DNA of 64,000 nt from Thelonectria olida (lineage: Eukaryota; Ascomycota; Sordariomycetes; Hypocreales; Nectriaceae), in assembly GCA_020736575.1 (NCBI GenBank), contig JAGPYM010000013.1:372001-436000 (forward strand), in the 5' to 3' direction. Both the position numbers and the translations under genes were made by a program. Position 1 is the stretch's first letter; each line of letters begins with the position of its first letter. The notes beneath the pieces are model-generated. The model was not told the origin of the DNA and did no database searches. It saw only the letters and a list, made by a program, of their open reading frames with translations. Shown piece by piece: positions 1 to 64,000 of this stretch.

Positions 1-445
1 TCTCAAAGGGAAGAGGGAGCTTCATTGAGCGCAAGTCGACGGACGAAATCACGGATGGCTCAAAATCAGGATGCTGTGGATCGTTCATGGCTTTGAGGAG
101 CGCCACGTCGGCTTCGTCGTCGTCGCTGCTCTGATTTCCAGAGGTTCGTTTGAGACATGTCGTGGTCGCAGCGGTCTTTGACGTATTGGACAAGCCATTG
201 TCTGATGCATCCAATCCGGAACAAGTCTCAACGCCTTGCTGCTGCTTCGTCGAGTTTCTCACATCGTCGGCCATGGAGCTCAGCACGACGCGGTCTGCTG
301 GCGTTAGAGCCGCATCGAAGACAATGTGGCTGTCCATGGCGATTCTGTTGCTGGAGATGTTAATGAAGAAGCGAGAAGGCACGTCGAAACCAACATCCAG
401 TTCTTTTTGTTTGGCAATTGCCCTCCCAATGGATCCGGACTCGTC
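1..445 (-). CDS. Partial unknown protein, C-terminal end beyond the window
   Basis: An open frame runs leftwards off the window edge, so the 3' end is missing. The first in-frame ATG is at 337 and opens MDSHIVFDAALTPADR. The frame stays open and protein-like upstream to 445 (…VPSRFFINISSNRIAM), where it meets TAG at 448-446. That TAG fits a CTAG 3' splice site, so an earlier exon probably holds the true start; I could not find that exon. Visible features are a Gln run (KQQQ), an acidic stretch (SSDDDEAD) and otherwise hydrophilic sequence. I recognise no domain and assign no function. Confidence is moderate that the region codes and low for the start. Confidence 0.5.
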
Positions 446-1268
446 CTAGACCCCTTCTCCCAGGCCCCTGGGCCCCTATTGTTTTGCTGGCGGGCAGAGA
501 TTGACAGCATCTCCTCCAGCACGGCTCTGCTCTAAATTAGGAAATGGAGGCGTGAATGCCCGCTAAATCTGCAACTGCCCCGCCGACCGAACGCGCCAAG
601 CAAGGGTCCATGTCGCCGGCTTTTGAGGTGCCTGTTCTGAGGAATGATCCCCTGCCGGCCCGTTCTCGACCGGTCCATCATCAGGGCCTCTCCACGAAGC
701 AGTGGTTTGGGGAGAAGAAGAAAAAGCAATCAATCGAGCGCTCAGAATCACTGACACAAATGCAGTGCAAACGTTGAATGTCCACGTTTACCCCAACTAC
801 CTCGGCCTATCACAGCCGCCGATAAGTCGGTGTTGCGTACTGCCTGTCTAGGCACGTATTCGTATGCATCCATTTGTCAATGCAGCAATGGAATCTGCAA
901 CTGCAGGGGAACGCACGCAGCCAACGCGTAAAACCGTCTTCGACCGAGCCCAGACGGTGAGCGGTCAGTTCCATCGGTGCTTCAGCGCTGAGCCGTTTCC
1001 GCCGTTCTTTCTGCGCGGGCTCGGCGGCAATAGGCGAATGCCGCCTCGATTCACACATATATCATCCGATAAGTGACAGTTACTCACATAAATTCGCTCT
1101 ATTTCGGACATGCTCTTCTCAACACGTCTTGTTCTCTGAAGTCACATTTCTACCAATCCTATACCCAGTCCCAGATGAATCAAACGCCGTCCAACACTGT
1201 TCAGATGATATAGCCCGCTGAACGCCAAATCCAAGCAAATATTACACCCAAACAGCTAAACAAATCCA
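446..1268. other. Intergenic, no supported gene
   Basis: This stretch probably contains the missing 5' exon and promoter of the leftmost gene, and the 3' end of the phosphodiesterase gene to its right. Short open frames on both strands overlap each other and look like chance. No RNA gene or repeat was recognised. Confidence 0.4.
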
Positions 1269-3687
1269 TCACGATGAGTCGGAATTAGCTTTAGATTTAG
1301 AATCACCTCCCGTGATCTTGTGCCACACCTTTTCCACCTTGTGAGTGATCCAGTCCCACCAGCTGTCTTTGCCCTCGTCTTCTTTGTCATCGCCCTTGTT
1401 GCCACCATTATTAGAATCGCCAGAGCCTGAAGTTGGCTCTGCTGGTTTGGCGGGTTTTGAGGGATTGGATGACGCAGAAGCTTGGGATGGCTCGACGGGT
1501 TGTGAAGGCTCCTTTGGCTTCTCTGGCTTTTCAGGAATAGTCGGACGAGCAGGATCTGAGGGCTTAATAGGTACGCTCGGCCGCAGAGGCTGCGCAGGTT
1601 TCGTGGGCTTCTCCGGGACAGTTGGTCGCACCGGCTCCGTTGTTGGCTGTGGCTTTGATGAAGTCACAGGATCTTCTGGTTCCTCGGGCGTGTCCTCCGA
1701 TTCATGAAGGCCGACAGGCTTAAGAGGCAATCGAAGTGTTCCGTTGTTGGCGGCCGGTTCGATTCCAACTGAGTCACATAGCATGTTATACACTTCGATA
1801 TTTTCTGCTCAACGTTAGTCAATGGATTCCAAAAAAAGTCTTGCACTGTCTCGACTCACGGAAGACATCCACCCTGCTATTAGCGGGATGAGGGAAGGCA
1901 GGGCCGCGTGCAATAAAGATGGCTCGCATCAATGGGTGTTCATGATCATAGCCGTGCAGGCCCCGGGGATGATACACGAGGCCCTTCTCGAGGCCATCCT
2001 TGACGTCGAACTCCTTCTTGGTAGTAATGGCCCATCCCGTCTTAGGAATGACCCACAAGGGAGCAATACGATCATTCTTGGAGAAGTGATATCGCTCAGG
2101 CATGTTGACATCCCGAAGGTAGACCTCAATGTTTGGGTTCGTCTTTGCCTTCTCCGCGAGCTCATCATACATACCTTGTAGATCATCAGGGTTCTTGGGG
2201 CGGAGGCCGAATAGTGGCCAGCCATCATTGTGCTCAACCTTGTCGATGTCGATAAGATCCTCAAGCTGGATCAGTCTCGTGACGTCTGTAGTAGCCATTC
2301 CATGATCCGAGACGATGATGACGTTGACAATGTCAGTCAGATTGCGCTCCTCGAGACCAGCAAAGATCTTATCAAGCATGTTGTCCACTTTGGAGATGGT
2401 GTCACGGATTTCCGTGCTGTTGGGACCGTACTTGTGCCCGTCGGAGTCAACATGGGGAACGTAGGCTGCAATGAGCTGCGGCCGCATATCCTTGACATCG
2501 ACAGTCTTGTCTTCAAAGCCAGGCATATCCAGAAATTGAAAGATTCTGGCTACCTTGTTATCAAGCGTCTCCTTGCCGTTGAACTTGTCCATGATGCTCG
2601 GCTCCGTGTGGAGGACATGCGCCTCGCTTCCAGGCCACATGTGAATGGCGCTTCGAACTCCTTGCTTCTCAGCCGTCACCCAGAAAGGTTCTCCTCCCCA
2701 CCACTTGGGGTCCAGACTTCGTGCAGCGTCGGTATAGTAGAACTCTGCCTCCAGATGTGGATCCCAGAAGCTATTCCCAACAACGCCATGACTTTCGGGG
2801 TACATACCCGTGGCGATCGTGTAGTGGTTTGGGAAGGTGACGGAGGGAAACGATGGGTGCATCCATTTTGGCGAAACACCCTCCTTGACAAAGGCATTCA
2901 GTCGAGGGGTGAGGCCGCGCTGCAGGAAGTCGGCGCGGAAACCATCCAAGCTAATGATAAGAGAGGTGGGCGCGAAGAGTGCAGTCCCGTTGCTCACCAT
3001 GGCCGGTTTGATATGCGCACTCTTGCGGTTCTTAGAGAGCTTCCAGGCGCCCAAAACAAGGATTGCGAATCCGATGGCGATGAGCGCATGAATGAACACC
3101 CAGCGACGCCAGCTCCTTTTTCTGGCTTCAGCAATCATGTTGAGTTGGAAGCGGTCCATCTCGTCACTGTCGTCCCTTTCGCTGCTCTCACCAGTCGAAC
3201 TGCCCTCCTTCATCCCACCTTGTTCCATCTCGTACATCAGCTCGCCGTCTTCACCGTGCTGCGCATCCTCCATCAATCTCTCTTTCTTCTTCTGTCTCCT
3301 CGCGCGCCTGACGATTCGTTTCTCCGAAACCAAGTCTTCGCTCGAACTATTGAAGTCGAGATTTCGGGAAATGCTCGGTCTTCGTCCAAACATTTTGAGC
3401 GGGTTGGGAACTGCGAGCCCAGAGCCGCGACGCTCTCGCTCTTGTTTCTTACGTGTGTCCGTGACGAGCTTGTCCGTCTCCTCTTCCTCCAACAAAACTA
3501 TGCGGTCGTGGGCACGGAGCTCTCGACTATTTCGGGCGCGAGAAATGAGTTGGTCGTCGTCGCTATCGGTGTCCTGGTCGCTTCGAGAGTGGAGGGATGC
3601 GGCATCGTCGTCGTATGCGATGGGGGAAAGGAGACTGGCATTGTCTCGATTCCCGCCAGGAGGGTTTGTGTCAAGATGTAGAGACAT
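1269..3687 (-). CDS. Nucleotide pyrophosphatase/phosphodiesterase, type II membrane protein
   Basis: Two exons (3687..1860 and 1804..1269) joined over a 55-nt GTGAGT…CAG intron give 787 aa. It belongs to the alkaline-phosphatase superfamily NPP group, like yeast Npp1/Npp2, which hydrolyse extracellular nucleotides and pyrophosphate or phosphodiester bonds. A long acidic/basic cytoplasmic N-terminus (1-195) precedes one membrane segment (about 196-217). The catalytic domain follows: SLDGFRADF for metal binding, SVTFPNHYT with the Thr nucleophile, HVDSDGHKYGP, VSDHGM and GLHGYDHEH. The joined frame reads on into QNIEVYNMLCD and PAANNG, conserved ends of the family, which supports the splice. 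The last ~110 residues are a Pro/Lys/Glu-rich linker and a Trp-rich basic helix (WWDWITHKVEKVWHKI). The first ATG was chosen at 3687; the frame opens slightly upstream without another ATG. Confidence 0.93.
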
Positions 3688-4277
3688 TTTTGCAAGCGCT
3701 TGCAACGCCTCTTGCGTGCCTTCACAAATAATACACTCAAAGGGGGCGGTGTCTTATTAACATTCCTCACTGATGTAAAAGGGGATGGGATCGCAAAGTA
3801 GGGTCCGATAAGCTACATTCGAACAGCCGGGGCAAATATCCACCGGGCTCCGGCCATGCAACTGAGCCGGAATTCTCCAGATGACAAGGTTTGGGATTTA
3901 CCGTTATGAGGGCTTCATTGGTGGGATATCGCTATTTAAACGAACTCGTGAAACTCATTACGACATCGAATTGAAGGATCCACGGCCTGGTCCTTTTTCT
4001 GGGATTGATAATCCTGTCAAACGCGACCGTGCAATGTGTTGAATGTCTACAAGCTGGAGTGGATGCCGTGGTTTCGTAATTTTCATCCTTCAAATCGAAA
4101 AGTCGCACCACTCTTGCACCACTTCTATTACTCAAAAATTTAAGAAGATGGCCGATGCACTAGTATCCCTAACGATAGGAATTGCTAATTGCGTTGACAA
4201 TGTTCACAGTCACCCTCAATGTGGACAAAGATTAAGACAGAGATGGTGTAAGAGAACGGCAAAATGGAGACGTGAGC
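3688..4277. other. Intergenic: NPP promoter and tRNA downstream flank
   Basis: About 590 bases with no convincing coding sequence. It should hold the promoter of the phosphodiesterase gene on the minus strand and the region beyond the tRNA-Phe terminator. Confidence 0.4.
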
Positions 4278-4283
4278 AAAAAA
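4278..4283 (-). terminator. RNA polymerase III terminator of tRNA-Phe
   Basis: On the minus strand a run of six T lies 8 nt beyond the discriminator base of the tRNA (GCATTTCTTTTTTGC context). A T-run at this spacing is the usual Pol III stop, and it supports Pol III transcription of the whole interrupted gene. Confidence 0.7.
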
Positions 4284-4291
4284 GAAATGCT

Positions 4292-4417
4292 TGCGGTTTA
4301 TGTGGATCGAACACATGACCTTCAGATCTTCAGTCTGACGCTCTCTGCCAGTGAAGGTTAGTGATTTGCTGTGAGCAGAGGAACGATAAATACGTACCCC
4401 AACTGAGCTAAACCCGC
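4292..4417 (-). tRNA. tRNA-Phe(GAA): tRNA-Phe (anticodon GAA) interrupted in the D-loop
   Basis: The mature 73-nt tRNA is split as 4417..4398 and 4344..4292. Acceptor GCGGGTT pairs with AAACCGC (one G5-A68 mismatch), with discriminator A. The D-stem is GCTC/GAGC. The anticodon arm is TCAGA-CTGAAGA-TCTGA, giving GAA. The T-arm is ATGTG-TTCGATC-CACAT. The A-box (TAGCTCAGTTGG) and B-box (GTTCGATCC) are intact. There is no insert at the canonical 37/38 site. Instead 53 nt lie between positions 20 and 21, and removing them restores the standard fungal D-loop AGTTGGGA exactly. A Pol III T-run follows. The tRNA identity is clear; whether the gene is functional is unknown, since a non-processed copy would be a pseudogene. 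Confidence 0.88.
4345..4397 (-). other. Spliceosomal-like intron inside the tRNA-Phe D-loop
   Basis: The 53-nt insert begins GTACGT, carries CACTAAC with the branch A about 13 nt before the end, and ends GGCAG. These are the three marks of ordinary introns in this same window; GTACGT/GTACGC starts the introns of RPL14, ATP7, transaldolase and the Zn2Cys6 gene, and 45-55 nt is the common intron size. The boundary can slide by one base (a G is repeated at both junctions), but one of the two registers is a perfect GT-AG. Nuclear tRNA introns normally sit at 37/38 and are cut by tRNA endonuclease, so this position and these motifs are atypical. Confidence 0.75.
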
Positions 4418-4753
4418 GAGTTGAGTTGGTTGGCGGTAGGATTTCAAAGAGAGGTCTAAGCATGAATCCTCGTTCAATCGAGTAGCAATCATCCACCTAT
4501 CATAATATCAAGTATATTGCCCAGGCTCATGTATGCAATTCTAGGAATAATTTAGTGGACTGGTTTCCTGAGTACCCAGTCGTTATAGATCTGGTTTCTT
4601 GTCATGATAGTATTGTGCCAATGTAACTTGAGTTAACCATTCTTGTTGAGATGTCTTACAGTACAATCTCTAAACTCAAGCAATATTCATGCTTGAATAG
4701 CCTCATAGTTGTGTAAGATCATGACCTGGTCTGTCTACATGTAGGAAGCTTGT
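4418..4753. other. Intergenic, tRNA upstream flank
   Basis: AT-rich spacer between the 5' end of the tRNA-Phe gene and the stop codon of the Zn2Cys6 gene. I see no gene or repeat. Confidence 0.4.
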
Positions 4754-6024
4754 TCAAAGACGCCCTCCCCTACTTGCAAACCATGCCTCCGCCTCATCGA
4801 TCCCCACTAACGAGGTGATGAATATCTTCCCAAACGTATCAATATCATCCGCCATCGCCTCTTCGAACACATTATTGAAACTGCCATTTGTCACCACAAG
4901 ATGCTTCTTATTCATCCATGCCTCTGCAAATGCCATTGGTGTGCGTGCCTCCCAGAGGTACCGTGAAAGCGTCATTGAGTGACACAGCCCAAGCCTCCCA
5001 TCACAGGCCAAGAAATTTTGATGCGATATAATCCGGTAAGTCTGTAGAAAGTAGAACGTGAGGATCAGCGTCCGTCTAATGGACTCATGCAAGATCCATT
5101 CTTGCCAGAATGTCTTGGTCGGGGCGATTGGGAACGTGGGCAGATCGGAGGCTTGACTGAAATCGAATTTAGCCTGAGAAAAGAGCGAGATGGCGGACGT
5201 TTCAATGGCAGAGATGTCGCGTTCTGCAGATGCTCGAGCTCCGATGTCGCCGTCGAACAGACGGATGATCAGATAGAGGAGAAGGGATTGAGTGTGTGCG
5301 AGACACTCTAGTGCTGTATTAGGAGGGGGAGAGCACAAGAGGTCGCTGACCCGAGATTCGATAGAACGGAGAATTACAGGAGCATTCACACGGTTCTTTG
5401 CTAGGTATAAAGCGCAGCAAGCGTGGGCGTCTGAGTCCGTGTTAGAAGCTATGTTCAAAGGAGAGCAAGATGCGTACCTTGTATTGAGCGAGGCATGGCA
5501 TCTTTGTATACCAGCGGATGGCACCAAGGAGTCTGAGTCTCTGATACCATAGTTGAAGGGGCCTTCCTGATCTGATCAATTGACCATTGCAACCTATTTG
5601 CAATAACATCTGGGATTGAATCCAGCTCTTTTGTCGAGAGAGGAGCTACTGTCGACGACTGCTCAATGAGATCAAGGGCTTCATCGCTCAAGGAAAGTTC
5701 AAACGAGGGCAGGTCGACAAAGCCTGTATCAATGGTCGCAGTCACTGAATTAAAGTCATCACAACTTCCCTCAATCTGCCCACCAGTCGATGGTGTTAAA
5801 CACGTCTCGTCATCAATGAGAAGACCAGGCATCGTTGCTGGCTGCGACGATATTGGCAGCTGGGCCCGAGCGGGACGACTTGGATAGGAACAAGCGATGC
5901 GTCTTTGAGAACATCGTAGACAAGCGGGAAGTGCCATATCGCAACGGCGCTTGGCCTTAATGCAGGCGGCGCAAGACTTCCGCCGAGGCGGGGGATTTCG
6001 ACGTTCACGCGCAGTGAGTGACAT
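4754..6024 (-). CDS. Zn2Cys6 transcription factor, short (AflR-like size)
   Basis: Two exons (6024..5478 and 5430..4754) joined over a 47-nt GTACGC…CTAAC…CAG intron give 407 aa. The N-terminal zinc cluster has Cys at 18, 21, 28, 35, 38 and 45, the exact C-X2-C-X6-C-X6-C-X2-C-X6-C spacing of fungal binuclear cluster regulators, with basic residues KAKRR between. No classical fungal_trans middle domain is obvious. The C-terminal half is helical and ends in a conserved-looking block (FEEAMADDIDTFGKIF). The length and layout resemble pathway-specific regulators of metabolite clusters. It is divergent from the NmrA-like gene, with about 420 bp between starts, which suggests shared control. DNA-binding identity is secure; target genes are unknown. 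Confidence 0.88.
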
Positions 6025-6445
6025 GATGGGCAGGATACCACAGCCGAATACGTTAATAGTGGAACAAAGATGTAAGTGTAAATCTGTAAGAACTGAAATA
6101 AAAGGGCGGAATTCCGATGCGAGACGATGGTTGTTGATGAAGGATGAGCTTGAGCCGAGACCCGTGGAATGGAAGTGCGCCGTGATTGTGGGGCTGGGCG
6201 GAGTTCCGCCCGGAGGATTACGGATCCACCGGTTCTCTGCCGCCGGTTGGGTGGAGTTGCTTTCACGACATTCCGCTTCGTAGGTGACTAGGTAGCGGTA
6301 TTGATTGAACAGATGAGCACCATGTAAGGCTTGGAACACTCCAGGAACTATATAACGTAGTGTCAGAACATGTTAATCATAATGCCATCCCAAACCAATC
6401 ACACCCTTCAGCTTCACCAACTACACACACATCACAGTCTCCACA
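6025..6445. promoter_or_regulatory. Bidirectional promoter between Zn2Cys6 and NmrA-like genes
   Basis: This 421-bp intergenic region separates two divergent starts. A TATA-like element (TATATAA, 6349-6355) lies about 90 bp before the NmrA-like ATG on the plus strand. CCGG/CGG-rich stretches around 6190-6245 could be Zn2Cys6 sites, but this is inference. Confidence 0.5.
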
Positions 6446-7372
6446 ATGTCCATCTCTACAGTCTTCGTTTGCGGTGCTACTGGCACCCAGGGCGGTGTTC
6501 TAGCTCGTCACCTTCGCGCAAAGAACATCCAAGTCCACGCTCTCGCCCGAGACCCAGCCTCCGACAAGGCCAAGGCCTTGGAATCCATCGGCGTGAAGCT
6601 CTGGGCCGGCGACTATGACAACACAGACGCCCTCACGGCTGCCACTGTTGATTGCAACGCCATCTTCATCAACCTAATGCCCGACTTCACGGACCTCACT
6701 GCTGAGGCACGCTGGACCAAGAACATCCTCGACGCCGGCAAGGCAGCTGGAGCCACCCATGTTGTCTACTCGAGCGGCTTCGGCGTGAGCGAGACACACA
6801 AGATGAAGTATCTCGACCAGCAGGGCATCGTGGCCATCATTTTGCGTAGCAAACTAGGAGTCGAGAAGCAAGTCCAAGATTCTGGCTACGCAAGCTGGGC
6901 GATTCTCCGCCCCGGAAACTTCATGGCCAACTTCATCCAGCCCCTCGTACGCATGTACGCCGGCCTGGTTGAGCAGGGCGTGTGGGCATCAGCGCTCCTT
7001 CCAGAGTCGATGATTCCAATGATCGACACGGAGACTGTTGGCAAGTTCAGCAGCTCGGCAATCCTAAAGCCAGAACGATTCCACGGCAAAATCATCACCT
7101 ATGCGGATGAATTTCTCAACGCAGCTCAAATCGTAGAGCAGCTTTCCCATGCGACGGGCCGAGAACTCAAGGTCGTTCATCTTACCGAGGAGGAGGTGGA
7201 TGCGCAGAAGGGCGTGAATCCGTTCATCGGAGGTCAGCTTGCCATGCGCGACATGGATCAATTTGTTGACCTCGAGGACGTTAAGGAATGGGGTATTCCG
7301 TTAGGAACATTCAAAGAGTTCTTGCAGAGAGAGAAGGACGCGGTTGAAAAGACCTATAACAAGTCGGCATAA
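6446..7372 (+). CDS. NmrA-like NAD(P)-binding protein
   Basis: A single-exon gene of 308 aa. The N-terminus is a Rossmann fold with the NmrA/atypical SDR nucleotide motif GATGTQGG (10-17). It is followed by an acidic turn (GDYDN), a 'HVVYSSGFGVSE' strand-loop and a 'WAILRPGNFMANFIQP' segment, all typical of the NmrA/HSCARG family. Members bind NAD(P) and act either as redox-sensing negative regulators of transcription (NmrA on AreA) or as isoflavone-reductase-like enzymes. The Tyr-X3-Lys pair of active SDRs is not evident at the usual place, which favours a sensor or regulatory role. It is divergent from a Zn2Cys6 regulator. The ATG at 6446 has a clean Kozak-like context (CACAATG) and there is no in-frame upstream ATG. 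Confidence 0.9.
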   Translation: MSISTVFVCGATGTQGGVLARHLRAKNIQVHALARDPASDKAKALESIGVKLWAGDYDNTDALTAATVDCNAIFINLMPDFTDLTAEARWTKNILDAGKAAGATHVVYSSGFGVSETHKMKYLDQQGIVAIILRSKLGVEKQVQDSGYASWAILRPGNFMANFIQPLVRMYAGLVEQGVWASALLPESMIPMIDTETVGKFSSSAILKPERFHGKIITYADEFLNAAQIVEQLSHATGRELKVVHLTEEEVDAQKGVNPFIGGQLAMRDMDQFVDLEDVKEWGIPLGTFKEFLQREKDAVEKTYNKSA

Positions 7373-7595
7373 GTGTGTGTAACTTGCAGGCTTTCCAGAA
7401 GGTGGTGGTGTAAATCAATCGAATATTACTAGAAGAAGTATTCCTCACAGATAAATCGCGACATTAAGAAATATTGGAACAATCTAGAAAATACGCGTTG
7501 ATCCATGACGTACCCATCAATATTAGTTGGCTTGTGGTTCATGAAAATGTCATGACGTATTGTGAAGTCTGGTTGTGGAGTATGATGCGACCTGG

Positions 7596-7602
7596 TATAA
7601 AA
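7596..7602 (+). promoter_or_regulatory. TATA box of the small charged-protein gene
   Basis: TATAAAA lies about 125 bp before the ATG at 7727 and is followed by a pyrimidine-rich leader. A strong TATA with this leader type is common in inducible fungal genes. Confidence 0.5.
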
Positions 7603-7726
7603 CATCAATTCACCTCAGAGATCTTTTCTACACAAACATTCGCATACTCAATCAAATCCATCCCTACATTACCCCAACTTCTCATTACATCGTTTTTCTC
7701 TAAAGCGTTTTTCAAATATCATCACA

Positions 7727-8221
7727 ATGTCTGGAAACTCTAGTGTTGGCAACCGCGGCGTCTACGAGGCCGGCGATCAGCGAAACATCAAGGAGTCCGA
7801 GAAGGAAACCCCAGAGCGGTTTGAGGAGGGCAAAGAGAACTCACATATCTTGACCGATTCTAGTAAGACTCTCTTGGTTCGGAATGATAAATCAGTTTGT
7901 TAACAAATCCCAGAGGACGAGCGAACCATTGCCAACCGACTGGCTGCTGCAGAGGTTTGTTATAGCGCAATGTGGAGAACATGACTTCAAACTAACTGGC
8001 AGCAGCGACAGTCGGAACCTGAAGAGGACAAAGAAACCAAGTTGGCCAAGGAGGACCCAACTTTGCCGGTATGTGTTGCGCGCTATGTCACTTCGACGAG
8101 AATAAGTTCTCATTGTTTACAGGCCAAGATGCACGGTAACGAGCCGTCGAAGGGAGCCAAGGTTGATGCAGACCTGCAGGCCGAGGAAGAGGAATACTTG
8201 AAGCGAAAGGGAAAGGCTTAA
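7727..8221 (+). CDS. Small hydrophilic charged protein of unknown function
   Basis: Four exons (7727..7862, 7914..7954, 8003..8068, 8123..8221) give 113 aa. All three introns are about 48-54 nt with GT-AG ends, and two have CTAAC/TTAAC-type branch sites. All phases match and the frame ends at TAA. The protein starts MSGNSSVGNRGVYEAGDQR and is very rich in Glu, Lys and Asp, with no hydrophobic core, signal peptide or membrane segment. It contains DSKDERTIANRLAAAE and PAKMHGNEPSKGAKVDADLQAEEEEYLKRKGKA-type segments. It looks intrinsically disordered, like stress- or conidiation-induced fungal proteins, but I do not recognise a named family. The strong TATA box upstream fits inducible expression. 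Confidence 0.75.
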
Positions 8222-8324
8222 ATAATTATGTTCACATGCGAAAAGGACTTGTTGGCGTGACGGACAGGTAAATGGATCAATCATTTGGGGGAATAGCACT
8301 TCTTTTATTTTCACAACAAGACAT

Positions 8325-8775
8325 CTATCGAACCTCTTCCGAACGTGAATGCTTCTGTCCGTCCGCAGCACGAACCGTGACTGGTTCGGCAGTCTGAAAC
8401 ACGGTCGGCGTGTCGGATAGGGATCGAGACATCGGCGCCGAGCAACTACTTCGAGCATCACTATTCATGTCTGTTAGCAAGCAATTTCCCAAACGGAAAG
8501 TGAGAAATTGAGGCGAGGAAGACAAAGAAACTCAGAATATGTAAGAAATTGAAGATCATTTATCCACCTGATATAACTGCTCCGGCGAAAGAGAGTCATC
8601 AGACGGAATCATTCGCAAATTATACTCATCCCAGTAAAACAACATAAAGAGACAGTTGCGCTTACCTTGATGCGTTCTGCGTTGCAGAGGCTGGTCGCCA
8701 AAATTTTGCAGTAAAGCAAGAGGATGATGAGGAAAGAAGCTCCGGGTCCCTGGAAATTTTCTTTTGAAGCTCCAT
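8325..8775 (-). CDS. Possible small Ser-rich unknown protein
   Basis: The model is exon 8775..8666 plus exon 8460..8325, giving 81 aa. Exon 1 begins MELQKKISRDPELLSSSSSCF and reaches FWRPASATQNAS before a good GTAAGC donor. Exon 2 is entered from an AATAG acceptor preceded by GCTAAC and reads SDARSSCSAPMSRSLSDTP to a TAG. The intron would be 205 nt, long for this genome; a 9-nt micro-exon inside it (around 8598-8606) would also keep frame. No domain is recognised. It is convergent with the preceding small gene, and its start lies about 300 bp from RPL14 on the other strand. The supporting evidence is only splice motifs and protein-like composition. Confidence 0.4.
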
Positions 8776-9083
8776 CGCAGAAAAGTGGACCTTCAAGCAC
8801 ATGCAAGGTCCGCGTCACGGGACTCGGTGAAATATGGTTCCGATAATTTTTTTAGTCTTAGGGCTCTAGTTTTGTGCCCACACACGCATTCCATGATAGC
8901 CGAGCCATCAAAAAGTCTTTGGTGTTTTCAAGGTTCGAGAGGCTCCAGCAACATCAACTAACGTGACAGCATATCGACAGGTATGAACGCACCGATTACC
9001 CACGATCGCAGATGCTCTGAACAAGCACTGCGCGCCAATTCAAGGACTTCCGACTGACCGACTTCTGCTAGATCACCGGCACA

Positions 9084-9582
9084 ATGGGCGACGCTGTTAT
9101 TGAGGGTTCCAACTGGCGCCTCGTTGAGGTTGGCCGAGTCGTCGTGATCAACGGCGACCACCCCTTCGCTGGCCACCTGGCTACCATCGTCGAGATTATC
9201 GACCACAAGCGAGTACGTTGAACAGCATCCTCCAATTCGTGGACACAAAGTGTTGATCAGGATTTAGGTTCTCGTCGACGGTCCTTCCTCGAACGCCAAG
9301 CTCTCCGTCCCCCGACAAGCCGTTCCCCTCAGCAAGGTCCTCCTCTCCTCTCTCTCCGTCGAGGGTCTGGTCCGTGGTTCCCGAACTGGTGCCGTCCGAA
9401 AGCTCTGGGAGAAGTCCGAGATCGACTCCAAGTGGGAGCAGACCAACTGGGCCAAGAAGCGCGATCAGATTGAGCGAAGGAAGAACCTCACCGACTTCGA
9501 GCGTTTCCAGGTTCTCCGCCTCAAGAAGCAGCGACGATTCGAGGAGCGCAAGGCTCTCGCCAAGGTCAAGGCGGCCGCATAA
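9084..9582 (+). CDS. rpl14: 60S ribosomal protein L14 (eL14)
   Basis: Two exons (9084..9212 and 9268..9582) give 147 aa. The protein is a structural component of the large cytosolic ribosomal subunit. The N-terminal KOW-like beta domain is clear ([20 protein letters not shown], then [16 protein letters not shown] spanning the splice), followed by the basic helical tail ([13 protein letters not shown]…[19 protein letters not shown]) of the L14e family. The intron sits between 'HKR' and 'VLVDGP' and uses GTACGT…ATTTAG. The leader probably has a further intron at about 8980-9071 (GTATGA…CTGACC…CTAG). Length and position match fungal RPL14, and the identification is secure. Confidence 0.96.
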
Positions 9583-10226
9583 ATGGGTTCTTAAACGCTG
9601 GAGTCAAGGAGGTGTGCTTTGCAGGCCGGTTTAGATCGAGAGGCACGGAACGGGACAAGGATACGCATCATGGTGGCATAGAAGCTGCTGGATTCTCTTT
9701 TGCTCCAGTTCTGGAAGGCTGTATGTCACATTTCATCGTCATTGATGAGCGGGATCAGTACGGATTTTCTGAGATCAGGTTGAAATCAAAGCATGAGGAG
9801 CATCAAAACTACGGATCGCAGTGAAAGTGTAACCAAAAATTAAAACAAATACCCACCAAAACATTAAACTTGATCGTCCCTAAATGTGATGTGCATCTTG
9901 CTGCTGAATTGCGTCGTCATTTTCCCCCAGATTCCAGATGTCCCAGTCTCCAGCTCGCAGATATGTATGATTACCTAATACAGTTTAGCTCCACCTCCCA
10001 CCAAGCCCTAGAATTTCGCTGTGCGGACTCTCACAAAACGAAGACGACGAGTGATACCCGGCAGCAATCAGATTCCCTGGGACCAACAAAACTGTAAGTA
10101 CGCGGCCGAATTTTTGACCCTCGACGGACCTCTGTTTGTTTCCGCAGTGGGAAGAATTTTGGGCACAAATCATCGACGACGATTTTGGCACCGTTGCTAA
10201 CATCTGCGCCCACACCAGTAGCAAAA
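9583..10226. other. Intergenic between RPL14 and EGD2, with an EGD2 leader intron
   Basis: It holds the RPL14 3' end and the NAC-alpha promoter. A leader intron is likely at 10094-10147 (GTAAGT…CCGCAG) just before the NAC-alpha start. No other gene is supported. Confidence 0.45.
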
Positions 10227-10970
10227 ATGGCCAACCCAAGAATTGAGGAACTCCCCGATGAGGAGCCCAAGAAGACCAACGTCGAGGTCGAGGACGACAG
10301 CAGCGACGAGTCCGAGCACGAGTATCCCCAGGGCGACCTCCCTGCCGGCTCCTCTGCCGTGATCCACAACCGCAACGAGAAGAAGGCTCGCAAGGCCCTC
10401 GAGAAGCTGCATCTGACCCGTGTCCCTGGCATCACCCGTGTCACTCTCCGCCGCCCCAAGAACGTGAGTGAAGATGATCTACTACTTCAGTCGTGAAGCT
10501 AGGATAAGGGAAGATGCTGAGCCGATACCCGCAGATCCTCTTCGTCATCAACAACCCCGAGGTCTACAAGTCTCCTAACAGCAACACCTACATGTAAGTT
10601 GCATCAATTTCCACCGAGCCTACGATTTTCTCTGACAGCCTACAGTGTCTTTGGCGAGGCTAAGATCGAGGACGTCAACGCTGCTGCCCAGCAGGCCGCC
10701 GCTGCCCAACTCGCTGCTCAGGGTGCTGAGGACCACTCCGGCCACAACCACGGCGAGCCCAGCAAGGCCGTCGAGGCCCCCGAGGCCAAGAAGGAGGAAG
10801 AGGAAGAGGACGACGATGATGACGACGAGGAGGTCGACGCCGAAGGTCTGGAGGATAAGGATATCGAGTTAGTCATGACTCAAGCCAATGTTAGCCGCAA
10901 AAAGGCTGTCAAGGCTCTGAAGGAGAACGATAATGACATCGTCAACTCCATCATGGCTTTGAGTATCTAG
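10227..10970 (+). CDS. egd2: Nascent polypeptide-associated complex subunit alpha
   Basis: Three exons (10227..10463, 10535..10593, 10646..10970) give 206 aa. With the beta subunit it binds ribosomes and shields nascent chains from wrong targeting. The NAC domain is clear: [14 protein letters not shown], then [26 protein letters not shown] and [21 protein letters not shown], continuous across both splices. An Ala/Glu linker and a long acidic run ([13 protein letters not shown]) lead to the C-terminal UBA domain ([34 protein letters not shown]). Length and architecture match fungal Egd2. The ATG at 10227 is preceded by AAAA and by a probable leader intron. Confidence 0.96.
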
Positions 10971-11578
10971 ACATGACACGACGGGCTGGACGAGACCTTG
11001 AACAAAAGCTTGTGCACGAGAAACACACATGGCTCCATACTGGTCCTGGGTAATTCGTTTTACGATCCCGAAAAAGGAGTTGATGCCAATTAATGGAATC
11101 AATTGAAAGAATAGCTCCCTCCGTCCGTGGTGATTGCCTCCCCACCTCTATCCTCGCAACAATTTGACCTGATGGAAGCGAATTTGTCGATTGCATTGCC
11201 CAATCATTATTTGTAGCACACGGGGGAAACTCTGCTCGGAAACCATGATGTTTCCCTATTTCCTTGTCGCGAATTGTTTGATATTCTCGTCTTGGCCAAT
11301 GTCCCCCGCAGCAGCCCACTCTCTAGCCAAATGTCGTGGTGAGGGGTTCCAGCTTTACCCGTGAGTTGTGATGCAACTGATGCTCGACCGTTTTGGACTA
11401 GTTCCCTCGCCGCTTTTACTTGTCCGCCCTGACCCTCCGAGGGCGCCGTCCCGGACTGAAAAATTGCATCACGTGATATCCTAGTGCCCGGTTGTTCCCT
11501 GGCGAAGTTCGGCAAAGACAATCAACATCAATCAAGATCAACCTCTCCGCTCCCTCGACACCGCAATCCTTCTTCAAA
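10971..11578. other. Intergenic between EGD2 and ATP7
   Basis: About 600 bases. The right part is the ATP7 promoter and a pyrimidine-rich leader. Minus-strand open frames here have no protein-like features. Nothing else recognised. Confidence 0.4.
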
Positions 11579-12319
11579 ATGGCGACTGTAAGTTCAATTC
11601 CTCAATTGGCGCGTTTAATTGATATTAGATCTCACCAATTGATGCTCCGACTCCAATCGCGCCTCCGATCGACTCCCGAACCCTTGAGCTAATTTTCTCC
11701 CAACAGCGAAGCGCAGCTCTCAAGCTTGACTGGACCAAGGTCACCAGCTCGCTCGGCCTCCGTGGCCAGACCGTTGCCTCCCTCCAGGCCTTCAAGAAGC
11801 GCAACGAGGACGCCCGCCGCAAGGTCCAGCAGCTCTCCGAGCAGCCCACCACTGTTGACTTCTCCGCCTACCGATCCGTCCTCAAAAACCAGGCCGTCAT
11901 CGACGAGATCGAGAAGCGATTCAGCGCCTTCAAGCCCGTCACCTACGACGTCTCCCGACAGCTAAAGGCCATCGATGCCTTCGAATCCGAGGCCGTTAAG
12001 AACGCCGAGGCCACCAAGCAGGCCGTCGACCTCGAGCTCAAGGATCTTGCCGCTACCCTGAAGAACATTGAGGAGGCCCGGCCTTTCGAGGACCTCACTG
12101 TCGTACGTACCATCGACTACGAATTGATTGGGAAGGTTTTCACACTTTATAGGACGAGGTTGCCGCCGCCGAGAAGTCGATCGACGAGAAGACCGCTCAG
12201 CTCGTGTCCAAGGGCCGATGGATGGTGCCAGGCTACAAGGTACGTTACACGGACATTGATAAAGGTACCGTTTCTAACACACAGTACAGGAGAAGTTTGG
12301 CGACCTTGCTATGGTTTAA
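11579..12319 (+). CDS. atp7: Mitochondrial F1Fo ATP synthase subunit d
   Basis: Four exons (11579..11587, 11707..12102, 12153..12239, 12290..12319) give 173 aa, the size of yeast Atp7. Subunit d is part of the peripheral stalk of ATP synthase on the matrix side of the inner membrane. The first exon is only 9 nt (Met-Ala-Thr). The rest reads [34 protein letters not shown], then [20 protein letters not shown] and [19 protein letters not shown] at the end, all characteristic of the family. All introns are GT-AG with phases that preserve the frame. The identification is secure; the tiny first and last exons are the main oddity. Confidence 0.95.
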
Positions 12320-12674
12320 TCGATTGGCGACTTGCTTTTCCCGGCTTGGCTCAGTGTACTCTAGTATTGTAGATACGAGAACCCGAGGAACCCAGGTTTT
12401 CCTCATACCCAATCATCTACAACTTTTCCTCTGTGCTTCATTCGATAGTACGCCATGGTTCCCTCGTCATGTGAAATTCGCGTTTCTTAGGGTAGCAAGG
12501 GGAAGGCCACGGCTTAGATTAGCAGTATGAGTTGTGCTAGTTGCTTAAGCCAGCCGGTCGAGGCTTCTTTGATTTGTGCGCTCCTGTGCTTGTCCTCGAA
12601 AGTAACAAGTCACCATCGATGTTGACCTCTGCCGCTTTCCTGTTGGAAGCACATTCGTCCATCCATCTCTATAC

Positions 12675-12710
12675 ACTTGATACATATGTACTTGATACAT
12701 ATGTACTTGA
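12675..12710. repeat. 15-bp tandem repeat, 2.4 copies
   Basis: The unit ACTTGATACATATGT occurs twice in full and then as ACTTGA. The unit contains the palindrome ACATATGT. Seen directly; function unknown. Confidence 0.8.
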
Positions 12711-13110
12711 AGAGAAGCTTGGCGTAACGGAATTCAGCTTGTAAGGCTGAAGACTCGATTAACCCATCTTCGATCTGACATTATACGTACTTGTTTTCAG
12801 GGGCGGTAGGATAAAAAACGATTTGATCTGTACTCTTTGAATACTTGAGGGCTTATGTTTTGAGAACTCATCCGCTCGGCCGAGTTCCCCATACCTCCGA
12901 GTATCATGATCGGGGGTTCCGTCAATCTTCATTCTCATCACATCTTGTAGACTTCTTTATATGAAACTTACCAATCTTGTGCTCCATGGTTTTATTATGG
13001 ATTGTGCATCATTATCGGTATTCGTATGTTACCTAAACCTCAAATTTATAACCCCTTCGTCACCGAGATGTAAACGAAACTAAAGTGACAAATTAAAAGT
13101 CTAGCACCAT

Positions 13111-13180
13111 CACTCCTAACCTCACTCCTAACCTCACGTCCAACCACGCCTAATCTCATGCCTAACCTCACACTCGAATG
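13111..13180. repeat. Degenerate 12-bp CACTCCTAACCT array
   Basis: Five to six units of a 12-mer: two perfect CACTCCTAACCT copies, then diverged copies (CACGTCCAACCA, a 10-nt CGCCTAATCT, CATGCCTAACCT). The core CCTAAC resembles fungal telomere repeats, but the spacing is not telomeric. Confidence 0.6.
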
Positions 13181-13664
13181 CTGTGTGTGGGATAGTGCCA
13201 GACTGTTGGAGTGTCATAGTAAGATACCCTATACCAATACTCTTAAGCACAAAACTTCAAATACCTAAGTTCTCATCACCCTGATAGCAATGTATATTGA
13301 ACTACAATCCTCGGGCATAAATTTGTGACGTGACAGAACTGCTAGGGCGAGTTTTTGGTGTTCTTGGGAACTTTCGTTACACTCCACCTTGACGTCAATA
13401 CTCACCGGCTTCAATCACCAAAGACGTCTAGTTAACACCCAACTTACTCATGGTTCTATTTTCTACCTTAAAATGTCTGGCCGGAAGGGATAGTATCGTT
13501 ATGTCAAACTAGCCCCTAGTCATTCTACACCTCGTTTATTTTCATCAACTCACACGGATCCCCCGAGAGAACAGATAGTCACGTGTGGACTTCAAAGTCA
13601 GACTATACTTACACGTCGCCGGCGAATCTATTTCCACCACTCATACTCGAGCTATCTTGAACGA

Positions 13665-13670
13665 TATAAA
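13665..13670 (+). promoter_or_regulatory. TATA box of the hydrolase gene
   Basis: TATAAA lies 56 bp before the ATG at 13726 and only 5 bp before another in-frame ATG at 13675. If it is used, the upstream ATG cannot be in the mRNA; this decides the start chosen for the hydrolase. Confidence 0.5.
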
Positions 13671-13725
13671 GAGAATGAATACAGCCTCCTTACTCCTCGA
13701 TCTTGCTTATTCTTACAATTTCGCC

Positions 13726-14736
13726 ATGACATTCCCCGACTCTGAACTCCAAGCTCACGCCTTCGAAACGGCACCACCGTTGGACCCCGCATGGTTGGAG
13801 TTCGAGGCCGAGTTGAAGAGCCGAGGACCACCACGCGTATTCAAGTCTGTTCTGGAGAGGCAGCCGGTTTATGCCCAAGAATGCCGCGACTCTCATGCGA
13901 AAATGATGGCACCAGGAGCGCGGGACTTTAACCTGTCCCAAGGAGTTGCGAAGAGGGAGTTCACCATTCCGTCTTCAGTGGATGGCATTGCAATTCCGGT
14001 TCTTCAATTGGACTTGACCGAAAACAAGGGCCAAGAACCAGAGGTGGTCATTATTTACTATCACGGTGGCGGCCTGCGGGTTGGAGAGGCCGACAGCGAA
14101 GAGTTGTCATGTCGTCACCTCGTCAAGTCGGCCGCGGGTCGAGTGCGGCTGTATTCCATCGGATACCGACTCATGCCCGCGTGGCCAGCGAGTACTTGCC
14201 TATCAGACTCCCTCGATGGCTTTAATGAATTCAAGAGCGAGGCGGGAAAGACAATCATTGCTGGAAGCTCAAGTGGCGGACAACTGGCGGCTGCAGTGTC
14301 ACAAGTGGTACCCAAGGGTTCTCTCCATGGTGTTCTGCTGCGATGCCCGGTGACAGCTGACCGACCGAGCGGTATTGAATGCATACCGGAGAAGCTGCGA
14401 GCATATCACACCAGTGCGACTCCCTCCTTTGTCACTCACCTGATTGGATATCTCCAAAGAGATGTACCGCGGGACGGTCTTGAAAAGCTACCGCTCGAAG
14501 TGACTCGAGAGGAACTACAAGAGCTTCCGCGCACTTGGATCCAACTAGCGACCAACGATACAATCTACTCGGACGGACTTTGTTATGCGATGGCTCTGAA
14601 GGAGGCAGGAGTGGATGTTCAAGTCGTATTTGAGAAGGGATGGCCACACACGTTTTGGTTGAAGGGACCCGAGCTGCCCCAGGCATTGGACGCCGAGGGG
14701 AGAATGGTTGAGGGACTGAGATGGCTTGTGCAATGA
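13726..14736 (+). CDS. Alpha/beta hydrolase, hormone-sensitive-lipase family esterase
   Basis: A single exon of 336 aa. The HSL-family oxyanion motif HGGG (about 113-116) follows VVIIYY. The nucleophile elbow is GSSSG (about 180-184), with an Asp in TNDTIYSDG and the catalytic His in GWPHTFW near the end. These enzymes hydrolyse short-chain esters or lactones in the cytosol. No signal peptide is visible. The frame extends upstream to an ATG at 13675 (MNTASLLLDL), but a TATAAA sits just before it and the sequence between is pyrimidine-rich like a leader, so 13726 (MTFPDSELQAHAF) is preferred. The substrate is not predictable. Confidence 0.87.
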   Translation: MTFPDSELQAHAFETAPPLDPAWLEFEAELKSRGPPRVFKSVLERQPVYAQECRDSHAKMMAPGARDFNLSQGVAKREFTIPSSVDGIAIPVLQLDLTENKGQEPEVVIIYYHGGGLRVGEADSEELSCRHLVKSAAGRVRLYSIGYRLMPAWPASTCLSDSLDGFNEFKSEAGKTIIAGSSSGGQLAAAVSQVVPKGSLHGVLLRCPVTADRPSGIECIPEKLRAYHTSATPSFVTHLIGYLQRDVPRDGLEKLPLEVTREELQELPRTWIQLATNDTIYSDGLCYAMALKEAGVDVQVVFEKGWPHTFWLKGPELPQALDAEGRMVEGLRWLVQ

Positions 14737-15352
14737 TGCATGTTCCGACAGGTGATTGGCGGTGGAGGCATCCCTGCTTAATGGTCTAATCACATTTACA
14801 GTAGTACAAGTATGAGGTACGATGACCACCCCTGAGAAAGATGAGATGTAAGTTGATAAGAACAACTATTGAGCATATTTGCTCCCCAGCATCTAGGTCT
14901 GTGCCCGACCGGCCAGTCAGATTCTGAGTTGACTCTCAGCGAAGAAGTAATACACTGGCATGCTCAATAAAGGCTGGCAAGATAGCTTTCTCGTTCGGGG
15001 TACCTCTTGGAAGACAAGTACCGCCCCCAGTCGCTTGATCCACCTCGTCTAGGTACCTGGATTCGAAGGCATCCCGAGTGAGGAAGTCACTGAAGACGTC
15101 TGAAGGGAAAGGAGGATATGAATGAAGGAGATTCAACACGCCGGGACCACACTGCAGGTAGAGCTTGACAGACTTCTTCAAATGAAGCCTCCAAATCTAA
15201 GTCGGACCAAAAAAAAAAGACCCAGCAAAATCCCTCCAGAAGAATGATACCCACTGAGGTGTAAACAAAACCGGTCCTCGACTCATACAGCGATGCTCAT
15301 CTCTTGTGTCTTGGGGTCGTTGAATTTGGTTTTCTTATTGTAATTCGTACTT
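14737..15352. other. Intergenic between convergent hydrolase and UBC13 genes
   Basis: It holds the two 3' ends. An 81-codon minus-strand frame (14936-15181) looks protein-like but has no ATG and is discussed as a finding. No other feature. Confidence 0.4.
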
Positions 15353-15988
15353 TCATTGCCGGGCATACTTGGCAGTCCACTCCTTCGCAGTAGCAATGGC
15401 GGCCTGCTCATCCTCCTTCCAGCTCTTTGCAACATCGGCAGCGAGAGGGTCATCGGGGTTCGGAGCACCGAGGAGGGCTTGGATCGAGAGGAGGATAGTT
15501 CGGATCTGGAGGGCGGGTGACCAGTTGTCTGGAGGTAGCGGTTAGTACATAGGAGATGGTGAGCCGACAGGGGCCTTGGGACGCACTCTTCAGGACATCC
15601 AAGCAGATGCGACCCAGCTTGTCGACATTGGGGTGGAAGATCTTGGTGAGGAAACGAATCTTAGGAGGAGTCATGGGGTAGTCGTCGGGGAGGAAGAGCT
15701 CGAGCTTGAAGATGCCACCTGCGAATGATCAGTCATGAACCGACACATCCGCGGAATGTGCTGTGATGCGAACCTTCGTATGGGGACTGGGCAGGGCCGT
15801 GGATCTCGACATCGAAATAACGCAAGTTGTCCTCGTGGGGGACGGCGCTGATACCGGGGACGCTGTAGACGAATGTCGGTCAGAGGTAGTGACTCTAGCC
15901 AAGATGAAAGGGACGAAATAGAGGGGACGACTTACGGCTCGGCCATGAGCCGCTCCGTCTCTTTCACGATGCGCTTGGGCAAGGCCAT
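15353..15988 (-). CDS. ubc13: Ubiquitin-conjugating enzyme E2 Ubc13
   Basis: Four exons (15988..15936, 15862..15774, 15718..15587, 15528..15353) give 149 aa. Ubc13 with the variant Mms2 builds Lys63-linked ubiquitin chains, notably on PCNA in DNA-damage tolerance. The UBC fold is complete: [15 protein letters not shown] start, [35 protein letters not shown], the HPN tripeptide in [17 protein letters not shown] with the active-site Cys, and [20 protein letters not shown]. The end [12 protein letters not shown]…EWTAKYARQ matches Ubc13/UBE2N rather than other E2s. All introns are GT-AG and phases agree. The identification is secure. Confidence 0.96.
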
Positions 15989-16851
15989 GTTGACGAGTTA
16001 CCAGACGAGGGAGGAAGAGGATGATCTGCGGCTATGGCAAGCAGCTGAGAAGTTTGCGGCGAGACACGAGCGCGAGAGTCTGCAGGTTGAATGGAAGCTT
16101 TGGGACGCTCCCTTTAAATCAACGGTAATGGTAAGGCGGGGCAACAAGTGCAGGAAGGCGGCGCTGAGGGGCTGAGACACTTGGGTCGCTTGACTTGATT
16201 TGGGGCTCAAGAGAGCGTCAAAAGGTGTGTGGATGACGGCGAACGGGAGGGATGAAATTTGGCGGTGGATAAGACCAAGGTTGAGACAGGACCGAGCAAC
16301 GATCTTTACGGAGATCAAGTGACAACACAAAGGAAAGGAAGAAAACAAATCAAGTCAAACTGGTGGGATGTTGCAGAGGTGGAATATCCCAATCGATCCC
16401 ATGCTTTGCCCCGTCACGGTACCTCGATAAGCCCGCCCGCCACTTGCTTCAGTGATTCAAGGCCCATGATGGCGGGGGAGGTACTACTCCACATAAATTT
16501 GCAGGGGCGGTACTCCGATGCGCATCGCGCAATTGGTACCCTGTCTAACCGGACCCATGCATGGTCCCTGACTTAGTATGGTGAGAGCTCAGGCGTCACA
16601 TTGCGACTTCAACCACTCAACGAGACATCAGTCTATCAGCGCGAACGGCACGGGCGAGGCATCGCCGCATCGGATCAATTTGTCGTCAGCGTTGCCTTAA
16701 TTGACATGTCGATATAACTCGCCTTCTTTCATGGCCGCGCGCCGCCTTTCTCTGCAGCCCCTGAAAAAATCTCACCAACGACGCGACATCACATGAGCTC
16801 CGACATGACCATTGACGAGCATCGTGACAGCTCCTCAGCAAGGCCGTCACC
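15989..16851. promoter_or_regulatory. Divergent promoter region of UBC13 and MTC5
   Basis: An 860-bp spacer between two divergent genes, presumed to contain both promoters. No RNA gene or repeat was seen; open frames across it have no recognisable features. Confidence 0.4.
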
Positions 16852-19800
16852 ATGCCTTCCTACGACCAACTCACCGACCAGCCCAAGAAGGGCAAAATCA
16901 AGTCTGCCTTAGACAGCGAGAGCTTCGAGGTGGATGGAACTATTCATGTCGACGGCATCGTCGGCTCCGCCACCATCGCCCCGTCAGGCAGGGACGTCGC
17001 CTTGGCCTCGTCAGTTACATCTCCTGAGTTGTTCGCATTGCGTCGCCCAACTGACCTTTGTATAGACCTGATGGACTCGCTATCATTGACTTGGACTCTC
17101 CTTATAGTCCGCCTCGACGCTTGCGTAGTCATGGCATGCCATGGCTCGTCGTCGATGTGCAATGGTCTCCTTTCGCTAACCGAGACTACTGGATTGTGTC
17201 TACTGCTAACCATCGTGCTCTCGTCTGGAATCTTAACTCTAGAGAAGAGTCAAGTGCAGGCGCCATCGAACATTCTCTGCAAGGCCACAGCAGAGCTATC
17301 ACAGATGTGAACTGGTCCGCCCACCACCCCGACCTGCTGTCAACTTGCTCTGTGGATGGCTATATTCATGCATGGGACCTTCGAAGGCCACGCCAGCCCA
17401 TTCTGACTTTCTGCGATTGGTCATCTGGAGCATCGCAGGTCAAATACAATCGCCAAGACCCTCATATTATTGCTTCGGCTCACGATCAATTCCTTCACAT
17501 CTGGGATGACCGACGGACGTCCGAGTCTCTCAAAACCATCAAGGCTCACAATTCCAAGATTTATGGCTTGGATTGGAATCGTACCCGGTCAACAGCAATT
17601 GTTTCATGCTCCGTCGATAAGCGCATCAAGTTCTGGGACTACACCAATGAGGATGATCAACCCGAGCATGTTATCAACACTGGCTTTCCAGTGTGGAGAG
17701 CGCGACACACGCCATTTGGAGACGGAGTTCTTGCTATGCCGCAAAACGAACCAGGCGATCTTTACTTGTATGACGTGAGGAGACGGGAAGGAACCGGCAT
17801 CACAGCATCGACAAGCCCAGTCGTCGTGTTCCCCGGTCATGGAGATCACAAGGCAAAAGAGTTCTTATGGAGAAGTCGTGGCGGTGTCACGGATGAGGGC
17901 ATCGACAATCGCGAGTTCCAGCTCGTATCATGGGGCGCCGACAACGAGTTGAGACTTCAGGGTGCTGATGCCCACGTCCTCGCTGCTGTTGGCCACACCA
18001 AAGGGACGCACATCACCCAGTGCTTGAATTTGACTCGCAAAGGCGCCACATACAAGAGCTTCCGTACCGTGGATGATGTTTCCGGTCGTGAACGAAAAGC
18101 TGCAACTATGAGCGACCATCGACCGGGAGCCCAGAGCAACAACTCCCGACAGAGCGCCCTTACCATTGGTATGCGGTCAGCCGCAAGCTCTAATCGTCGC
18201 ATGGGTGTGGCATGGCGAGGTCCATCCATGAAAGCCAAGGTCAACCAAGGTAAATCGGAAAACCGAACCCAGTCACAGATTGGCTGGTTGAAGGGCATCA
18301 CGATTACAAAACGAAAGTCTTCGGGAGATGCGTCTAAGAGACATCCGTCGAAGGATTCCGGAATCTTTAGCCATGGATTTCTTGATGATGAATGGGGCGA
18401 GCCTGATACCATCCAAGAAGAGCTTCTCCGCATCAGCACCCAGCTCCCCAAGGTTGCTTGGGATAATATTGATATGGAAAATCTCACATTGAATGCCTCT
18501 CTAAAAGGGCCATGGGGAGTTGACGGCGAAATCATTTTCGTCAAGGTTCGAATCGACATCCCAACGAGTTATCCCAAGGGGAGAGCTCCGAAGTTTTTCA
18601 TCGAAAAGACGTCATTTATGCCAGCCGAGACACACAAGAAGATTGAGCGTGAAATTCATCAGCTTGCTGGCCAGTTTGTGACCAGGAAGCAAAACTGTCT
18701 TGAAGTTGCCTTCACCTATCTCCTGGGAGAGATTGATCTCGAAACGAGCACGACCTTCTTCAAAAACGTCCGAGATTTGGACGATGACATGGATGGGCTA
18801 GCTGACGAGAGCTCAAGTGAATCAGACGAAGACATTCCCGCAGGTGGCTCGGCCTCTATGTCCCAAGAGCTCATGCCTCACAACGACGCGGACACTACTC
18901 TAGCTCCCCCAAACCGTACCATCATACCACCGCCACCTAGGACCTGCGGAGCGAGGTTCTCGCACAACGGGAGATTGGTCTGCTTCTTCCCTACCAAGGA
19001 GGAAAAGGCAAGGGTGTTGTTCTCCACAACTTTGGATGCTTATAGGGAACGTCCCAAGGGAGAGCCGTTCTTTGCTGGCTTCGGAAGGATTGCTCATGAA
19101 CTTGGGCCCAGGCAAAGGCTCATGGGCGAGGAGGGCTCGGGCTCTGATGACGATTCTCACTCGGACGGGTCGCGGTCTTCGTCCTCATCATCTAGTGATT
19201 CCGAGTCGACGTCGATGCACAAGATTAGTCTCTGGTATCACCCTAGCCGCCAGTTCAGGAAGACTTGGAGTGAAGCAGATCGATCTATTCGGTCAAGTGG
19301 TGGTGGGACTGGAGCGGGCACTGGTACAGGGACAGGCACCAGTCGTCGGCGTCCTGGCAAGCCGCGAAACCTCATTTCGATGCACGACTTGAGGGCCATG
19401 TTGCCCTCTAAAGAAGAGTTCGCTCGAGAATATGCTATCTTTGGTGACGGAGCCGAAGTCTGCGAACACAACGCCAAGGTTGCAGCAAAGTACGAAGCAA
19501 ACGATTTGGTTCATATCTGGACTTACCTGGCCCTTTTGCTCAAAACGGGCATTCCGCTTGAGTTTCTCCCACACAATCAGAGACGTGAATCCATCTTGGT
19601 TATTGCACACGATGTAGTATCCAGGTGTCAGGGCGAAACCTCGCTTTCCGACATGATCGAAACTAATGGCGGTCTCTCAGGCAGGGTTAAATGGGGAGAG
19701 CACCCGCTTGCGAAGTCGTTCATAATGGATCTCTTTACTTATTTCGAGAAGATCGCCGACATTCAAATGCTGGCCATGCTTTCTTGCATCTTTAGCGATT

Positions 19801-21308
19801 CCGCAGCCGAGGACGACGTGGCCTACTTTGAATCCCATCTGACTCAACCGGAAACGCCACTTCCCATGAAGGCGCCAGCCTTCTCCCTCGATTATTTCCC
19901 CACGGACGCCTCGCTTTGGAATCTGTACAGCCGCAGCTATAGCAATTCTGCCGTGACGACGCCAATGACGATGCATACGCCTCACTACGCGGGGTCTCAG
20001 GCTTCTGACGATCCTCTCTGGGGCGGAGACCCAGCATCAAACTCGTACTCATGCGGAGAGACACCCCCCAATAGGTTCAAGAGCTATCTCGGAGAGCTGG
20101 AGCCACCCCCGAGCGTATCTACATCGCCCAACTCCCGAGCTGTGCAGCGCGTGAACCCGGGTTTTGCATCAGCACTTGCTGCTAATCTGCCTCGGTCCTT
20201 CAGTGCAGCGACTTCTGTCGTGAACTCTGCAGCGAATTCGAATTCTCCGCCAAACCATATCAGAAAGAAGCCAAGCCCTGCAGAGACGATTCTGAGCAGT
20301 TTTGCTCCGAGTATGAACAATGCTTACAGTGGCTCTAACGCAATGGACTCTGGTGGCCGGAACTCGCTCTCCGACGATGACTATCGCAGAGACGACAACC
20401 TTTCCTTAGTCCCAATCAGCGTCGCGGTCGTTATGGAAGATCAAACCGCCTTTGATGATGATGGATGGTTGAGCACCCCCCTATTGCAGCCGCACAAGAC
20501 AGATGTCTATGCCAACTATCGATATGCCTATGCAGAGATGCTGCAGATGTGGAAACAGCCGTTGGCTCGACTGGAGATAATGAAGTTTAATGTCCTCAAG
20601 GAGGACTTGGCAGGCGGCCATCACCTGGATGGCAGCTTTCAGGATTCCATGACTGTCCACGATGGGGCGAGTGGAAATGGCCTCAATCACCACACGAGCA
20701 CGTCTCCGATTCTGATGGGAAAGAAGGATCACCTTCAGGCTATTCTAGCTTCAGGTCGCGGTCTGGATGTCACCGGAGTGTGTCGAATCCACGAAACGCA
20801 GCTGGAGCCTCTTCGTTACACATCCGCGGACTCGACTGTTGGTGGAGCTGTGGGGATGTGCGACCGTTGCCACCGCACGCAGAGCCAGCTCCGATGTGTT
20901 TACTGCCTCGAACCAATCGATGCGCTCTTCCCGCCTTGTTTGGCGTGTGGATGTGCCAGCCACGAGGCGTGCCTCGCCGAATGGCATGCAGCCGGAGAAA
21001 CCCAGTGCCCTGCCGGTGATGAGTGTAATTGCGTAGCAGAGGCGGCAGATGGCCAAGTTGAATCGTGGGCTGCTCTTCAAGGCGCCATGCTCAAGGGGCA
21101 ACGGGGTTTGCCGATGCTGCCTGGACCTTCCGCGGGCAGTGACGATGAAAAGAATAACAGTGGCTGGGAGAGAGTCGAACCGAACGTGCCGAGCCGGATG
21201 CAAGGGCTTTCGACGGTTGGTATGAGCTTCGGAAGTAAACTCAGAAAACACGCAGGGGAATGGTCTCGAACATCGAGTTTGAGAAAAGGCGAGAGGGGTC
21301 GCTTGTGA
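16852..21308 (+). CDS. mtc5: SEA/GATOR2 complex subunit Mtc5/Sea3 (WDR59 homologue)
   Basis: Two exons (16852..17009 and 17066..21308) joined over a GTCAGT…TATAG intron give 1466 aa. The protein belongs to the vacuole-associated SEACAT/GATOR2 complex that relays amino-acid status to TORC1. An N-terminal WD40 propeller (about 50-365) has clear units such as HSRAITDVNWSAHHPDLLST and HAWDLRRP. An RWD domain follows (about 510-605, WDNIDMENLTLNASL…EREIHQLAGQF), then low-complexity acidic/Ser stretches and a Gly-Thr run near 800. The C-terminal Cys/His module (about 1316-1374: CDRCHRT, LRCVYCLEPID, CLACGCASHEACLAEW, CPAGDECNC) is the zinc/RING end of WDR59. It is longer than yeast Mtc5 (1148 aa), mainly in disordered linkers. 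The splice restores VALASPDGLAIIDLD. Confidence 0.92.
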
Positions 21309-22377
21309 TGGGACAGTTTGATGATTGTCCGGGTGTTGAATACTGCGCTATATAATGTAAATTTGGTGTAATTATGGCGGAGCGGATATGGAACTCGGAT
21401 CCCTTTTGGATGTTATCATGTACACGCATAACTTACACAATACCACTACTATTACTACTATTTAGTTGAGCATGTTTCCTATTTATTAAGTGTAAGGAGC
21501 TAAGGGAAGGTCGGGCGCCGAGGGCGCGCCGAGCCTTTACCGTGCCCTGATTAGCTGTAGTGCGATGCAGTCTCGCAACGAGTTGCGAGAATTGGTTGAT
21601 CTTTTTGGCTCTGCTGGATAGGTTGGTCTATCGACGGGTCAGTCACATCGCGCTAACCCTTACGGAGTACAATACCTATTTATCAAGTTCAAATTAAAAT
21701 AAAGATATAGACTATATTTAATTTTATTAAGAGTTAATATACTAAATGAGCTTAGGGTTTATATTATAGCAATTCAGACTATTAAACAGAGCTAACTGAA
21801 AGCCATTTGCGCTCGACCCGATACAACTTCCATGCCTTACATATGCCGGGGAACCCTTCAGGTAGAAGACTCGGAGCCGCAGGTCCAACTAACTTATGTC
21901 CCGGCTGTCCTCTGTCGAAAGGCACAGCCCGGCCCTCTTGCGGTCAGGGGTATTAGAAAGCCAGACACTTTTAGAGTTAACCCGCTTTCTGTGTTTATCC
22001 CCCTTTCCATCTTACATCTTGGTCCATTATTCACTTGTGCATCTCTCAGTCAGCCTACGCAACATGGCCAACTCGATCCATTTCCCTGCAACCAAACACT
22101 CCAAACCACTACCATCTCAGAACAAAACAAACACAGTATTCATTCCCAAACTCTCAAAAGCCCAGCCTACAGAGACATTCTGCTGGCATAATCAGCAGCC
22201 AAGGCGGCCTGGGTTTCTCCCATCAATCATCTCAATGCGGGTGGCAGCAGATACGTCGCCCCCCAGGTTGGCGCGAAGTTGGTAGTCATTCTCGACAACT
22301 ACTTTCCGTGTAAAGAACCTATGAAGTCGATTGAGTTCCCATTCTTACAGCCAAAGTCGTCGATAATCCCCAGCAAT
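21309..22377. other. Non-coding block, possible decayed mobile-element remnant
   Basis: An AT-rich core (about 21670-21780, runs of TTAATTTTATTAAG type) lies next to GC-rich stretches (GGGCGCCGAGGGCGCGCC near 21515) and a perfect hairpin (21571-21590). This mixed composition differs from neighbouring intergenic DNA and resembles an old transposon remnant, but I found no terminal repeats, transposase or target-site duplication, so the origin is only a suspicion. Confidence 0.3.
21571..21590. repeat. Perfect 9-bp stem hairpin
   Basis: TCTCGCAAC-GA-GTTGCGAGA folds with a 2-nt loop. Short perfect GC-rich hairpins occur near Helitron 3' ends and in other elements, but no CTRR end is seen nearby. 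Confidence 0.6.
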
Positions 22378-23655
22378 TTAGAAGGTAACAGGTCGATCTC
22401 GCATGAAAGTTCTGGTGTTGTCAAATCTGGAGCTCACAAGCTGCCAAAGTCGTCGAATCCTGTTCGCCTTGATTGTCTCCAACTCTGAATAGTCCTCGAC
22501 TCTCTCCCAATTGTGGTAGTAACGATCGGGTGATGTGTCTTCCTGGCCAGGTCTGATGATCCAGATACGGATAGCTGCATCTGGGAAATAATCCCGGTGC
22601 TCCAGACCCATTGCAAGGTATTCTGAGACCTCCCAGTATGCCAGAGGAGTGAATTCGACCATTCCAGTGCTGGTGTGGTATCGAAAACCGGCCCAGTTGC
22701 CACCAATGGCGGTTGGCCCAACATGGTAGCCGATGTTGGCGATACGAGGGACGAATTTCCAGACATCATAGCCATAGCGATCATCGTCGAGAGCGTCCTA
22801 CAACTCGTACTCTTTTCGGGCTAGGTAGAAGGCTGAGAAATCCGTGGAGAAATCCTCGCCGTGAAACTCGGTCCACTCGAGCCCAGTGTCACCTCGGATA
22901 CGTGGGCCTGCGGCGGGCGGTTGAATGTCGTAATCACCATCCAGATTCCACATGTTGTCTGGCATCAGAGGAACCTGTCCTCTTTCGTAGGGGACCTCGA
23001 CATCCGGGATCCAAAACTCAAACCCGAGAATCTCAGGAAGCATGATGTACTCCTTGACATCTGGAAACGGGCGAAGGTCCATTCCCCTAATAGGGGCCTC
23101 ATCAGTAGTGGCGAGGTCGAATGGCGCAGCATTCTCCAAGTCCGGCATTGTGAAGGTTGATACAATCTTGCGGAAATCGATGGTTGGCAAATTGTCGGTG
23201 GGATTAATGGCCCATGGAAACTTGAGATCATGTGTGAGATAGGTATCTCGGACTGGGTTCATCCGAATAGTTACAAGGGGCCAATCCGTCAACGTGATTG
23301 ACTTGAATGTGACTGTTGTCTTCTTAAGAGGCTCGCGCATTTCGTAATTGACCTGACCAATCGCAAGAGTATCTGGTCTCAGCTTGTCGGTTTTGTAGTT
23401 AGATAAGATGTCGATTACAGAGGGGAGAGTCGCCTCTTCCACGATCATTCTTCTGAGCTCAGGAGGGAGCTTGTTGAATATTGTGAACTTCTCAAGGGGG
23501 GCTGCCGAGGTGCCTTGGTTATCAAGGTCTTGTTGATGCACCATCTCGGTCTCGGTAGCATCATTGTTCTTGATCTCAAGAGAATCGTTAACCTCGGGAG
23601 AATGATTGATCTCGGGAACATCGCTGATCTCGGAAGCATCGTTGGTGTTCTCCAT
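22378..23655 (-). pseudogene. 2EXR-domain protein gene split by one in-frame stop
   Basis: The frame opens at ATG 23655 and runs 285 codons to TAG at 22800-22798, then continues in the same frame without any other stop for 139 codons to 22378. The whole would be about 425 aa. The N-terminus is an acidic Asn/Glu repeat-like stretch (SEISDVPEINHSPEVND), followed by the 2EXR/F-box-like motif FTIFNKLPPELRRMIVEEA (about 57-75) common in fungal proteins of unknown function. Around the stop the text reads ARKEYEL*DALDDDRYGYDVWKFVP, clearly continuous protein, and beyond it is GNWAGFRYHTSTGMVEFTPL. It is either a recently killed gene or one read through; a functional 285-aa truncation is also possible. 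No molecular function is known for this family. Confidence 0.7.
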
Positions 23656-25238
23656 CTTGTCAAGAGTTGTCGCTTGGGCACCAAAAGCAGAGACGGGGTG
23701 ATGTGCTTGGAAAGAATGTTGAGTCGATGCGAACTCAAGTGTCGAACGACTGGAGGAGGCTGCGTTGATAATACGAGTTAGCCTTGCCGGTTGATTCAGG
23801 GGTTGGGATGATATCTCGAAGAGAGCGGATTCTGTTTCTCAGATGCGAACTTGAGCAGGGTTTGCTTACTTGGTCTGTTTTAGAGATGAAGAATAGCTGA
23901 AAGCGCGATGGAGGTTGCTGTTGATGTGGTCATGTCACTCTGTGGATGAAAGCATCGGCAAGGGAAGTGAGAAATGCCGTCAGGCAGTGTCAAGGTTGAC
24001 TGAAAGGCCTGGTCGGGTTGAGAGATGGCCACTAGGAGGCCAAGACGCTCTTGAAGAAGATCAAGATGTCTGAGGGGGGTCGATGTAACTCAGGAAGAAA
24101 TCAAAATATGTTGTTTGGGTTGGTTTTTGGCCACAGTAGAGAAGTGATGATAATGGTGGGAGAAGAAAAGCGAGGAGAGAAAACGCGAGAGAGAGAGACG
24201 TTGAAGACGAGAGGGATGGCGTGTGTTCATTGGGACGCGAGGGGCAACGCAGGCAAACAAACAACAGAGAGGTTGACCCAGGGTGCCTATGAAGTCATGG
24301 ACTGAGTGGTGAGGCTATGGGTCAGTCACAGAAGGTCTAGAGCCAATGGTTTGTCTGCTCTGGGGGAGAGTCTGAGGTTCAGGGGGGCGCAACATAGGTA
24401 GTCAGCCTTGCCCCAGAGGTGTTGGGCAATGCTGGATCAAAGAGAGGCAATAATGCCTACTGAGTAGCTCCTATTCTCACCTTAATCATCACTGAGCTTG
24501 ACATCTCTTCAGTCTATAGCCAAGTGTTTGAGTGTTCACAATAGGTAGACTCGTCTCCTAACACTGGTGGCACTCCCATCAACTCGGGAGAAATAAACAA
24601 CTAATATCCATTATATGTAAAGTTTATAGTCTTTTTTCAAACACCCAGAGACGAATATGGCCGTCATTGAAGTGTATGGGTTTCAAGTTGATGTTCTGGG
24701 CGCCCACACTCCCAGTAAGATGGCGTTCTAGACACAAGCCGGTGCACTTCCGGCCTGTCCAACTGGTGAAATGCAAGAAACAGTCATCCCTCATCTACCA
24801 TGTTCCAAGCCGTATGAATCCGACAGATGATGACTAAAATAGCCACCTACATACCTGCCCAGGACAGAACATGACTGTACCTTCCCTCGGAACATGGGGC
24901 AACTGCGACCCGGACACTCACACCCACCCTATCGCACACGCTTTTGGGCCAGTGAATGGCTTCACTATTTTCCCTATTTCAAAGCACCATCCCCGTAAGA
25001 TGTCTGCCTTACGGTTCCCTCCAGGCCCCTCTCTCGTTGTCGGGTGGCTTGCAACGACCTTGGCCAATCGCGGCCCGAGTTAACATCGCGCAGCCGTCTG
25101 CCTAATAAGCTCACACTGAAGCCTCCTCGGCTTACAACTCCATTTAAAACCGTGCAAAGAACAACTGCCAACAACAACAACAACAACATTTTCGACTTTT
25201 CTGCACCACCTCACTTCTCTAAAGCTGCTTCCACAGCC
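23656..25238. other. Intergenic, 1.6 kb without supported genes
   Basis: The promoters of the 2EXR gene (minus) and the metallophosphoesterase (plus) lie here. A purine-rich stretch around 24130-24200 gives chance open frames. No tRNA, repeat array or coding feature was recognised. Confidence 0.35.
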
Positions 25239-26294
25239 ATGTCAACGACATCAACACCCACCATCAAGACCAGGTTTCTCATCATCTCCGACACTCACGG
25301 CACGAAGCCAAAGCCGAACCCCGGCACAGATCCATCCAACCAAGACGGAGTCGGTCCGGGCGACATCAAGGCCTCGGAACAAGAGTACATCACTTTCCAA
25401 GATCCGCTGCCCGAAGCTGATGTCGTTCTCCATTGTGGCGACTTGACCAAGCACTCCCGTCTTCGTGAATTCAAAGACACCTTCGACTGGCTGCGCGCCG
25501 TTCGCGCCCCCCTCAAGCTCGTCATTGCCGGTAATCACGACTTTGCTTTGGATGAAGAATACTACTATCGCGCCTGGGATGGAAAACCTGCCACCGTCGC
25601 CGGTGTCCGAAGCATTATCAAGGAGGCTGCAGCCGATGGCGTTTACTACTTGGACGAGGGCACCTACGACTTCAATCTTCAGAACGGCGCCCGGTTGAGC
25701 ATCTATGCGAGCCAGTGTACGCCTTCATTTGGAGGCTGGGCCTTTCAGTATACCGGCAGCCATGATTTCAACATCCCACCTGGCGTCGACGTCGCCATGA
25801 CTCACGGCCCGCCGCTGGGCGTAAATGACTTTGCACTCCTGGGGGGCACAAACGCCGGCTGCCCCGATCTCTTCCGCGCCGTCCATCGTGCCAGACCCAA
25901 GATTCACTGCTTCGGTCACATCCACGAGGCATGGGGTGCCATGTTGGCGAGCTGGAATGACGACAACGAAGGACCCGTCTGCTTCACAAAGTCAATCGAT
26001 CTGGCTACATCGCAGAGTTTAACACTGGAACACCTGGGCATGCAACCAACATGGCGCCTCGCCGAGCAGGAGGAAGACAAAGTCCATATGAAAATGCTCG
26101 AGGCTACCTGCAAGCCAGGCGGGATATCTGTCGATCTCACCCAAGGGCCCACCAAACTCGTCAATGAGAAGCAGACTCTGTTCGTGAACGCGGCAACTAT
26201 GACGAGGCGTTATCGAGCAAACCAGCCAGGGTGGTTAGTTGACATCGACTTAAAACGGACCGACGAGACCAGTGCGATGGATTTGGGACAGTGA
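25239..26294 (+). CDS. Calcineurin-like metallophosphoesterase
   Basis: A single exon of 351 aa. All metal-site motifs of the metallophosphoesterase fold are present in order: ISDTHG (16-21), VVLHCGDLT, VIAGNHDFALD, AMTHGPP and CFGHIHEAWG. The spacing and the short size match the MPPED/UPF0046 group (class III-type phosphoesterases) rather than protein phosphatases; biochemical substrates in fungi are not established. No signal peptide or membrane segment. The frame is open upstream to 25044, but that part is Asn/Pro-rich leader-like text without a good ATG; the ATG at 25239 (GCCATGTC) is directly followed by conserved sequence. Confidence 0.9.
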   Translation: MSTTSTPTIKTRFLIISDTHGTKPKPNPGTDPSNQDGVGPGDIKASEQEYITFQDPLPEADVVLHCGDLTKHSRLREFKDTFDWLRAVRAPLKLVIAGNHDFALDEEYYYRAWDGKPATVAGVRSIIKEAAADGVYYLDEGTYDFNLQNGARLSIYASQCTPSFGGWAFQYTGSHDFNIPPGVDVAMTHGPPLGVNDFALLGGTNAGCPDLFRAVHRARPKIHCFGHIHEAWGAMLASWNDDNEGPVCFTKSIDLATSQSLTLEHLGMQPTWRLAEQEEDKVHMKMLEATCKPGGISVDLTQGPTKLVNEKQTLFVNAATMTRRYRANQPGWLVDIDLKRTDETSAMDLGQ

Positions 26295-26668
26295 ATAGAC
26301 AGGCAGGATCGCATCATGTACGGGTACGGAGTCAAGGAACATGACATTTCAAGGATTTGGGCACACAGAGTATAGGTTGCTCGATCCAAGTTCGAGCAAA
26401 GGCGTTTGATGATTACATTTTTTTCGGCTGCAATTAAAATAGTTGTTGGTGGCCAGCAAAAATAAACCCTTTTGCGCCACATTCAGCCGTTCAAGAAGCT
26501 GTCGTATCCCATAGCATCCATCTCTTTTTTCGTGTAATATGTCATTAAAATCCCCTCCTGGTGGAAAAAACAATTGCAAACCCAAGACCAAGTCTTCCTT
26601 TTCGAGAAGCAAATCCACGTCCACTCAGATCCTTTCAAACAACGGGAAAACATTTCACTGGTGCCAGC
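26295..26668. other. Intergenic between convergent genes
   Basis: A 374-bp spacer that contains the 3' ends of the metallophosphoesterase and CFEM genes. Nothing else seen. Confidence 0.4.
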
Positions 26669-27363
26669 TTACAGAGCAAGCGCGGCGGCAAAGACGGCAA
26701 GCAAGGCACCGACAGCAGGGCCGGCAACAGACGCGGCGTTGTCGGTCGAGCTCGGCACCGACGAGGACCCCGTGGCAGTCGACTCGGACCCGGAGCCGGA
26801 CTCGTTGCCCGTCTCCGTCTCCGTCTCCGTCTCCGTCTCGGAAGCGCCGCTGGTCTTGGTCTTTGTCGCGGTGCTGTTGGACGCAGGCGTGGTGAGGACG
26901 TTTCCGGGGGTGCTGGGGACCTTGACGGTGGTGGCGACGACGGTCTTTGTGATGGCAGGGGTGGTGGCGACGGCCGAGGCAGAGTACGCGGCGCACGCGG
27001 CGCCGGCGGCTTCTTGGGCGCGGTTGAGCTCGTTGGCGCTGCACTTCTTGAGCAGGCAGGGCGAGACGACGGAGACGAGCTTCTCTTGGGTTGCGGTGCT
27101 GCACTGGCAGGCCGTGTCGTCGAGGTCGCAACCGACCTCGGGGATGGCTTCTTTGAGACAGGGGACCTGGTGAGGGTTGGTTAGTAAATGTATTTAAATA
27201 GGGGGGGTAATGAATGAGGGGATATATTGAGTTTGGTGAGGTATGAAGTCGTGGTGTTGTGTTGTGGTGAGGGTGTTTGACTTACAGCACAGTCGGGAAT
27301 GCCGTCGAGGTTGATGGCGGCGACGGAGCCGAGAGCAGCGAGAGCGAGGAAGACAGCCTTCAT
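26669..27363 (-). CDS. CFEM-domain GPI-anchored cell-surface protein
   Basis: Two exons (27363..27286 and 27166..26669) with a 119-nt intron give 191 aa. A signal peptide (MKAVFLALAALGSVAA) leads into a CFEM domain with eight cysteines: IPDCAVPCLKEAIPEVGC, ACQCS, VSPCLLKKC and AGAACAAY. CFEM proteins are fungal surface or secreted proteins; some bind haem or act in adhesion and virulence, but no role can be assigned here. A Ser/Thr-rich linker with a Glu-Thr repeat follows, then a hydrophobic tail (VAGPAVGALLAVFAAALAL) typical of a GPI signal; the likely anchor site is in the SSTDNAAS stretch. GPI2, an anchor-biosynthesis gene, lies 2.4 kb away. The splice joins Ala26 directly to Val-Pro-Cys. 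Confidence 0.93.
26811..26840 (-). repeat. In-frame hexanucleotide microsatellite coding (Glu-Thr)n
   Basis: Four GTCTCC units plus one GTCTCG on the plus strand encode an alternating Glu-Thr run in the CFEM protein linker. Copy-number changes would keep frame and alter linker length. Confidence 0.8.
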
Positions 27364-29766
27364 TTTGCCTGTCTTGATTTTCCCTTTGCGAATTGCTACT
27401 CGAGCGAAAAGTGTCGGCCTTTGAAACGACTGTGGGTATAGATGCAGTGCAACGGTGGTGAGTGAGGAAGCAAAAGAATCGCTCAAAAACCAGAAACGCA
27501 GGCTCGGAGGGCCGTCAGAGGGGTCTTTATACATGCAGGTTTGTTTGTTTGCACGACCTCTCAGACAGGGCCTGTTGATTGATCGGAGCTAATACCCCAG
27601 AAGAGCATCATGCTTCCAGCCCGGCAGCCAGCATGCTGCACGAAGCAGTCATGCTGTCTTCGCTTGGCTTGTCAGCAAGCCGGCGGCGGCGAGCCTTCTC
27701 TCGTCTCCCCATTTCTCGGCTGGTCGGTGCTTGTTGGGGGGGGAAACGTGGAACAAGGAACAGGGGCCAGGGTCAAGGGGAGCCGCGGTGTGGGTGGCCA
27801 TGTTCGGTGAGGCTGCTTGGTAGGGTTTCTGTTGTGTATTGGTTTACGGGAGAGCATGTTCGAGCAATTGTTCACTTCGCAATAGGTGGTTCGAAAAGGT
27901 CTGCAGGCTGGGTGTAGGTTCGCTTCTCAACTGTTGCCGGTTGAAGAAGGTCGAGTTCTGTCTTGTGGATGGAAGCAGACTCCGCGATAGCCTCAGGCGG
28001 GCAGGCCTTGCCGATCCGGCTGGGCATGAGCTGAATGAGAGGTATCCGTACCTGTACATAGACAGGTACATGAGTTACATGCAAGGGTCGAGACATCGGT
28101 AGGCCATGTTTCCCCCGTCCAACGCATCATCTCAGAATTGGGGGCCAAAGAGCGCCGTCCTGTCAGGGCCACGATGGATCTTGGCCGGGTTTGGTTGGAC
28201 GGAGGGTGTCCTGACAACAGCCATTTTCCGTTGACTAAACCTGAGCTTGAGCTTGAGGGTGAATTGAGTGTTGGGGTTGGTTAGGTCGGGTTGGGTTTGG
28301 CGGGCTTTGACCTCTCTGGTCTGCGAGGATGGAGGGAGGGGGTCACATCACATCAGCTCGGACCGCGGGCCGTCATTGGGGCCAGGACAACGGCAGAGCA
28401 ACGAGGAGTTAATTATCCCATCCTCTGAGGCGTTTACACGTCTCGAGGGCCGTAGCCCTGGCAAACAAGCGTTCGTGGAAGAACTGGGAAGCCTAACTAG
28501 GGTGCTGGAGAGTTAATACATTTGTTTATTTGAGCAACCGTATAGACAGAATGGGTGGGAAATCAGCCCTAGTCGGCCATCATGGGGAACAAGACCAGGA
28601 ACGCAATCCTTTTGGCAGCGAACATCAAGCCATCGACCGCACCACGGACCAGAAACTGGCGATACGCTCTTCCACGGACGAACCATTCAACTGAAATGTG
28701 CCGAGATTGGTTTCACAAGGCTGCTAGCGAATTCTTATTCGCATTGCAGCCGAGAATGATGATTTCTTTTGGTATTCACCCCAAAACCGCAGTCATCATA
28801 CATGACTTGCTTCATCTCAACATCATCTACGAATAGAGTTCAGGTACGACTGCTGTCTCTCGGACGGGAGGCGCGCCCAAAGTCTCCCTTCTCGCTGGCA
28901 CGCGCTGCAGGCCCGTCCGTCATGCAATGCACCTCTCCCACAACACGGCCGCTTGGCATCAAACCCGTTCACTCTGGCCAATGGAGCGCCTCCAGCGAGG
29001 GCGACAAGTCAATAACCCGCCGCGGAATACGAGGACAAGGATGACGGGCAGCGGCATCTGCATGCAAACATGCGGGCGGTGACGGGGACTCGAGAGAATG
29101 TAGCAGTACCTATTCATGAAATCATGTTGACGTTGAACAAAAGCCTTGTCAAGTATCAGATTTTGTCTTGTTGTTGTCTTGGTGATGCTGTTCTTCCCCC
29201 TCCCGCTTACCATCGCCCGTCCCGTGGCCCACGTCTTCCCTGATTTGTTTCCCAACAGGTCATCAATTGAGTGGTTGCACTGGTTTGATTGCCGTGAGAC
29301 AAAATCCATCGAGTACCCAGTAGTTTATTCTCGTACTTTAATTATCCCACTCGCGGTATCACCATTACCTGGCCTGTTACACAGCTCCCTCCAGTCTGCA
29401 TCTCATCAAACGCAGTCGCACAACCCTGGCGGCCTCCAACGAGACGAGCTGATGTGTCTTGACTCTTGGCATCCGCCAGAGACAATCCTCAAATGCGGCT
29501 GAATGTCATAGTGTGCATGCGAGCTCGTGTTCTTAGCCCAATGAGTGTGTGGATGACGCGTCAAACGGACGAACCGACCTACCCTACACACAGAGCGGAC
29601 CGGATCGGAGTCGAGACGTTAGCCCCCGCAGATTAGATCGGATAATGTCAGATACAGGCCTCAAAGTAAAGACATCATGTACAACACACCAATTCCCTTC
29701 GTAACGCCTGTCATAATAGCGCTGTGGCATTCAGATACATTACATTAGGCTGTTGCATAGAATACG
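27364..29766. other. 2.4-kb region without supported genes
   Basis: It holds the CFEM promoter and the 3' side of GPI2. Scattered open frames of 60-120 codons lack protein-like motifs and overlap on both strands. A G/T-rich segment (about 28255-28315) contains repeated TTGGGTT/TTGGTTA words. No RNA gene recognised. Confidence 0.35.
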
Positions 29767-31183
29767 CTATGAATCGTCGTCCCATCGAGGCCTGCTCATA
29801 ATGATGGGTCGTGCTGGATCCCATGGTCCTCGTATCTCGTTCTTGTACTTTTGCAATCCTATTAGCCACCAACTACATCCTCCCGTCGCCAACACGGCGA
29901 TCAAGAATGCCACCACCATGCCCACGAAGCCGCTCTTCCAAGGCCAACCGCCTGTGGACCCTGCATCACCTAGAATCAAGCCAACTCCTAGCCCTGCCCC
30001 GAGAACCAGAAGGATGGCTGACAGCACGTGGATTTTCCAGCTACGGTGGCGAACGTAGCGTCGGAACACCGGGAACAACCCAAAAACCTCGATACTGAAG
30101 AGAGTCAAACTGAACACTTCCTTAGTTGATGGCAACCGACTGGCCAGCACCGTTGAAGCCATGAGTGCTGCGTTAGTTGACAACGAAGCAGGGAACTTGG
30201 CGCCCACGCCACCAGAGTAATCAAACGAGAAGATGTTGATAGCAAGCAGCCAAAAGGCCATTGCCCAGATGCTGTCGCTGGACGTAGATCTCGTCAGGGA
30301 TTTGAGGATGGGGCTTAGACCTAGGAGCGTGCAGTAGATGAGAAGAGCTGACTTGATGGTTTCAGCCCTTTGATGGAGGCGATTCTCCTCTGGAAAGGGA
30401 GATGGAAGTTCGGGTAGATATTCCTGGCTGGTTCGAGGCGTGTGAGACATGCTGGCACCGCTATGCGACACTAGAGATGTCGTTGATAAAGACTGAGGCC
30501 GCTTGACCGTCGCGTGTAGGTTTGTCGTCGAACTTGCGGCTGATGGCGCCAACGAAGGACCAGCAGTCGACGGTGCTGAGTCAACTCGCAACGGAGGAGG
30601 GCGCCGAATACTGCCTGCGCGACCCGTCCGTCTCATACTTCCAGACCTGCCCGTGACGGTAGCACCAGCGCCACCCAGCTCGTCCTGGTCCTCCCCTGCA
30701 GACAACCAGCGTTCCCAGAGAATCCATCCGACAAAGGTAGCGCCGCTGCTCCAACTCGTAACTGACATGGGCGAGACGCGCTCTTGGAAGATGGCGACAA
30801 AGCAGACAATGAATATTGTAACGGAGCAGACATGTTGGAGGATGACGGTTGAATCAGCCACGAGCGGCCAGAAGTCGTACGGTTTCAATTGCGGGTTTCG
30901 TTGTAGGTTTTCGAGAAAGGTGGCTTGGTCAGTGTAATTGTCTGGATCTGAGATGACTGTCAGTCGCTTGAACTTGTTTTTCTCCCAAAAAAAAGGGGTG
31001 AGTCGTACATGATTGCTTCACCCACATCAGCTTCTTCCATGGGCGCCTGCGTCTTCGACTCCTACTCCGTTCCCTCCGACGTGGGGGAGAAACAAATGCA
31101 TCGTCAGGAGAGAGGTGTGAGCGACCGAAGGCGTGAGCATTGAGCGAAGGGAACGAGGTCTCGTCGTCGGTGGGTGAAGGCAT
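29767..31183 (-). CDS. gpi2: GPI-GlcNAc transferase subunit Gpi2 (PIG-C)
   Basis: Two exons (31183..31009 and 30947..29767) give 451 aa. Gpi2/PIG-C is a membrane subunit of the ER complex that adds GlcNAc to phosphatidylinositol, the first step of GPI-anchor synthesis. The N-terminus is basic (RRRERSRSRRRRRPWKKLMWVKQS), then the splice yields YPDNYTDQATFLENLQRNP, a hallmark start of the family. Several hydrophobic segments follow, with SYSGG-type signature FDYSGGVGAKFPASLSTNAALMASTVLASRL and the late segments LFPVFRRYVRHRSWK and LATGGCSWWLIGLQKYKNEIRGPWDPA. A Ser/Pro-rich loop of about 100 residues separates the second and third membrane segments. The first ATG was taken at 31183. Confidence 0.93.
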
Positions 31184-34100
31184 TCTCAAGCCCGGGACAT
31201 TGGAGGCCTAGCCGACAACGGCGAGACGGCGATTGTGACGGCACGAGGAAGCGGTGATCGGCTGAATGAACGGCCGCGTTCGGGGATGGTGACGCAGGGT
31301 AGGAAATGCACACACACGCCTCCTCCGTTCAGACGCGGGATGATTGAGGAAGCGGATGATTGCAACTTGGCAACATCGCAATGGGGTGGGTCGCCCGTTT
31401 TTTAGTGCTCAGGCTGGGCATGGTGTCCATGACGGCGGACGTCACTCGGGACAGAAGAGCGCGGCCAGCGCCTGTGAGCAAACTAACAGCTTGTGGAAGG
31501 CGCGGGTGGACGGGATTGTGGAAGGGGCCCTGGGGCCTGGGGATCCGATCGCACTAATTAGGCGCGCCCGTCCCTTAACTCCTTCGTTCAGGCGCGTTCC
31601 CGCTCGTTGCCGTCCGTCGTGGAGTCGTTGCGAATCCAATCCATGGATGTGCACACGTCTCTGCTCTCCAAGGTTCAGCTCCCACAGGGAACGGACGCTA
31701 GACGTCATGAAGCCCCTGGGAGAACAGGTGAATGCGAGGCTTGCGAGCTAGCTCGGACGGGCCGACGACGTCGTAATCTGCGAGGACGGGATGGTTGAAA
31801 GACGACGGGAGAGCAGGGACGGATAGAGTACTTCGTGCCTAGGTAGCTAGAGAACCGCACCCACGCATGAACCAGCAGCTGACTCTTTCTGTACTACGAG
31901 GTTGCTGATACGCCATGCATCCCCTGCATTACATGTTGGGGTGAGCAGACAATCACAAGGCACAATCGCACCTGCTCGTTTTTGCTCCTCCTCCTTTCTT
32001 TAGCGTCATGGTTTATCACACGGAAAGCCGAGATAGAGAGAAAGAGCGAAGCTGCTTTGTAACTACTTCGTTGAAGCAGGCGACTTCCTTCCTCACTACA
32101 GAACTTGGTGGGGTCGTCTTTTGCCGTTGGTTGGCTCTTTCTAGCGTTTCAGCAACCCTCCACAATCTTTTCTCGTCACACGCATATTCGTAACTACTAA
32201 CGCAACTCCCAGACTCGAAAAGAAGACGGGGATTTATTCCCTCTCGACTGACTCGGTAGCTAGTCAACTTATCACATTTGCTCAGATGCATCCTGCAACT
32301 GCACAACAACTGCACTTGACCCAAGCCATGGCTTCATCCCCCACACCCATGCCACAATGTCAATCCATGCACTATCTGGAAACGCCCGATTCCTTCCTTT
32401 CTCCCTTCGACCCTTTCTCCGTTCTCTGGCAGGCAGGCAGCCCGGCCCGGGGTGCCTGCGCACCTTTTGCGGGTTTTACTTTGACGATTGACTCTTGTGC
32501 GCCTCGAGAAGTCTCGGTCTTGGTCCTGCGTGGAGCATCAGATATATCCATCCTATCTCAGCTCATCTCTCAGAAACTTGTCTCGCGAACAATGTCAGGA
32601 GGCTTCCTGGCTAGCTGACTGGCCAGCCACCTTTTTAGACTCATCCTCTAGAGCGTCCGTGCCCACCTTCTAGTCCAGGCCACCTGGAAACATTTGGACT
32701 CGTGAGTTCCGAGCTGGCGACGTCTTATTATTACAGCTGCTGCCACTCCGGCTGGCGTCACCAGACATCGAGAACTTTTACCTAGTGAGACCCGAACGCC
32801 ACCACCACCGAGGCCACCATCTCCGATCTGTGAACAGTCTGAGCCATTCGCCCACACCAAGAGGTACTTTTGCCTGACCCCGTTTGCTGGGTCAACGCGC
32901 CTTGGCAATGGAAAAGACGACAGGTCCAGTGCTCGAGGAATGCAAGTCTTGTCAACCTGTCACACTGATACTACCACGCCCCCTGCCGGCTCTGCTTAAC
33001 CCGGCCATGCGGCAAAATCAACCATGCTGACCGTTGCCGTTGGGTTTGCCAAACCTCAAACTGGAACCCCCCGGACCGGCAATCTGCACGGGAGAGCAGT
33101 CCGACCCTGGATCAAATTCCTAACATGTTAATTAGACATTTGGTCCATGTTGCAACTCCCTTTCCACGGACCCGCATGGCATCAAAGCCACGACCGGCTG
33201 ACGCCCCAAACTTTCCGCTCCCTTGACCGCGTCTTCCCTCAGCCTTGGTCGGATCTCGAAAAATTCCAAGGCTGTCAGAGCCAGATCGGCCCGCCAATCA
33301 TTCGGCTTGTTGCAAGGGAGTTCGTCTTGGAATGGTCCCGGAACCGGTCAGGCGGCACCAATCGCGTACTCTCCCGCCTCGACTTGACCATTTCTCCACT
33401 CGCGGGGCCACCCGCATTCCTTTGGAGCCATTTCGCCTCACTTCGAAGTTCGTCCGCACGACAGGGCATTCCGTCTGCACCACCCCCGACCCGTCCCGTT
33501 GGGGTCTTGTGAGCTAAGCATCACGGGAGGGTGCTCGATACCGACTCGGTACTCGCTCTGGGGGTCGACGGCTTTTGAACCATTCGTCTGGCGACATTTC
33601 GATGCCGGCCTGCGGTTTCATGGCGAAGCACCCACGGGCTAGTTCCAACCACGCACGCACGGCTTGGACATCGCCAGTCTCTCCTGGGAAACCCGGCAGA
33701 ATTCCACAATCGAGCACATTTCACACACGAGGAATCCCCAGGACGATTCCCCATTCCCCAGCCCTCATTCATCCCTGCGTCTCCTCAAGCGCGGCCGGGG
33801 CTGTTCGCGCCAAGTACTCCGTGCAAGTCTCCGCCCTGATACTGGCTCTCCCCTTTCAGAGTCTCACTCCAGCACTGATTGCTTCGTCTGGGGCGGTTGG
33901 CGCCTATCCTCATGCAGCCACTGCCCAGGATAGCCTGCTAACAGCTCACATCAGACCATTGCCAGGGGCGAGGTTTTTTCCAATCCCGCACCGGTGTGCT
34001 TCCGCTTAGACAAAGCGTCGAAACATTCTGTGAACTCAGCTGGGATCAATTGTTTAGTTGCGGCCTCGGGTATGACATAGCATACGGTATGTCCGAGACG

Positions 34101-34646
34101 AAACAACATGTCGAACCTTCGGGACCTTCTTCGCAGACTAGACACCGCCATGGCACTCGTGGGCTAGGACTTTGCTTTTTCCACGAGGGCTAACAAGCGC
34201 GAAATGCCCGATACGTGTGATCGTCCATTGGCCCTCTTGCACCACATGCGGCTCACCCATGTCTCATCACCACTCTGTCACTTGGAAAGCTTCTTGATTG
34301 GCTGTCTGACCGAGGCAAGAAGACCGGCCTTGCAGCGTGCCGCTATCGAACCGCTAGAAGCGGTGTCGGTGAACCATCCCGGTTTGGGTGACTGTGGCAC
34401 ACAGTACGTAACTATCAACAACACCCTCCCTCCCAATATGGCTTCAAGGGATCATATTTCCCCCGCCCCGGGGATGCCGCAAACGGCCGTACGCCCCCAA
34501 CATGTATGACACCGTTTCCGTCCTCTTCTTAACCCCTGCTCGAGAATTTACAAGGTCGCCGTGGGATTAAAACCGGTGCTGGGACCCTGTTGCTTAATGT
34601 TCATCCTGTTGAGATTCCCCCGTCAACCATAGCTGAGTAGTTTGAC
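31184..34646. other. 3.5-kb gene desert
   Basis: No coding region is supported despite many chance frames of 60-145 codons. Composition is GC-rich with CT-rich tracts (about 31980-32010, 32380-32430), and parts look like a long promoter or leader. No tRNA, 5S or repeat array was recognised. A non-coding RNA cannot be excluded. Confidence 0.35.
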
Positions 34647-35639
34647 ATGCCTACTCAACCTTTTACATCGAAGACGATGGTGTCTATACAATCTCGCATC
34701 GACCACACCAACGAGGAGCGGCCATCATCCCGTTCTCTCGCAAAGGTCAACTTCGGGTCTCTTCCAACCGAGTTGCGCCTCAAGATCTGGTCCCGTGCCG
34801 TCGAGCCCCGAGTCGTCTTGTATGGCGACCTGGTTCAGGGCCATGGAGTTTATCCCTTGCCCAGTGTTACTCAACTCAACATAGAGGCGCGAACGGAAAC
34901 CAGGCAAGGGTATGAGTCCATCGGTCACGGGTCCTACTTTGACTTTGATAGAGATATACTCGTCTGCGACCACAAAATATCTGACTTAGTCTCCAATCCC
35001 TACCTCGAAGGCTTGGCCCCCCAAATCAAGAGACTCGCGTATTGGGACTGCTTCCCCGACGATGGACGAGTCGACGGACCCAATCATTATTCAGTCTATC
35101 TCTCAGCATGTTATCGTCAACGAGATTTTGGGAAGATCGAGTTTGACCGATTTTGGTTCCCCAACTTGGAGGATTTGTGGATTGTCAAGGTTGGGGAGAT
35201 TGACCCAGCATGGATGATCCAAGTCGATACGAAGGCCAATTATGAAGATCGACTCAAGAAACTCGCCAAACAGTTCCGATACTGGGTCGACGAGAACATT
35301 ATTGAGATGGCTTCTTTAGATCTCGACGACCCCGAAGTCAAATCTGTCATGAACGAAGGGCGGTGTGGGAAAGTGGACTGTCATGAACTCAACCAGGGAC
35401 GCAGCAAGATGGTATCAAAGATCAAGTTCATTGATGGGAAGTACGAGGCACCGACAGATGGCAAGGAATGGGTGCGAATCCTTCCATGGCAGATCGACGA
35501 AGAAAAAGTCAAGGGAAACCGTACATGCGAGAATCGAATGAGATGGGTTCTGGTGGAACGCATTCTGACCTTTGACCTACAATGGGATGGTTGGAACGAG
35601 TCAGGCAATGGAGTTCGGCGCAGAAGGGTGTCGAAGTGA
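34647..35639 (+). CDS. 2EXR-domain protein of unknown function
   Basis: A single exon of 330 aa. After a polar N-terminus, the 2EXR/F-box-like motif appears as FGSLPTELRLKIWSRAVEPRVV (about 36-57), followed by QLNIEARTETRQGYESI and a YFDFDRDILVCD strand. These correspond to the usual 'family' pattern of abundant fungal 2EXR proteins, whose function is not known. The rest is mixed alpha/beta with Trp/Asp-rich text (FWFPNLEDLWIVKVGEID) and ends in a basic tail RRRRVSK. No signal or membrane segment. ATG at 34647 is used; a second at 34677 is possible. A decayed relative begins about 100 bp downstream. Confidence 0.8.
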   Translation: MPTQPFTSKTMVSIQSRIDHTNEERPSSRSLAKVNFGSLPTELRLKIWSRAVEPRVVLYGDLVQGHGVYPLPSVTQLNIEARTETRQGYESIGHGSYFDFDRDILVCDHKISDLVSNPYLEGLAPQIKRLAYWDCFPDDGRVDGPNHYSVYLSACYRQRDFGKIEFDRFWFPNLEDLWIVKVGEIDPAWMIQVDTKANYEDRLKKLAKQFRYWVDENIIEMASLDLDDPEVKSVMNEGRCGKVDCHELNQGRSKMVSKIKFIDGKYEAPTDGKEWVRILPWQIDEEKVKGNRTCENRMRWVLVERILTFDLQWDGWNESGNGVRRRRVSK

Positions 35640-35735
35640 AGGGAACACACGATGTGGACGGTGGTGGATCGTACCGAGCTTCATCAGGGATTGGAACATG
35701 CATGAAAGAGACGTCTTGCCTTGAGTCGACTACAG

Positions 35736-36175
35736 GTTGAAGTCATACTGCCGTCGGCGAAGCTTCGACTTATTCTTTATGGAAAGATGTGTCTGAAGAA
35801 TGGACAGGTTTATGATATACAACGGCTTGTTGGAATTCAACCCTGAGGCAATTTAGCGCCTCGCGGGATGTGTGCAACATGATTTTCTCTTCAACGTTGC
35901 ATCTTGCCTATACTATAGATTGGACTGGGCTTATTGTTGAGGATGGTTATGCGCCAATGCGACTCTGGAAAGTAATTGCCTTTCAGAGGATAATGGATGG
36001 GAATTGGAATTGATCGAGACTTCTCCGGGGCCTGGATAAACTTCACCTTTGGTTAGGGTGCTCATGGAATTATCTATCATGGAACTTGGCAGGCAAGAGA
36101 TGGAATCTGTTTACTCGGGAGCTGAAAGAGATATCAGGGAGTTGGTATGACGACAAAGTCAATGATCGAATTTAG
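35736..36175 (+). pseudogene. Decayed 2EXR/DUF7730-like gene fragment
   Basis: Three frames in succession give protein-like text with family flavour. First, ILPSAKLRLILYGKMCLKNG and QVYDIQRLVGIQP run to TGA at 35844. With a one-base frame change, LRQFSASRDVCNMIFSSTLHLAYTI and APMRLWKVIAFQRIMDG run to TGA at 36011, then LRGLDKLHLWLGCSW and ELKEISGSWYDDKVNDRI run to TAG at 36173. The order (LP…LRL motif, interior, 'LHLWL' strand) mirrors intact fungal F-box-like proteins. At least one frameshift and one extra stop show decay. It follows the intact 2EXR gene on the same strand, but the two are not clearly copies of each other. Call is by eye and moderate. Confidence 0.4.
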
Positions 36176-36859
36176 CCGGGATTATCTTAGGTCCACAGAA
36201 CCGGGTATGTCAGGATGGCGGAGTTGTGTGATAGGATAAATACGATGATTTCACTATTTATAAGGTCCAGCCTCTGAAGGCAGTTTTTATTGTGCAACTA
36301 TTCAATTCGTAGTGCGCGAATCCGAAGTGAAGATTAACTACCCAATACCCAGGTGGCAGGCCAGCAATATTAGACGTGGGAGGGTGATGAAAAGGGGCAC
36401 GAACATTCATTTCTTTGGGAAGTAAGTAGTTGTTAATAATCTGATCAGGCTGGTTTTGGAATCAACTTGACCTGCATACTTAGCAGTTATTGATCCTCAA
36501 TCTCGCTGCTAGAGCAGGAGTGGAGTCTCATGTCTTAGGACTATGGCCCGAGATTCTTTGATAAACTCCTAACAGGATTCGAGTTTATTGAAGCCAATCC
36601 GTACATTCATTATCATATTTCATTGTGGCGTGGGATCAATGAAGTTGAAAGAAGCTGCCTCCTAGTCCTTGGTATTTGGAAAGTGACGTCGGGTGGGTCC
36701 GTCGCAACGCAGGTACGTACCTCACGGCTCGAAACATTGACCCTTGCGCAACCTCTTTCTTTCTGGACCACGAACATCGCTTTCGCAACATCTCGAATCC
36801 CATCGACACCCGCGCAATACCCTTCACCACCGCGACAAACTCTTCGACATCATTCCAAA
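36176..36859. other. Intergenic, MED31 promoter side
   Basis: AT-rich spacer between the gene relic and MED31. Nothing coding is supported before the MED31 ATG. Confidence 0.35.
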
Positions 36860-37312
36860 ATGGCCGGTCCACCTTCACAGGATGTCACGATGGGCTCTCC
36901 CCCTCCCGTACTTGCTCCAACCGACACGGAAGCCCTGTATGGTGGTTACTCGCGATTCGAAATTGAGCTCGAGGTGCGCCAGGTTTCACTTTATATCATA
37001 AGAGACCCATCCATATTTTTTGCTAACACTTGTCGTGCACAGTTTGTTCAGTCCCTCGCTAACCCGTACTACCTCAACCATCTCGCTTCCCAGAAGCTCC
37101 TCACGCAGCCCGCCTTCGTCGCCTACCTCGCCTACCTGCAGTACTGGAGCAAGCCGCCGTACCTCAAGTACCTGACCTACCCGGGCCCTACGCTCCGCCA
37201 CCTAGAGCTGCTACAGCAAGAAAACTTCCGGCTTCAAGTCATGAGTCCCGATGTGGTGCAGCGGCTGGTGGAGGAGGGCATGAAGGCGTCGGTCGAGTGG
37301 CATCGCGAGTGA
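36860..37312 (+). CDS. med31: Mediator complex subunit 31
   Basis: Two exons (36860..36973 and 37043..37312) give 127 aa. Med31/Soh1 is a middle-module Mediator subunit that links regulators to RNA polymerase II. The signature is unmistakable: YSRFEIELE|FVQSLANPYYLNHLAS across the splice, then AFVAYLAYLQYWSKPPYLKYLTYPGPTLRHLELLQ. The N-terminal 25 residues are a Pro-rich extension. The intron is 69 nt, GTGCGC…GCACAG, phase 0. The gene converges on RPC11, with under 300 bp between the stop codons. Confidence 0.96.
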   Translation: MAGPPSQDVTMGSPPPVLAPTDTEALYGGYSRFEIELEVRQVSLYIIRDPSIFFANTCRAQFVQSLANPYYLNHLASQKLLTQPAFVAYLAYLQYWSKPPYLKYLTYPGPTLRHLELLQQENFRLQVMSPDVVQRLVEEGMKASVEWHRE

Positions 37313-37600
37313 ATGCTACTGCGCGCAGCATTCAAAATAACCATCGACGAGCAGAGGGACGGTGCAATTGGGATTCATCAATTTATTGAAACGAAAAAGA
37401 CGATTACATTTTGAAGGTAGCATGTCGCATGGCACCCACGGCACCAGACCTCTTGAGAGGAGCATGCGATTCTAGTCGTCGGTTACACCACACGACATGA
37501 GTCAAAACGAACTCAGTATTTCCCGGCACACAGAAATCCACAACTCCATGCTCCTCGCATAAAAACAACACCCCTCGGGTCCAACCTTTTCGTACCAAAC

Positions 37601-37990
37601 TCAGTTCTCTCTCCACCGAACACCACACGTCATGCACTTGTAGAAGCTCGTCATGGGCTCATCAGCACTGCGAATCTGAACCTGGAAGAAGGCAGCCTCG
37701 TCGCCATCGCAACCTTCGGCAGGGCACTGGACCCGGCCCTTTTGCGCATTGTCCCAGGCTCCCGGACCGCCAAAGACATCCTCCTTTTCGACTCGTTCGT
37801 ACACGCGGCGGGAGAAGACGGGCTCGGTGATGTGGTGCTCAAACGGGCAGGTGCGGCACTCGAGGCGGTTGGTTCGGGTGTTGGTCAGGGAGACGGTGAG
37901 GATGTTTGCGCAATGGGGGCAGACTGGGAGAGAGTCATGTTAGGACTAGAGTCTGGGTTGATATGGAAGTGAAAACTTACAGAGCAACAT
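37601..37990 (-). CDS. rpc11: RNA polymerase III subunit Rpc11 (POLR3K)
   Basis: Two exons (37990..37981 and 37923..37601) give 110 aa, the exact size of yeast Rpc11. The subunit is needed for RNA cleavage, termination and reinitiation by Pol III. Exon 1 is 10 nt (Met-Leu-Leu-T). The protein has an N-terminal zinc ribbon (FCPHC…LECRTC) and a TFIIS-like C-terminal ribbon (VQCPAEGCDGDEAAFFQVQIRSADEPMTSFYKCMTCGVRW) that contains the Q.RSADEP catalytic hairpin; RSADEPMT is the invariant cleavage motif. The DVFGGPGAWDN linker fits Rpc11 rather than Rpb9. Intron 57 nt with CTAAC branch site. Confidence 0.95.
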
Positions 37991-38637
37991 GACTGCGGCT
38001 GGGCTCTGAGCGGGATTGGGAAGCAGATTAAGTCGATATCCACGGTCGTGTGATGATGCCAAGCACAACTCTGCTCTGAAATGTGTTTCGTTGCACTCGT
38101 AGGGTGTGAGTAATGTTTCGAGGTTGGTTTCGAGAAATGGAAAAATTCCGGGCCAGGCGGGTTGCGGGCATCACTTCGGCATGGTGGGGTCCGGCCGGGG
38201 TGGGCTCTTTCCATACTCTGAGCGCCTACAAGTCCAGGGGCCCACTACCTACCTACCTATCTATAATTCTTTCAGAAGGGTAACATCCACTAAAATTGCC
38301 TGTACCTGTGCCACCTTGTTCTCTCCGCTGCAATTGGAAGTACCTTTGAAACCAAACCGTCCACCCCAAAGCGTCGGGTTTCACTGCCACCTCCTCGTAG
38401 CCTTTTAATTAAGGCCTATCCCAACAACCTCGACCCTTACGCATCCCCCCTACAGCCTCTCCCGCCGGTCCCTTTTTCAATCCTCGACGCTGCCTCTTCC
38501 GACTCATCCGCCTCTCTTCCATTTCTTCGCGACAGTTTCCTGTTCGTTGCGCAGCCACGACGAACGTCGACGGGTCTGACTACCCCGCCCCCGCGATCCC
38601 AACGAGATATCCTTTGGAAGGGCGAAAGCACGGCAAC
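37991..38637. promoter_or_regulatory. Divergent promoter of RPC11 and the ankyrin gene
   Basis: About 650 bp between divergent starts; it should hold both promoters and the ankyrin gene leader. No other feature. Confidence 0.4.
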
Positions 38638-39428
38638 ATGGCCGCCGACGAGGAGCACGATGTAATTCGCCTCTCCGACAACTGTGACAACGGGACTTGA
38701 AACGCTAAGATTTTTTTCTTTTCGCAGGGCGCCTCGGTCAAGGAGCTTCTCATCGAGGCCTGTCGCCGCAACAACACCGACCTCCTCACCGAGTGCCTCG
38801 AAGGCAAGTCTGACGACGAGATTTCCAAGCTGCTCAACACCACCACGACCGTCATGGGCAACCACCTGTACCACGAAGCCGCCTCGCGCGGAAACTGTAC
38901 GTCTGAACCTCCCCGGGCCGAAATTACTACCGAAAACGCCAAACCCTTGACGAGCCGCAGTCAAAACTAACTCACCCCGCCCTAGACGAAATCATCGACC
39001 TCCTCCTCGACCAGCCCGAATTCGAATGCGACCCCATCAACCGCCTCGAGGGCGACACGCCGCTGCACACGGCCATCCGCTGGATCAACAGCGAGCCGCG
39101 CGCCCAGCGACCCTTTGGCAACGCCCTGGTCGAGATGATGCTCGAGGCCGGCTCGTCCCCCCGCATCAAGAACAAGGCCCGCCTGACGCCCTTCCACCTG
39201 GTCGACCCGACCAACCCGGACCTGCGCGACCTGATCCAGAAGCACGAGTACGCCAACCAAAACGCCGGCGACTTCATCCCCGTCGACGAGGCCGCCGTGC
39301 GCCGCGACGTTGGCGGCCAGAACCACGTCGTGCCCGACCAAGAGAGCGACGACGACGCTGAGTTTAGCGGGAGCGATGAGGAGGAGCGTGCAGAGTGGGA
39401 GAGGAGGAGAAAGGAGAAGAAGAGGTAG
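38638..39428 (+). CDS. Small ankyrin-repeat protein
   Basis: Three exons (38638..38661, 38728..38896, 38986..39428) give 211 aa. Ankyrin units are visible: SVKELLIEACRRNNTDLLTECLEG, then NHLYHEAASRGNYEIIDLLLDQPEFECDPINRLEGDTPLHTAIRW across the second splice, and a degenerate unit with NALVEMMLEAGSSPRIKNKARLTPFHLV. The tail is acidic then basic (ESDDDAEFSGSDEEE…RRRKEKKR). The size and layout resemble the small conserved fungal ankyrin protein related to yeast YGL242C, whose role is unknown. It is likely cytosolic or nuclear; the basic tail could act as a nuclear signal. Exon 1 is only 24 nt. Confidence 0.88.
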
Positions 39429-39867
39429 AAGCTCCGAACATGTTGAAACAGACTATAGAAGGCGGCGTACGCATGGGTTTTGGTAATTACATGCGGCAAA
39501 GGTTTGGACATAAAATACCATCACATTTAGCTGCACGACAGACCAAAATGGTTGGCATGGATCATGACACATAGGCAATAGAGCCTGTACAAAGGTAGAT
39601 ATGAATAAGTATTACTTTCAATTTGGGTTACCTTGCAATCCTGATTACCTAGGTATCGAAAGGATAAGGGTATCTGAGCTCCAACACTAGTCTATAGGGC
39701 AGACCTGCTGCCCACCGCCCCCATCATGACATCGTCTACTCGTTGCTCTCGACAAGTGACTTGGGATCCATACGCTCAGGAGGAACGCCGAGGAATACCA
39801 GTCCGGTCGATATTAAAACAAAGGAAATAAAAGACACCAATATTGCTATTCGACGTTGCTTGCCCCA
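39429..39867. other. Intergenic between convergent genes
   Basis: Spacer with the 3' ends of the ankyrin and thaumatin-like genes; no other gene. Confidence 0.4.
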
Positions 39868-41153
39868 TCATAGTAGCATCAAAGCTCCCGCCATGGCAGC
39901 CAAAGCCAATGTGGCCATGACTGGTCGGGCGCCGGTTGCAGCGCTCCTCTCCTCTTCGATATAGGTGAGATTCTTTAGACGGCTGATAGCCAGGTCCGAC
40001 AAGTTTCCCGAGTTGCCCAGTTCAGAGATTTCGTCTCCCAATTGACGCAAAATATTAGTAGAGCGTCCCTTCGGGCAGATGGTGACTTCCCAGCCGCCGC
40101 CGTTGGGGATGGTGAAGGTGGACTTTCCATCGTCAAAGGCGTAACTGTAGGCATCGGGGCAAATCCTTTTCGCGGCGTAACTGTAGTCGGATGGGCGACA
40201 AATGTCTGGGTCATGGTAGTCACCAACACAGCAATCCTTGTCTGAGCCGGTTGTAGCACAAGCACTGTTGCAAGGCGAGAAATCGGGTCGTTTTATCATA
40301 TCATCTGGGTAGGGGTAGATGCCATCTCCAGGCTTAGTTGGAGGAAAGGTTAAATACCTCCAAGGACACCATCGAGCGGCTCTCTTATTGTCAATCGTTG
40401 TTTCCAAGGGAATGGGGTAGGTCGAGTTCGCGTAGTAAGTGCCCGTCTCGGACTCAGCGTAGAGCCAGCCTGGCGTTGCAATACAGGCACAGTTGGTGAG
40501 GTTCGGCGGAATGAAGGACGTGTTCTTGGAGGGAATGTGCTTGATACCGATAGGAAGGTTGTATCCGTCAACAAGAGAGATGTCATAAAATGTTTGCTTG
40601 TTGTTGATGCCACCAGCAAGGTTGAACTCGGCGAGCGTTGCGGGCGTATCACCCTATTTGACGTTAGTTGCCGGGTGGTCCTAGAGGTGGCTTCACTTAC
40701 ACTGAATTGACAGTTTAGCTTCCCAACACAGTCTCCTGTTTTGCAAGAGGCTGAATCTCCCTTGACGGTACAGTTTGTGCGACCCCAGACGCGACCCTGC
40801 CAATCCGAGCTGACCCAAAGTCTTCTGCTTTTCCCATCCCGAAGCTCGAACCCGCCCACCTCAGGACCGGCTCCATTCTGAGTTGCAATTCCAGGCCAGA
40901 TGGTACCACCACATCTATTGGTTACGATGAGGGGTCTCTTGCCGTCCCAGTTGTCGGAATCGTCCAAGTCTCTTTTGGGGACACTAATCCGGGGACCATA
41001 CTTTGCAATTCCGGCCAGCGGGATTCGTGGTAGGCTTGGAAAGATTTCTGCTGTTACTCCATCGAAGAGCAATGCAGCAACGAGCGCTGTGAGTAAAAGC
41101 CGACAAAAGAAAGAGACGCTGGAGAAGCGCCTACGACTTGAGGGAAACAGCAT
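39868..41153 (-). CDS. Thaumatin-like protein, probably GPI-anchored
   Basis: Two exons (41153..40701 and 40653..39868) joined over a 47-nt GTAAGT…CTAAC…ATAG intron give 412 aa. After a hydrophobic signal (FFCRLLLTALVAALLFDGVTA) the thaumatin fold begins at RPLIVTNRCGGTIWPGIATQNG, with GGFELRDGKSRRLWVSSDWQGRVWGRTNC, the TGDC element, and after the splice GDTPATLAEFNLAG and DISLVDGYNLPI. Later come PDFSPCNSACAT and DICRPSDYSYAAKRICPDAYSYAFDD, which match the fungal thaumatin-like end. The C-terminus is a hydrophobic tail (ATLALAAMAGALMLL), so surface attachment by GPI is likely. Many such proteins bind or cleave beta-glucans, but activity here is not known. Upstream in-frame ATGs exist; 41153 gives a proper signal peptide. 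Confidence 0.92.
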
Positions 41154-43071
41154 GCCCGAATGAAAGGAAAACAACTTGTGGTGAATAGAACAATGAGAAA
41201 CGATGGTTGGTGTAAGCGCGAAATCCAATGCAGGAGTTTGTAGAGCAGCTCCGATCCAAAGCGCAAAGATTTTAAAGAATTTCATGCGAGGCACTCTGAG
41301 GGGAGGTCGAGTTGGGTCGGATAGGATGATATAGGTCTCGAGGTGGCGGGTTGCAGAGAATGAAGGATTGGTTGCGCGAGTTCAGGAACCGGGAAACGGG
41401 TGACGTCGAGTTGGATAACTTGCAATGAGGGCGAATGAAGTAGCGCGGAGTCGTTAGTCTGGCGCTGAGTCGATTCCTTGAATTGTCCCCTGTCAGTCGA
41501 TCAACGTTTCAGATACCAGCAAGGGTCTCAGGTGAGAGACGAGAGGCGATGAGCTGGACCGAGCGAGGCAGGGCAAAATGATGATCGAAAATACTTGGAA
41601 TCGGCTGATAACCAAAAAGTGAGGTAAAACGTGAGGAGCCGTTTCAAAGAGCGAAAGGGAAACAAAGAGGAAAAACGAAGGACAAAAGGGCACAGAAGCC
41701 CAGCTCAAGAGGTGAGGGGCGGGCTCTGGTTTGTTGAAGTGATGTTGATGAAAACGGCTTCATTAAGGTTGGTTGAGCTGGGCGAGGGAGAGTAATTTGG
41801 CACCGTCTGCTCGAGGCACGTGGAATTGTTGTTTGAAAGCTAGATAGGGCAGCCATGACGTACAAAAGCACCAGGCGCGAGTCGGCGATGATCAAATCAG
41901 AATAGCAACAGCAGGGGCGGATAATAAGCGAGCAGCGTTCCTGCCTATCGATCAGTTAAGTCCAAGAAAGAGAGGGATGGAGAACCACATTTGCGTGCTA
42001 CTTCTTTTCGTCGAGGCACAGATTGACACCTTGCTCTGTAGAGTAATTGATGTTGAGTGCAAGCACTAATAAGCTCAGGCCGAATGTCATTTTCCGGCTT
42101 GCATTTATCTTGTGAGTTTCTTGGCTTGTCAAGATCTATTCAGTTGGCCACCCTATTGGCACATCATTCCACTCGACAACATGACATGTACCTGCATACA
42201 ACACACGTTAACCTTAATCTTCATTCTTAAACTGCCCACCGTTCATTTAATTGGCAAATACTCATGACACCTAATTACAACCTTTGCTTGCGCCAGCAAT
42301 TCACCAGACACCAATTCAGCCTTGTATCGGGCTTCTACATCAAACAAAAGGACATGGTGTTTTGTGTTGTTTATATAGTACGTCGTCCTACCGATGCCAC
42401 CGATATATTCTGCCGTTTTTCGCCCAGTAGCTTTCACATAAGCATATAGATGACATAACATCTGAAATTTTCGACAAGCATCAGGCACTCGCGTTAGAGA
42501 TACAAGATTGGAAGAGCAGTGTGAGCGCCACACCGAGTACCGGAAGGAAAACGGGCTGTACGAGAGTGAGTTGGACAAATTCCTTGTTGCTTTAAAAGTG
42601 TGAAAGCTAACTGGTCTTGTTCGCAAGACTAGCGTTCTTCTTCACTCGATAAACTACCAAGGAAGCATTTTTGACGTCTGATAGGTTCTTCTCTAGCTCC
42701 CTCGGTTGTTCCTATAGCTACCTATGTATGTAGTAGACAGCCAAGTGTTGGAGACACCCAAAAATGCCCAATTCGTTGCGAACCAAGCACCAGTAACGCA
42801 ACACAGTCTGGGTGGCCAGAACTTTTACGGAAATCCTATCATCTCGAAAGTCAACAGGCTCATTGGCTGCGAATGTGGCCGCCAGGGGAGAGCTATTATA
42901 AGCCTAGACTGTTGGCACTAACATGACCCGCTCCGCCTCAAAAGAAGGGTTCAGTAAGGTGCATACACAAGATGTAATTCAATTCGTCATGCTATCCTGA
43001 GATCAAATGCTCTTAATTTTACTATTTTTTTCTCGTTACACGTTCGTAAGACATTAACGCCCACTAACAAT
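41154..43071. other. 1.9-kb intergenic region
   Basis: Promoter side of the thaumatin-like gene and 3' side of transaldolase. A 127-codon minus-strand frame (42243-42626) is the only long one; it shows no motif and is not called. No RNA gene recognised. Confidence 0.35.
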
Positions 43072-44636
43072 CTAGTTGAGCTTCTCCTTGATGATGTTCT
43101 TGAGGGTGATGGCGTCGGCAGCGAACTTGCTGATACCTTCACGGAGCTTCTCGACGGCCATCTGGTCCTCGTTGAAGTCGAATCGGAAAATAGCCTCGTC
43201 GTTGATGTAGCTCTTCTTCTCAATGTCGAGGCTGGCGGCAGCATCGGCGTCGAGCTTCTTGGGGACGTCATCGGTGGAGTTGAGGAGTTCCTCGAGCAGA
43301 CCGGGCTGGGGAAAGAGTCAGTATTCTCGTCCGAAGCTCATGTAACCAAAATTTGATACTGGGAATAGGATATGACTTACGGAGATGGTCAGGTAATCGC
43401 ATCCAGCGAGCTCGGTGATCTCACCAGTGTTGCGGAAAGAGGCACCCATCACAATGGTCTTGTAGCCGTACTTCTTGTAGTAGTTGAAGATGGCCTGGAC
43501 AGAAGCGACACCGGGGTCTTCTTCCTTGGCGTAATCCTTCTTGGTGTGGGCCTTGAACCAGTCAAGGATACGGCCAACGAAGGGGGAGATGAGGAAAGCA
43601 CCGGCCTCAGCAGCAGCGATAGCCTGGACGAGAGAGAACATGAGAGTCAGGTTGCAGTTGATACCGTGGTCGCGCTGGAGGATCTCGGCGGCCTTGATAC
43701 CCTCCCAGGTGGAGGCAATCTTGATGAGGATGCGGCTCTTGTCGATGCCCTGTTGCTTGTAGAGCTATTGGGTGTGTAAGCGCGAGTTTTGTTAATCACC
43801 AGCGGTAATCATTTAAGGTTGCCTACATCGATGATGCGAAGAGCCTTCTTGACAGAGGCCTCGGTGCTGAAGGAGAACTGGGCGTCGACCTCAGTGGAGA
43901 CCTTGCCGGGGATGATGGCGAGAATCTCCTTGCCGAACTCGACAAGGAGACGGTCAAGAGCAGCCTCAACCTGGCTGTCGACATCGCCGCCCTGCTCCTT
44001 GGCCCAGTCGACGGCAACGTCGATCAATTTGGCGTACTCGGCCTTCTTGGAGGCAGCGAGGATGAGAGAGGGGTTGGTGGTGGCATCCTGGGGCTTGTAC
44101 TTGCCGATGGCTGTGACGAATTGTGAGCTTCTGATCTGGATATGACCTAAATTGCTAAGGTGAAGGTTGATGGGGGATTGCGAGGCAAATGTTATCTTGA
44201 TGAGGGGGCGGAGATGGCTCGAGCATCGTCGATGGTAGATTAAATGGAGGGAAAGGCAGACTAACAAGCAAAGTCACCTATTGAGCGATGGTCAGCAATG
44301 TACAATTGGCAACGAGAGAGTGAGGTAATTACCAGAATCCGACACGACAACCTGTACGTCAAAAAAGCCAAGCGGTCAGTAAGTGAAATTTCTGGACATT
44401 TTGGAATCGGGGAGCTCGGGGAAGCAAGTAACGAGGCAACGAGAGTAGGCTGAACGAGGAAATTGGGTCACCGTGAACGAGGTTCTCGGATGAAGCTATA
44501 TTCGAGCGGCGCCCAAGTGTCAAGTCCCTGTGTGGCCTATATGTCGCTGTCGCGGCTCTCGACGTTTGGAGGGGCAATGAATGGTGGGGTGACGTACAGT
44601 GCCGGTGGCCTTAAGCTGGTCGAGAGAGGAAGTCAT
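43072..44636 (-). CDS. tal1: Transaldolase
   Basis: Six exons (44636..44598, 44351..44333, 44277..44266, 44110..43827, 43764..43381, 43305..43072) give 323 aa, the standard size. Transaldolase moves a three-carbon unit between sugar phosphates in the non-oxidative pentose-phosphate pathway in the cytosol. Conserved text: [40 protein letters not shown] with the Schiff-base Lys, [32 protein letters not shown] and [26 protein letters not shown]. The N-terminus is assembled from three tiny exons (39, 19 and 12 nt) as [24 protein letters not shown], with all phases and GT-AG borders in agreement. The identification is secure. Confidence 0.95.
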
Positions 44637-46698
44637 GGTTGCTGTTGGAAGAATGGTGATTGTTTTGGGAAGCTCTCAAGGGAAAATGAGAGCAAGATGC
44701 AATGGAGTTGAGAGATGGAGGAGGAGAAGAAAGAAAAGAGGAAGAAGAATGAAGGGAGAGAAAGAAAAAGACTGGGAACTGTCTCATCCAAAAAGTATTT
44801 CGTTGGGATGACGACCGACTCGCGCGCGTTCCTACCTCGTACCCTCGCCTCATCTCGCCGGACCTGCCCCTCCCCCTCGTTCGCTGCTGCCCACCGCAAA
44901 TGGGAGTCCACAATTCCTTCACCCCTCCTTCCCTCCAACCCTCCAAGTGCTCTTGCCTTCCACCAGAATCCCGGTTCGGAGCGGGGCCCCCGAATAAGTC
45001 ATACCCTTCACCTCACCAACGACGGTACTCACCTCATTCAACCCACCAAACACCGAGCTTATCCTATCATTCATCATGGCAGCCATCCGTCTCCGTCATC
45101 CTTGATCAGCGAACATTAATCGAAGCAGGTGATCGTGTACTAGAAACGGTGCACAGTACAGCACCTTGCCGATATCAAACTCGGGCCTTTTGCCATCGGT
45201 TCGGCGGACAATGCTCCTTCGCCCGCCTAATGCGACGCCCTCCTCAACACCAATTCTTGGGATATTGATAAATATGGGGATTGACATGTTATGATGACAC
45301 GTTGGCCGTCTTGTCTCTCGTCGTGGAAAGTTGTACCGCCCAATCCGCCCCCACCATAGCAGCTGGAGCATTAGTTAGCACCAGCACCAGCATGGCAGCA
45401 CCAGCCATCCGCCCACCAGACCAGAACGACGGACAACGGTAAACCGCCACTAGGAATTGCTGTCAACGGATCCCTCTTCCGTTGGTTAAATGCACAACCC
45501 CCACTCCAGCTTTCATCCTTGGCCACCCAGTCGGCGACGCTGGATGGAGCGCCTGCTCGCCGTGCATACCGACCGGACACCGACAACGGACCCCACTCGC
45601 TCGCCATGGATGAAGGAACCCCGCCTTTCAATTCGCTCATCAACCAGATCAGTAGACTCACATGGCTGAGCTTGACGGATTTGCACTCCCTCAGGAACTA
45701 ATTTTTTTTCTCCCCCAAATTCAATACGTACCTGGACTGTCAAAATCTAACGGACAACAGAGTCCGCTGATCATTCTTTCCTGGTGCGACACAAAGACCC
45801 TGAAAGAAATGCATGGAACTTCCAAATTGGTGCACACCTGGTGCATCGATACCAAACTTGCTTCACATCCATCATGGAACCACCGTTACAGCCATATCAC
45901 ATCGCACGTGGTCGTCAAACTCAGCTCCGGTGGCGCAGACTCGGGCCTTTCGAACTCGCTCGTGGTAATCAAACATGGCTTCAATTCCCTCATCCTCCCT
46001 TCATAACATGAATCTCCTGTAACTACCCCCAAACCTGCTTCTCCGGACTCCGCGGCGGAGAGAACTCCGACATTTCCGGCGTCTGATGGCCGTACGAAGC
46101 ACGAACAGAGAGCATAAGATTTGTAACACTTTACTAGAGACAGATATCCGGCCAGGAATTGCAATTGCCTCTTTAGCTATCTGCAAACTACACCCTCGGG
46201 AATCATGGAATTTGGGAGAATCTCCCGTGATGGGCCCGCCACCCGCCGACGTGATAGATGACTTGAAACCCTGCTGTTCTCTTGTTTCCGTCATATCATC
46301 GGGGCCCATATTTCCGATGTCGCCTTGACGTAGCTCCGTTGCCTCCAAGTCCGCGCGAATAGGGACCCGGGGACACCATTTACGGCATGCTTTCCCAGCA
46401 CTTTCTGGATATCGTGGCGCTTCTGAGACAACTCTCTCTGGAGCGGCTACCACGGCTTGCATTCGTCTTCAAGCATTTGTAGGGTCATTATCCATGTCAT
46501 ATTACTTGCAGTTCACTTTTCTGAGACGCCCCATTCACAGTTCATTATTCAAATTGCGCATTTCATTTTGCTATAAAAAGACGCTTTTGTATTTACCGCC
46601 CTTCCCAGGTGCCTAACCAACAACATGGGTATTCTTTTCTGGTTATACCATCCTTCCATCCTCATTCCCGACTTCATTTTATTCATGCGTAGACCCAT
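44637..46698. other. 2-kb intergenic region
   Basis: The transaldolase promoter side starts with a long polypurine/polypyrimidine tract (about 44711-44770; CT-rich on the minus strand), typical of highly expressed fungal genes. The rest holds only chance frames. No RNA gene recognised. Confidence 0.4.
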
Positions 46699-49353
46699 TT
46701 AGTCCTCGGTGATATCACCATACTCCCACATGCCCAGGCGATCCTGCTTCGCCTGGCTCTCCACCTCCTTAAGGTGCTTGAGAGTATCCTCGAAAGCCTT
46801 GCTGCGCTCCCAGGCCTTGAGCTTCTTGGGGACCATACCTAGGCCGTTGGCCACGACCTCTTTGTTCAGAGAATCGTTGGGACCGGGAAGCTGGTTGTCC
46901 TTGGGGTCGTAGAGGGTGATATAGTTGACACCCTCCTTGCTGTCGACAAAGTCGAAGCTGCCGACGAGACGCTTACCTTCCGTCAGCTCGGCGATGAGGC
47001 CGATGGCATCGGCAAAGTAGTCGGCGCCAGTGGGCAGCTGCACAAACGACAGCGATGCGTCAACGGCCTGAGCCTTGAGCTTGTGGGTGCCGAATTGAGG
47101 CGCCTCAAGGGGTCGCAGGTTGGACCAGGCAATCTTCTCTGAGTTACCGTAGTCGATGTACATGACCTCGGCGACCTTGGCGGTGCGATCGTTGGAGCGC
47201 ACGCGGGCTCGGTACCACTGGCCGTCGGCAGAGAACTTGGCAGACACAAAGTCGCCAATCTTGGGGGCATCCCTGATGGGCTTGTTGTTCTTAGAATCCA
47301 GATGGAACTTTCGGAAGTCGCTCATCAGGCCCTCTAGCGCAGCAGTTCCCTTGCCGATTTCCTGGATCTTGATCTTTCCGTTCTGGTCAATGTTGGTGAT
47401 GACTACATCGCGGTAATCGGTGGGCTTCTTATCAAGAGAAACCTCACTCTCCTGGGGAGTCTCAGCAGGCGCCTCTTCCTCCTCGGCTTCCTCTTGCGAA
47501 GGATCCCAGTCGTGCCAAAGACCATTGCGAGCCTCCTTGGCTCGTCGCTCAGCAGCGAACAGCTCAGTAGCATTGCCAGACTTTTCAGCGGAGTAAGCAT
47601 GGACGGTAGCAAGACCCTCTTCAACCAACACCCTGGTAAAGTTTTCCCGGCCAATGTACAGCTCACCAATGAAGCCACCGACCTTGTCCATATCGTGGAT
47701 GTTTACCTCACAATCTCGCTGGTTGCAGCGACGATTGGCGAGGTCAAGGGCCTCTTTGCCGAAAGGCTCACCACCCTCACCATCGGCTCGGGGAGCGCGG
47801 GGAGCGCGAATACCGCCCAGGACCATGGTAAGCTTGACGTTTTCGCGGGGGATCAGAATAGTGAAACGGGAGCCAGCCTTGCAAAAGTCCACGATTGCGG
47901 GAACCTTCTTTTGGCGTTGAAGAGTTGCCAGCATAATCTTGGCCTTTTGAGTGTTCTCAGACAGGTCAAGGTACTGGCGTGCCTTCGAGGGCTTGCCAGA
48001 CCACATGCCCTTGCCCTCTTCCTTAGCCTTCTCTTGAGCAGCTAAGAGCTCATCATAGTTGGGAGAACGGTCGGTGTCATCTTTTCGGTGGCGGATAACA
48101 GAGGCCCATCCAGACTCAACCAAAAGCAGACCAATGTTGGTGTTCTTCTCAGTAACGGTAGCAACGTCGCGAGCCTCGAAACCCTCCGTGGGAGGCTTGG
48201 TTCCATCGATGCTGATCTTGACGTGCTTGCCAATCAACTTTTGTCGGAGGAACTCCTTGGCCTCATCACGGAAAGGGCTCTCTGAGGGCTCAGCACCACG
48301 GGGTCCTCGGACACTGCTGAAGCTGATGCGCTTCTCAACATCGCCCGTCTTGTTCTTGACGAGAATAGTGTCAGCGCCGATAATCTTGGACACAACCATA
48401 TCGTTGGTACCAGCGTCAGCCTTGGCGACGTGGTGCTTGTGGAGGCGCAACTTCTTAGATTGAGCCTGCTTCTCAGCAGCACGCAGAGGTGCCATCTTCT
48501 CGCCCAACATGGTCGAGTGGAAATCGTTGCATCGTGCGAGACCTTCTTGCAGCAGAAACTCGGCAATGTTTCCTCGAGGGTGGAGAATGGTTGCGACAAG
48601 TTGACCCTGGGGACTAGCACCAACAATTTCGACCTTGACTGGGCGTTGAAGAAGTCTCGTCTCAACAAAAGCACGTGCCTCGTTTCCGTATTCTTCGGCA
48701 GGTTGGGTAGTGCCCGTTGAAGGAAGTGTCCTCTCGGTGGAGGGTGTTCGAATACCGGCAATCAAAGTCATTGGCTGGACGTGCTTCTTTTCGGAGAGCA
48801 GGAGACGAACGAGAAGACGGTCTCCACTTAGGATTCTCTCGACAACACCGTCAACGGTCTTTCCCTTCCACTCCTTCATAAAGTTGGGGCCACCCAGGTC
48901 ATTCTGGACCTCGATGATGCCACCAGTGCCGGCCCAGAGACCCTTGCTGTCGGCCTTGGCTGCGTTCTCGAGCTGACGGAGCTTCTCGAGTCTATCGAGA
49001 ATCTCGTCTGACTCCTCCTTGCGGCCAGCATCCTCGCGAACCTTTAGCCAACCGGCCTTGACGAGCTCATCGGGCAAATCAGCGCCAGTTGTGAGCTGGG
49101 CAGAGCCAAACTCTCGTCCGGTAGTGGGAATGGTGTAGAGAATGGTCGCCTTGACTGGCTTGCCAATAACAAGGTTTCGTAAATACTCGCGAGACTGAAA
49201 GGCAAAGGGCTCGTCACCCTCACGCTTCAAATGTGGTGCCGTGACATATGCAAGAGAGAAAGTTCGCTCGGCCGCAGGGTTGTTGGGGCTGGTCAATATC
49301 AGGGTGTCACCGCTGAGAACACTCTTGACGTTTCCGATAAAGGTTTTGGACAT
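46699..49353 (-). CDS. Tudor staphylococcal nuclease (SND1 homologue)
   Basis: A single coding exon of 884 aa. Four staphylococcal-nuclease-like repeats (starting MSKTFIGNVKSVLSGDTLIL, then GKTVDGVVERILSGDRLLVRL, DMVVSKIIGADTILVKN and VPAIVDFCKAGSRFTILIP) precede a Tudor domain (about 690-750, VSAKFSADGQWYRARVRSNDR…VMYIDYGNSEKI) fused into a fifth partial SN unit at the end. This is the SN4-Tudor-SN5 layout of SND1/Tudor-SN. The animal protein works in RNA editing/decay, splicing and transcription; a role in RNA metabolism or stress granules is likely here. A 5' UTR intron is probable (GTATGT near 49690, CCTCTAG near 49385). ATG at 49353 has a good context. Confidence 0.95.
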   Translation of the reverse strand: MSKTFIGNVKSVLSGDTLILTSPNNPAAERTFSLAYVTAPHLKREGDEPFAFQSREYLRNLVIGKPVKATILYTIPTTGREFGSAQLTTGADLPDELVKAGWLKVREDAGRKEESDEILDRLEKLRQLENAAKADSKGLWAGTGGIIEVQNDLGGPNFMKEWKGKTVDGVVERILSGDRLLVRLLLSEKKHVQPMTLIAGIRTPSTERTLPSTGTTQPAEEYGNEARAFVETRLLQRPVKVEIVGASPQGQLVATILHPRGNIAEFLLQEGLARCNDFHSTMLGEKMAPLRAAEKQAQSKKLRLHKHHVAKADAGTNDMVVSKIIGADTILVKNKTGDVEKRISFSSVRGPRGAEPSESPFRDEAKEFLRQKLIGKHVKISIDGTKPPTEGFEARDVATVTEKNTNIGLLLVESGWASVIRHRKDDTDRSPNYDELLAAQEKAKEEGKGMWSGKPSKARQYLDLSENTQKAKIMLATLQRQKKVPAIVDFCKAGSRFTILIPRENVKLTMVLGGIRAPRAPRADGEGGEPFGKEALDLANRRCNQRDCEVNIHDMDKVGGFIGELYIGRENFTRVLVEEGLATVHAYSAEKSGNATELFAAERRAKEARNGLWHDWDPSQEEAEEEEAPAETPQESEVSLDKKPTDYRDVVITNIDQNGKIKIQEIGKGTAALEGLMSDFRKFHLDSKNNKPIRDAPKIGDFVSAKFSADGQWYRARVRSNDRTAKVAEVMYIDYGNSEKIAWSNLRPLEAPQFGTHKLKAQAVDASLSFVQLPTGADYFADAIGLIAELTEGKRLVGSFDFVDSKEGVNYITLYDPKDNQLPGPNDSLNKEVVANGLGMVPKKLKAWERSKAFEDTLKHLKEVESQAKQDRLGMWEYGDITED

Positions 49354-51086
49354 TTTGACGGCGGGCGGCGAGATAGGAACGGGAAGATCTAGAGGCAGGA
49401 GATGATGTCAGTCGCATGTTTGAGAGGTCAAGTAGTACAAGCACGAGAGGGGAACGGGAACTGGGTCGGAATTGGGACGGAACGTTGCAGGAATGGGGCA
49501 ATTCGACTTGATGCACAAGTGAGCTGCAGGAAATGATGTTTTCTTCCCGAAATAGGAGTCGAGCCTCAACTTTGAGCTTCTGGTTCGTTGGCCTGATTTG
49601 TGACGTTTGACACCGCTACATGGTGTAGTTGGAATGCCAGAGCTGTAGATGGTGGCAACTCGGGAAACAGTTGATAAATAGCTCCAACATACCTGAATAA
49701 GGAAGAAGCAAAACTTGGAGGAGATGAAGCCTTGTAGTTAAGCTTGGGAAAGCTCAAACAAGGACGAATCGGTTCGAGGTAAAGGGGAGGGAGGTAAAAG
49801 GAGGAGCTTCGTCCTACACTCGAGGTGGAGTTGGGGCTTGAGATCGTGTGCTTTGTGCTTGTGGAAAGGTGGCCCGAAGGCGGGATTGGATGATGGCAAA
49901 TTGTGGGGGGCTCGAATGGAGCTTCAGATCAGGAACGGGGTCGTTTCCCAACCGCCTGCCTATTTACGCGAGCTTGTACAGGAGAACGCGGGGCAGCTTA
50001 TTAGGGTGATGAGTCCTACCTCGGGAGGTGAGTTAGTGAACAGAGTGGAGGGGCATTTGATGGATGCTGGTTGGGGCTGAAGCATGCAGTTGAATACCTC
50101 ACTCTTTGCTTTCGAAGCTTTAACAATTCCTTCAATTGGGCCCCAAATAATTCGCCCAAGTTCAGCAGACGCAGCAATTCACAGCAAAACGTAAAAATCA
50201 GTGCGGCTAGGGCATTGAACCTGGCGAGGGTGGCAAGGTGGTGGCCATGTACCTAAGTCGCTGCAAAGGTTCACTAAATGAACTGATGAACCTGGTTACC
50301 CCTCATCGTCATCTGCATGGCGCAAATGGTCCAGCAGAGCAAGCCATAACTAGCTAAATGGGAGTTGATGTGCAATTGAGATCTCCTCACTGAAAGAAGG
50401 GTATCTATAGAGGTGGAAGCAAGTTCTTTGATGCCACGCAGAGCGGATGCATGCCAAAGCCGGTCTGTTTATACCAGTCATGACAACTTTCTTGTGGGAC
50501 TTATGATGGTCGCTTTCAGCCAAAATGGAAGGCGCCCGAATTGACTACGTTTAGTCTGGCTTTTCCAGGGAAATGATGACGACAGCAACGGTTTCTTCAA
50601 AGTCAACAAAATAATTGTATTCCCGTTTTCAGTCAAGCCTCGTGAATTCTACGTGTTGAATGGTTGGGTATCGTTCTTGCTCTCTTTGCTAGGGCATCAC
50701 CATCTCATTTGGGACCTTGATAGGAACTTGGTCGCCATGTGTGCGATGCTGCGTTTAGCACTACTTGCCATTGACCCCTAGTTTTTACTCTTATAGTCTT
50801 CACCTCGGGGTTGAAAACGTAGTAGAGAAAACATCTTAACCTCGACCTACCTGGGCAGGTTAATTAATTTTAGTCTCAGGTTGACGTGCTCAGGTATGGC
50901 TTATATGTAGCTTTCGACAGCAGCAATCACGCTTAGACAAAACTTTGGACAAGGATTCATCGTTTACTCCATTATCGTTGAATTTTTTCGTTCAGCTGAT
51001 TTAGATCAAGGTCAAGTTTTAAGACTCATACAGGAGTATTCCAGACATGCCGCTTTTCAACCAAACAGCTCAGACTAGATTTCGAT
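49354..51086. other. 1.7-kb intergenic region
   Basis: Holds the promoter and probable leader intron of the Tudor-SN gene and the 3' flank of SOD1. AT-richer in 50500-51050. No gene or repeat recognised. Confidence 0.4.
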
Positions 51087-52163
51087 CTAGTTGGAGATAC
51101 CAATGACACCTGCAAAACACAAATTAGAACGAATCAGGGAAGAAAGAAACACAACATTTGCATACCGCAAGCGGGTCGGGGACCAGCGTTACCAGTCTTG
51201 AGGGACTCCTCGTTGTCACCCTTGCCAAGGTCGTCAGTGCCAGCGTGAACGACAACAGTTCGCTAGAGAGTGGTAAGCTATGGATCTTCTCGCTGTACTC
51301 GAGCCTCGACACTTACGCCAACAATGGAGTGGGGGCCAATCAGCTTGACCAGAGAGTCCTGGACAGAGCCCTTGGAGTTACCCTGAGCATCGGTATCGAT
51401 GTTGCCCAGATCACCAACGTGACGGGCCTCGTCGGTGGGAGCACCGTGGGTCTTGCCGTGGGGGTTGACTATTGAGACAATGGATCAGTTTATGTCTCAC
51501 GGCCGTGTATTTGTCGAGACTCGGGACGGCCCGAGACATGACAGGGAGCATCTCACAGTGAGGACCGGCAGAGGTGCAGCCGTTGGTGTTGTCACCGAAG
51601 GTGTGGATGTGGAAACCACGCTTGGCGTTGGCGTCCTGGCCGCTGAGGTCGTAGGTGATGGTGGTGGGAGAGCTCTCGGAGTCCTGCTCGAAGGTGACGG
51701 TACCCTTGACGTTAGAGTCACCGCGGAGGACAGCAACTGTAGAGAGATGGACAGATTAGCCAATGATGCTTGCAACACGACATCGATAGCCTATAAGAGC
51801 AAGCCTGTAAGAGGAGGGTGTTCGGCCCAGCGCAGAGCTGGGGTAAGCTCAGGCCCCTGTCTGGTAACAGCAACGGCTGCGTGCAGCCGCCTCGAACCAC
51901 GGCCATCAAGGGACTCGGGGTCGCTGAAGACTGAGACGTCATGGCTGTGCTCTGCGCATAGGGCTGATGGCCATCAAGGTCTGGCGCGGTGCGATCCGTG
52001 GATGCCGTTGGACGAGACGGGAAACCCGCTCAAACCAGCGCGAACCCCCTCCTTTCGTCGGCAGTGCTGGAACTGGAGCTTGCAGCCGCCATGTATAAAG
52101 AAGACGGCCCCTTGCTGAGTCTGGGGAAATATGGAGACTCGATGACCTACCAGCCTTGACCAT
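51087..52163 (-). CDS. sod1: Cu/Zn superoxide dismutase
   Basis: Five exons (52163..52151, 51736..51557, 51468..51317, 51262..51166, 51109..51087) give 154 aa. The enzyme converts superoxide to peroxide and oxygen in the cytosol and intermembrane space. The protein reads [45 protein letters not shown] (metal His cluster), [31 protein letters not shown] and [15 protein letters not shown]. The His ligands, the disulphide Cys pair and the electrostatic loop are all present. Exon 1 is 13 nt, and the first intron is 414 nt, far longer than the others (47-100 nt). Secure. Confidence 0.96.
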
Positions 52164-53203
52164 TTTGACTGATTTTACTTTTGTTTTTGTTTGGAGTTGG
52201 ATTTTGAGGTGTGACGAAGCTGTCGAGATGTGAAGATGCAAGTGGAGAGGGGGCGAAGAGGCAGAGTTTTGAAGGACAAGGGACGAGAGAGGAAGCGGAA
52301 GCGGAGGACCTTGACCCCGTCCAACCAGTCCCGAGGCAGCCCAGACCTCAGCAAGAAAGAAGACGCTGGACGAGGGAGGAGCTGTCCTTCTCGCCCTTTC
52401 GCGCTTTTCGCTGAGCTCTGCTTGGACCGCGTGCCAAAGTTGCCCCTCCTTGACCCCCTCGACCCCCTCGACCCTCCAACCAACCTGGAACTCGTTACGT
52501 CGTGGTACCAAGCGCATTCGTCAGAGTTACGGCGCCTAGAATTACCCCTCTTTGCTTCTGCTGTTCATCACTCTGTGCCGCCAGGTCGGTTCAATTGAGC
52601 TTCTATTTGCACTGCACTCACACGTTCCTACGTGGAACATGTCATGAATGGCCTGGGAGGAAGGCCACGGCGAAGTGACCGAGCCCATTGAGCTGTCGTC
52701 AAGGCTGTACTAATCGGTTTCTCCTGCGTACGAATGCATCAATTCCGAGCTGAGCTCCCTTAGCTGGTGGGGTTGCAGCACCTCCCTACCCCGCTCCCGC
52801 CGCTGCCGTCATTCTGACCCAAAAATGGGTGCTGACAAATGAATTGCATCATTGCCCTCTTTTCCCACTTTGCTGCCGATCTGCGAGCGCGAAGGCCGAG
52901 CCGATGTTCGGACTTGGCAGTTACTGCGGTGATGAAGCCTTTGGAATACTTATTTCCTCATTGAGCCGGAATGCCAACACATTGAGACATAGAGCCGAAT
53001 TGCAGCTGGTCCGTAACAACCCACCGGAAATACAAAAAGTTCCTGTCCCTCCTGGAGGGACGGCAATACAATTTTCAGAGTCCGTGCTCTCTTCATGGTG
53101 GGGGCGGGGTCAGTCAAGCTGGTCAACTGCCGATTCGAAGAGCAATCAAGATTGGTACGACATACATATCTCAATATGAATATCCAACGTTATCAAATTC
53201 ACC
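52164..53203. other. 1-kb intergenic region
   Basis: Contains the SOD1 promoter and the P450 3' end. Includes a short GACCCCCTC-type tandem (about 52454-52475). No gene supported. Confidence 0.35.
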
Positions 53204-54769
53204 TCATATCTGAGCATTGATAATCACATCAGCGCCGGTCTTATCTCGAGGCCTGATCCGACAGGCGAAACTCTTCGGGTGGCTCGTTAACCCGTTCGTC
53301 AACTCAATTGCAGGCGTCACCTCTCTCCCTTCTTCATCCAGCCCCTTCTCAATCTCAAGCGTGCTCAGCATCACCGCGACGACTATCCACACGCTGGCCT
53401 CAGCCAAGTGTTTGCCCACGCATACCCTCCTACCAAACCCAAAATTTCCATTTGGAAACGGTTCTCCCCTTCCGCCCTCCTCCACGGGCATGTACCGGTT
53501 TGGATCGAAGACATCTGGGTTCTGATATGTCGTCTCGTCGTGCGTCATTGCTCGCGCATTGGCATAAATGAATGACCCGGCTGGTATCACGTATCCGTCG
53601 TAGACGTCGTCTTGAAGAGATCGGTGTGGGACTCCAACTGGCGACACAGGACACCACCGTAACGTCTCCTGCACAATGTAGTCGATGTAGCGAAGGCGAG
53701 GCCGATCGTCGAATGTGGGCAACCGATCCCGCCCAACAACTTCATCGATGATCCGTTGTCCCTCATCCTGTACTTCTGGATGAAGGATCATGTTGAGCAC
53801 AAACACAATCAACGTGCTCCACGTCGTATCCTGGCCTGCGGCGTAGACAGCCCCAGCTGCTCCTTTGATGTCATCCTCTGATAGATTGGGTATTCTTCCT
53901 CCCCCAAGTTCGGAGTTTCGTTGACTGAGTAGGCCATGAATCAATGACTGGGCCTGGCTCTTCTCGCTCGACCAAGATGATAGGACTGTGTCGTAGGGCT
54001 TGTCGTGCAGCTGCTGGATCGCCCATCTCCAGTCGTTTGCAAACTTCAAAGATCGATCGTGAGCCCATCTCGGAAGGTATTTAAGAAATGGAAAGAAATC
54101 CACAGGCGTCGCAGCTGGTGCGCCTCCGTGACCAAGGGCGTAACTGGCATCCTCGGCTACCTGGATAAATGGATCTGTATCTGAATCGATCTTGATCCCA
54201 AACCCAATCCCTAAAACGACCGCTGTGGCAAACCTTCTAATGATGGTTTCCCATTCGACTGGCTTCTGGAGAAGTCCCTTGAGCATAACTACTGACTCTC
54301 GCTCTTGCAACGGATGATACTGGGTAATGCTCGTCTTTTGAAAGACTCTCTGCAATACGCTGCGGTGTTTCCGAAAGTCGGGTCCCCATCGAAGGAATGT
54401 AAGTGTTTTCCTCCACCCCATGACCTCAAAGAGCACAAACCGGGGTCTGTCGCTGTTGTTGGCGCCTCTCTTGTCCAAGAGGTCAATAGCAGCGCGGACA
54501 GAGTTGAGTACGATGACGGGTTGCCCAAGTACATTGAATGAGAGGATACTTGATTGATACTCTCGAGACCACCGCATGAAGGCATATTCAGGGTTATCCG
54601 TTGGGATGATACGCAGGTGTCCCAGAATCGGTTCGCCAGGCGGACCAGGAGGAAGTGGCAGAGGCGGTGAGCGTCGACGAGATATAATGAGTTTTAAGAT
54701 GGTAAACAACACAGCAAGACCAACGAATGCTTGTCCTTGAGGACTCTTCAAGATCTGAATGAGAGCCAT
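53204..54769 (-). CDS. Cytochrome P450 monooxygenase
   Basis: A single exon of 521 aa with an N-terminal membrane anchor (about 13-30, FVGLAVLFTILKLII) and Pro hinge (PPLPLPPGPPGEPILGHL). The class-defining parts are present: I-helix AGQDTTWST, the ExxR pair in QETLRWCP, the PERF-like FDPNRYMP, and the haem loop FGFGRRVCVGKHLAE with the axial Cys (about residue 448). The overall text resembles fungal P450s of the OrdA/CYP64-like group that oxidise aromatic polyketides, but the substrate cannot be predicted. It is divergent from a broken homogentisate-dioxygenase-like gene and near a Zn2Cys6 regulator and an esterase. It is an intronless P450, unusual but not rare. Confidence 0.95.
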   Translation of the reverse strand: MALIQILKSPQGQAFVGLAVLFTILKLIISRRRSPPLPLPPGPPGEPILGHLRIIPTDNPEYAFMRWSREYQSSILSFNVLGQPVIVLNSVRAAIDLLDKRGANNSDRPRFVLFEVMGWRKTLTFLRWGPDFRKHRSVLQRVFQKTSITQYHPLQERESVVMLKGLLQKPVEWETIIRRFATAVVLGIGFGIKIDSDTDPFIQVAEDASYALGHGGAPAATPVDFFPFLKYLPRWAHDRSLKFANDWRWAIQQLHDKPYDTVLSSWSSEKSQAQSLIHGLLSQRNSELGGGRIPNLSEDDIKGAAGAVYAAGQDTTWSTLIVFVLNMILHPEVQDEGQRIIDEVVGRDRLPTFDDRPRLRYIDYIVQETLRWCPVSPVGVPHRSLQDDVYDGYVIPAGSFIYANARAMTHDETTYQNPDVFDPNRYMPVEEGGRGEPFPNGNFGFGRRVCVGKHLAEASVWIVVAVMLSTLEIEKGLDEEGREVTPAIELTNGLTSHPKSFACRIRPRDKTGADVIINAQI

Positions 54770-55449
54770 TTGACCGAGGGAGAAGATGACAGAACCAAAG
54801 GGTGAGACTGCGAGTGAGACTAAAAGAGGGAGTTGGAGAGAAGAGCTATCATGGAAAGTTTATTGAAGGCGATGACTTTCGGGGGCGCATCTAAGAGAAT
54901 GGGACCGAGATGAGGACGAAGGCATCTGAGACATGTCTCATATCCCAAGCAAAGGAAATGCATACCAACAACTGGCAATGCAGATGCACAAGCACGTGCA
55001 CAGATGGCTTATATCGGCCATCAGTCATTGCAACGTAGCACACCTCCCTCCTCCTGATCTCACCCAGCCCGCTCAGCACCGTGTCTCAACGCTCGCTGAT
55101 GCACTTGCATTAGTAGAATGCAAGAACGGAAAGACTCCATGCGAAAGTGCGCATTTGTGCATTGCCGGTTTGGAGTCCGGCAATTGCCCTTTGCGCCAAC
55201 CACGCCGCAGACGATTGCCCACAACATACCACCTGCCTTTGGGCGTCATCATTCGCAGGTGATTCCCATTCGAGATTGCCGGCAGATGATAAGATTCGCG
55301 GCTGTGCAGCTTGGCGAACTGATCAGGTGAATGGAACAGCATGGCAGGCAGGGGACGTATAATTGCATTCTTCTCCATCAGACCGCGTCATGTGCTCATT
55401 CAATCAATCTCATCCATCGTCTCAACCGCGACATCATCGACAAACCAAC
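54770..55449. promoter_or_regulatory. Divergent intergenic between P450 and dioxygenase relic
   Basis: About 680 bp between divergent starts. If the two genes were once co-regulated, their shared promoter is here. No site identified with certainty. Confidence 0.35.
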
Positions 55450-56897
55450 ATGACGGGCGCCACAGCCAAATCTGCCTTCACAACAGGACCAACCTTTGAA
55501 GATCCATATACATATCAGGTCGGCTTCGGGAACAGCTTCGCCTCAGAGGCAGTCCCCAACGTCCTCCCTCGCGGCATGAATGCGCCCCAGAAGGTCAAGT
55601 ATGACTTATATTCTGAGCAACTCAATGGCTCGTCCTTAGTCGCGCCTCGGCAGCAGATTCAACATGTGTGGATGTATCGGATACGGCCGTCAGTTGCCCA
55701 TGGCGCTGTGAGTGTCTCGGACCTGAACAGCCACGTACGTTACCGTACCCTAAATGTTGGCAAATACGTCTGTCATTGACTGTTGATAGGTTGAAAGCTG
55801 TTTCTCGGCAGCCAACGAAAATGTCAAGTTTGTTGCTGCACAGAAGCCTGGGACCCTTTCCCATTGCTGCCAAAACACGATGAGTCGACTTCGGGACATG
55901 GGACCGATTTTGTCTAAGGGATCAGAACTATAGCTGGGCGAGGGGATCCAACACGCTGAGAGGAATCGCTATCTACATCTATACGGCCAACGTTTCTATG
56001 GTTCGGCGAGCGTTTTGCAACAACGATGGCGATCTGTTAATCTTGCCTCAACATGGCCGGCTGAATATGCAAACCGAGCTGGGCTGGTTGATGGTACAGC
56101 CGGGCGAACTTGTCGTCATTCAAGCTGTTTACGATTTTGAGTGTTGCTTCCTGATGGACCGGTTCGGGGGTATATTCAAGAGGTTTTCGGGACACTTTGA
56201 ATATCTAGTGGCCAGTTTCGATGTCGATGTTGACAATGCGCCTTGGGAAGTTACTTGCAAGCTAGCCGGCAGCCTCCAAGCGTACCAGTAGAACCACACA
56301 CCATTCGACGTCGTGGCTTGGCATGGCAACTTGATACCCTATAAGTATGCTATTGAAAAGTTCGTCAACCTAGCGAACGTGGAAAAAGACGGAGCGGATC
56401 CTACCATTTACTGCGTTCTAACCGCCAAGTCTAAGGCACCTGGCGTGTCTCTAACAGATTTCCTCGCCTTCACGCCAAAGTGGCTGATCAGAAAGGATAC
56501 GTTTCGTCCTCCGTATTACTACCAAAATATGGGCACTGAGGTCACGGGTCTAATTTACGGAAGATACGGCGGCAGCAGTCATGTTTTAGAGCTCGGCGGC
56601 CTGAGCTATGAGGCGAGCTCTATGCCACATGGAGGAACGTACGAGAGGTGGAAGGATACGACAACGAAAGAGCTCAAGCCGGAGCGTACCTGCGAGGATA
56701 CAATAGCCTTTATATTTCGCATCAGCGTGCCCATGTTCGTCACGAAGTGGGTGTTGAAGGGGGAAAGGGCCAAGGGTCTGCATCCGAGCTCTCCAGCGCA
56801 GTGGGATAATGTAAAGGCTCACTTCCTCGACCATATTGATGAGGTGAATGCGGATTTGAAGGCAGCAGGACTACCGGCATTGGGGCAGAATAAGTGA
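55450..56897 (+). pseudogene. Broken homogentisate 1,2-dioxygenase-like gene
   Basis: Start ATG 55450 opens MTGATAKSAFTTGPTFEDPY, then YQVGFGNSFASEAVPNVLPRG, a clear HGD N-terminus. An intron (55735..55789) is normal. Then damage: a one-base loss near 55847 shifts frame after NENVKFVAAQK; TAA at 55915-55917 stands where the family has Gln (DFV*GIRTIAGRGD); extra bases near 55957-55961 (CGC-TGAGA-GGA) shift again; after AFCNNDGDLLILPQHG the text jumps from SGHFE to YLVASFDVDV, losing about 18 family residues; and TAG at 56289-56291 interrupts AYQ*NHTPFDVVAWHGN. The C-terminal 200 residues (…TFRPPYYYQNMG, SYEASSMPHG, LKPERTCEDTIAF) remain open to TGA 56895. HGD cleaves the ring in tyrosine/phenylalanine breakdown; this copy cannot make the enzyme. 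A working copy must lie elsewhere if the pathway is kept. Confidence 0.88.
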
Positions 56898-57718
56898 ATG
56901 CTTGTTAGAAGTTTCGTCTTATTTCCGCTGCATCTCTTCTCTGAGACTAGCGATATCTTATGCCGTGAGTCCAGTCCCGGCTAAGCCTGGTATATGACTT
57001 CGATAAGTACATACCCTTATACTTATTGTGCGCTGTTCGATGGGGAGTTATCGTGACGTATGTGATCAAGTCCGATAAGCTTTCACGTGGGATGAGAAGG
57101 AGTCTTAGGCCAATCATGCTGAACTATTGTCAACTTGAAGGCTTCAACTTGGGATGGACCCAATTGGGCAGAAGGCACCCGTCAGTCATAGTTAGGAAGT
57201 AAACTACGGCTGACAATGAATTCACTATGTCATCATGGATCTGTGAAGCTGCAGTGAAGCTTGCCGGTGGTGGCGCCAAAGAGCTGCCTTCCGGGGCTGC
57301 CGGATCTAGTCTCGAGTGATTCTAGTCTCTATTCGGAGTCTGGTTGATATCAAGTTAACTTATTAACACAGGCTGTGTTAGCTGAAGTTGTTGGTAGGTT
57401 CTCGTGCTATACATGAGACCCAATCTTTTGAAGTTTGCCCTAGGACAACCTGCTTGATAATTAAGTTAAGAGAGGTAGGTACGTTAGGTTTGGTTGGACC
57501 AAGCAGGAGGACATGCTTTGTTCTTTCCAATTCTCATTTCTGGCCAATCTGCAACCCTCCAACTCCAAAATTCCTCATCCCCCAACCTTTTACGCTTTTC
57601 TCGATATCTCCGCCGACGGCGCCCCTCTTTGGCGATCGCCACCATCATCATCATCACCATCACAAGTGCTATTCACCACCGCCGTCCCTCCTATCATCGT
57701 CATTGGCTTAGTCGGATA
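56898..57718. other. Intergenic, promoter of the second Zn2Cys6 gene
   Basis: About 820 bp with no coding support; includes an ATC-ATC-ATC-like microsatellite (about 57640-57662) in the leader of the next gene, which also gives a chance His run. Confidence 0.4.
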
Positions 57719-60085
57719 ATGGACTTCAACCCCCGTGATACTGATACCCGCATTTCCAATCCGACTACACCAATACCATTCATCAGGCGCCGGGGTTCCC
57801 AAGATGGAGATCCGGCTCCCGGCCCAGCTGCCGGACCCGTCCCTGCCAGGCGTCGCGGTACTATAGCCTGCCGCCGCTGCCGCCGGTTACGAACAAAGTG
57901 CGAGCATCGGCATAGTATGCCACCCTGCACTGCATGTGCACGCGCCGGGCCTCAGGCCGCCAGCGAGTGCCAATTCCCTCGCCGTGGGGACAAGGATATT
58001 GATCGCGAGTTTCGTCGTCGGCCGGTGGAAGATAAAGGTGCAACACTAGCCCCGGTCCTGAACCCGGTCGTCTTCGGGACTCAGCCGTTTCCGCCGGCGT
58101 CGCGACCAACGGTCACGCCGACGTTACCTGCGCCGACGTTGCCTCCGCCGCAGCAACTGGGAAGAATGGTTAGCGGGAGTACTCCGTGGACGAGTCCGCC
58201 AGGCAGCAGCGGTCAGCTCTCACCGCAGACGATAGGAACCGTCTTTTCGAGTCCAAGCAGGACACTTGCATATCCAACACCCGCCAGTACGGACAACATA
58301 TTACCACCCACAGACGAGGTGGTTGAGGGATGTCGGGTATTCGTGACCACTTATTTCCAGCTGGGCTTCATCCCAAAAGCTACCTTTCTCGACAACTTAC
58401 GTACCAATCCAGGCTCAGTGAGCAGATTCTTGCTCGCGTGCATTCTTTCCATCTCGGCGCGATTCACGAAAACCTTGGTCAGAAGATATGGTAGTGCCAG
58501 AAAAGCTACCGACCACTTCCTCCAAGTGGCGCGGTCGATGGTGCCCACCGAGATGTATAACCCGTCGCTTGAACGCATCCAAGCCTTCTTTCTCTTGGCC
58601 ATCTCTCAGTGGGGGAACGACGATAGAGACCGGTCAAGCATGGATATGGGTGTGGCCGTTCGGATGGCAGCCTTGCTAAAACTGCACTGCGAAGAGTCCT
58701 ATGCCCTCCCACCGAACTGCCCAGCCGACCGGGTCGTCCGGTCCGAAAGCGCACGCAGGGTGTTTTGGATGATCCAAAGCCAGGAGAACCTCCACTCGGG
58801 ATACAAAACGCCTGCTCCGTTCCCCCTCGAAGACATTACGACCTTGCTGCCTTGCGATGAAAGAGACTTTGCTTTTGGACACATTCCCAATGAGAGGGCG
58901 GCTGAAGCAGGAACTCCTCCCGCATTAGCCAACCCGGAGCTTGTCAACTCCCCAAATAGGTGTCTCTTTGCTACGCTCATCCAGGCTCATGGCCTCTGGG
59001 GCCGAGTGGCCAGGAAAGCTTGTCGAAATGACAATGCCATCAACAAAGTCCCGCCGTGGAGTCTTGATAGCGAGCTTCAAACAACTATAATCGAATTAGG
59101 ACGCTGGGAAGGGTTACTCCCCGAAGAACACACCTTCTCAGTCTGGAATCTCAGTGCATGGAAACATCAGTCTCTTCATCTCGCCTACTTGTCCGTAACC
59201 ATGGTTCTTAGACTGACTCACATTGTCGCCCGTCGTGTCTACCTCCACGACATGTTAGCCACCCTCACCAATGAACAGCTCGACCAATCACTCGAGTCAA
59301 CAACGCCGACAATGGCAAATGCAAACGAGAATTTCTCCTCAACTTCCCATCCCACTCCCGCATCAACGCCTTGCGGCACTCTGGGTACTGCACCTCAGTA
59401 CTTCTGGGAGAAGACGTCCGAGGAACTCTTCGACAACGTCTCGAAGTTACATGACCAGATCAATGAATACTTTAAAATAAAGTCCTCTGACGAAGGGTTC
59501 CCCCAAATTCTCGTCTTTTGCGTGTACATGTGTGGGTCTTTGTCCTCATTCCTTTGGCGATATCCCACGCTGTGCCCTCGCTTTGGGAGCCGGGGGAATG
59601 GCGAGATGATGGCACGTAGGTGCCTTGAAGTCCTTAGCGCCCTCCACGCCGCCTGGCCCACGAGCTCCAACTGGCAGAAGGGGTTGCAGGCAGAACAGCA
59701 GATCGCCACGCCTCTGACAGGCGTCAGTCCTGCTGAAGAGCAAGACACGTCCACGCCAGGAGCACTGTCGCAACAAAAACAGCCAGCGAGCAATGCGGCG
59801 CGCATCTTTGAGATGTCAAACTTGCCGTTTCATGACCAAGGTAACACGTCAAATGCTTACCAAATTCCTCGGACAATGGAGCGTCGACCGACGGTGCCTG
59901 AGGGTATGTTGGAAGAGCTAATCAACGTGCTGCCGCAAGCAAACGGAAATCTGGCGCGACTCGGGAGCATGCAGATGAACACGTCCACAAACGAGTTGCT
60001 CGATGCTGAGCTCGCCGCGTTTCTGCAGGGAGACTTTCAATATGACTTATGGGACGGTTGGGGTCACCCAGGAGTTACTAACTGA
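57719..60085 (+). CDS. Zn2Cys6 transcription factor with fungal-trans domain
   Basis: A single exon of 788 aa. Zinc cluster Cys at 51, 54, 61, 70, 73 and 84 (C-X2-C-X6-C-X8-C-X2-C-X10-C) with basic RRCRRLRTK between; the last loop is longer than usual. A Pro/Ser-rich linker leads to a middle homology region (about 200-480) with GCRVFVTTYFQLGFIPKATFL, ERIQAFFLLAISQWGNDDRDRSSMDMGVAVRMAALLKLH and RRVFWMIQSQEN, the fungal_trans motifs of Zn cluster regulators. The C-terminus has a Gln/Asn-rich stretch and an acidic end (AELAAFLQGDFQYDLWDGWG) that could activate. The text resembles regulators of xylan or nutrient genes in general layout, but targets are unknown. ATG at 57719 was chosen over upstream near-cognate frame. 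It sits between the HGD relic and an esterase. Confidence 0.92.
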   Translation: MDFNPRDTDTRISNPTTPIPFIRRRGSQDGDPAPGPAAGPVPARRRGTIACRRCRRLRTKCEHRHSMPPCTACARAGPQAASECQFPRRGDKDIDREFRRRPVEDKGATLAPVLNPVVFGTQPFPPASRPTVTPTLPAPTLPPPQQLGRMVSGSTPWTSPPGSSGQLSPQTIGTVFSSPSRTLAYPTPASTDNILPPTDEVVEGCRVFVTTYFQLGFIPKATFLDNLRTNPGSVSRFLLACILSISARFTKTLVRRYGSARKATDHFLQVARSMVPTEMYNPSLERIQAFFLLAISQWGNDDRDRSSMDMGVAVRMAALLKLHCEESYALPPNCPADRVVRSESARRVFWMIQSQENLHSGYKTPAPFPLEDITTLLPCDERDFAFGHIPNERAAEAGTPPALANPELVNSPNRCLFATLIQAHGLWGRVARKACRNDNAINKVPPWSLDSELQTTIIELGRWEGLLPEEHTFSVWNLSAWKHQSLHLAYLSVTMVLRLTHIVARRVYLHDMLATLTNEQLDQSLESTTPTMANANENFSSTSHPTPASTPCGTLGTAPQYFWEKTSEELFDNVSKLHDQINEYFKIKSSDEGFPQILVFCVYMCGSLSSFLWRYPTLCPRFGSRGNGEMMARRCLEVLSALHAAWPTSSNWQKGLQAEQQIATPLTGVSPAEEQDTSTPGALSQQKQPASNAARIFEMSNLPFHDQGNTSNAYQIPRTMERRPTVPEGMLEELINVLPQANGNLARLGSMQMNTSTNELLDAELAAFLQGDFQYDLWDGWGHPGVTN

Positions 60086-60130
60086 TCAAGGCTTTGTTAT
60101 CCTAGTTAGGATGGGTATTCGATTGGCCAT

Positions 60131-61243
60131 TCATGTGCCAAAAACCCCCTGCAGGTGCTTTACTCCGTCTTGAATCATCTCTAGACCCTTATCTATCCTC
60201 CCATGTAGAGACATGATGGAGTGGGTACCGCCTTGTACGATCACTACCTCTGTGTCGACGCCCAAACCTTTGAGCTGCTCACCGAAAGTCAGGGCTTCCG
60301 GTGCGAGCAAGTCGAATTCCGCGACAGCTAACCAAGTCTTGGGAAGGTTACGCAGCAGAGACTCGGGAGCTTTGTTGGGGCTGGCATCCCACTTTTCATG
60401 ATCCCCTGGGCGAGAAAGGTACAAGTTTCGGTAGTAGGTCAGTCGACCTGCTGTGAGCCACGGTGCTGTCTCGGCACTTGATTTCCAGACATCATTGGCA
60501 GTGGCCGTGTTGTCGATGACGGGGGTGAAGAGAAAGAGTGATGTAGGAGGATGAGAGCTAGGATGGGGAATCGAAGGTTTCGCGGATGGGAAGAGAGCTT
60601 CAGGGTTGGCAGCTGCAATGGCAGCGACGACAGCCAAGGTACCTCCAGAAGATGTTCCGCCGATAGAAATTCGGCGTCCATCAATTTTCCCGAGTTCAGC
60701 TGGAGCTGAGAACACCCATCGAGCCGAGTCAATGGCATCCTCAACGGCAATGGGGAAGGGATTCTCAGGGGCGAGGCCATAGTCGACGGACACCACGACA
60801 CATCTCGCTCCTATCTTCATATTAGTCTCATTCGTAGATGAGTGGCCAGATAGATGAAAAGAACAATGAGAATGATGTTAGATACCTTCGCAGAACAAAC
60901 AGCAGTAGTCAGTTCCGCTGTTCAAGTTCCCATTCACCCATCCTCCGCCATGAAACCACACGAGGACGGGCCACCCTCGGTCGTCTTGACACTGGCCCGT
61001 CGGAGTGTACACCCTCAGGCGAAAGCGACCTACGTCGTGCTCCTTGATACTCCCAACGGGAATGGGCTTCGTCCCGCCGGGCGGCAGAGGCACGGCGCTC
61101 TTTTTGTTGCGGTTCCAGGGCGTGAGCTCCTCCGGGACAATGTACTGCAGGTACTTGTCGTGCCAGGCGACGTACTGCGGGTCGAGTTTGTCGCGGACGG
61201 CGGGATGGAGGGGTTGCCAGATTTTGGGCGTCTCTTCTGCCAT
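60131..61243 (-). CDS. Alpha/beta hydrolase, HSL-type esterase
   Basis: Two exons (61243..60886 and 60810..60131) with a 75-nt intron give 345 aa. The oxyanion motif HGGG (98-101, VWFHGGGWVNGN) lies late in exon 1, and the splice restores FCEGARCVVVSVDYGLAPENPFP. The nucleophile elbow is GTSSG (171-175), with an Asp in VAEFDLLAPEA and His in QGGTHSIMS. These enzymes hydrolyse esters or lactones of small molecules. No signal peptide. It converges with the Zn2Cys6 gene on the other strand and may act with the neighbouring P450 in one small catabolic or metabolite pathway (inference). The alternative acceptor (…TATGAAG) breaks frame, so ATAG was chosen. Confidence 0.92.
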
Positions 61244-61779
61244 AGTTGATTGATGGATTGCACTGAGAGGGGGTGTTGAGAGCGAGATGATGGCTTCACC
61301 GAGATAGATCTTGGGGCTGATGATGGAAGAAGGGTGGTGGTCCCAACAAGAGTCCCACTCAAGACCGCCAGCTCAAGTACCCCAAGGGAGACACCGTCCT
61401 AAAACAGCACCGCAGCACGTCAAAATAGCGACATGGTTCCATTGCTTTGAATTGTTGTCTTTGCATAATTCATTCAGGTATCTCATGCTCCTATGATAGG
61501 AGCGTAGTAATTAATGTAAAAGTATTTCTACACGTCAAAAGAAGCGAACGCTGCCAAAACACCAAACGGCCCCGCGGTCTTTCTTTTCACAACATCAAGC
61601 CCATTCAAAACACAGATATTAGCACTTTAAACGCCAGCGTCTACTCTTTTACCACTCAAAGAAGGCCGTCTCTCGTATGTCCCCTGAGATAAAAATGTCG
61701 TCTCGTGACGTGAGTCTCGAGTGAAGTGACGAGGAGAGTTGAAAATCGCATCATGCATCATGCATCGTCCAGAGTCCTC
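61244..61779. other. Intergenic, esterase promoter side
   Basis: A 536-bp spacer between the esterase start and the 3' end of the endopolyphosphatase gene. Nothing coding recognised. Confidence 0.4.
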
Positions 61780-63051
61780 TCACCACCAAGCCTTGCTCGG
61801 ATCTTTGCAGACGACTTGTATCGTCGAGCGCCTGAAGTTGCCGTCGTCATCGACCCAGATAACCAGCGCCGTGAGCGCATGGCCCTTGACGCAGGCCGAG
61901 TCGAGACCATACGTGTACGAGCCCTCCTGGTAGCCGCGCTTCGCATCGTGGCCGTAGATGATAGTTCGGCGGTCTTTCGGATCGAGCCTCTTCTGGAAGT
62001 GGTTCCAGATGTCTGACCAGGGGTGGCCCTCGCGGTTGTCGACGGGGACCCAAAGGTCGTGATCGGGATGTGACATGAATCTCTCCATGGGATCGGCGGG
62101 AGGTGTGGCTCTCGTCTCGACTTCTCCTGACTTGGTGGCGGGTTCTTCCTCCACCACCTTCAATTCCAACTTTGCAGAACCGTTGTCATCTGATCTCTTC
62201 TGGGAGGCTGGCTTGGCGGCCTGCTTCTCTTTCTCCTGCTCTTCCTTCTTCCTCTGTTGCTCAAGCTTCTTTTTCCTCTTGGCCTCCTCTTTCGCGCGGA
62301 ATTCCTCCCGGGGGAATCGCAGAGTGCGCATGTTCATGACGGCCCAGGGGTCCTGATTAGGGATGGGCAGGCCGGGGACGAGGCCGGCGTGCACGATGTA
62401 GATTGACAAAGGTTCGACAGTGAGGACGACTGGGAGACTCCTGAGCCATGCAATTTGCGCCTCTGACAAGGTCCGGGCCGTTTTGACGTCCTTGTCCTCG
62501 CCTCGACGAAGCGCCTCGTGTGCGGAGTCGAGGAAGGCTTCGACACCGACTTGATCGTGGAGTCCATTCCATGCGAGGAGAACCCTGTCTTCGTGGTTGC
62601 CGCGCACGGCCGTCGCATTTAGTTGCATGAGGCGCTGGACGACTGCGGCAGACTTGGGCCCCTTGTTTACCATGTCGCCAACGGAGATGATGTGATCGGT
62701 CGCAGTATTGAATTTGGACTTCTTGAGGAGATCTTCAAGGGGGTCGAGCATGCCGTGGATGTCGCCGATGATTATCAACCTCCGCCCGTTGTCCTTGGTA
62801 GGAACGTACTGTTGGGGTAATGCGCCAGTTAACTGGATGCCGTCGTAATCGGGCCGGCCGTGTCGTCCGTAGGCCATTGGGTAGTCGGCCTTGCTGATGT
62901 CCATGTCGAGAATGGGGGGAGGTAGGACTTTGACGGGTTTGTAGGATATGGCAATGAGGCGCGAAAGGCAAAAGTAGATGCTTGACATGAAGAAGACGGT
63001 GGACGCCACGACGAGGAAGCGCCGCTGGGCGGTTGATATGAGAAGCGCCAT
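61780..63051 (-). CDS. ppn2: Ppn2-like endopolyphosphatase (PPP-type metallophosphatase)
   Basis: A single exon of 423 aa. An N-terminal membrane anchor (about 11-33) precedes the phosphoesterase domain: IIGDIHG (95-100), ISVGDMVNKGP (122-132), VRGNHEDRV (149-157), IYIVHAGLVPG and IIYGHDAKRG. These are the metal motifs of the PPP superfamily, and with the anchor and PxxYxP-type linker (QLTGALPQQYVP) they match yeast Ppn2 (YNL217w), a zinc-dependent vacuolar endopolyphosphatase. It is about 100 aa longer because a Lys/Glu/Arg-rich helix (EEFRAKEEAKRKKKLEQQ…EKQAAKPASQK) is inserted between the HAG and GHD motifs. The start at 63051 is the first ATG. Likely role: polyphosphate turnover in the vacuole. 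Confidence 0.88.
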   Translation of the reverse strand: MALLISTAQRRFLVVASTVFFMSSIYFCLSRLIAISYKPVKVLPPPILDMDISKADYPMAYGRHGRPDYDGIQLTGALPQQYVPTKDNGRRLIIIGDIHGMLDPLEDLLKKSKFNTATDHIISVGDMVNKGPKSAAVVQRLMQLNATAVRGNHEDRVLLAWNGLHDQVGVEAFLDSAHEALRRGEDKDVKTARTLSEAQIAWLRSLPVVLTVEPLSIYIVHAGLVPGLPIPNQDPWAVMNMRTLRFPREEFRAKEEAKRKKKLEQQRKKEEQEKEKQAAKPASQKRSDDNGSAKLELKVVEEEPATKSGEVETRATPPADPMERFMSHPDHDLWVPVDNREGHPWSDIWNHFQKRLDPKDRRTIIYGHDAKRGYQEGSYTYGLDSACVKGHALTALVIWVDDDGNFRRSTIQVVCKDPSKAWW

Positions 63052-64000
63052 AGCGACGACGGTGGCCCCTGAGGGAGGTGGCCTACCTCTTCGCAGCGAC
63101 TTGGAGAGGGAGTTCGGTGGGAGGGCGTGACCTATGTATGACGACGTCGATTGTCCGACATGGGCTGGGGTTCGTCGAGTGGTGCTGGGTGATACGCGGA
63201 GAGCCTAGAGACTCTAGGGGAGACGAGAGGGACGGATACGCGGGAGCGATGGAGAAGAGAAAACAAAAGGGTGGGGTGGGTTGTTGATGTTTAAAGGGTT
63301 GGTAAAGTAGGTGAGAATATTAGGTTGTGGAGGAGAGGAGGGAACCCTGACACGTTGAAACCCTGGAAAAAGTTCCTGGTTTAAATTTAAATTTAAATAA
63401 AATACGAACGGAATCCTCCAACTCGGCCGCGGCGGAAAGACCAAACGAGACAAGGCGAGCTGAACGGATTTCGGGTGCTTGGCTCAGGGTTTTTATGGGG
63501 GGACATTTGAGTCTCGGTGTGATGATTGCGTAAGTGCGTAAGCTTGAATTCGCGTGCGATGGAGGAGGAATCGGGGGTATGCGTCCGAGTTGAATACGGG
63601 TGAAACCTGCTCTTCACATCTCCGAGTTACCATGTGCGAAGTAACTAACAACATGATCGAGCATGAACCGATGATGATTTCGTCGTTCGTGAGACAAAGT
63701 CCAAAGTACGTCTCCAGATTCCATGCAGATCGTGGCACGGGGGCAATTTCCAACTTGGGGTCAGGCGATCCCTACCAAATGAGTTGCTGTTGCTAGCGGC
63801 CGGACAGACGCCTGGCCTATCCCAGTAGGTTTATCACATTTCGAGTTACTCCAGCGTCGTCAGCTCTTTCAGGCAGGGCGAATCAACTGTGAGCGCACGA
63901 GGACGGGAATGATGTCAACGCGTGAGCGAGCTGAACAGGCCAATAATGACTGGGTTCGCTTTAAGTGCCTCCAGCGCCAATCCAATGACAACACAAGCGA
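63052..64000. other. Right-end region, promoter of the endopolyphosphatase
   Basis: It holds the leader and promoter of the gene to the left and presumably the start of a neighbour beyond the window. An AT-only tract (about 63380-63400) has TTTAAAT repeated. No gene is supported. Confidence 0.4.

Follow-up and report, generated by a model that had tools for sequence, protein, structure and literature searches.

Candidate spliceosomal introns in the D-loop of nuclear tRNA-Phe genes of the fungus Thelonectria olida

Of the seven tRNA-Phe(GAA) genes that we found in the genome of Thelonectria olida, four are likely to have their D-loop interrupted at tRNA position 20/21 by a spliceosomal intron of the U2 type, 53-58 nt long; they would be transcribed by RNA polymerase III (Pol III) and relieved of that intron by the spliceosome. 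Pol III transcription, actual splicing and the use of the spliceosome are steps that we infer from sequence; they suggest that the machinery that trims mRNAs also helps to make a tRNA in this fungus. The type of intron is a known one, and, as far as our search of the literature extended, a nuclear tRNA as the host RNA class is new. One of the four genes lies in the window, by which we mean the whole 64,000-nt stretch of DNA that was analyzed, itself part of contig 35 in a 52.5 Mb genome of 165 contigs, the single genome considered here. As judged from one protein, Tudor-SN (92% identity to Mariannaea sp. PMI_226, of the Nectriaceae in the Hypocreales, and 88% to Neonectria punicea), the genome belongs to a filamentous ascomycete near Mariannaea. 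The features of the window gene are as follows.

4292..4417, minus strand: tRNA-Phe(GAA) gene, full transcribed body including the insert (sequence and copy comparison)
4398..4417, minus strand: exon 1, tRNA positions 1-20, 20 nt (the same in all seven copies found)
4345..4397, minus strand: 53-nt intron of spliceosomal type at tRNA position 20/21 (copy comparison, shuffles and motifs)
4392..4397, minus strand: 5' splice site GTACGT (sequence; score within the range of 23 candidate protein-coding introns)
4357..4363, minus strand: branch site CACTAAC, with 12 nt from CTAAC to the intron end (sequence)
4345..4347, minus strand: 3' splice site CAG, the first AG past the branch site (sequence)
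4292..4344, minus strand: exon 2, tRNA positions 21-73, 53 nt, anticodon GAA (copy comparison)
4399..4410, minus strand: A-box (TAGCTCAGTTGG), wholly upstream of the intron (sequence, against the generally known consensus)
4304..4312, minus strand: B-box core (GTTCGATCC), in exon 2 and wholly after the intron (sequence, against the generally known consensus)
4278..4283, minus strand: T6 run, likely Pol III terminator (sequence; T6 or T7 in the other intron-bearing copies)

The original prediction described this locus as a tRNA-Phe(GAA) whose only defect is a 53-nt insert at position 20/21, and the boundaries of exon, insert and exon can indeed be read directly from the DNA. The word "only" needs qualifying, as the acceptor stem also holds a G5.A68 mismatch, but that mismatch is common to all seven tRNA-Phe genes and is therefore no defect peculiar to the window copy. 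Removal of the insert restores a 73-nt tRNA-Phe(GAA), as had been proposed: ARAGORN (standard code, introns allowed) recognizes the joined form as tRNA-Phe, and none of the four unspliced forms. The A-box, B-box and T-run were correctly taken to be intact, and all four intron-bearing genes possess both boxes (by the commonly cited consensus), a cloverleaf and a T-run terminator. In the window, neither ARAGORN in its bacterial setting nor Rfam at gathering score reports a tRNA, so routine annotation may overlook the gene.

A DNA search of the genome with the window locus yields seven tRNA-Phe loci. The same seven are recovered, all with 0 mismatches, when the first 28 nt of exon 2 serve as the query and as many as three mismatches are tolerated; tRNA-Phe copies with more than three changes in that piece would escape this query. 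When these copies are aligned, four of the seven prove to be interrupted at one and the same point, where GGG meets AGAG, each on a separate contig: the window copy, C35 (53 nt), C111 (58 nt), C79b (54 nt) and C86 (54 nt). The remaining loci, C79a, C79c and C75, are intronless. C79a, C79b and C79c stand in tandem within about 460 bp (G000:C79:495886-496343), with the intron only in the middle gene. T-runs measure T6-T7 in the four intron-bearing genes and T5 in the three intronless ones.

Every insert carries the signals of an mRNA-type intron. All four begin with GTRNGT (GTACGT, GTACGT, GTATGT and GTGAGT), contain CTAAC with 11-12 nt between it and the insert end, and finish in CAG with no AG between CTAAC and that end. 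The features used to recognize a U2-type intron, namely GTRNGT, CTRAY at fungal distance and YAG as the first AG after the branch site, are thus found in four of four inserts, and none of the four is an unrelated insert that lacks GT, branch site and AG. The GTACGT start, the CACTAAC near the end and the CAG end that had been described for the window copy are all in place, with 12 nt following CTAAC. For every insert 20,000 dinucleotide shuffles were made, and none of them carries the signature. The pattern GTRNGT..CTAAC(5-17 nt)YAG occurs in 2 of 383,670 window stretches of 53, 54 or 58 nt on both strands, one of the two being necessarily the insert itself. The exon-intron junction pattern has no exact match in viral and prokaryote collections, as expected of a fungal feature.

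These counts should be read with the relatedness of the inserts in mind. The last 18 nt are common to three of them with a single difference, and these three are probably related; the C86 insert shares little past the motifs (whole-insert z 1.3 to 3.9 against the others, motifs included). We may therefore be looking at perhaps one or two events rather than four independent ones. Even with only one or two founding events, chance is not a good explanation of the signals. The shared 18-nt end exceeds what splicing requires and counts against a spliceosomal reading, as does the exon before the intron, which ends in GGG where the usual sequence is AG.

The inserts also resemble the protein-coding introns of the genome, as far as these can be predicted. 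A mechanical search for introns whose excision reopens the reading frame returned 18 candidates against one in the reversed control (347 kb including overlaps, 150 nt of open frame on each side), with lengths of 45-119 nt and 6-15 nt after the branch motif. With 120 nt of open frame on each side the search gave 25 candidates against five reversed (lengths 45-124, 6-16 nt after the branch motif); over 194 kb, with 180 nt required, the figures were eight and none. By weight matrices built from 23 candidates obtained with a wider 5' motif, a set that comes without its own reversed control, the 5' sites of the tRNA inserts score 8.6-9.4 against 6.1-11.6 in the candidates, and their branch sites 6.8-9.4 against 3.8-10.1. 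The earlier claim that the insert's length and three motifs match protein-coding introns fits these values, with scores, length and spacing inside the candidate ranges. Because the coding candidates are predictions picked partly by the same motifs, the agreement in length and spacing is weightier than the agreement in motifs.

Spliceosomal splicing of a Pol III RNA has a well-known illustration in fungal U6 snRNA. The U6 gene of Schizosaccharomyces pombe holds a spliceosomal intron with a B-box inside it, others are similarly interrupted, and U6 introns have reportedly been surveyed by Canzler et al. In the genome at hand we obtained one U6 match (47 of 2792 first-look candidates were scored), at G000:C122:777140-777309 on the minus strand, where 170 nt correspond to a model of 105 positions. 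According to the model alignment, a 71-nt insert with a GTCAGT start, a GCTAAC branch site and a GCTAACAACCTCACAG end lies between AGAT and TAGCATGG, and contains the B-box-like GTTCGAACC. Given a U6 gene with a GT-CTAAC-CAG intron, one expects the spliceosome to act on a Pol III RNA in this genome. The U6 insert has a branch-site score of 8.0 and a weak 5' site (4.2, where the coding set runs from 6.1 to 11.6), and the latter counts against U6 as a precedent. Fungal U6 and the tRNA-Phe genes are alike in showing spliceosomal marks in a short structured Pol III RNA; they differ in that U6 is a component of the spliceosome and not a tRNA, and in that the B-box-like element lies within the intron in U6 and in exon 2 in tRNA-Phe.

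Other small RNA genes look uninterrupted. All 47 of the 5S genes listed are 120 nt long and without insert (of 2732 first-look candidates, 47 were scored). The three U3 snoRNA loci found (G000:C57:807467, C75:39671 and C88:149807) match their family model along 267-270 nt and give no hint of an insert (24 of 724 scored), although introns are described for U3 of most Pezizomycotina in section 11 of PMC5832005. The window itself additionally contains a C/D-box snoRNA of Rfam family Afu_514, at 8530-8636 on the minus strand (44.9 bits).

Could the four insert-bearing loci instead be silent pseudogenes, with tRNA-Phe supplied by the three intact genes? The idea has some backing, as section 5 of PMC4090602 treats inserts in the D- and T-arms as supposed marks of pseudogenes, noting that in eukaryotes usually a single tRNA gene out of many synonymous ones is affected; here, by comparison, they occupy four of the seven copies found. 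More telling is the contrast between exons and introns. Exons show no difference over 73 positions in any of the six pairs of intron-bearing genes (exon 1 is identical across all seven copies, exon 2 across the four with introns), while the insert cores, between the first 6 and the last 21 nt, are not significantly alike: in the six pairs, 53 to 500 of 500 shuffles reach the observed score, with z scores of -2.3 to 1.8. Unchanged exons beside cores at shuffle level are what purifying selection on the exons should leave, and identical exons with divergent cores are the pattern that working genes would show if their introns keep only splice signals. If the three similar inserts are related, the exons would have stayed unchanged since copying as the cores drifted far. 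This is the main argument against pseudogenes, which the kept splice motifs (four of four) and intact T-runs reinforce, and it leaves the silent-pseudogene alternative weakened to the point where we regard it as unlikely.

The source of the exon identity deserves comment. Joined exons equal the intronless copies save for 1-3 bases, at position 57 and, in two of the three, at the 49-65 pair; copying from intronless genes does not, therefore, explain the identity among the intron-bearing ones. Exon-restricted gene conversion among the four intron-bearing copies could, formally, also account for it. The C79b gene is a mosaic: its upstream flank resembles that of its intronless tandem neighbor C79c (z 5.9) and, less clearly, that of C75 (z 3.3), and its exon 2 belongs to the intron-bearing class. 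Such a mosaic suggests that gene conversion within the C79 tandem array brought the intron together with exon 2 into some members or removed them from others.

Very little credence, in our judgment, attaches to the view that the tRNA splicing endonuclease (Sen) cuts the inserts out at a non-canonical site and tRNA ligase seals the exons, as happens in archaea, Cyanidioschyzon and nucleomorphs. The inserts do resemble archaeal, C. merolae and nucleomorph tRNA introns in lying outside the anticodon loop, and a 4-bp central helix is drawable for three of the four precursors. Nevertheless, the full bulge-helix-bulge (a 4-bp helix with at least two pairs on both flanks) was found in none of the four, for one geometry with cuts shifted by one base allowed, and bulge-helix-bulge processing was set aside on that basis. 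Archaeal and C. merolae introns are marked by that structure, whereas the inserts here bear spliceosomal marks; GT, branch site and AG have, to our knowledge, no role in the Sen pathway, which we count against this route. Canonical nuclear tRNA introns, cut by Sen at 37/38, share with the inserts that they must be removed for a working tRNA. The tRNA-Phe inserts differ in sitting at 20/21 and in having GT, branch site and AG, in genes without a canonical intron, and a canonical Sen-processed intron was rejected because of that position. Six other intron-bearing tRNAs of the genome, aligned to the Rfam model, hold their intron in the anticodon loop in six of six cases. Published accounts point both ways: the available part of PMC4090602 gives 20/21 as a non-canonical intron site in archaea, and that of PMC3978253 gives it as the junction of type I permuted tRNAs; against this, the yeast enzyme is described as cutting solely at 37/38 in the excerpted text of PMC4033280, and Guillardia nucleomorph introns are put at 3-24 nt in PMC4090602, compared with 53-58 nt here.

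It is similarly doubtful, to a high degree, that the spliceosome removes the inserts from Pol II read-through transcripts and not from Pol III transcripts. Pol II transcripts are the usual substrate of the spliceosome, and the window gene does lie between two open frames on its own minus strand, at 1819-3753 (a phosphodiesterase by Pfam) and 4754-5575. Yet A-box, B-box and a T6-T7 run are intact in four copies on four contigs, and the U6 RNA of the same genome is itself an intron-bearing Pol III RNA.

Scarcely tenable is a mobile introner-like family as the origin of the inserts, a form that the second reading of the original prediction, an intron-like element come to rest in a tRNA, might take: three inserts on different contigs do have a nearly identical 3' end, but that 18-nt end is exact only in those three tRNA genes and with up to two mismatches turns up at 5 additional places (the backwards control gives 3), the DNA search with the window locus finds tRNA-Phe genes only and so gives no family of the 53-nt insert elsewhere, and one site in one tRNA fits one or two gains plus gene copying better. 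The queries in these searches were the window locus and the end common to three inserts.

We therefore return to a spliceosomal intron in a tRNA that may be transcribed, which the original prediction had put forward and which four of seven copies, four of four sets of motifs and exon identity support at the level of sequence. How such a precursor would mature can be sketched. Pol III would transcribe the gene from its own A- and B-boxes; GTRNGT, CTAAC and CAG would be recognized by the spliceosome, and the intron cut out, as happens in mRNAs and, to judge by its similar marks, in the U6 precursor; once joined, the exons would take up the normal tRNA-Phe fold. The folded tRNA would put both splice sites in the D-loop behind a 4-bp stem, which may mean that splicing comes before folding or is in competition with it. 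A point against the need for any of this is that the three intronless copies could let the cell survive without splicing the others.

Predicted structures are of limited help here. None of the four unspliced precursors has a cloverleaf as its lowest-energy fold, but the same is true of the mature form, whose predicted fold is nearly equal in energy to the cloverleaf; precursor folds consequently tell little. In these folds the 3' end of the intron pairs with exon 2 (ACCTTCA with TGAAGGT, CTGRC with GTCAG). That pairing was considered as the reason for the shared 3' end and rejected, as 163, 51 and 65 of 1000 shuffles are equally low or lower for C35, C111 and C79b, respectively; for the same pairing in C86, 2 of 1000 are as low or lower. 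Whole precursors fold lower than most shuffles, with 97, 23, 31 and 3 of 500 shuffles reaching the value for C35, C111, C79b and C86.

Are such introns confined to tRNA-Phe? A survey with Rfam RF00005 gave 61 tRNAs among the matches listed (63 of 1484 candidates scored), with the three intronless tRNA-Phe included and the four intron-bearing ones absent. ARAGORN on 51 sequences made 72 calls, some of them repeated between overlapping loci. Four fixed patterns that join an A-box to a 5' splice site gave 28, 30, 18 and 30 matches, fewer than the 44, 58, 34 and 52 of the backwards controls. All 28 matches to the first pattern were examined: a T-arm and CTAAC both follow downstream only in the four tRNA-Phe genes, and among the remainder one shows just a T-arm-like piece and two just CTAAC. 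Examination of eight of the 30 second-pattern matches revealed one with the same T-arm-like piece and none with CTAAC; for the third and fourth patterns it covered 11 places of one list, shared with the first.

A model built from chimeras scores the intron-bearing tRNA-Phe genes at 85-98 bits and the intronless at 64-65; because one of its 14 chimeras is tRNA-Phe, these scores arise partly by construction, and the model was applied to selected loci. At 32 other pattern places none exceeds 14.9 bits. One further place invites attention: at G000:C100:959024-959042 on the minus strand, TGGTCTAGTGGTA stands directly before GTAAGT and has the same 13 bases as a tRNA-Pro of the genome. By a rough estimate, about 0.3 such tRNA resemblances are expected in 106 matches. 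The 3' half of tRNA-Pro occurs at seven genomic places, none of them on contig C100. The C100 place is possibly a second isotype with a D-loop intron and should be taken as a lead only. Given the coverage of this survey, spliceosomal introns may also occur in other isotypes.

In the open-access literature, judged mostly by titles and abstracts, we found no nuclear tRNA reported to contain a spliceosomal intron, and the available portions of PMC6461891, PMC11782384, PMC4494063 and PMC9518982 hold nothing on the subject. Eukaryotic tRNA introns are described as removed by endonuclease and ligase in the accessible text of a 2025 account (PMC12621601), and the non-canonical intron search of tRNAscan-SE 2.0 is described for archaea in that of PMC8450103. 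The closest parallels, beside U6, come from U3 snoRNA. The consulted sections of PMC5832005 state that, among small structured RNAs, frequent interruption is known for U3 and U6 only, and that fungal U3 introns show the features of normal spliceosomal introns. As excerpted, that source also reports genomes with both intron-bearing and intronless U3 paralogs, which is the situation of tRNA-Phe here. U3 differs in not being a tRNA and, according to the same sections, in having paralog introns that are almost always very similar, unlike those of the tRNA-Phe genes.

If the four genes are matured as proposed, the consequences reach beyond one locus. We lean, by a modest margin, towards the broader view that the spliceosome may be a regular tRNA-processing enzyme in this lineage, that most tRNA-Phe genes would need it, and that the intron may have spread among paralogs by duplication or gene conversion, possibly to another isotype. 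Textbooks keep two systems apart, with the spliceosome for mRNA-type introns and Sen endonuclease and ligase for tRNAs; the two would meet in a family of nuclear tRNAs that has spliceosomal introns. Such a family would mean that a tRNA precursor can stay open long enough for the spliceosome to assemble, and would provide a clean case of intron gain in a non-protein gene. Tools that search for tRNA genes could miss working genes, as with four of the seven found for a single isotype here. Finally, in such a fungus the supply of tRNA-Phe would be tied to splicing capacity.
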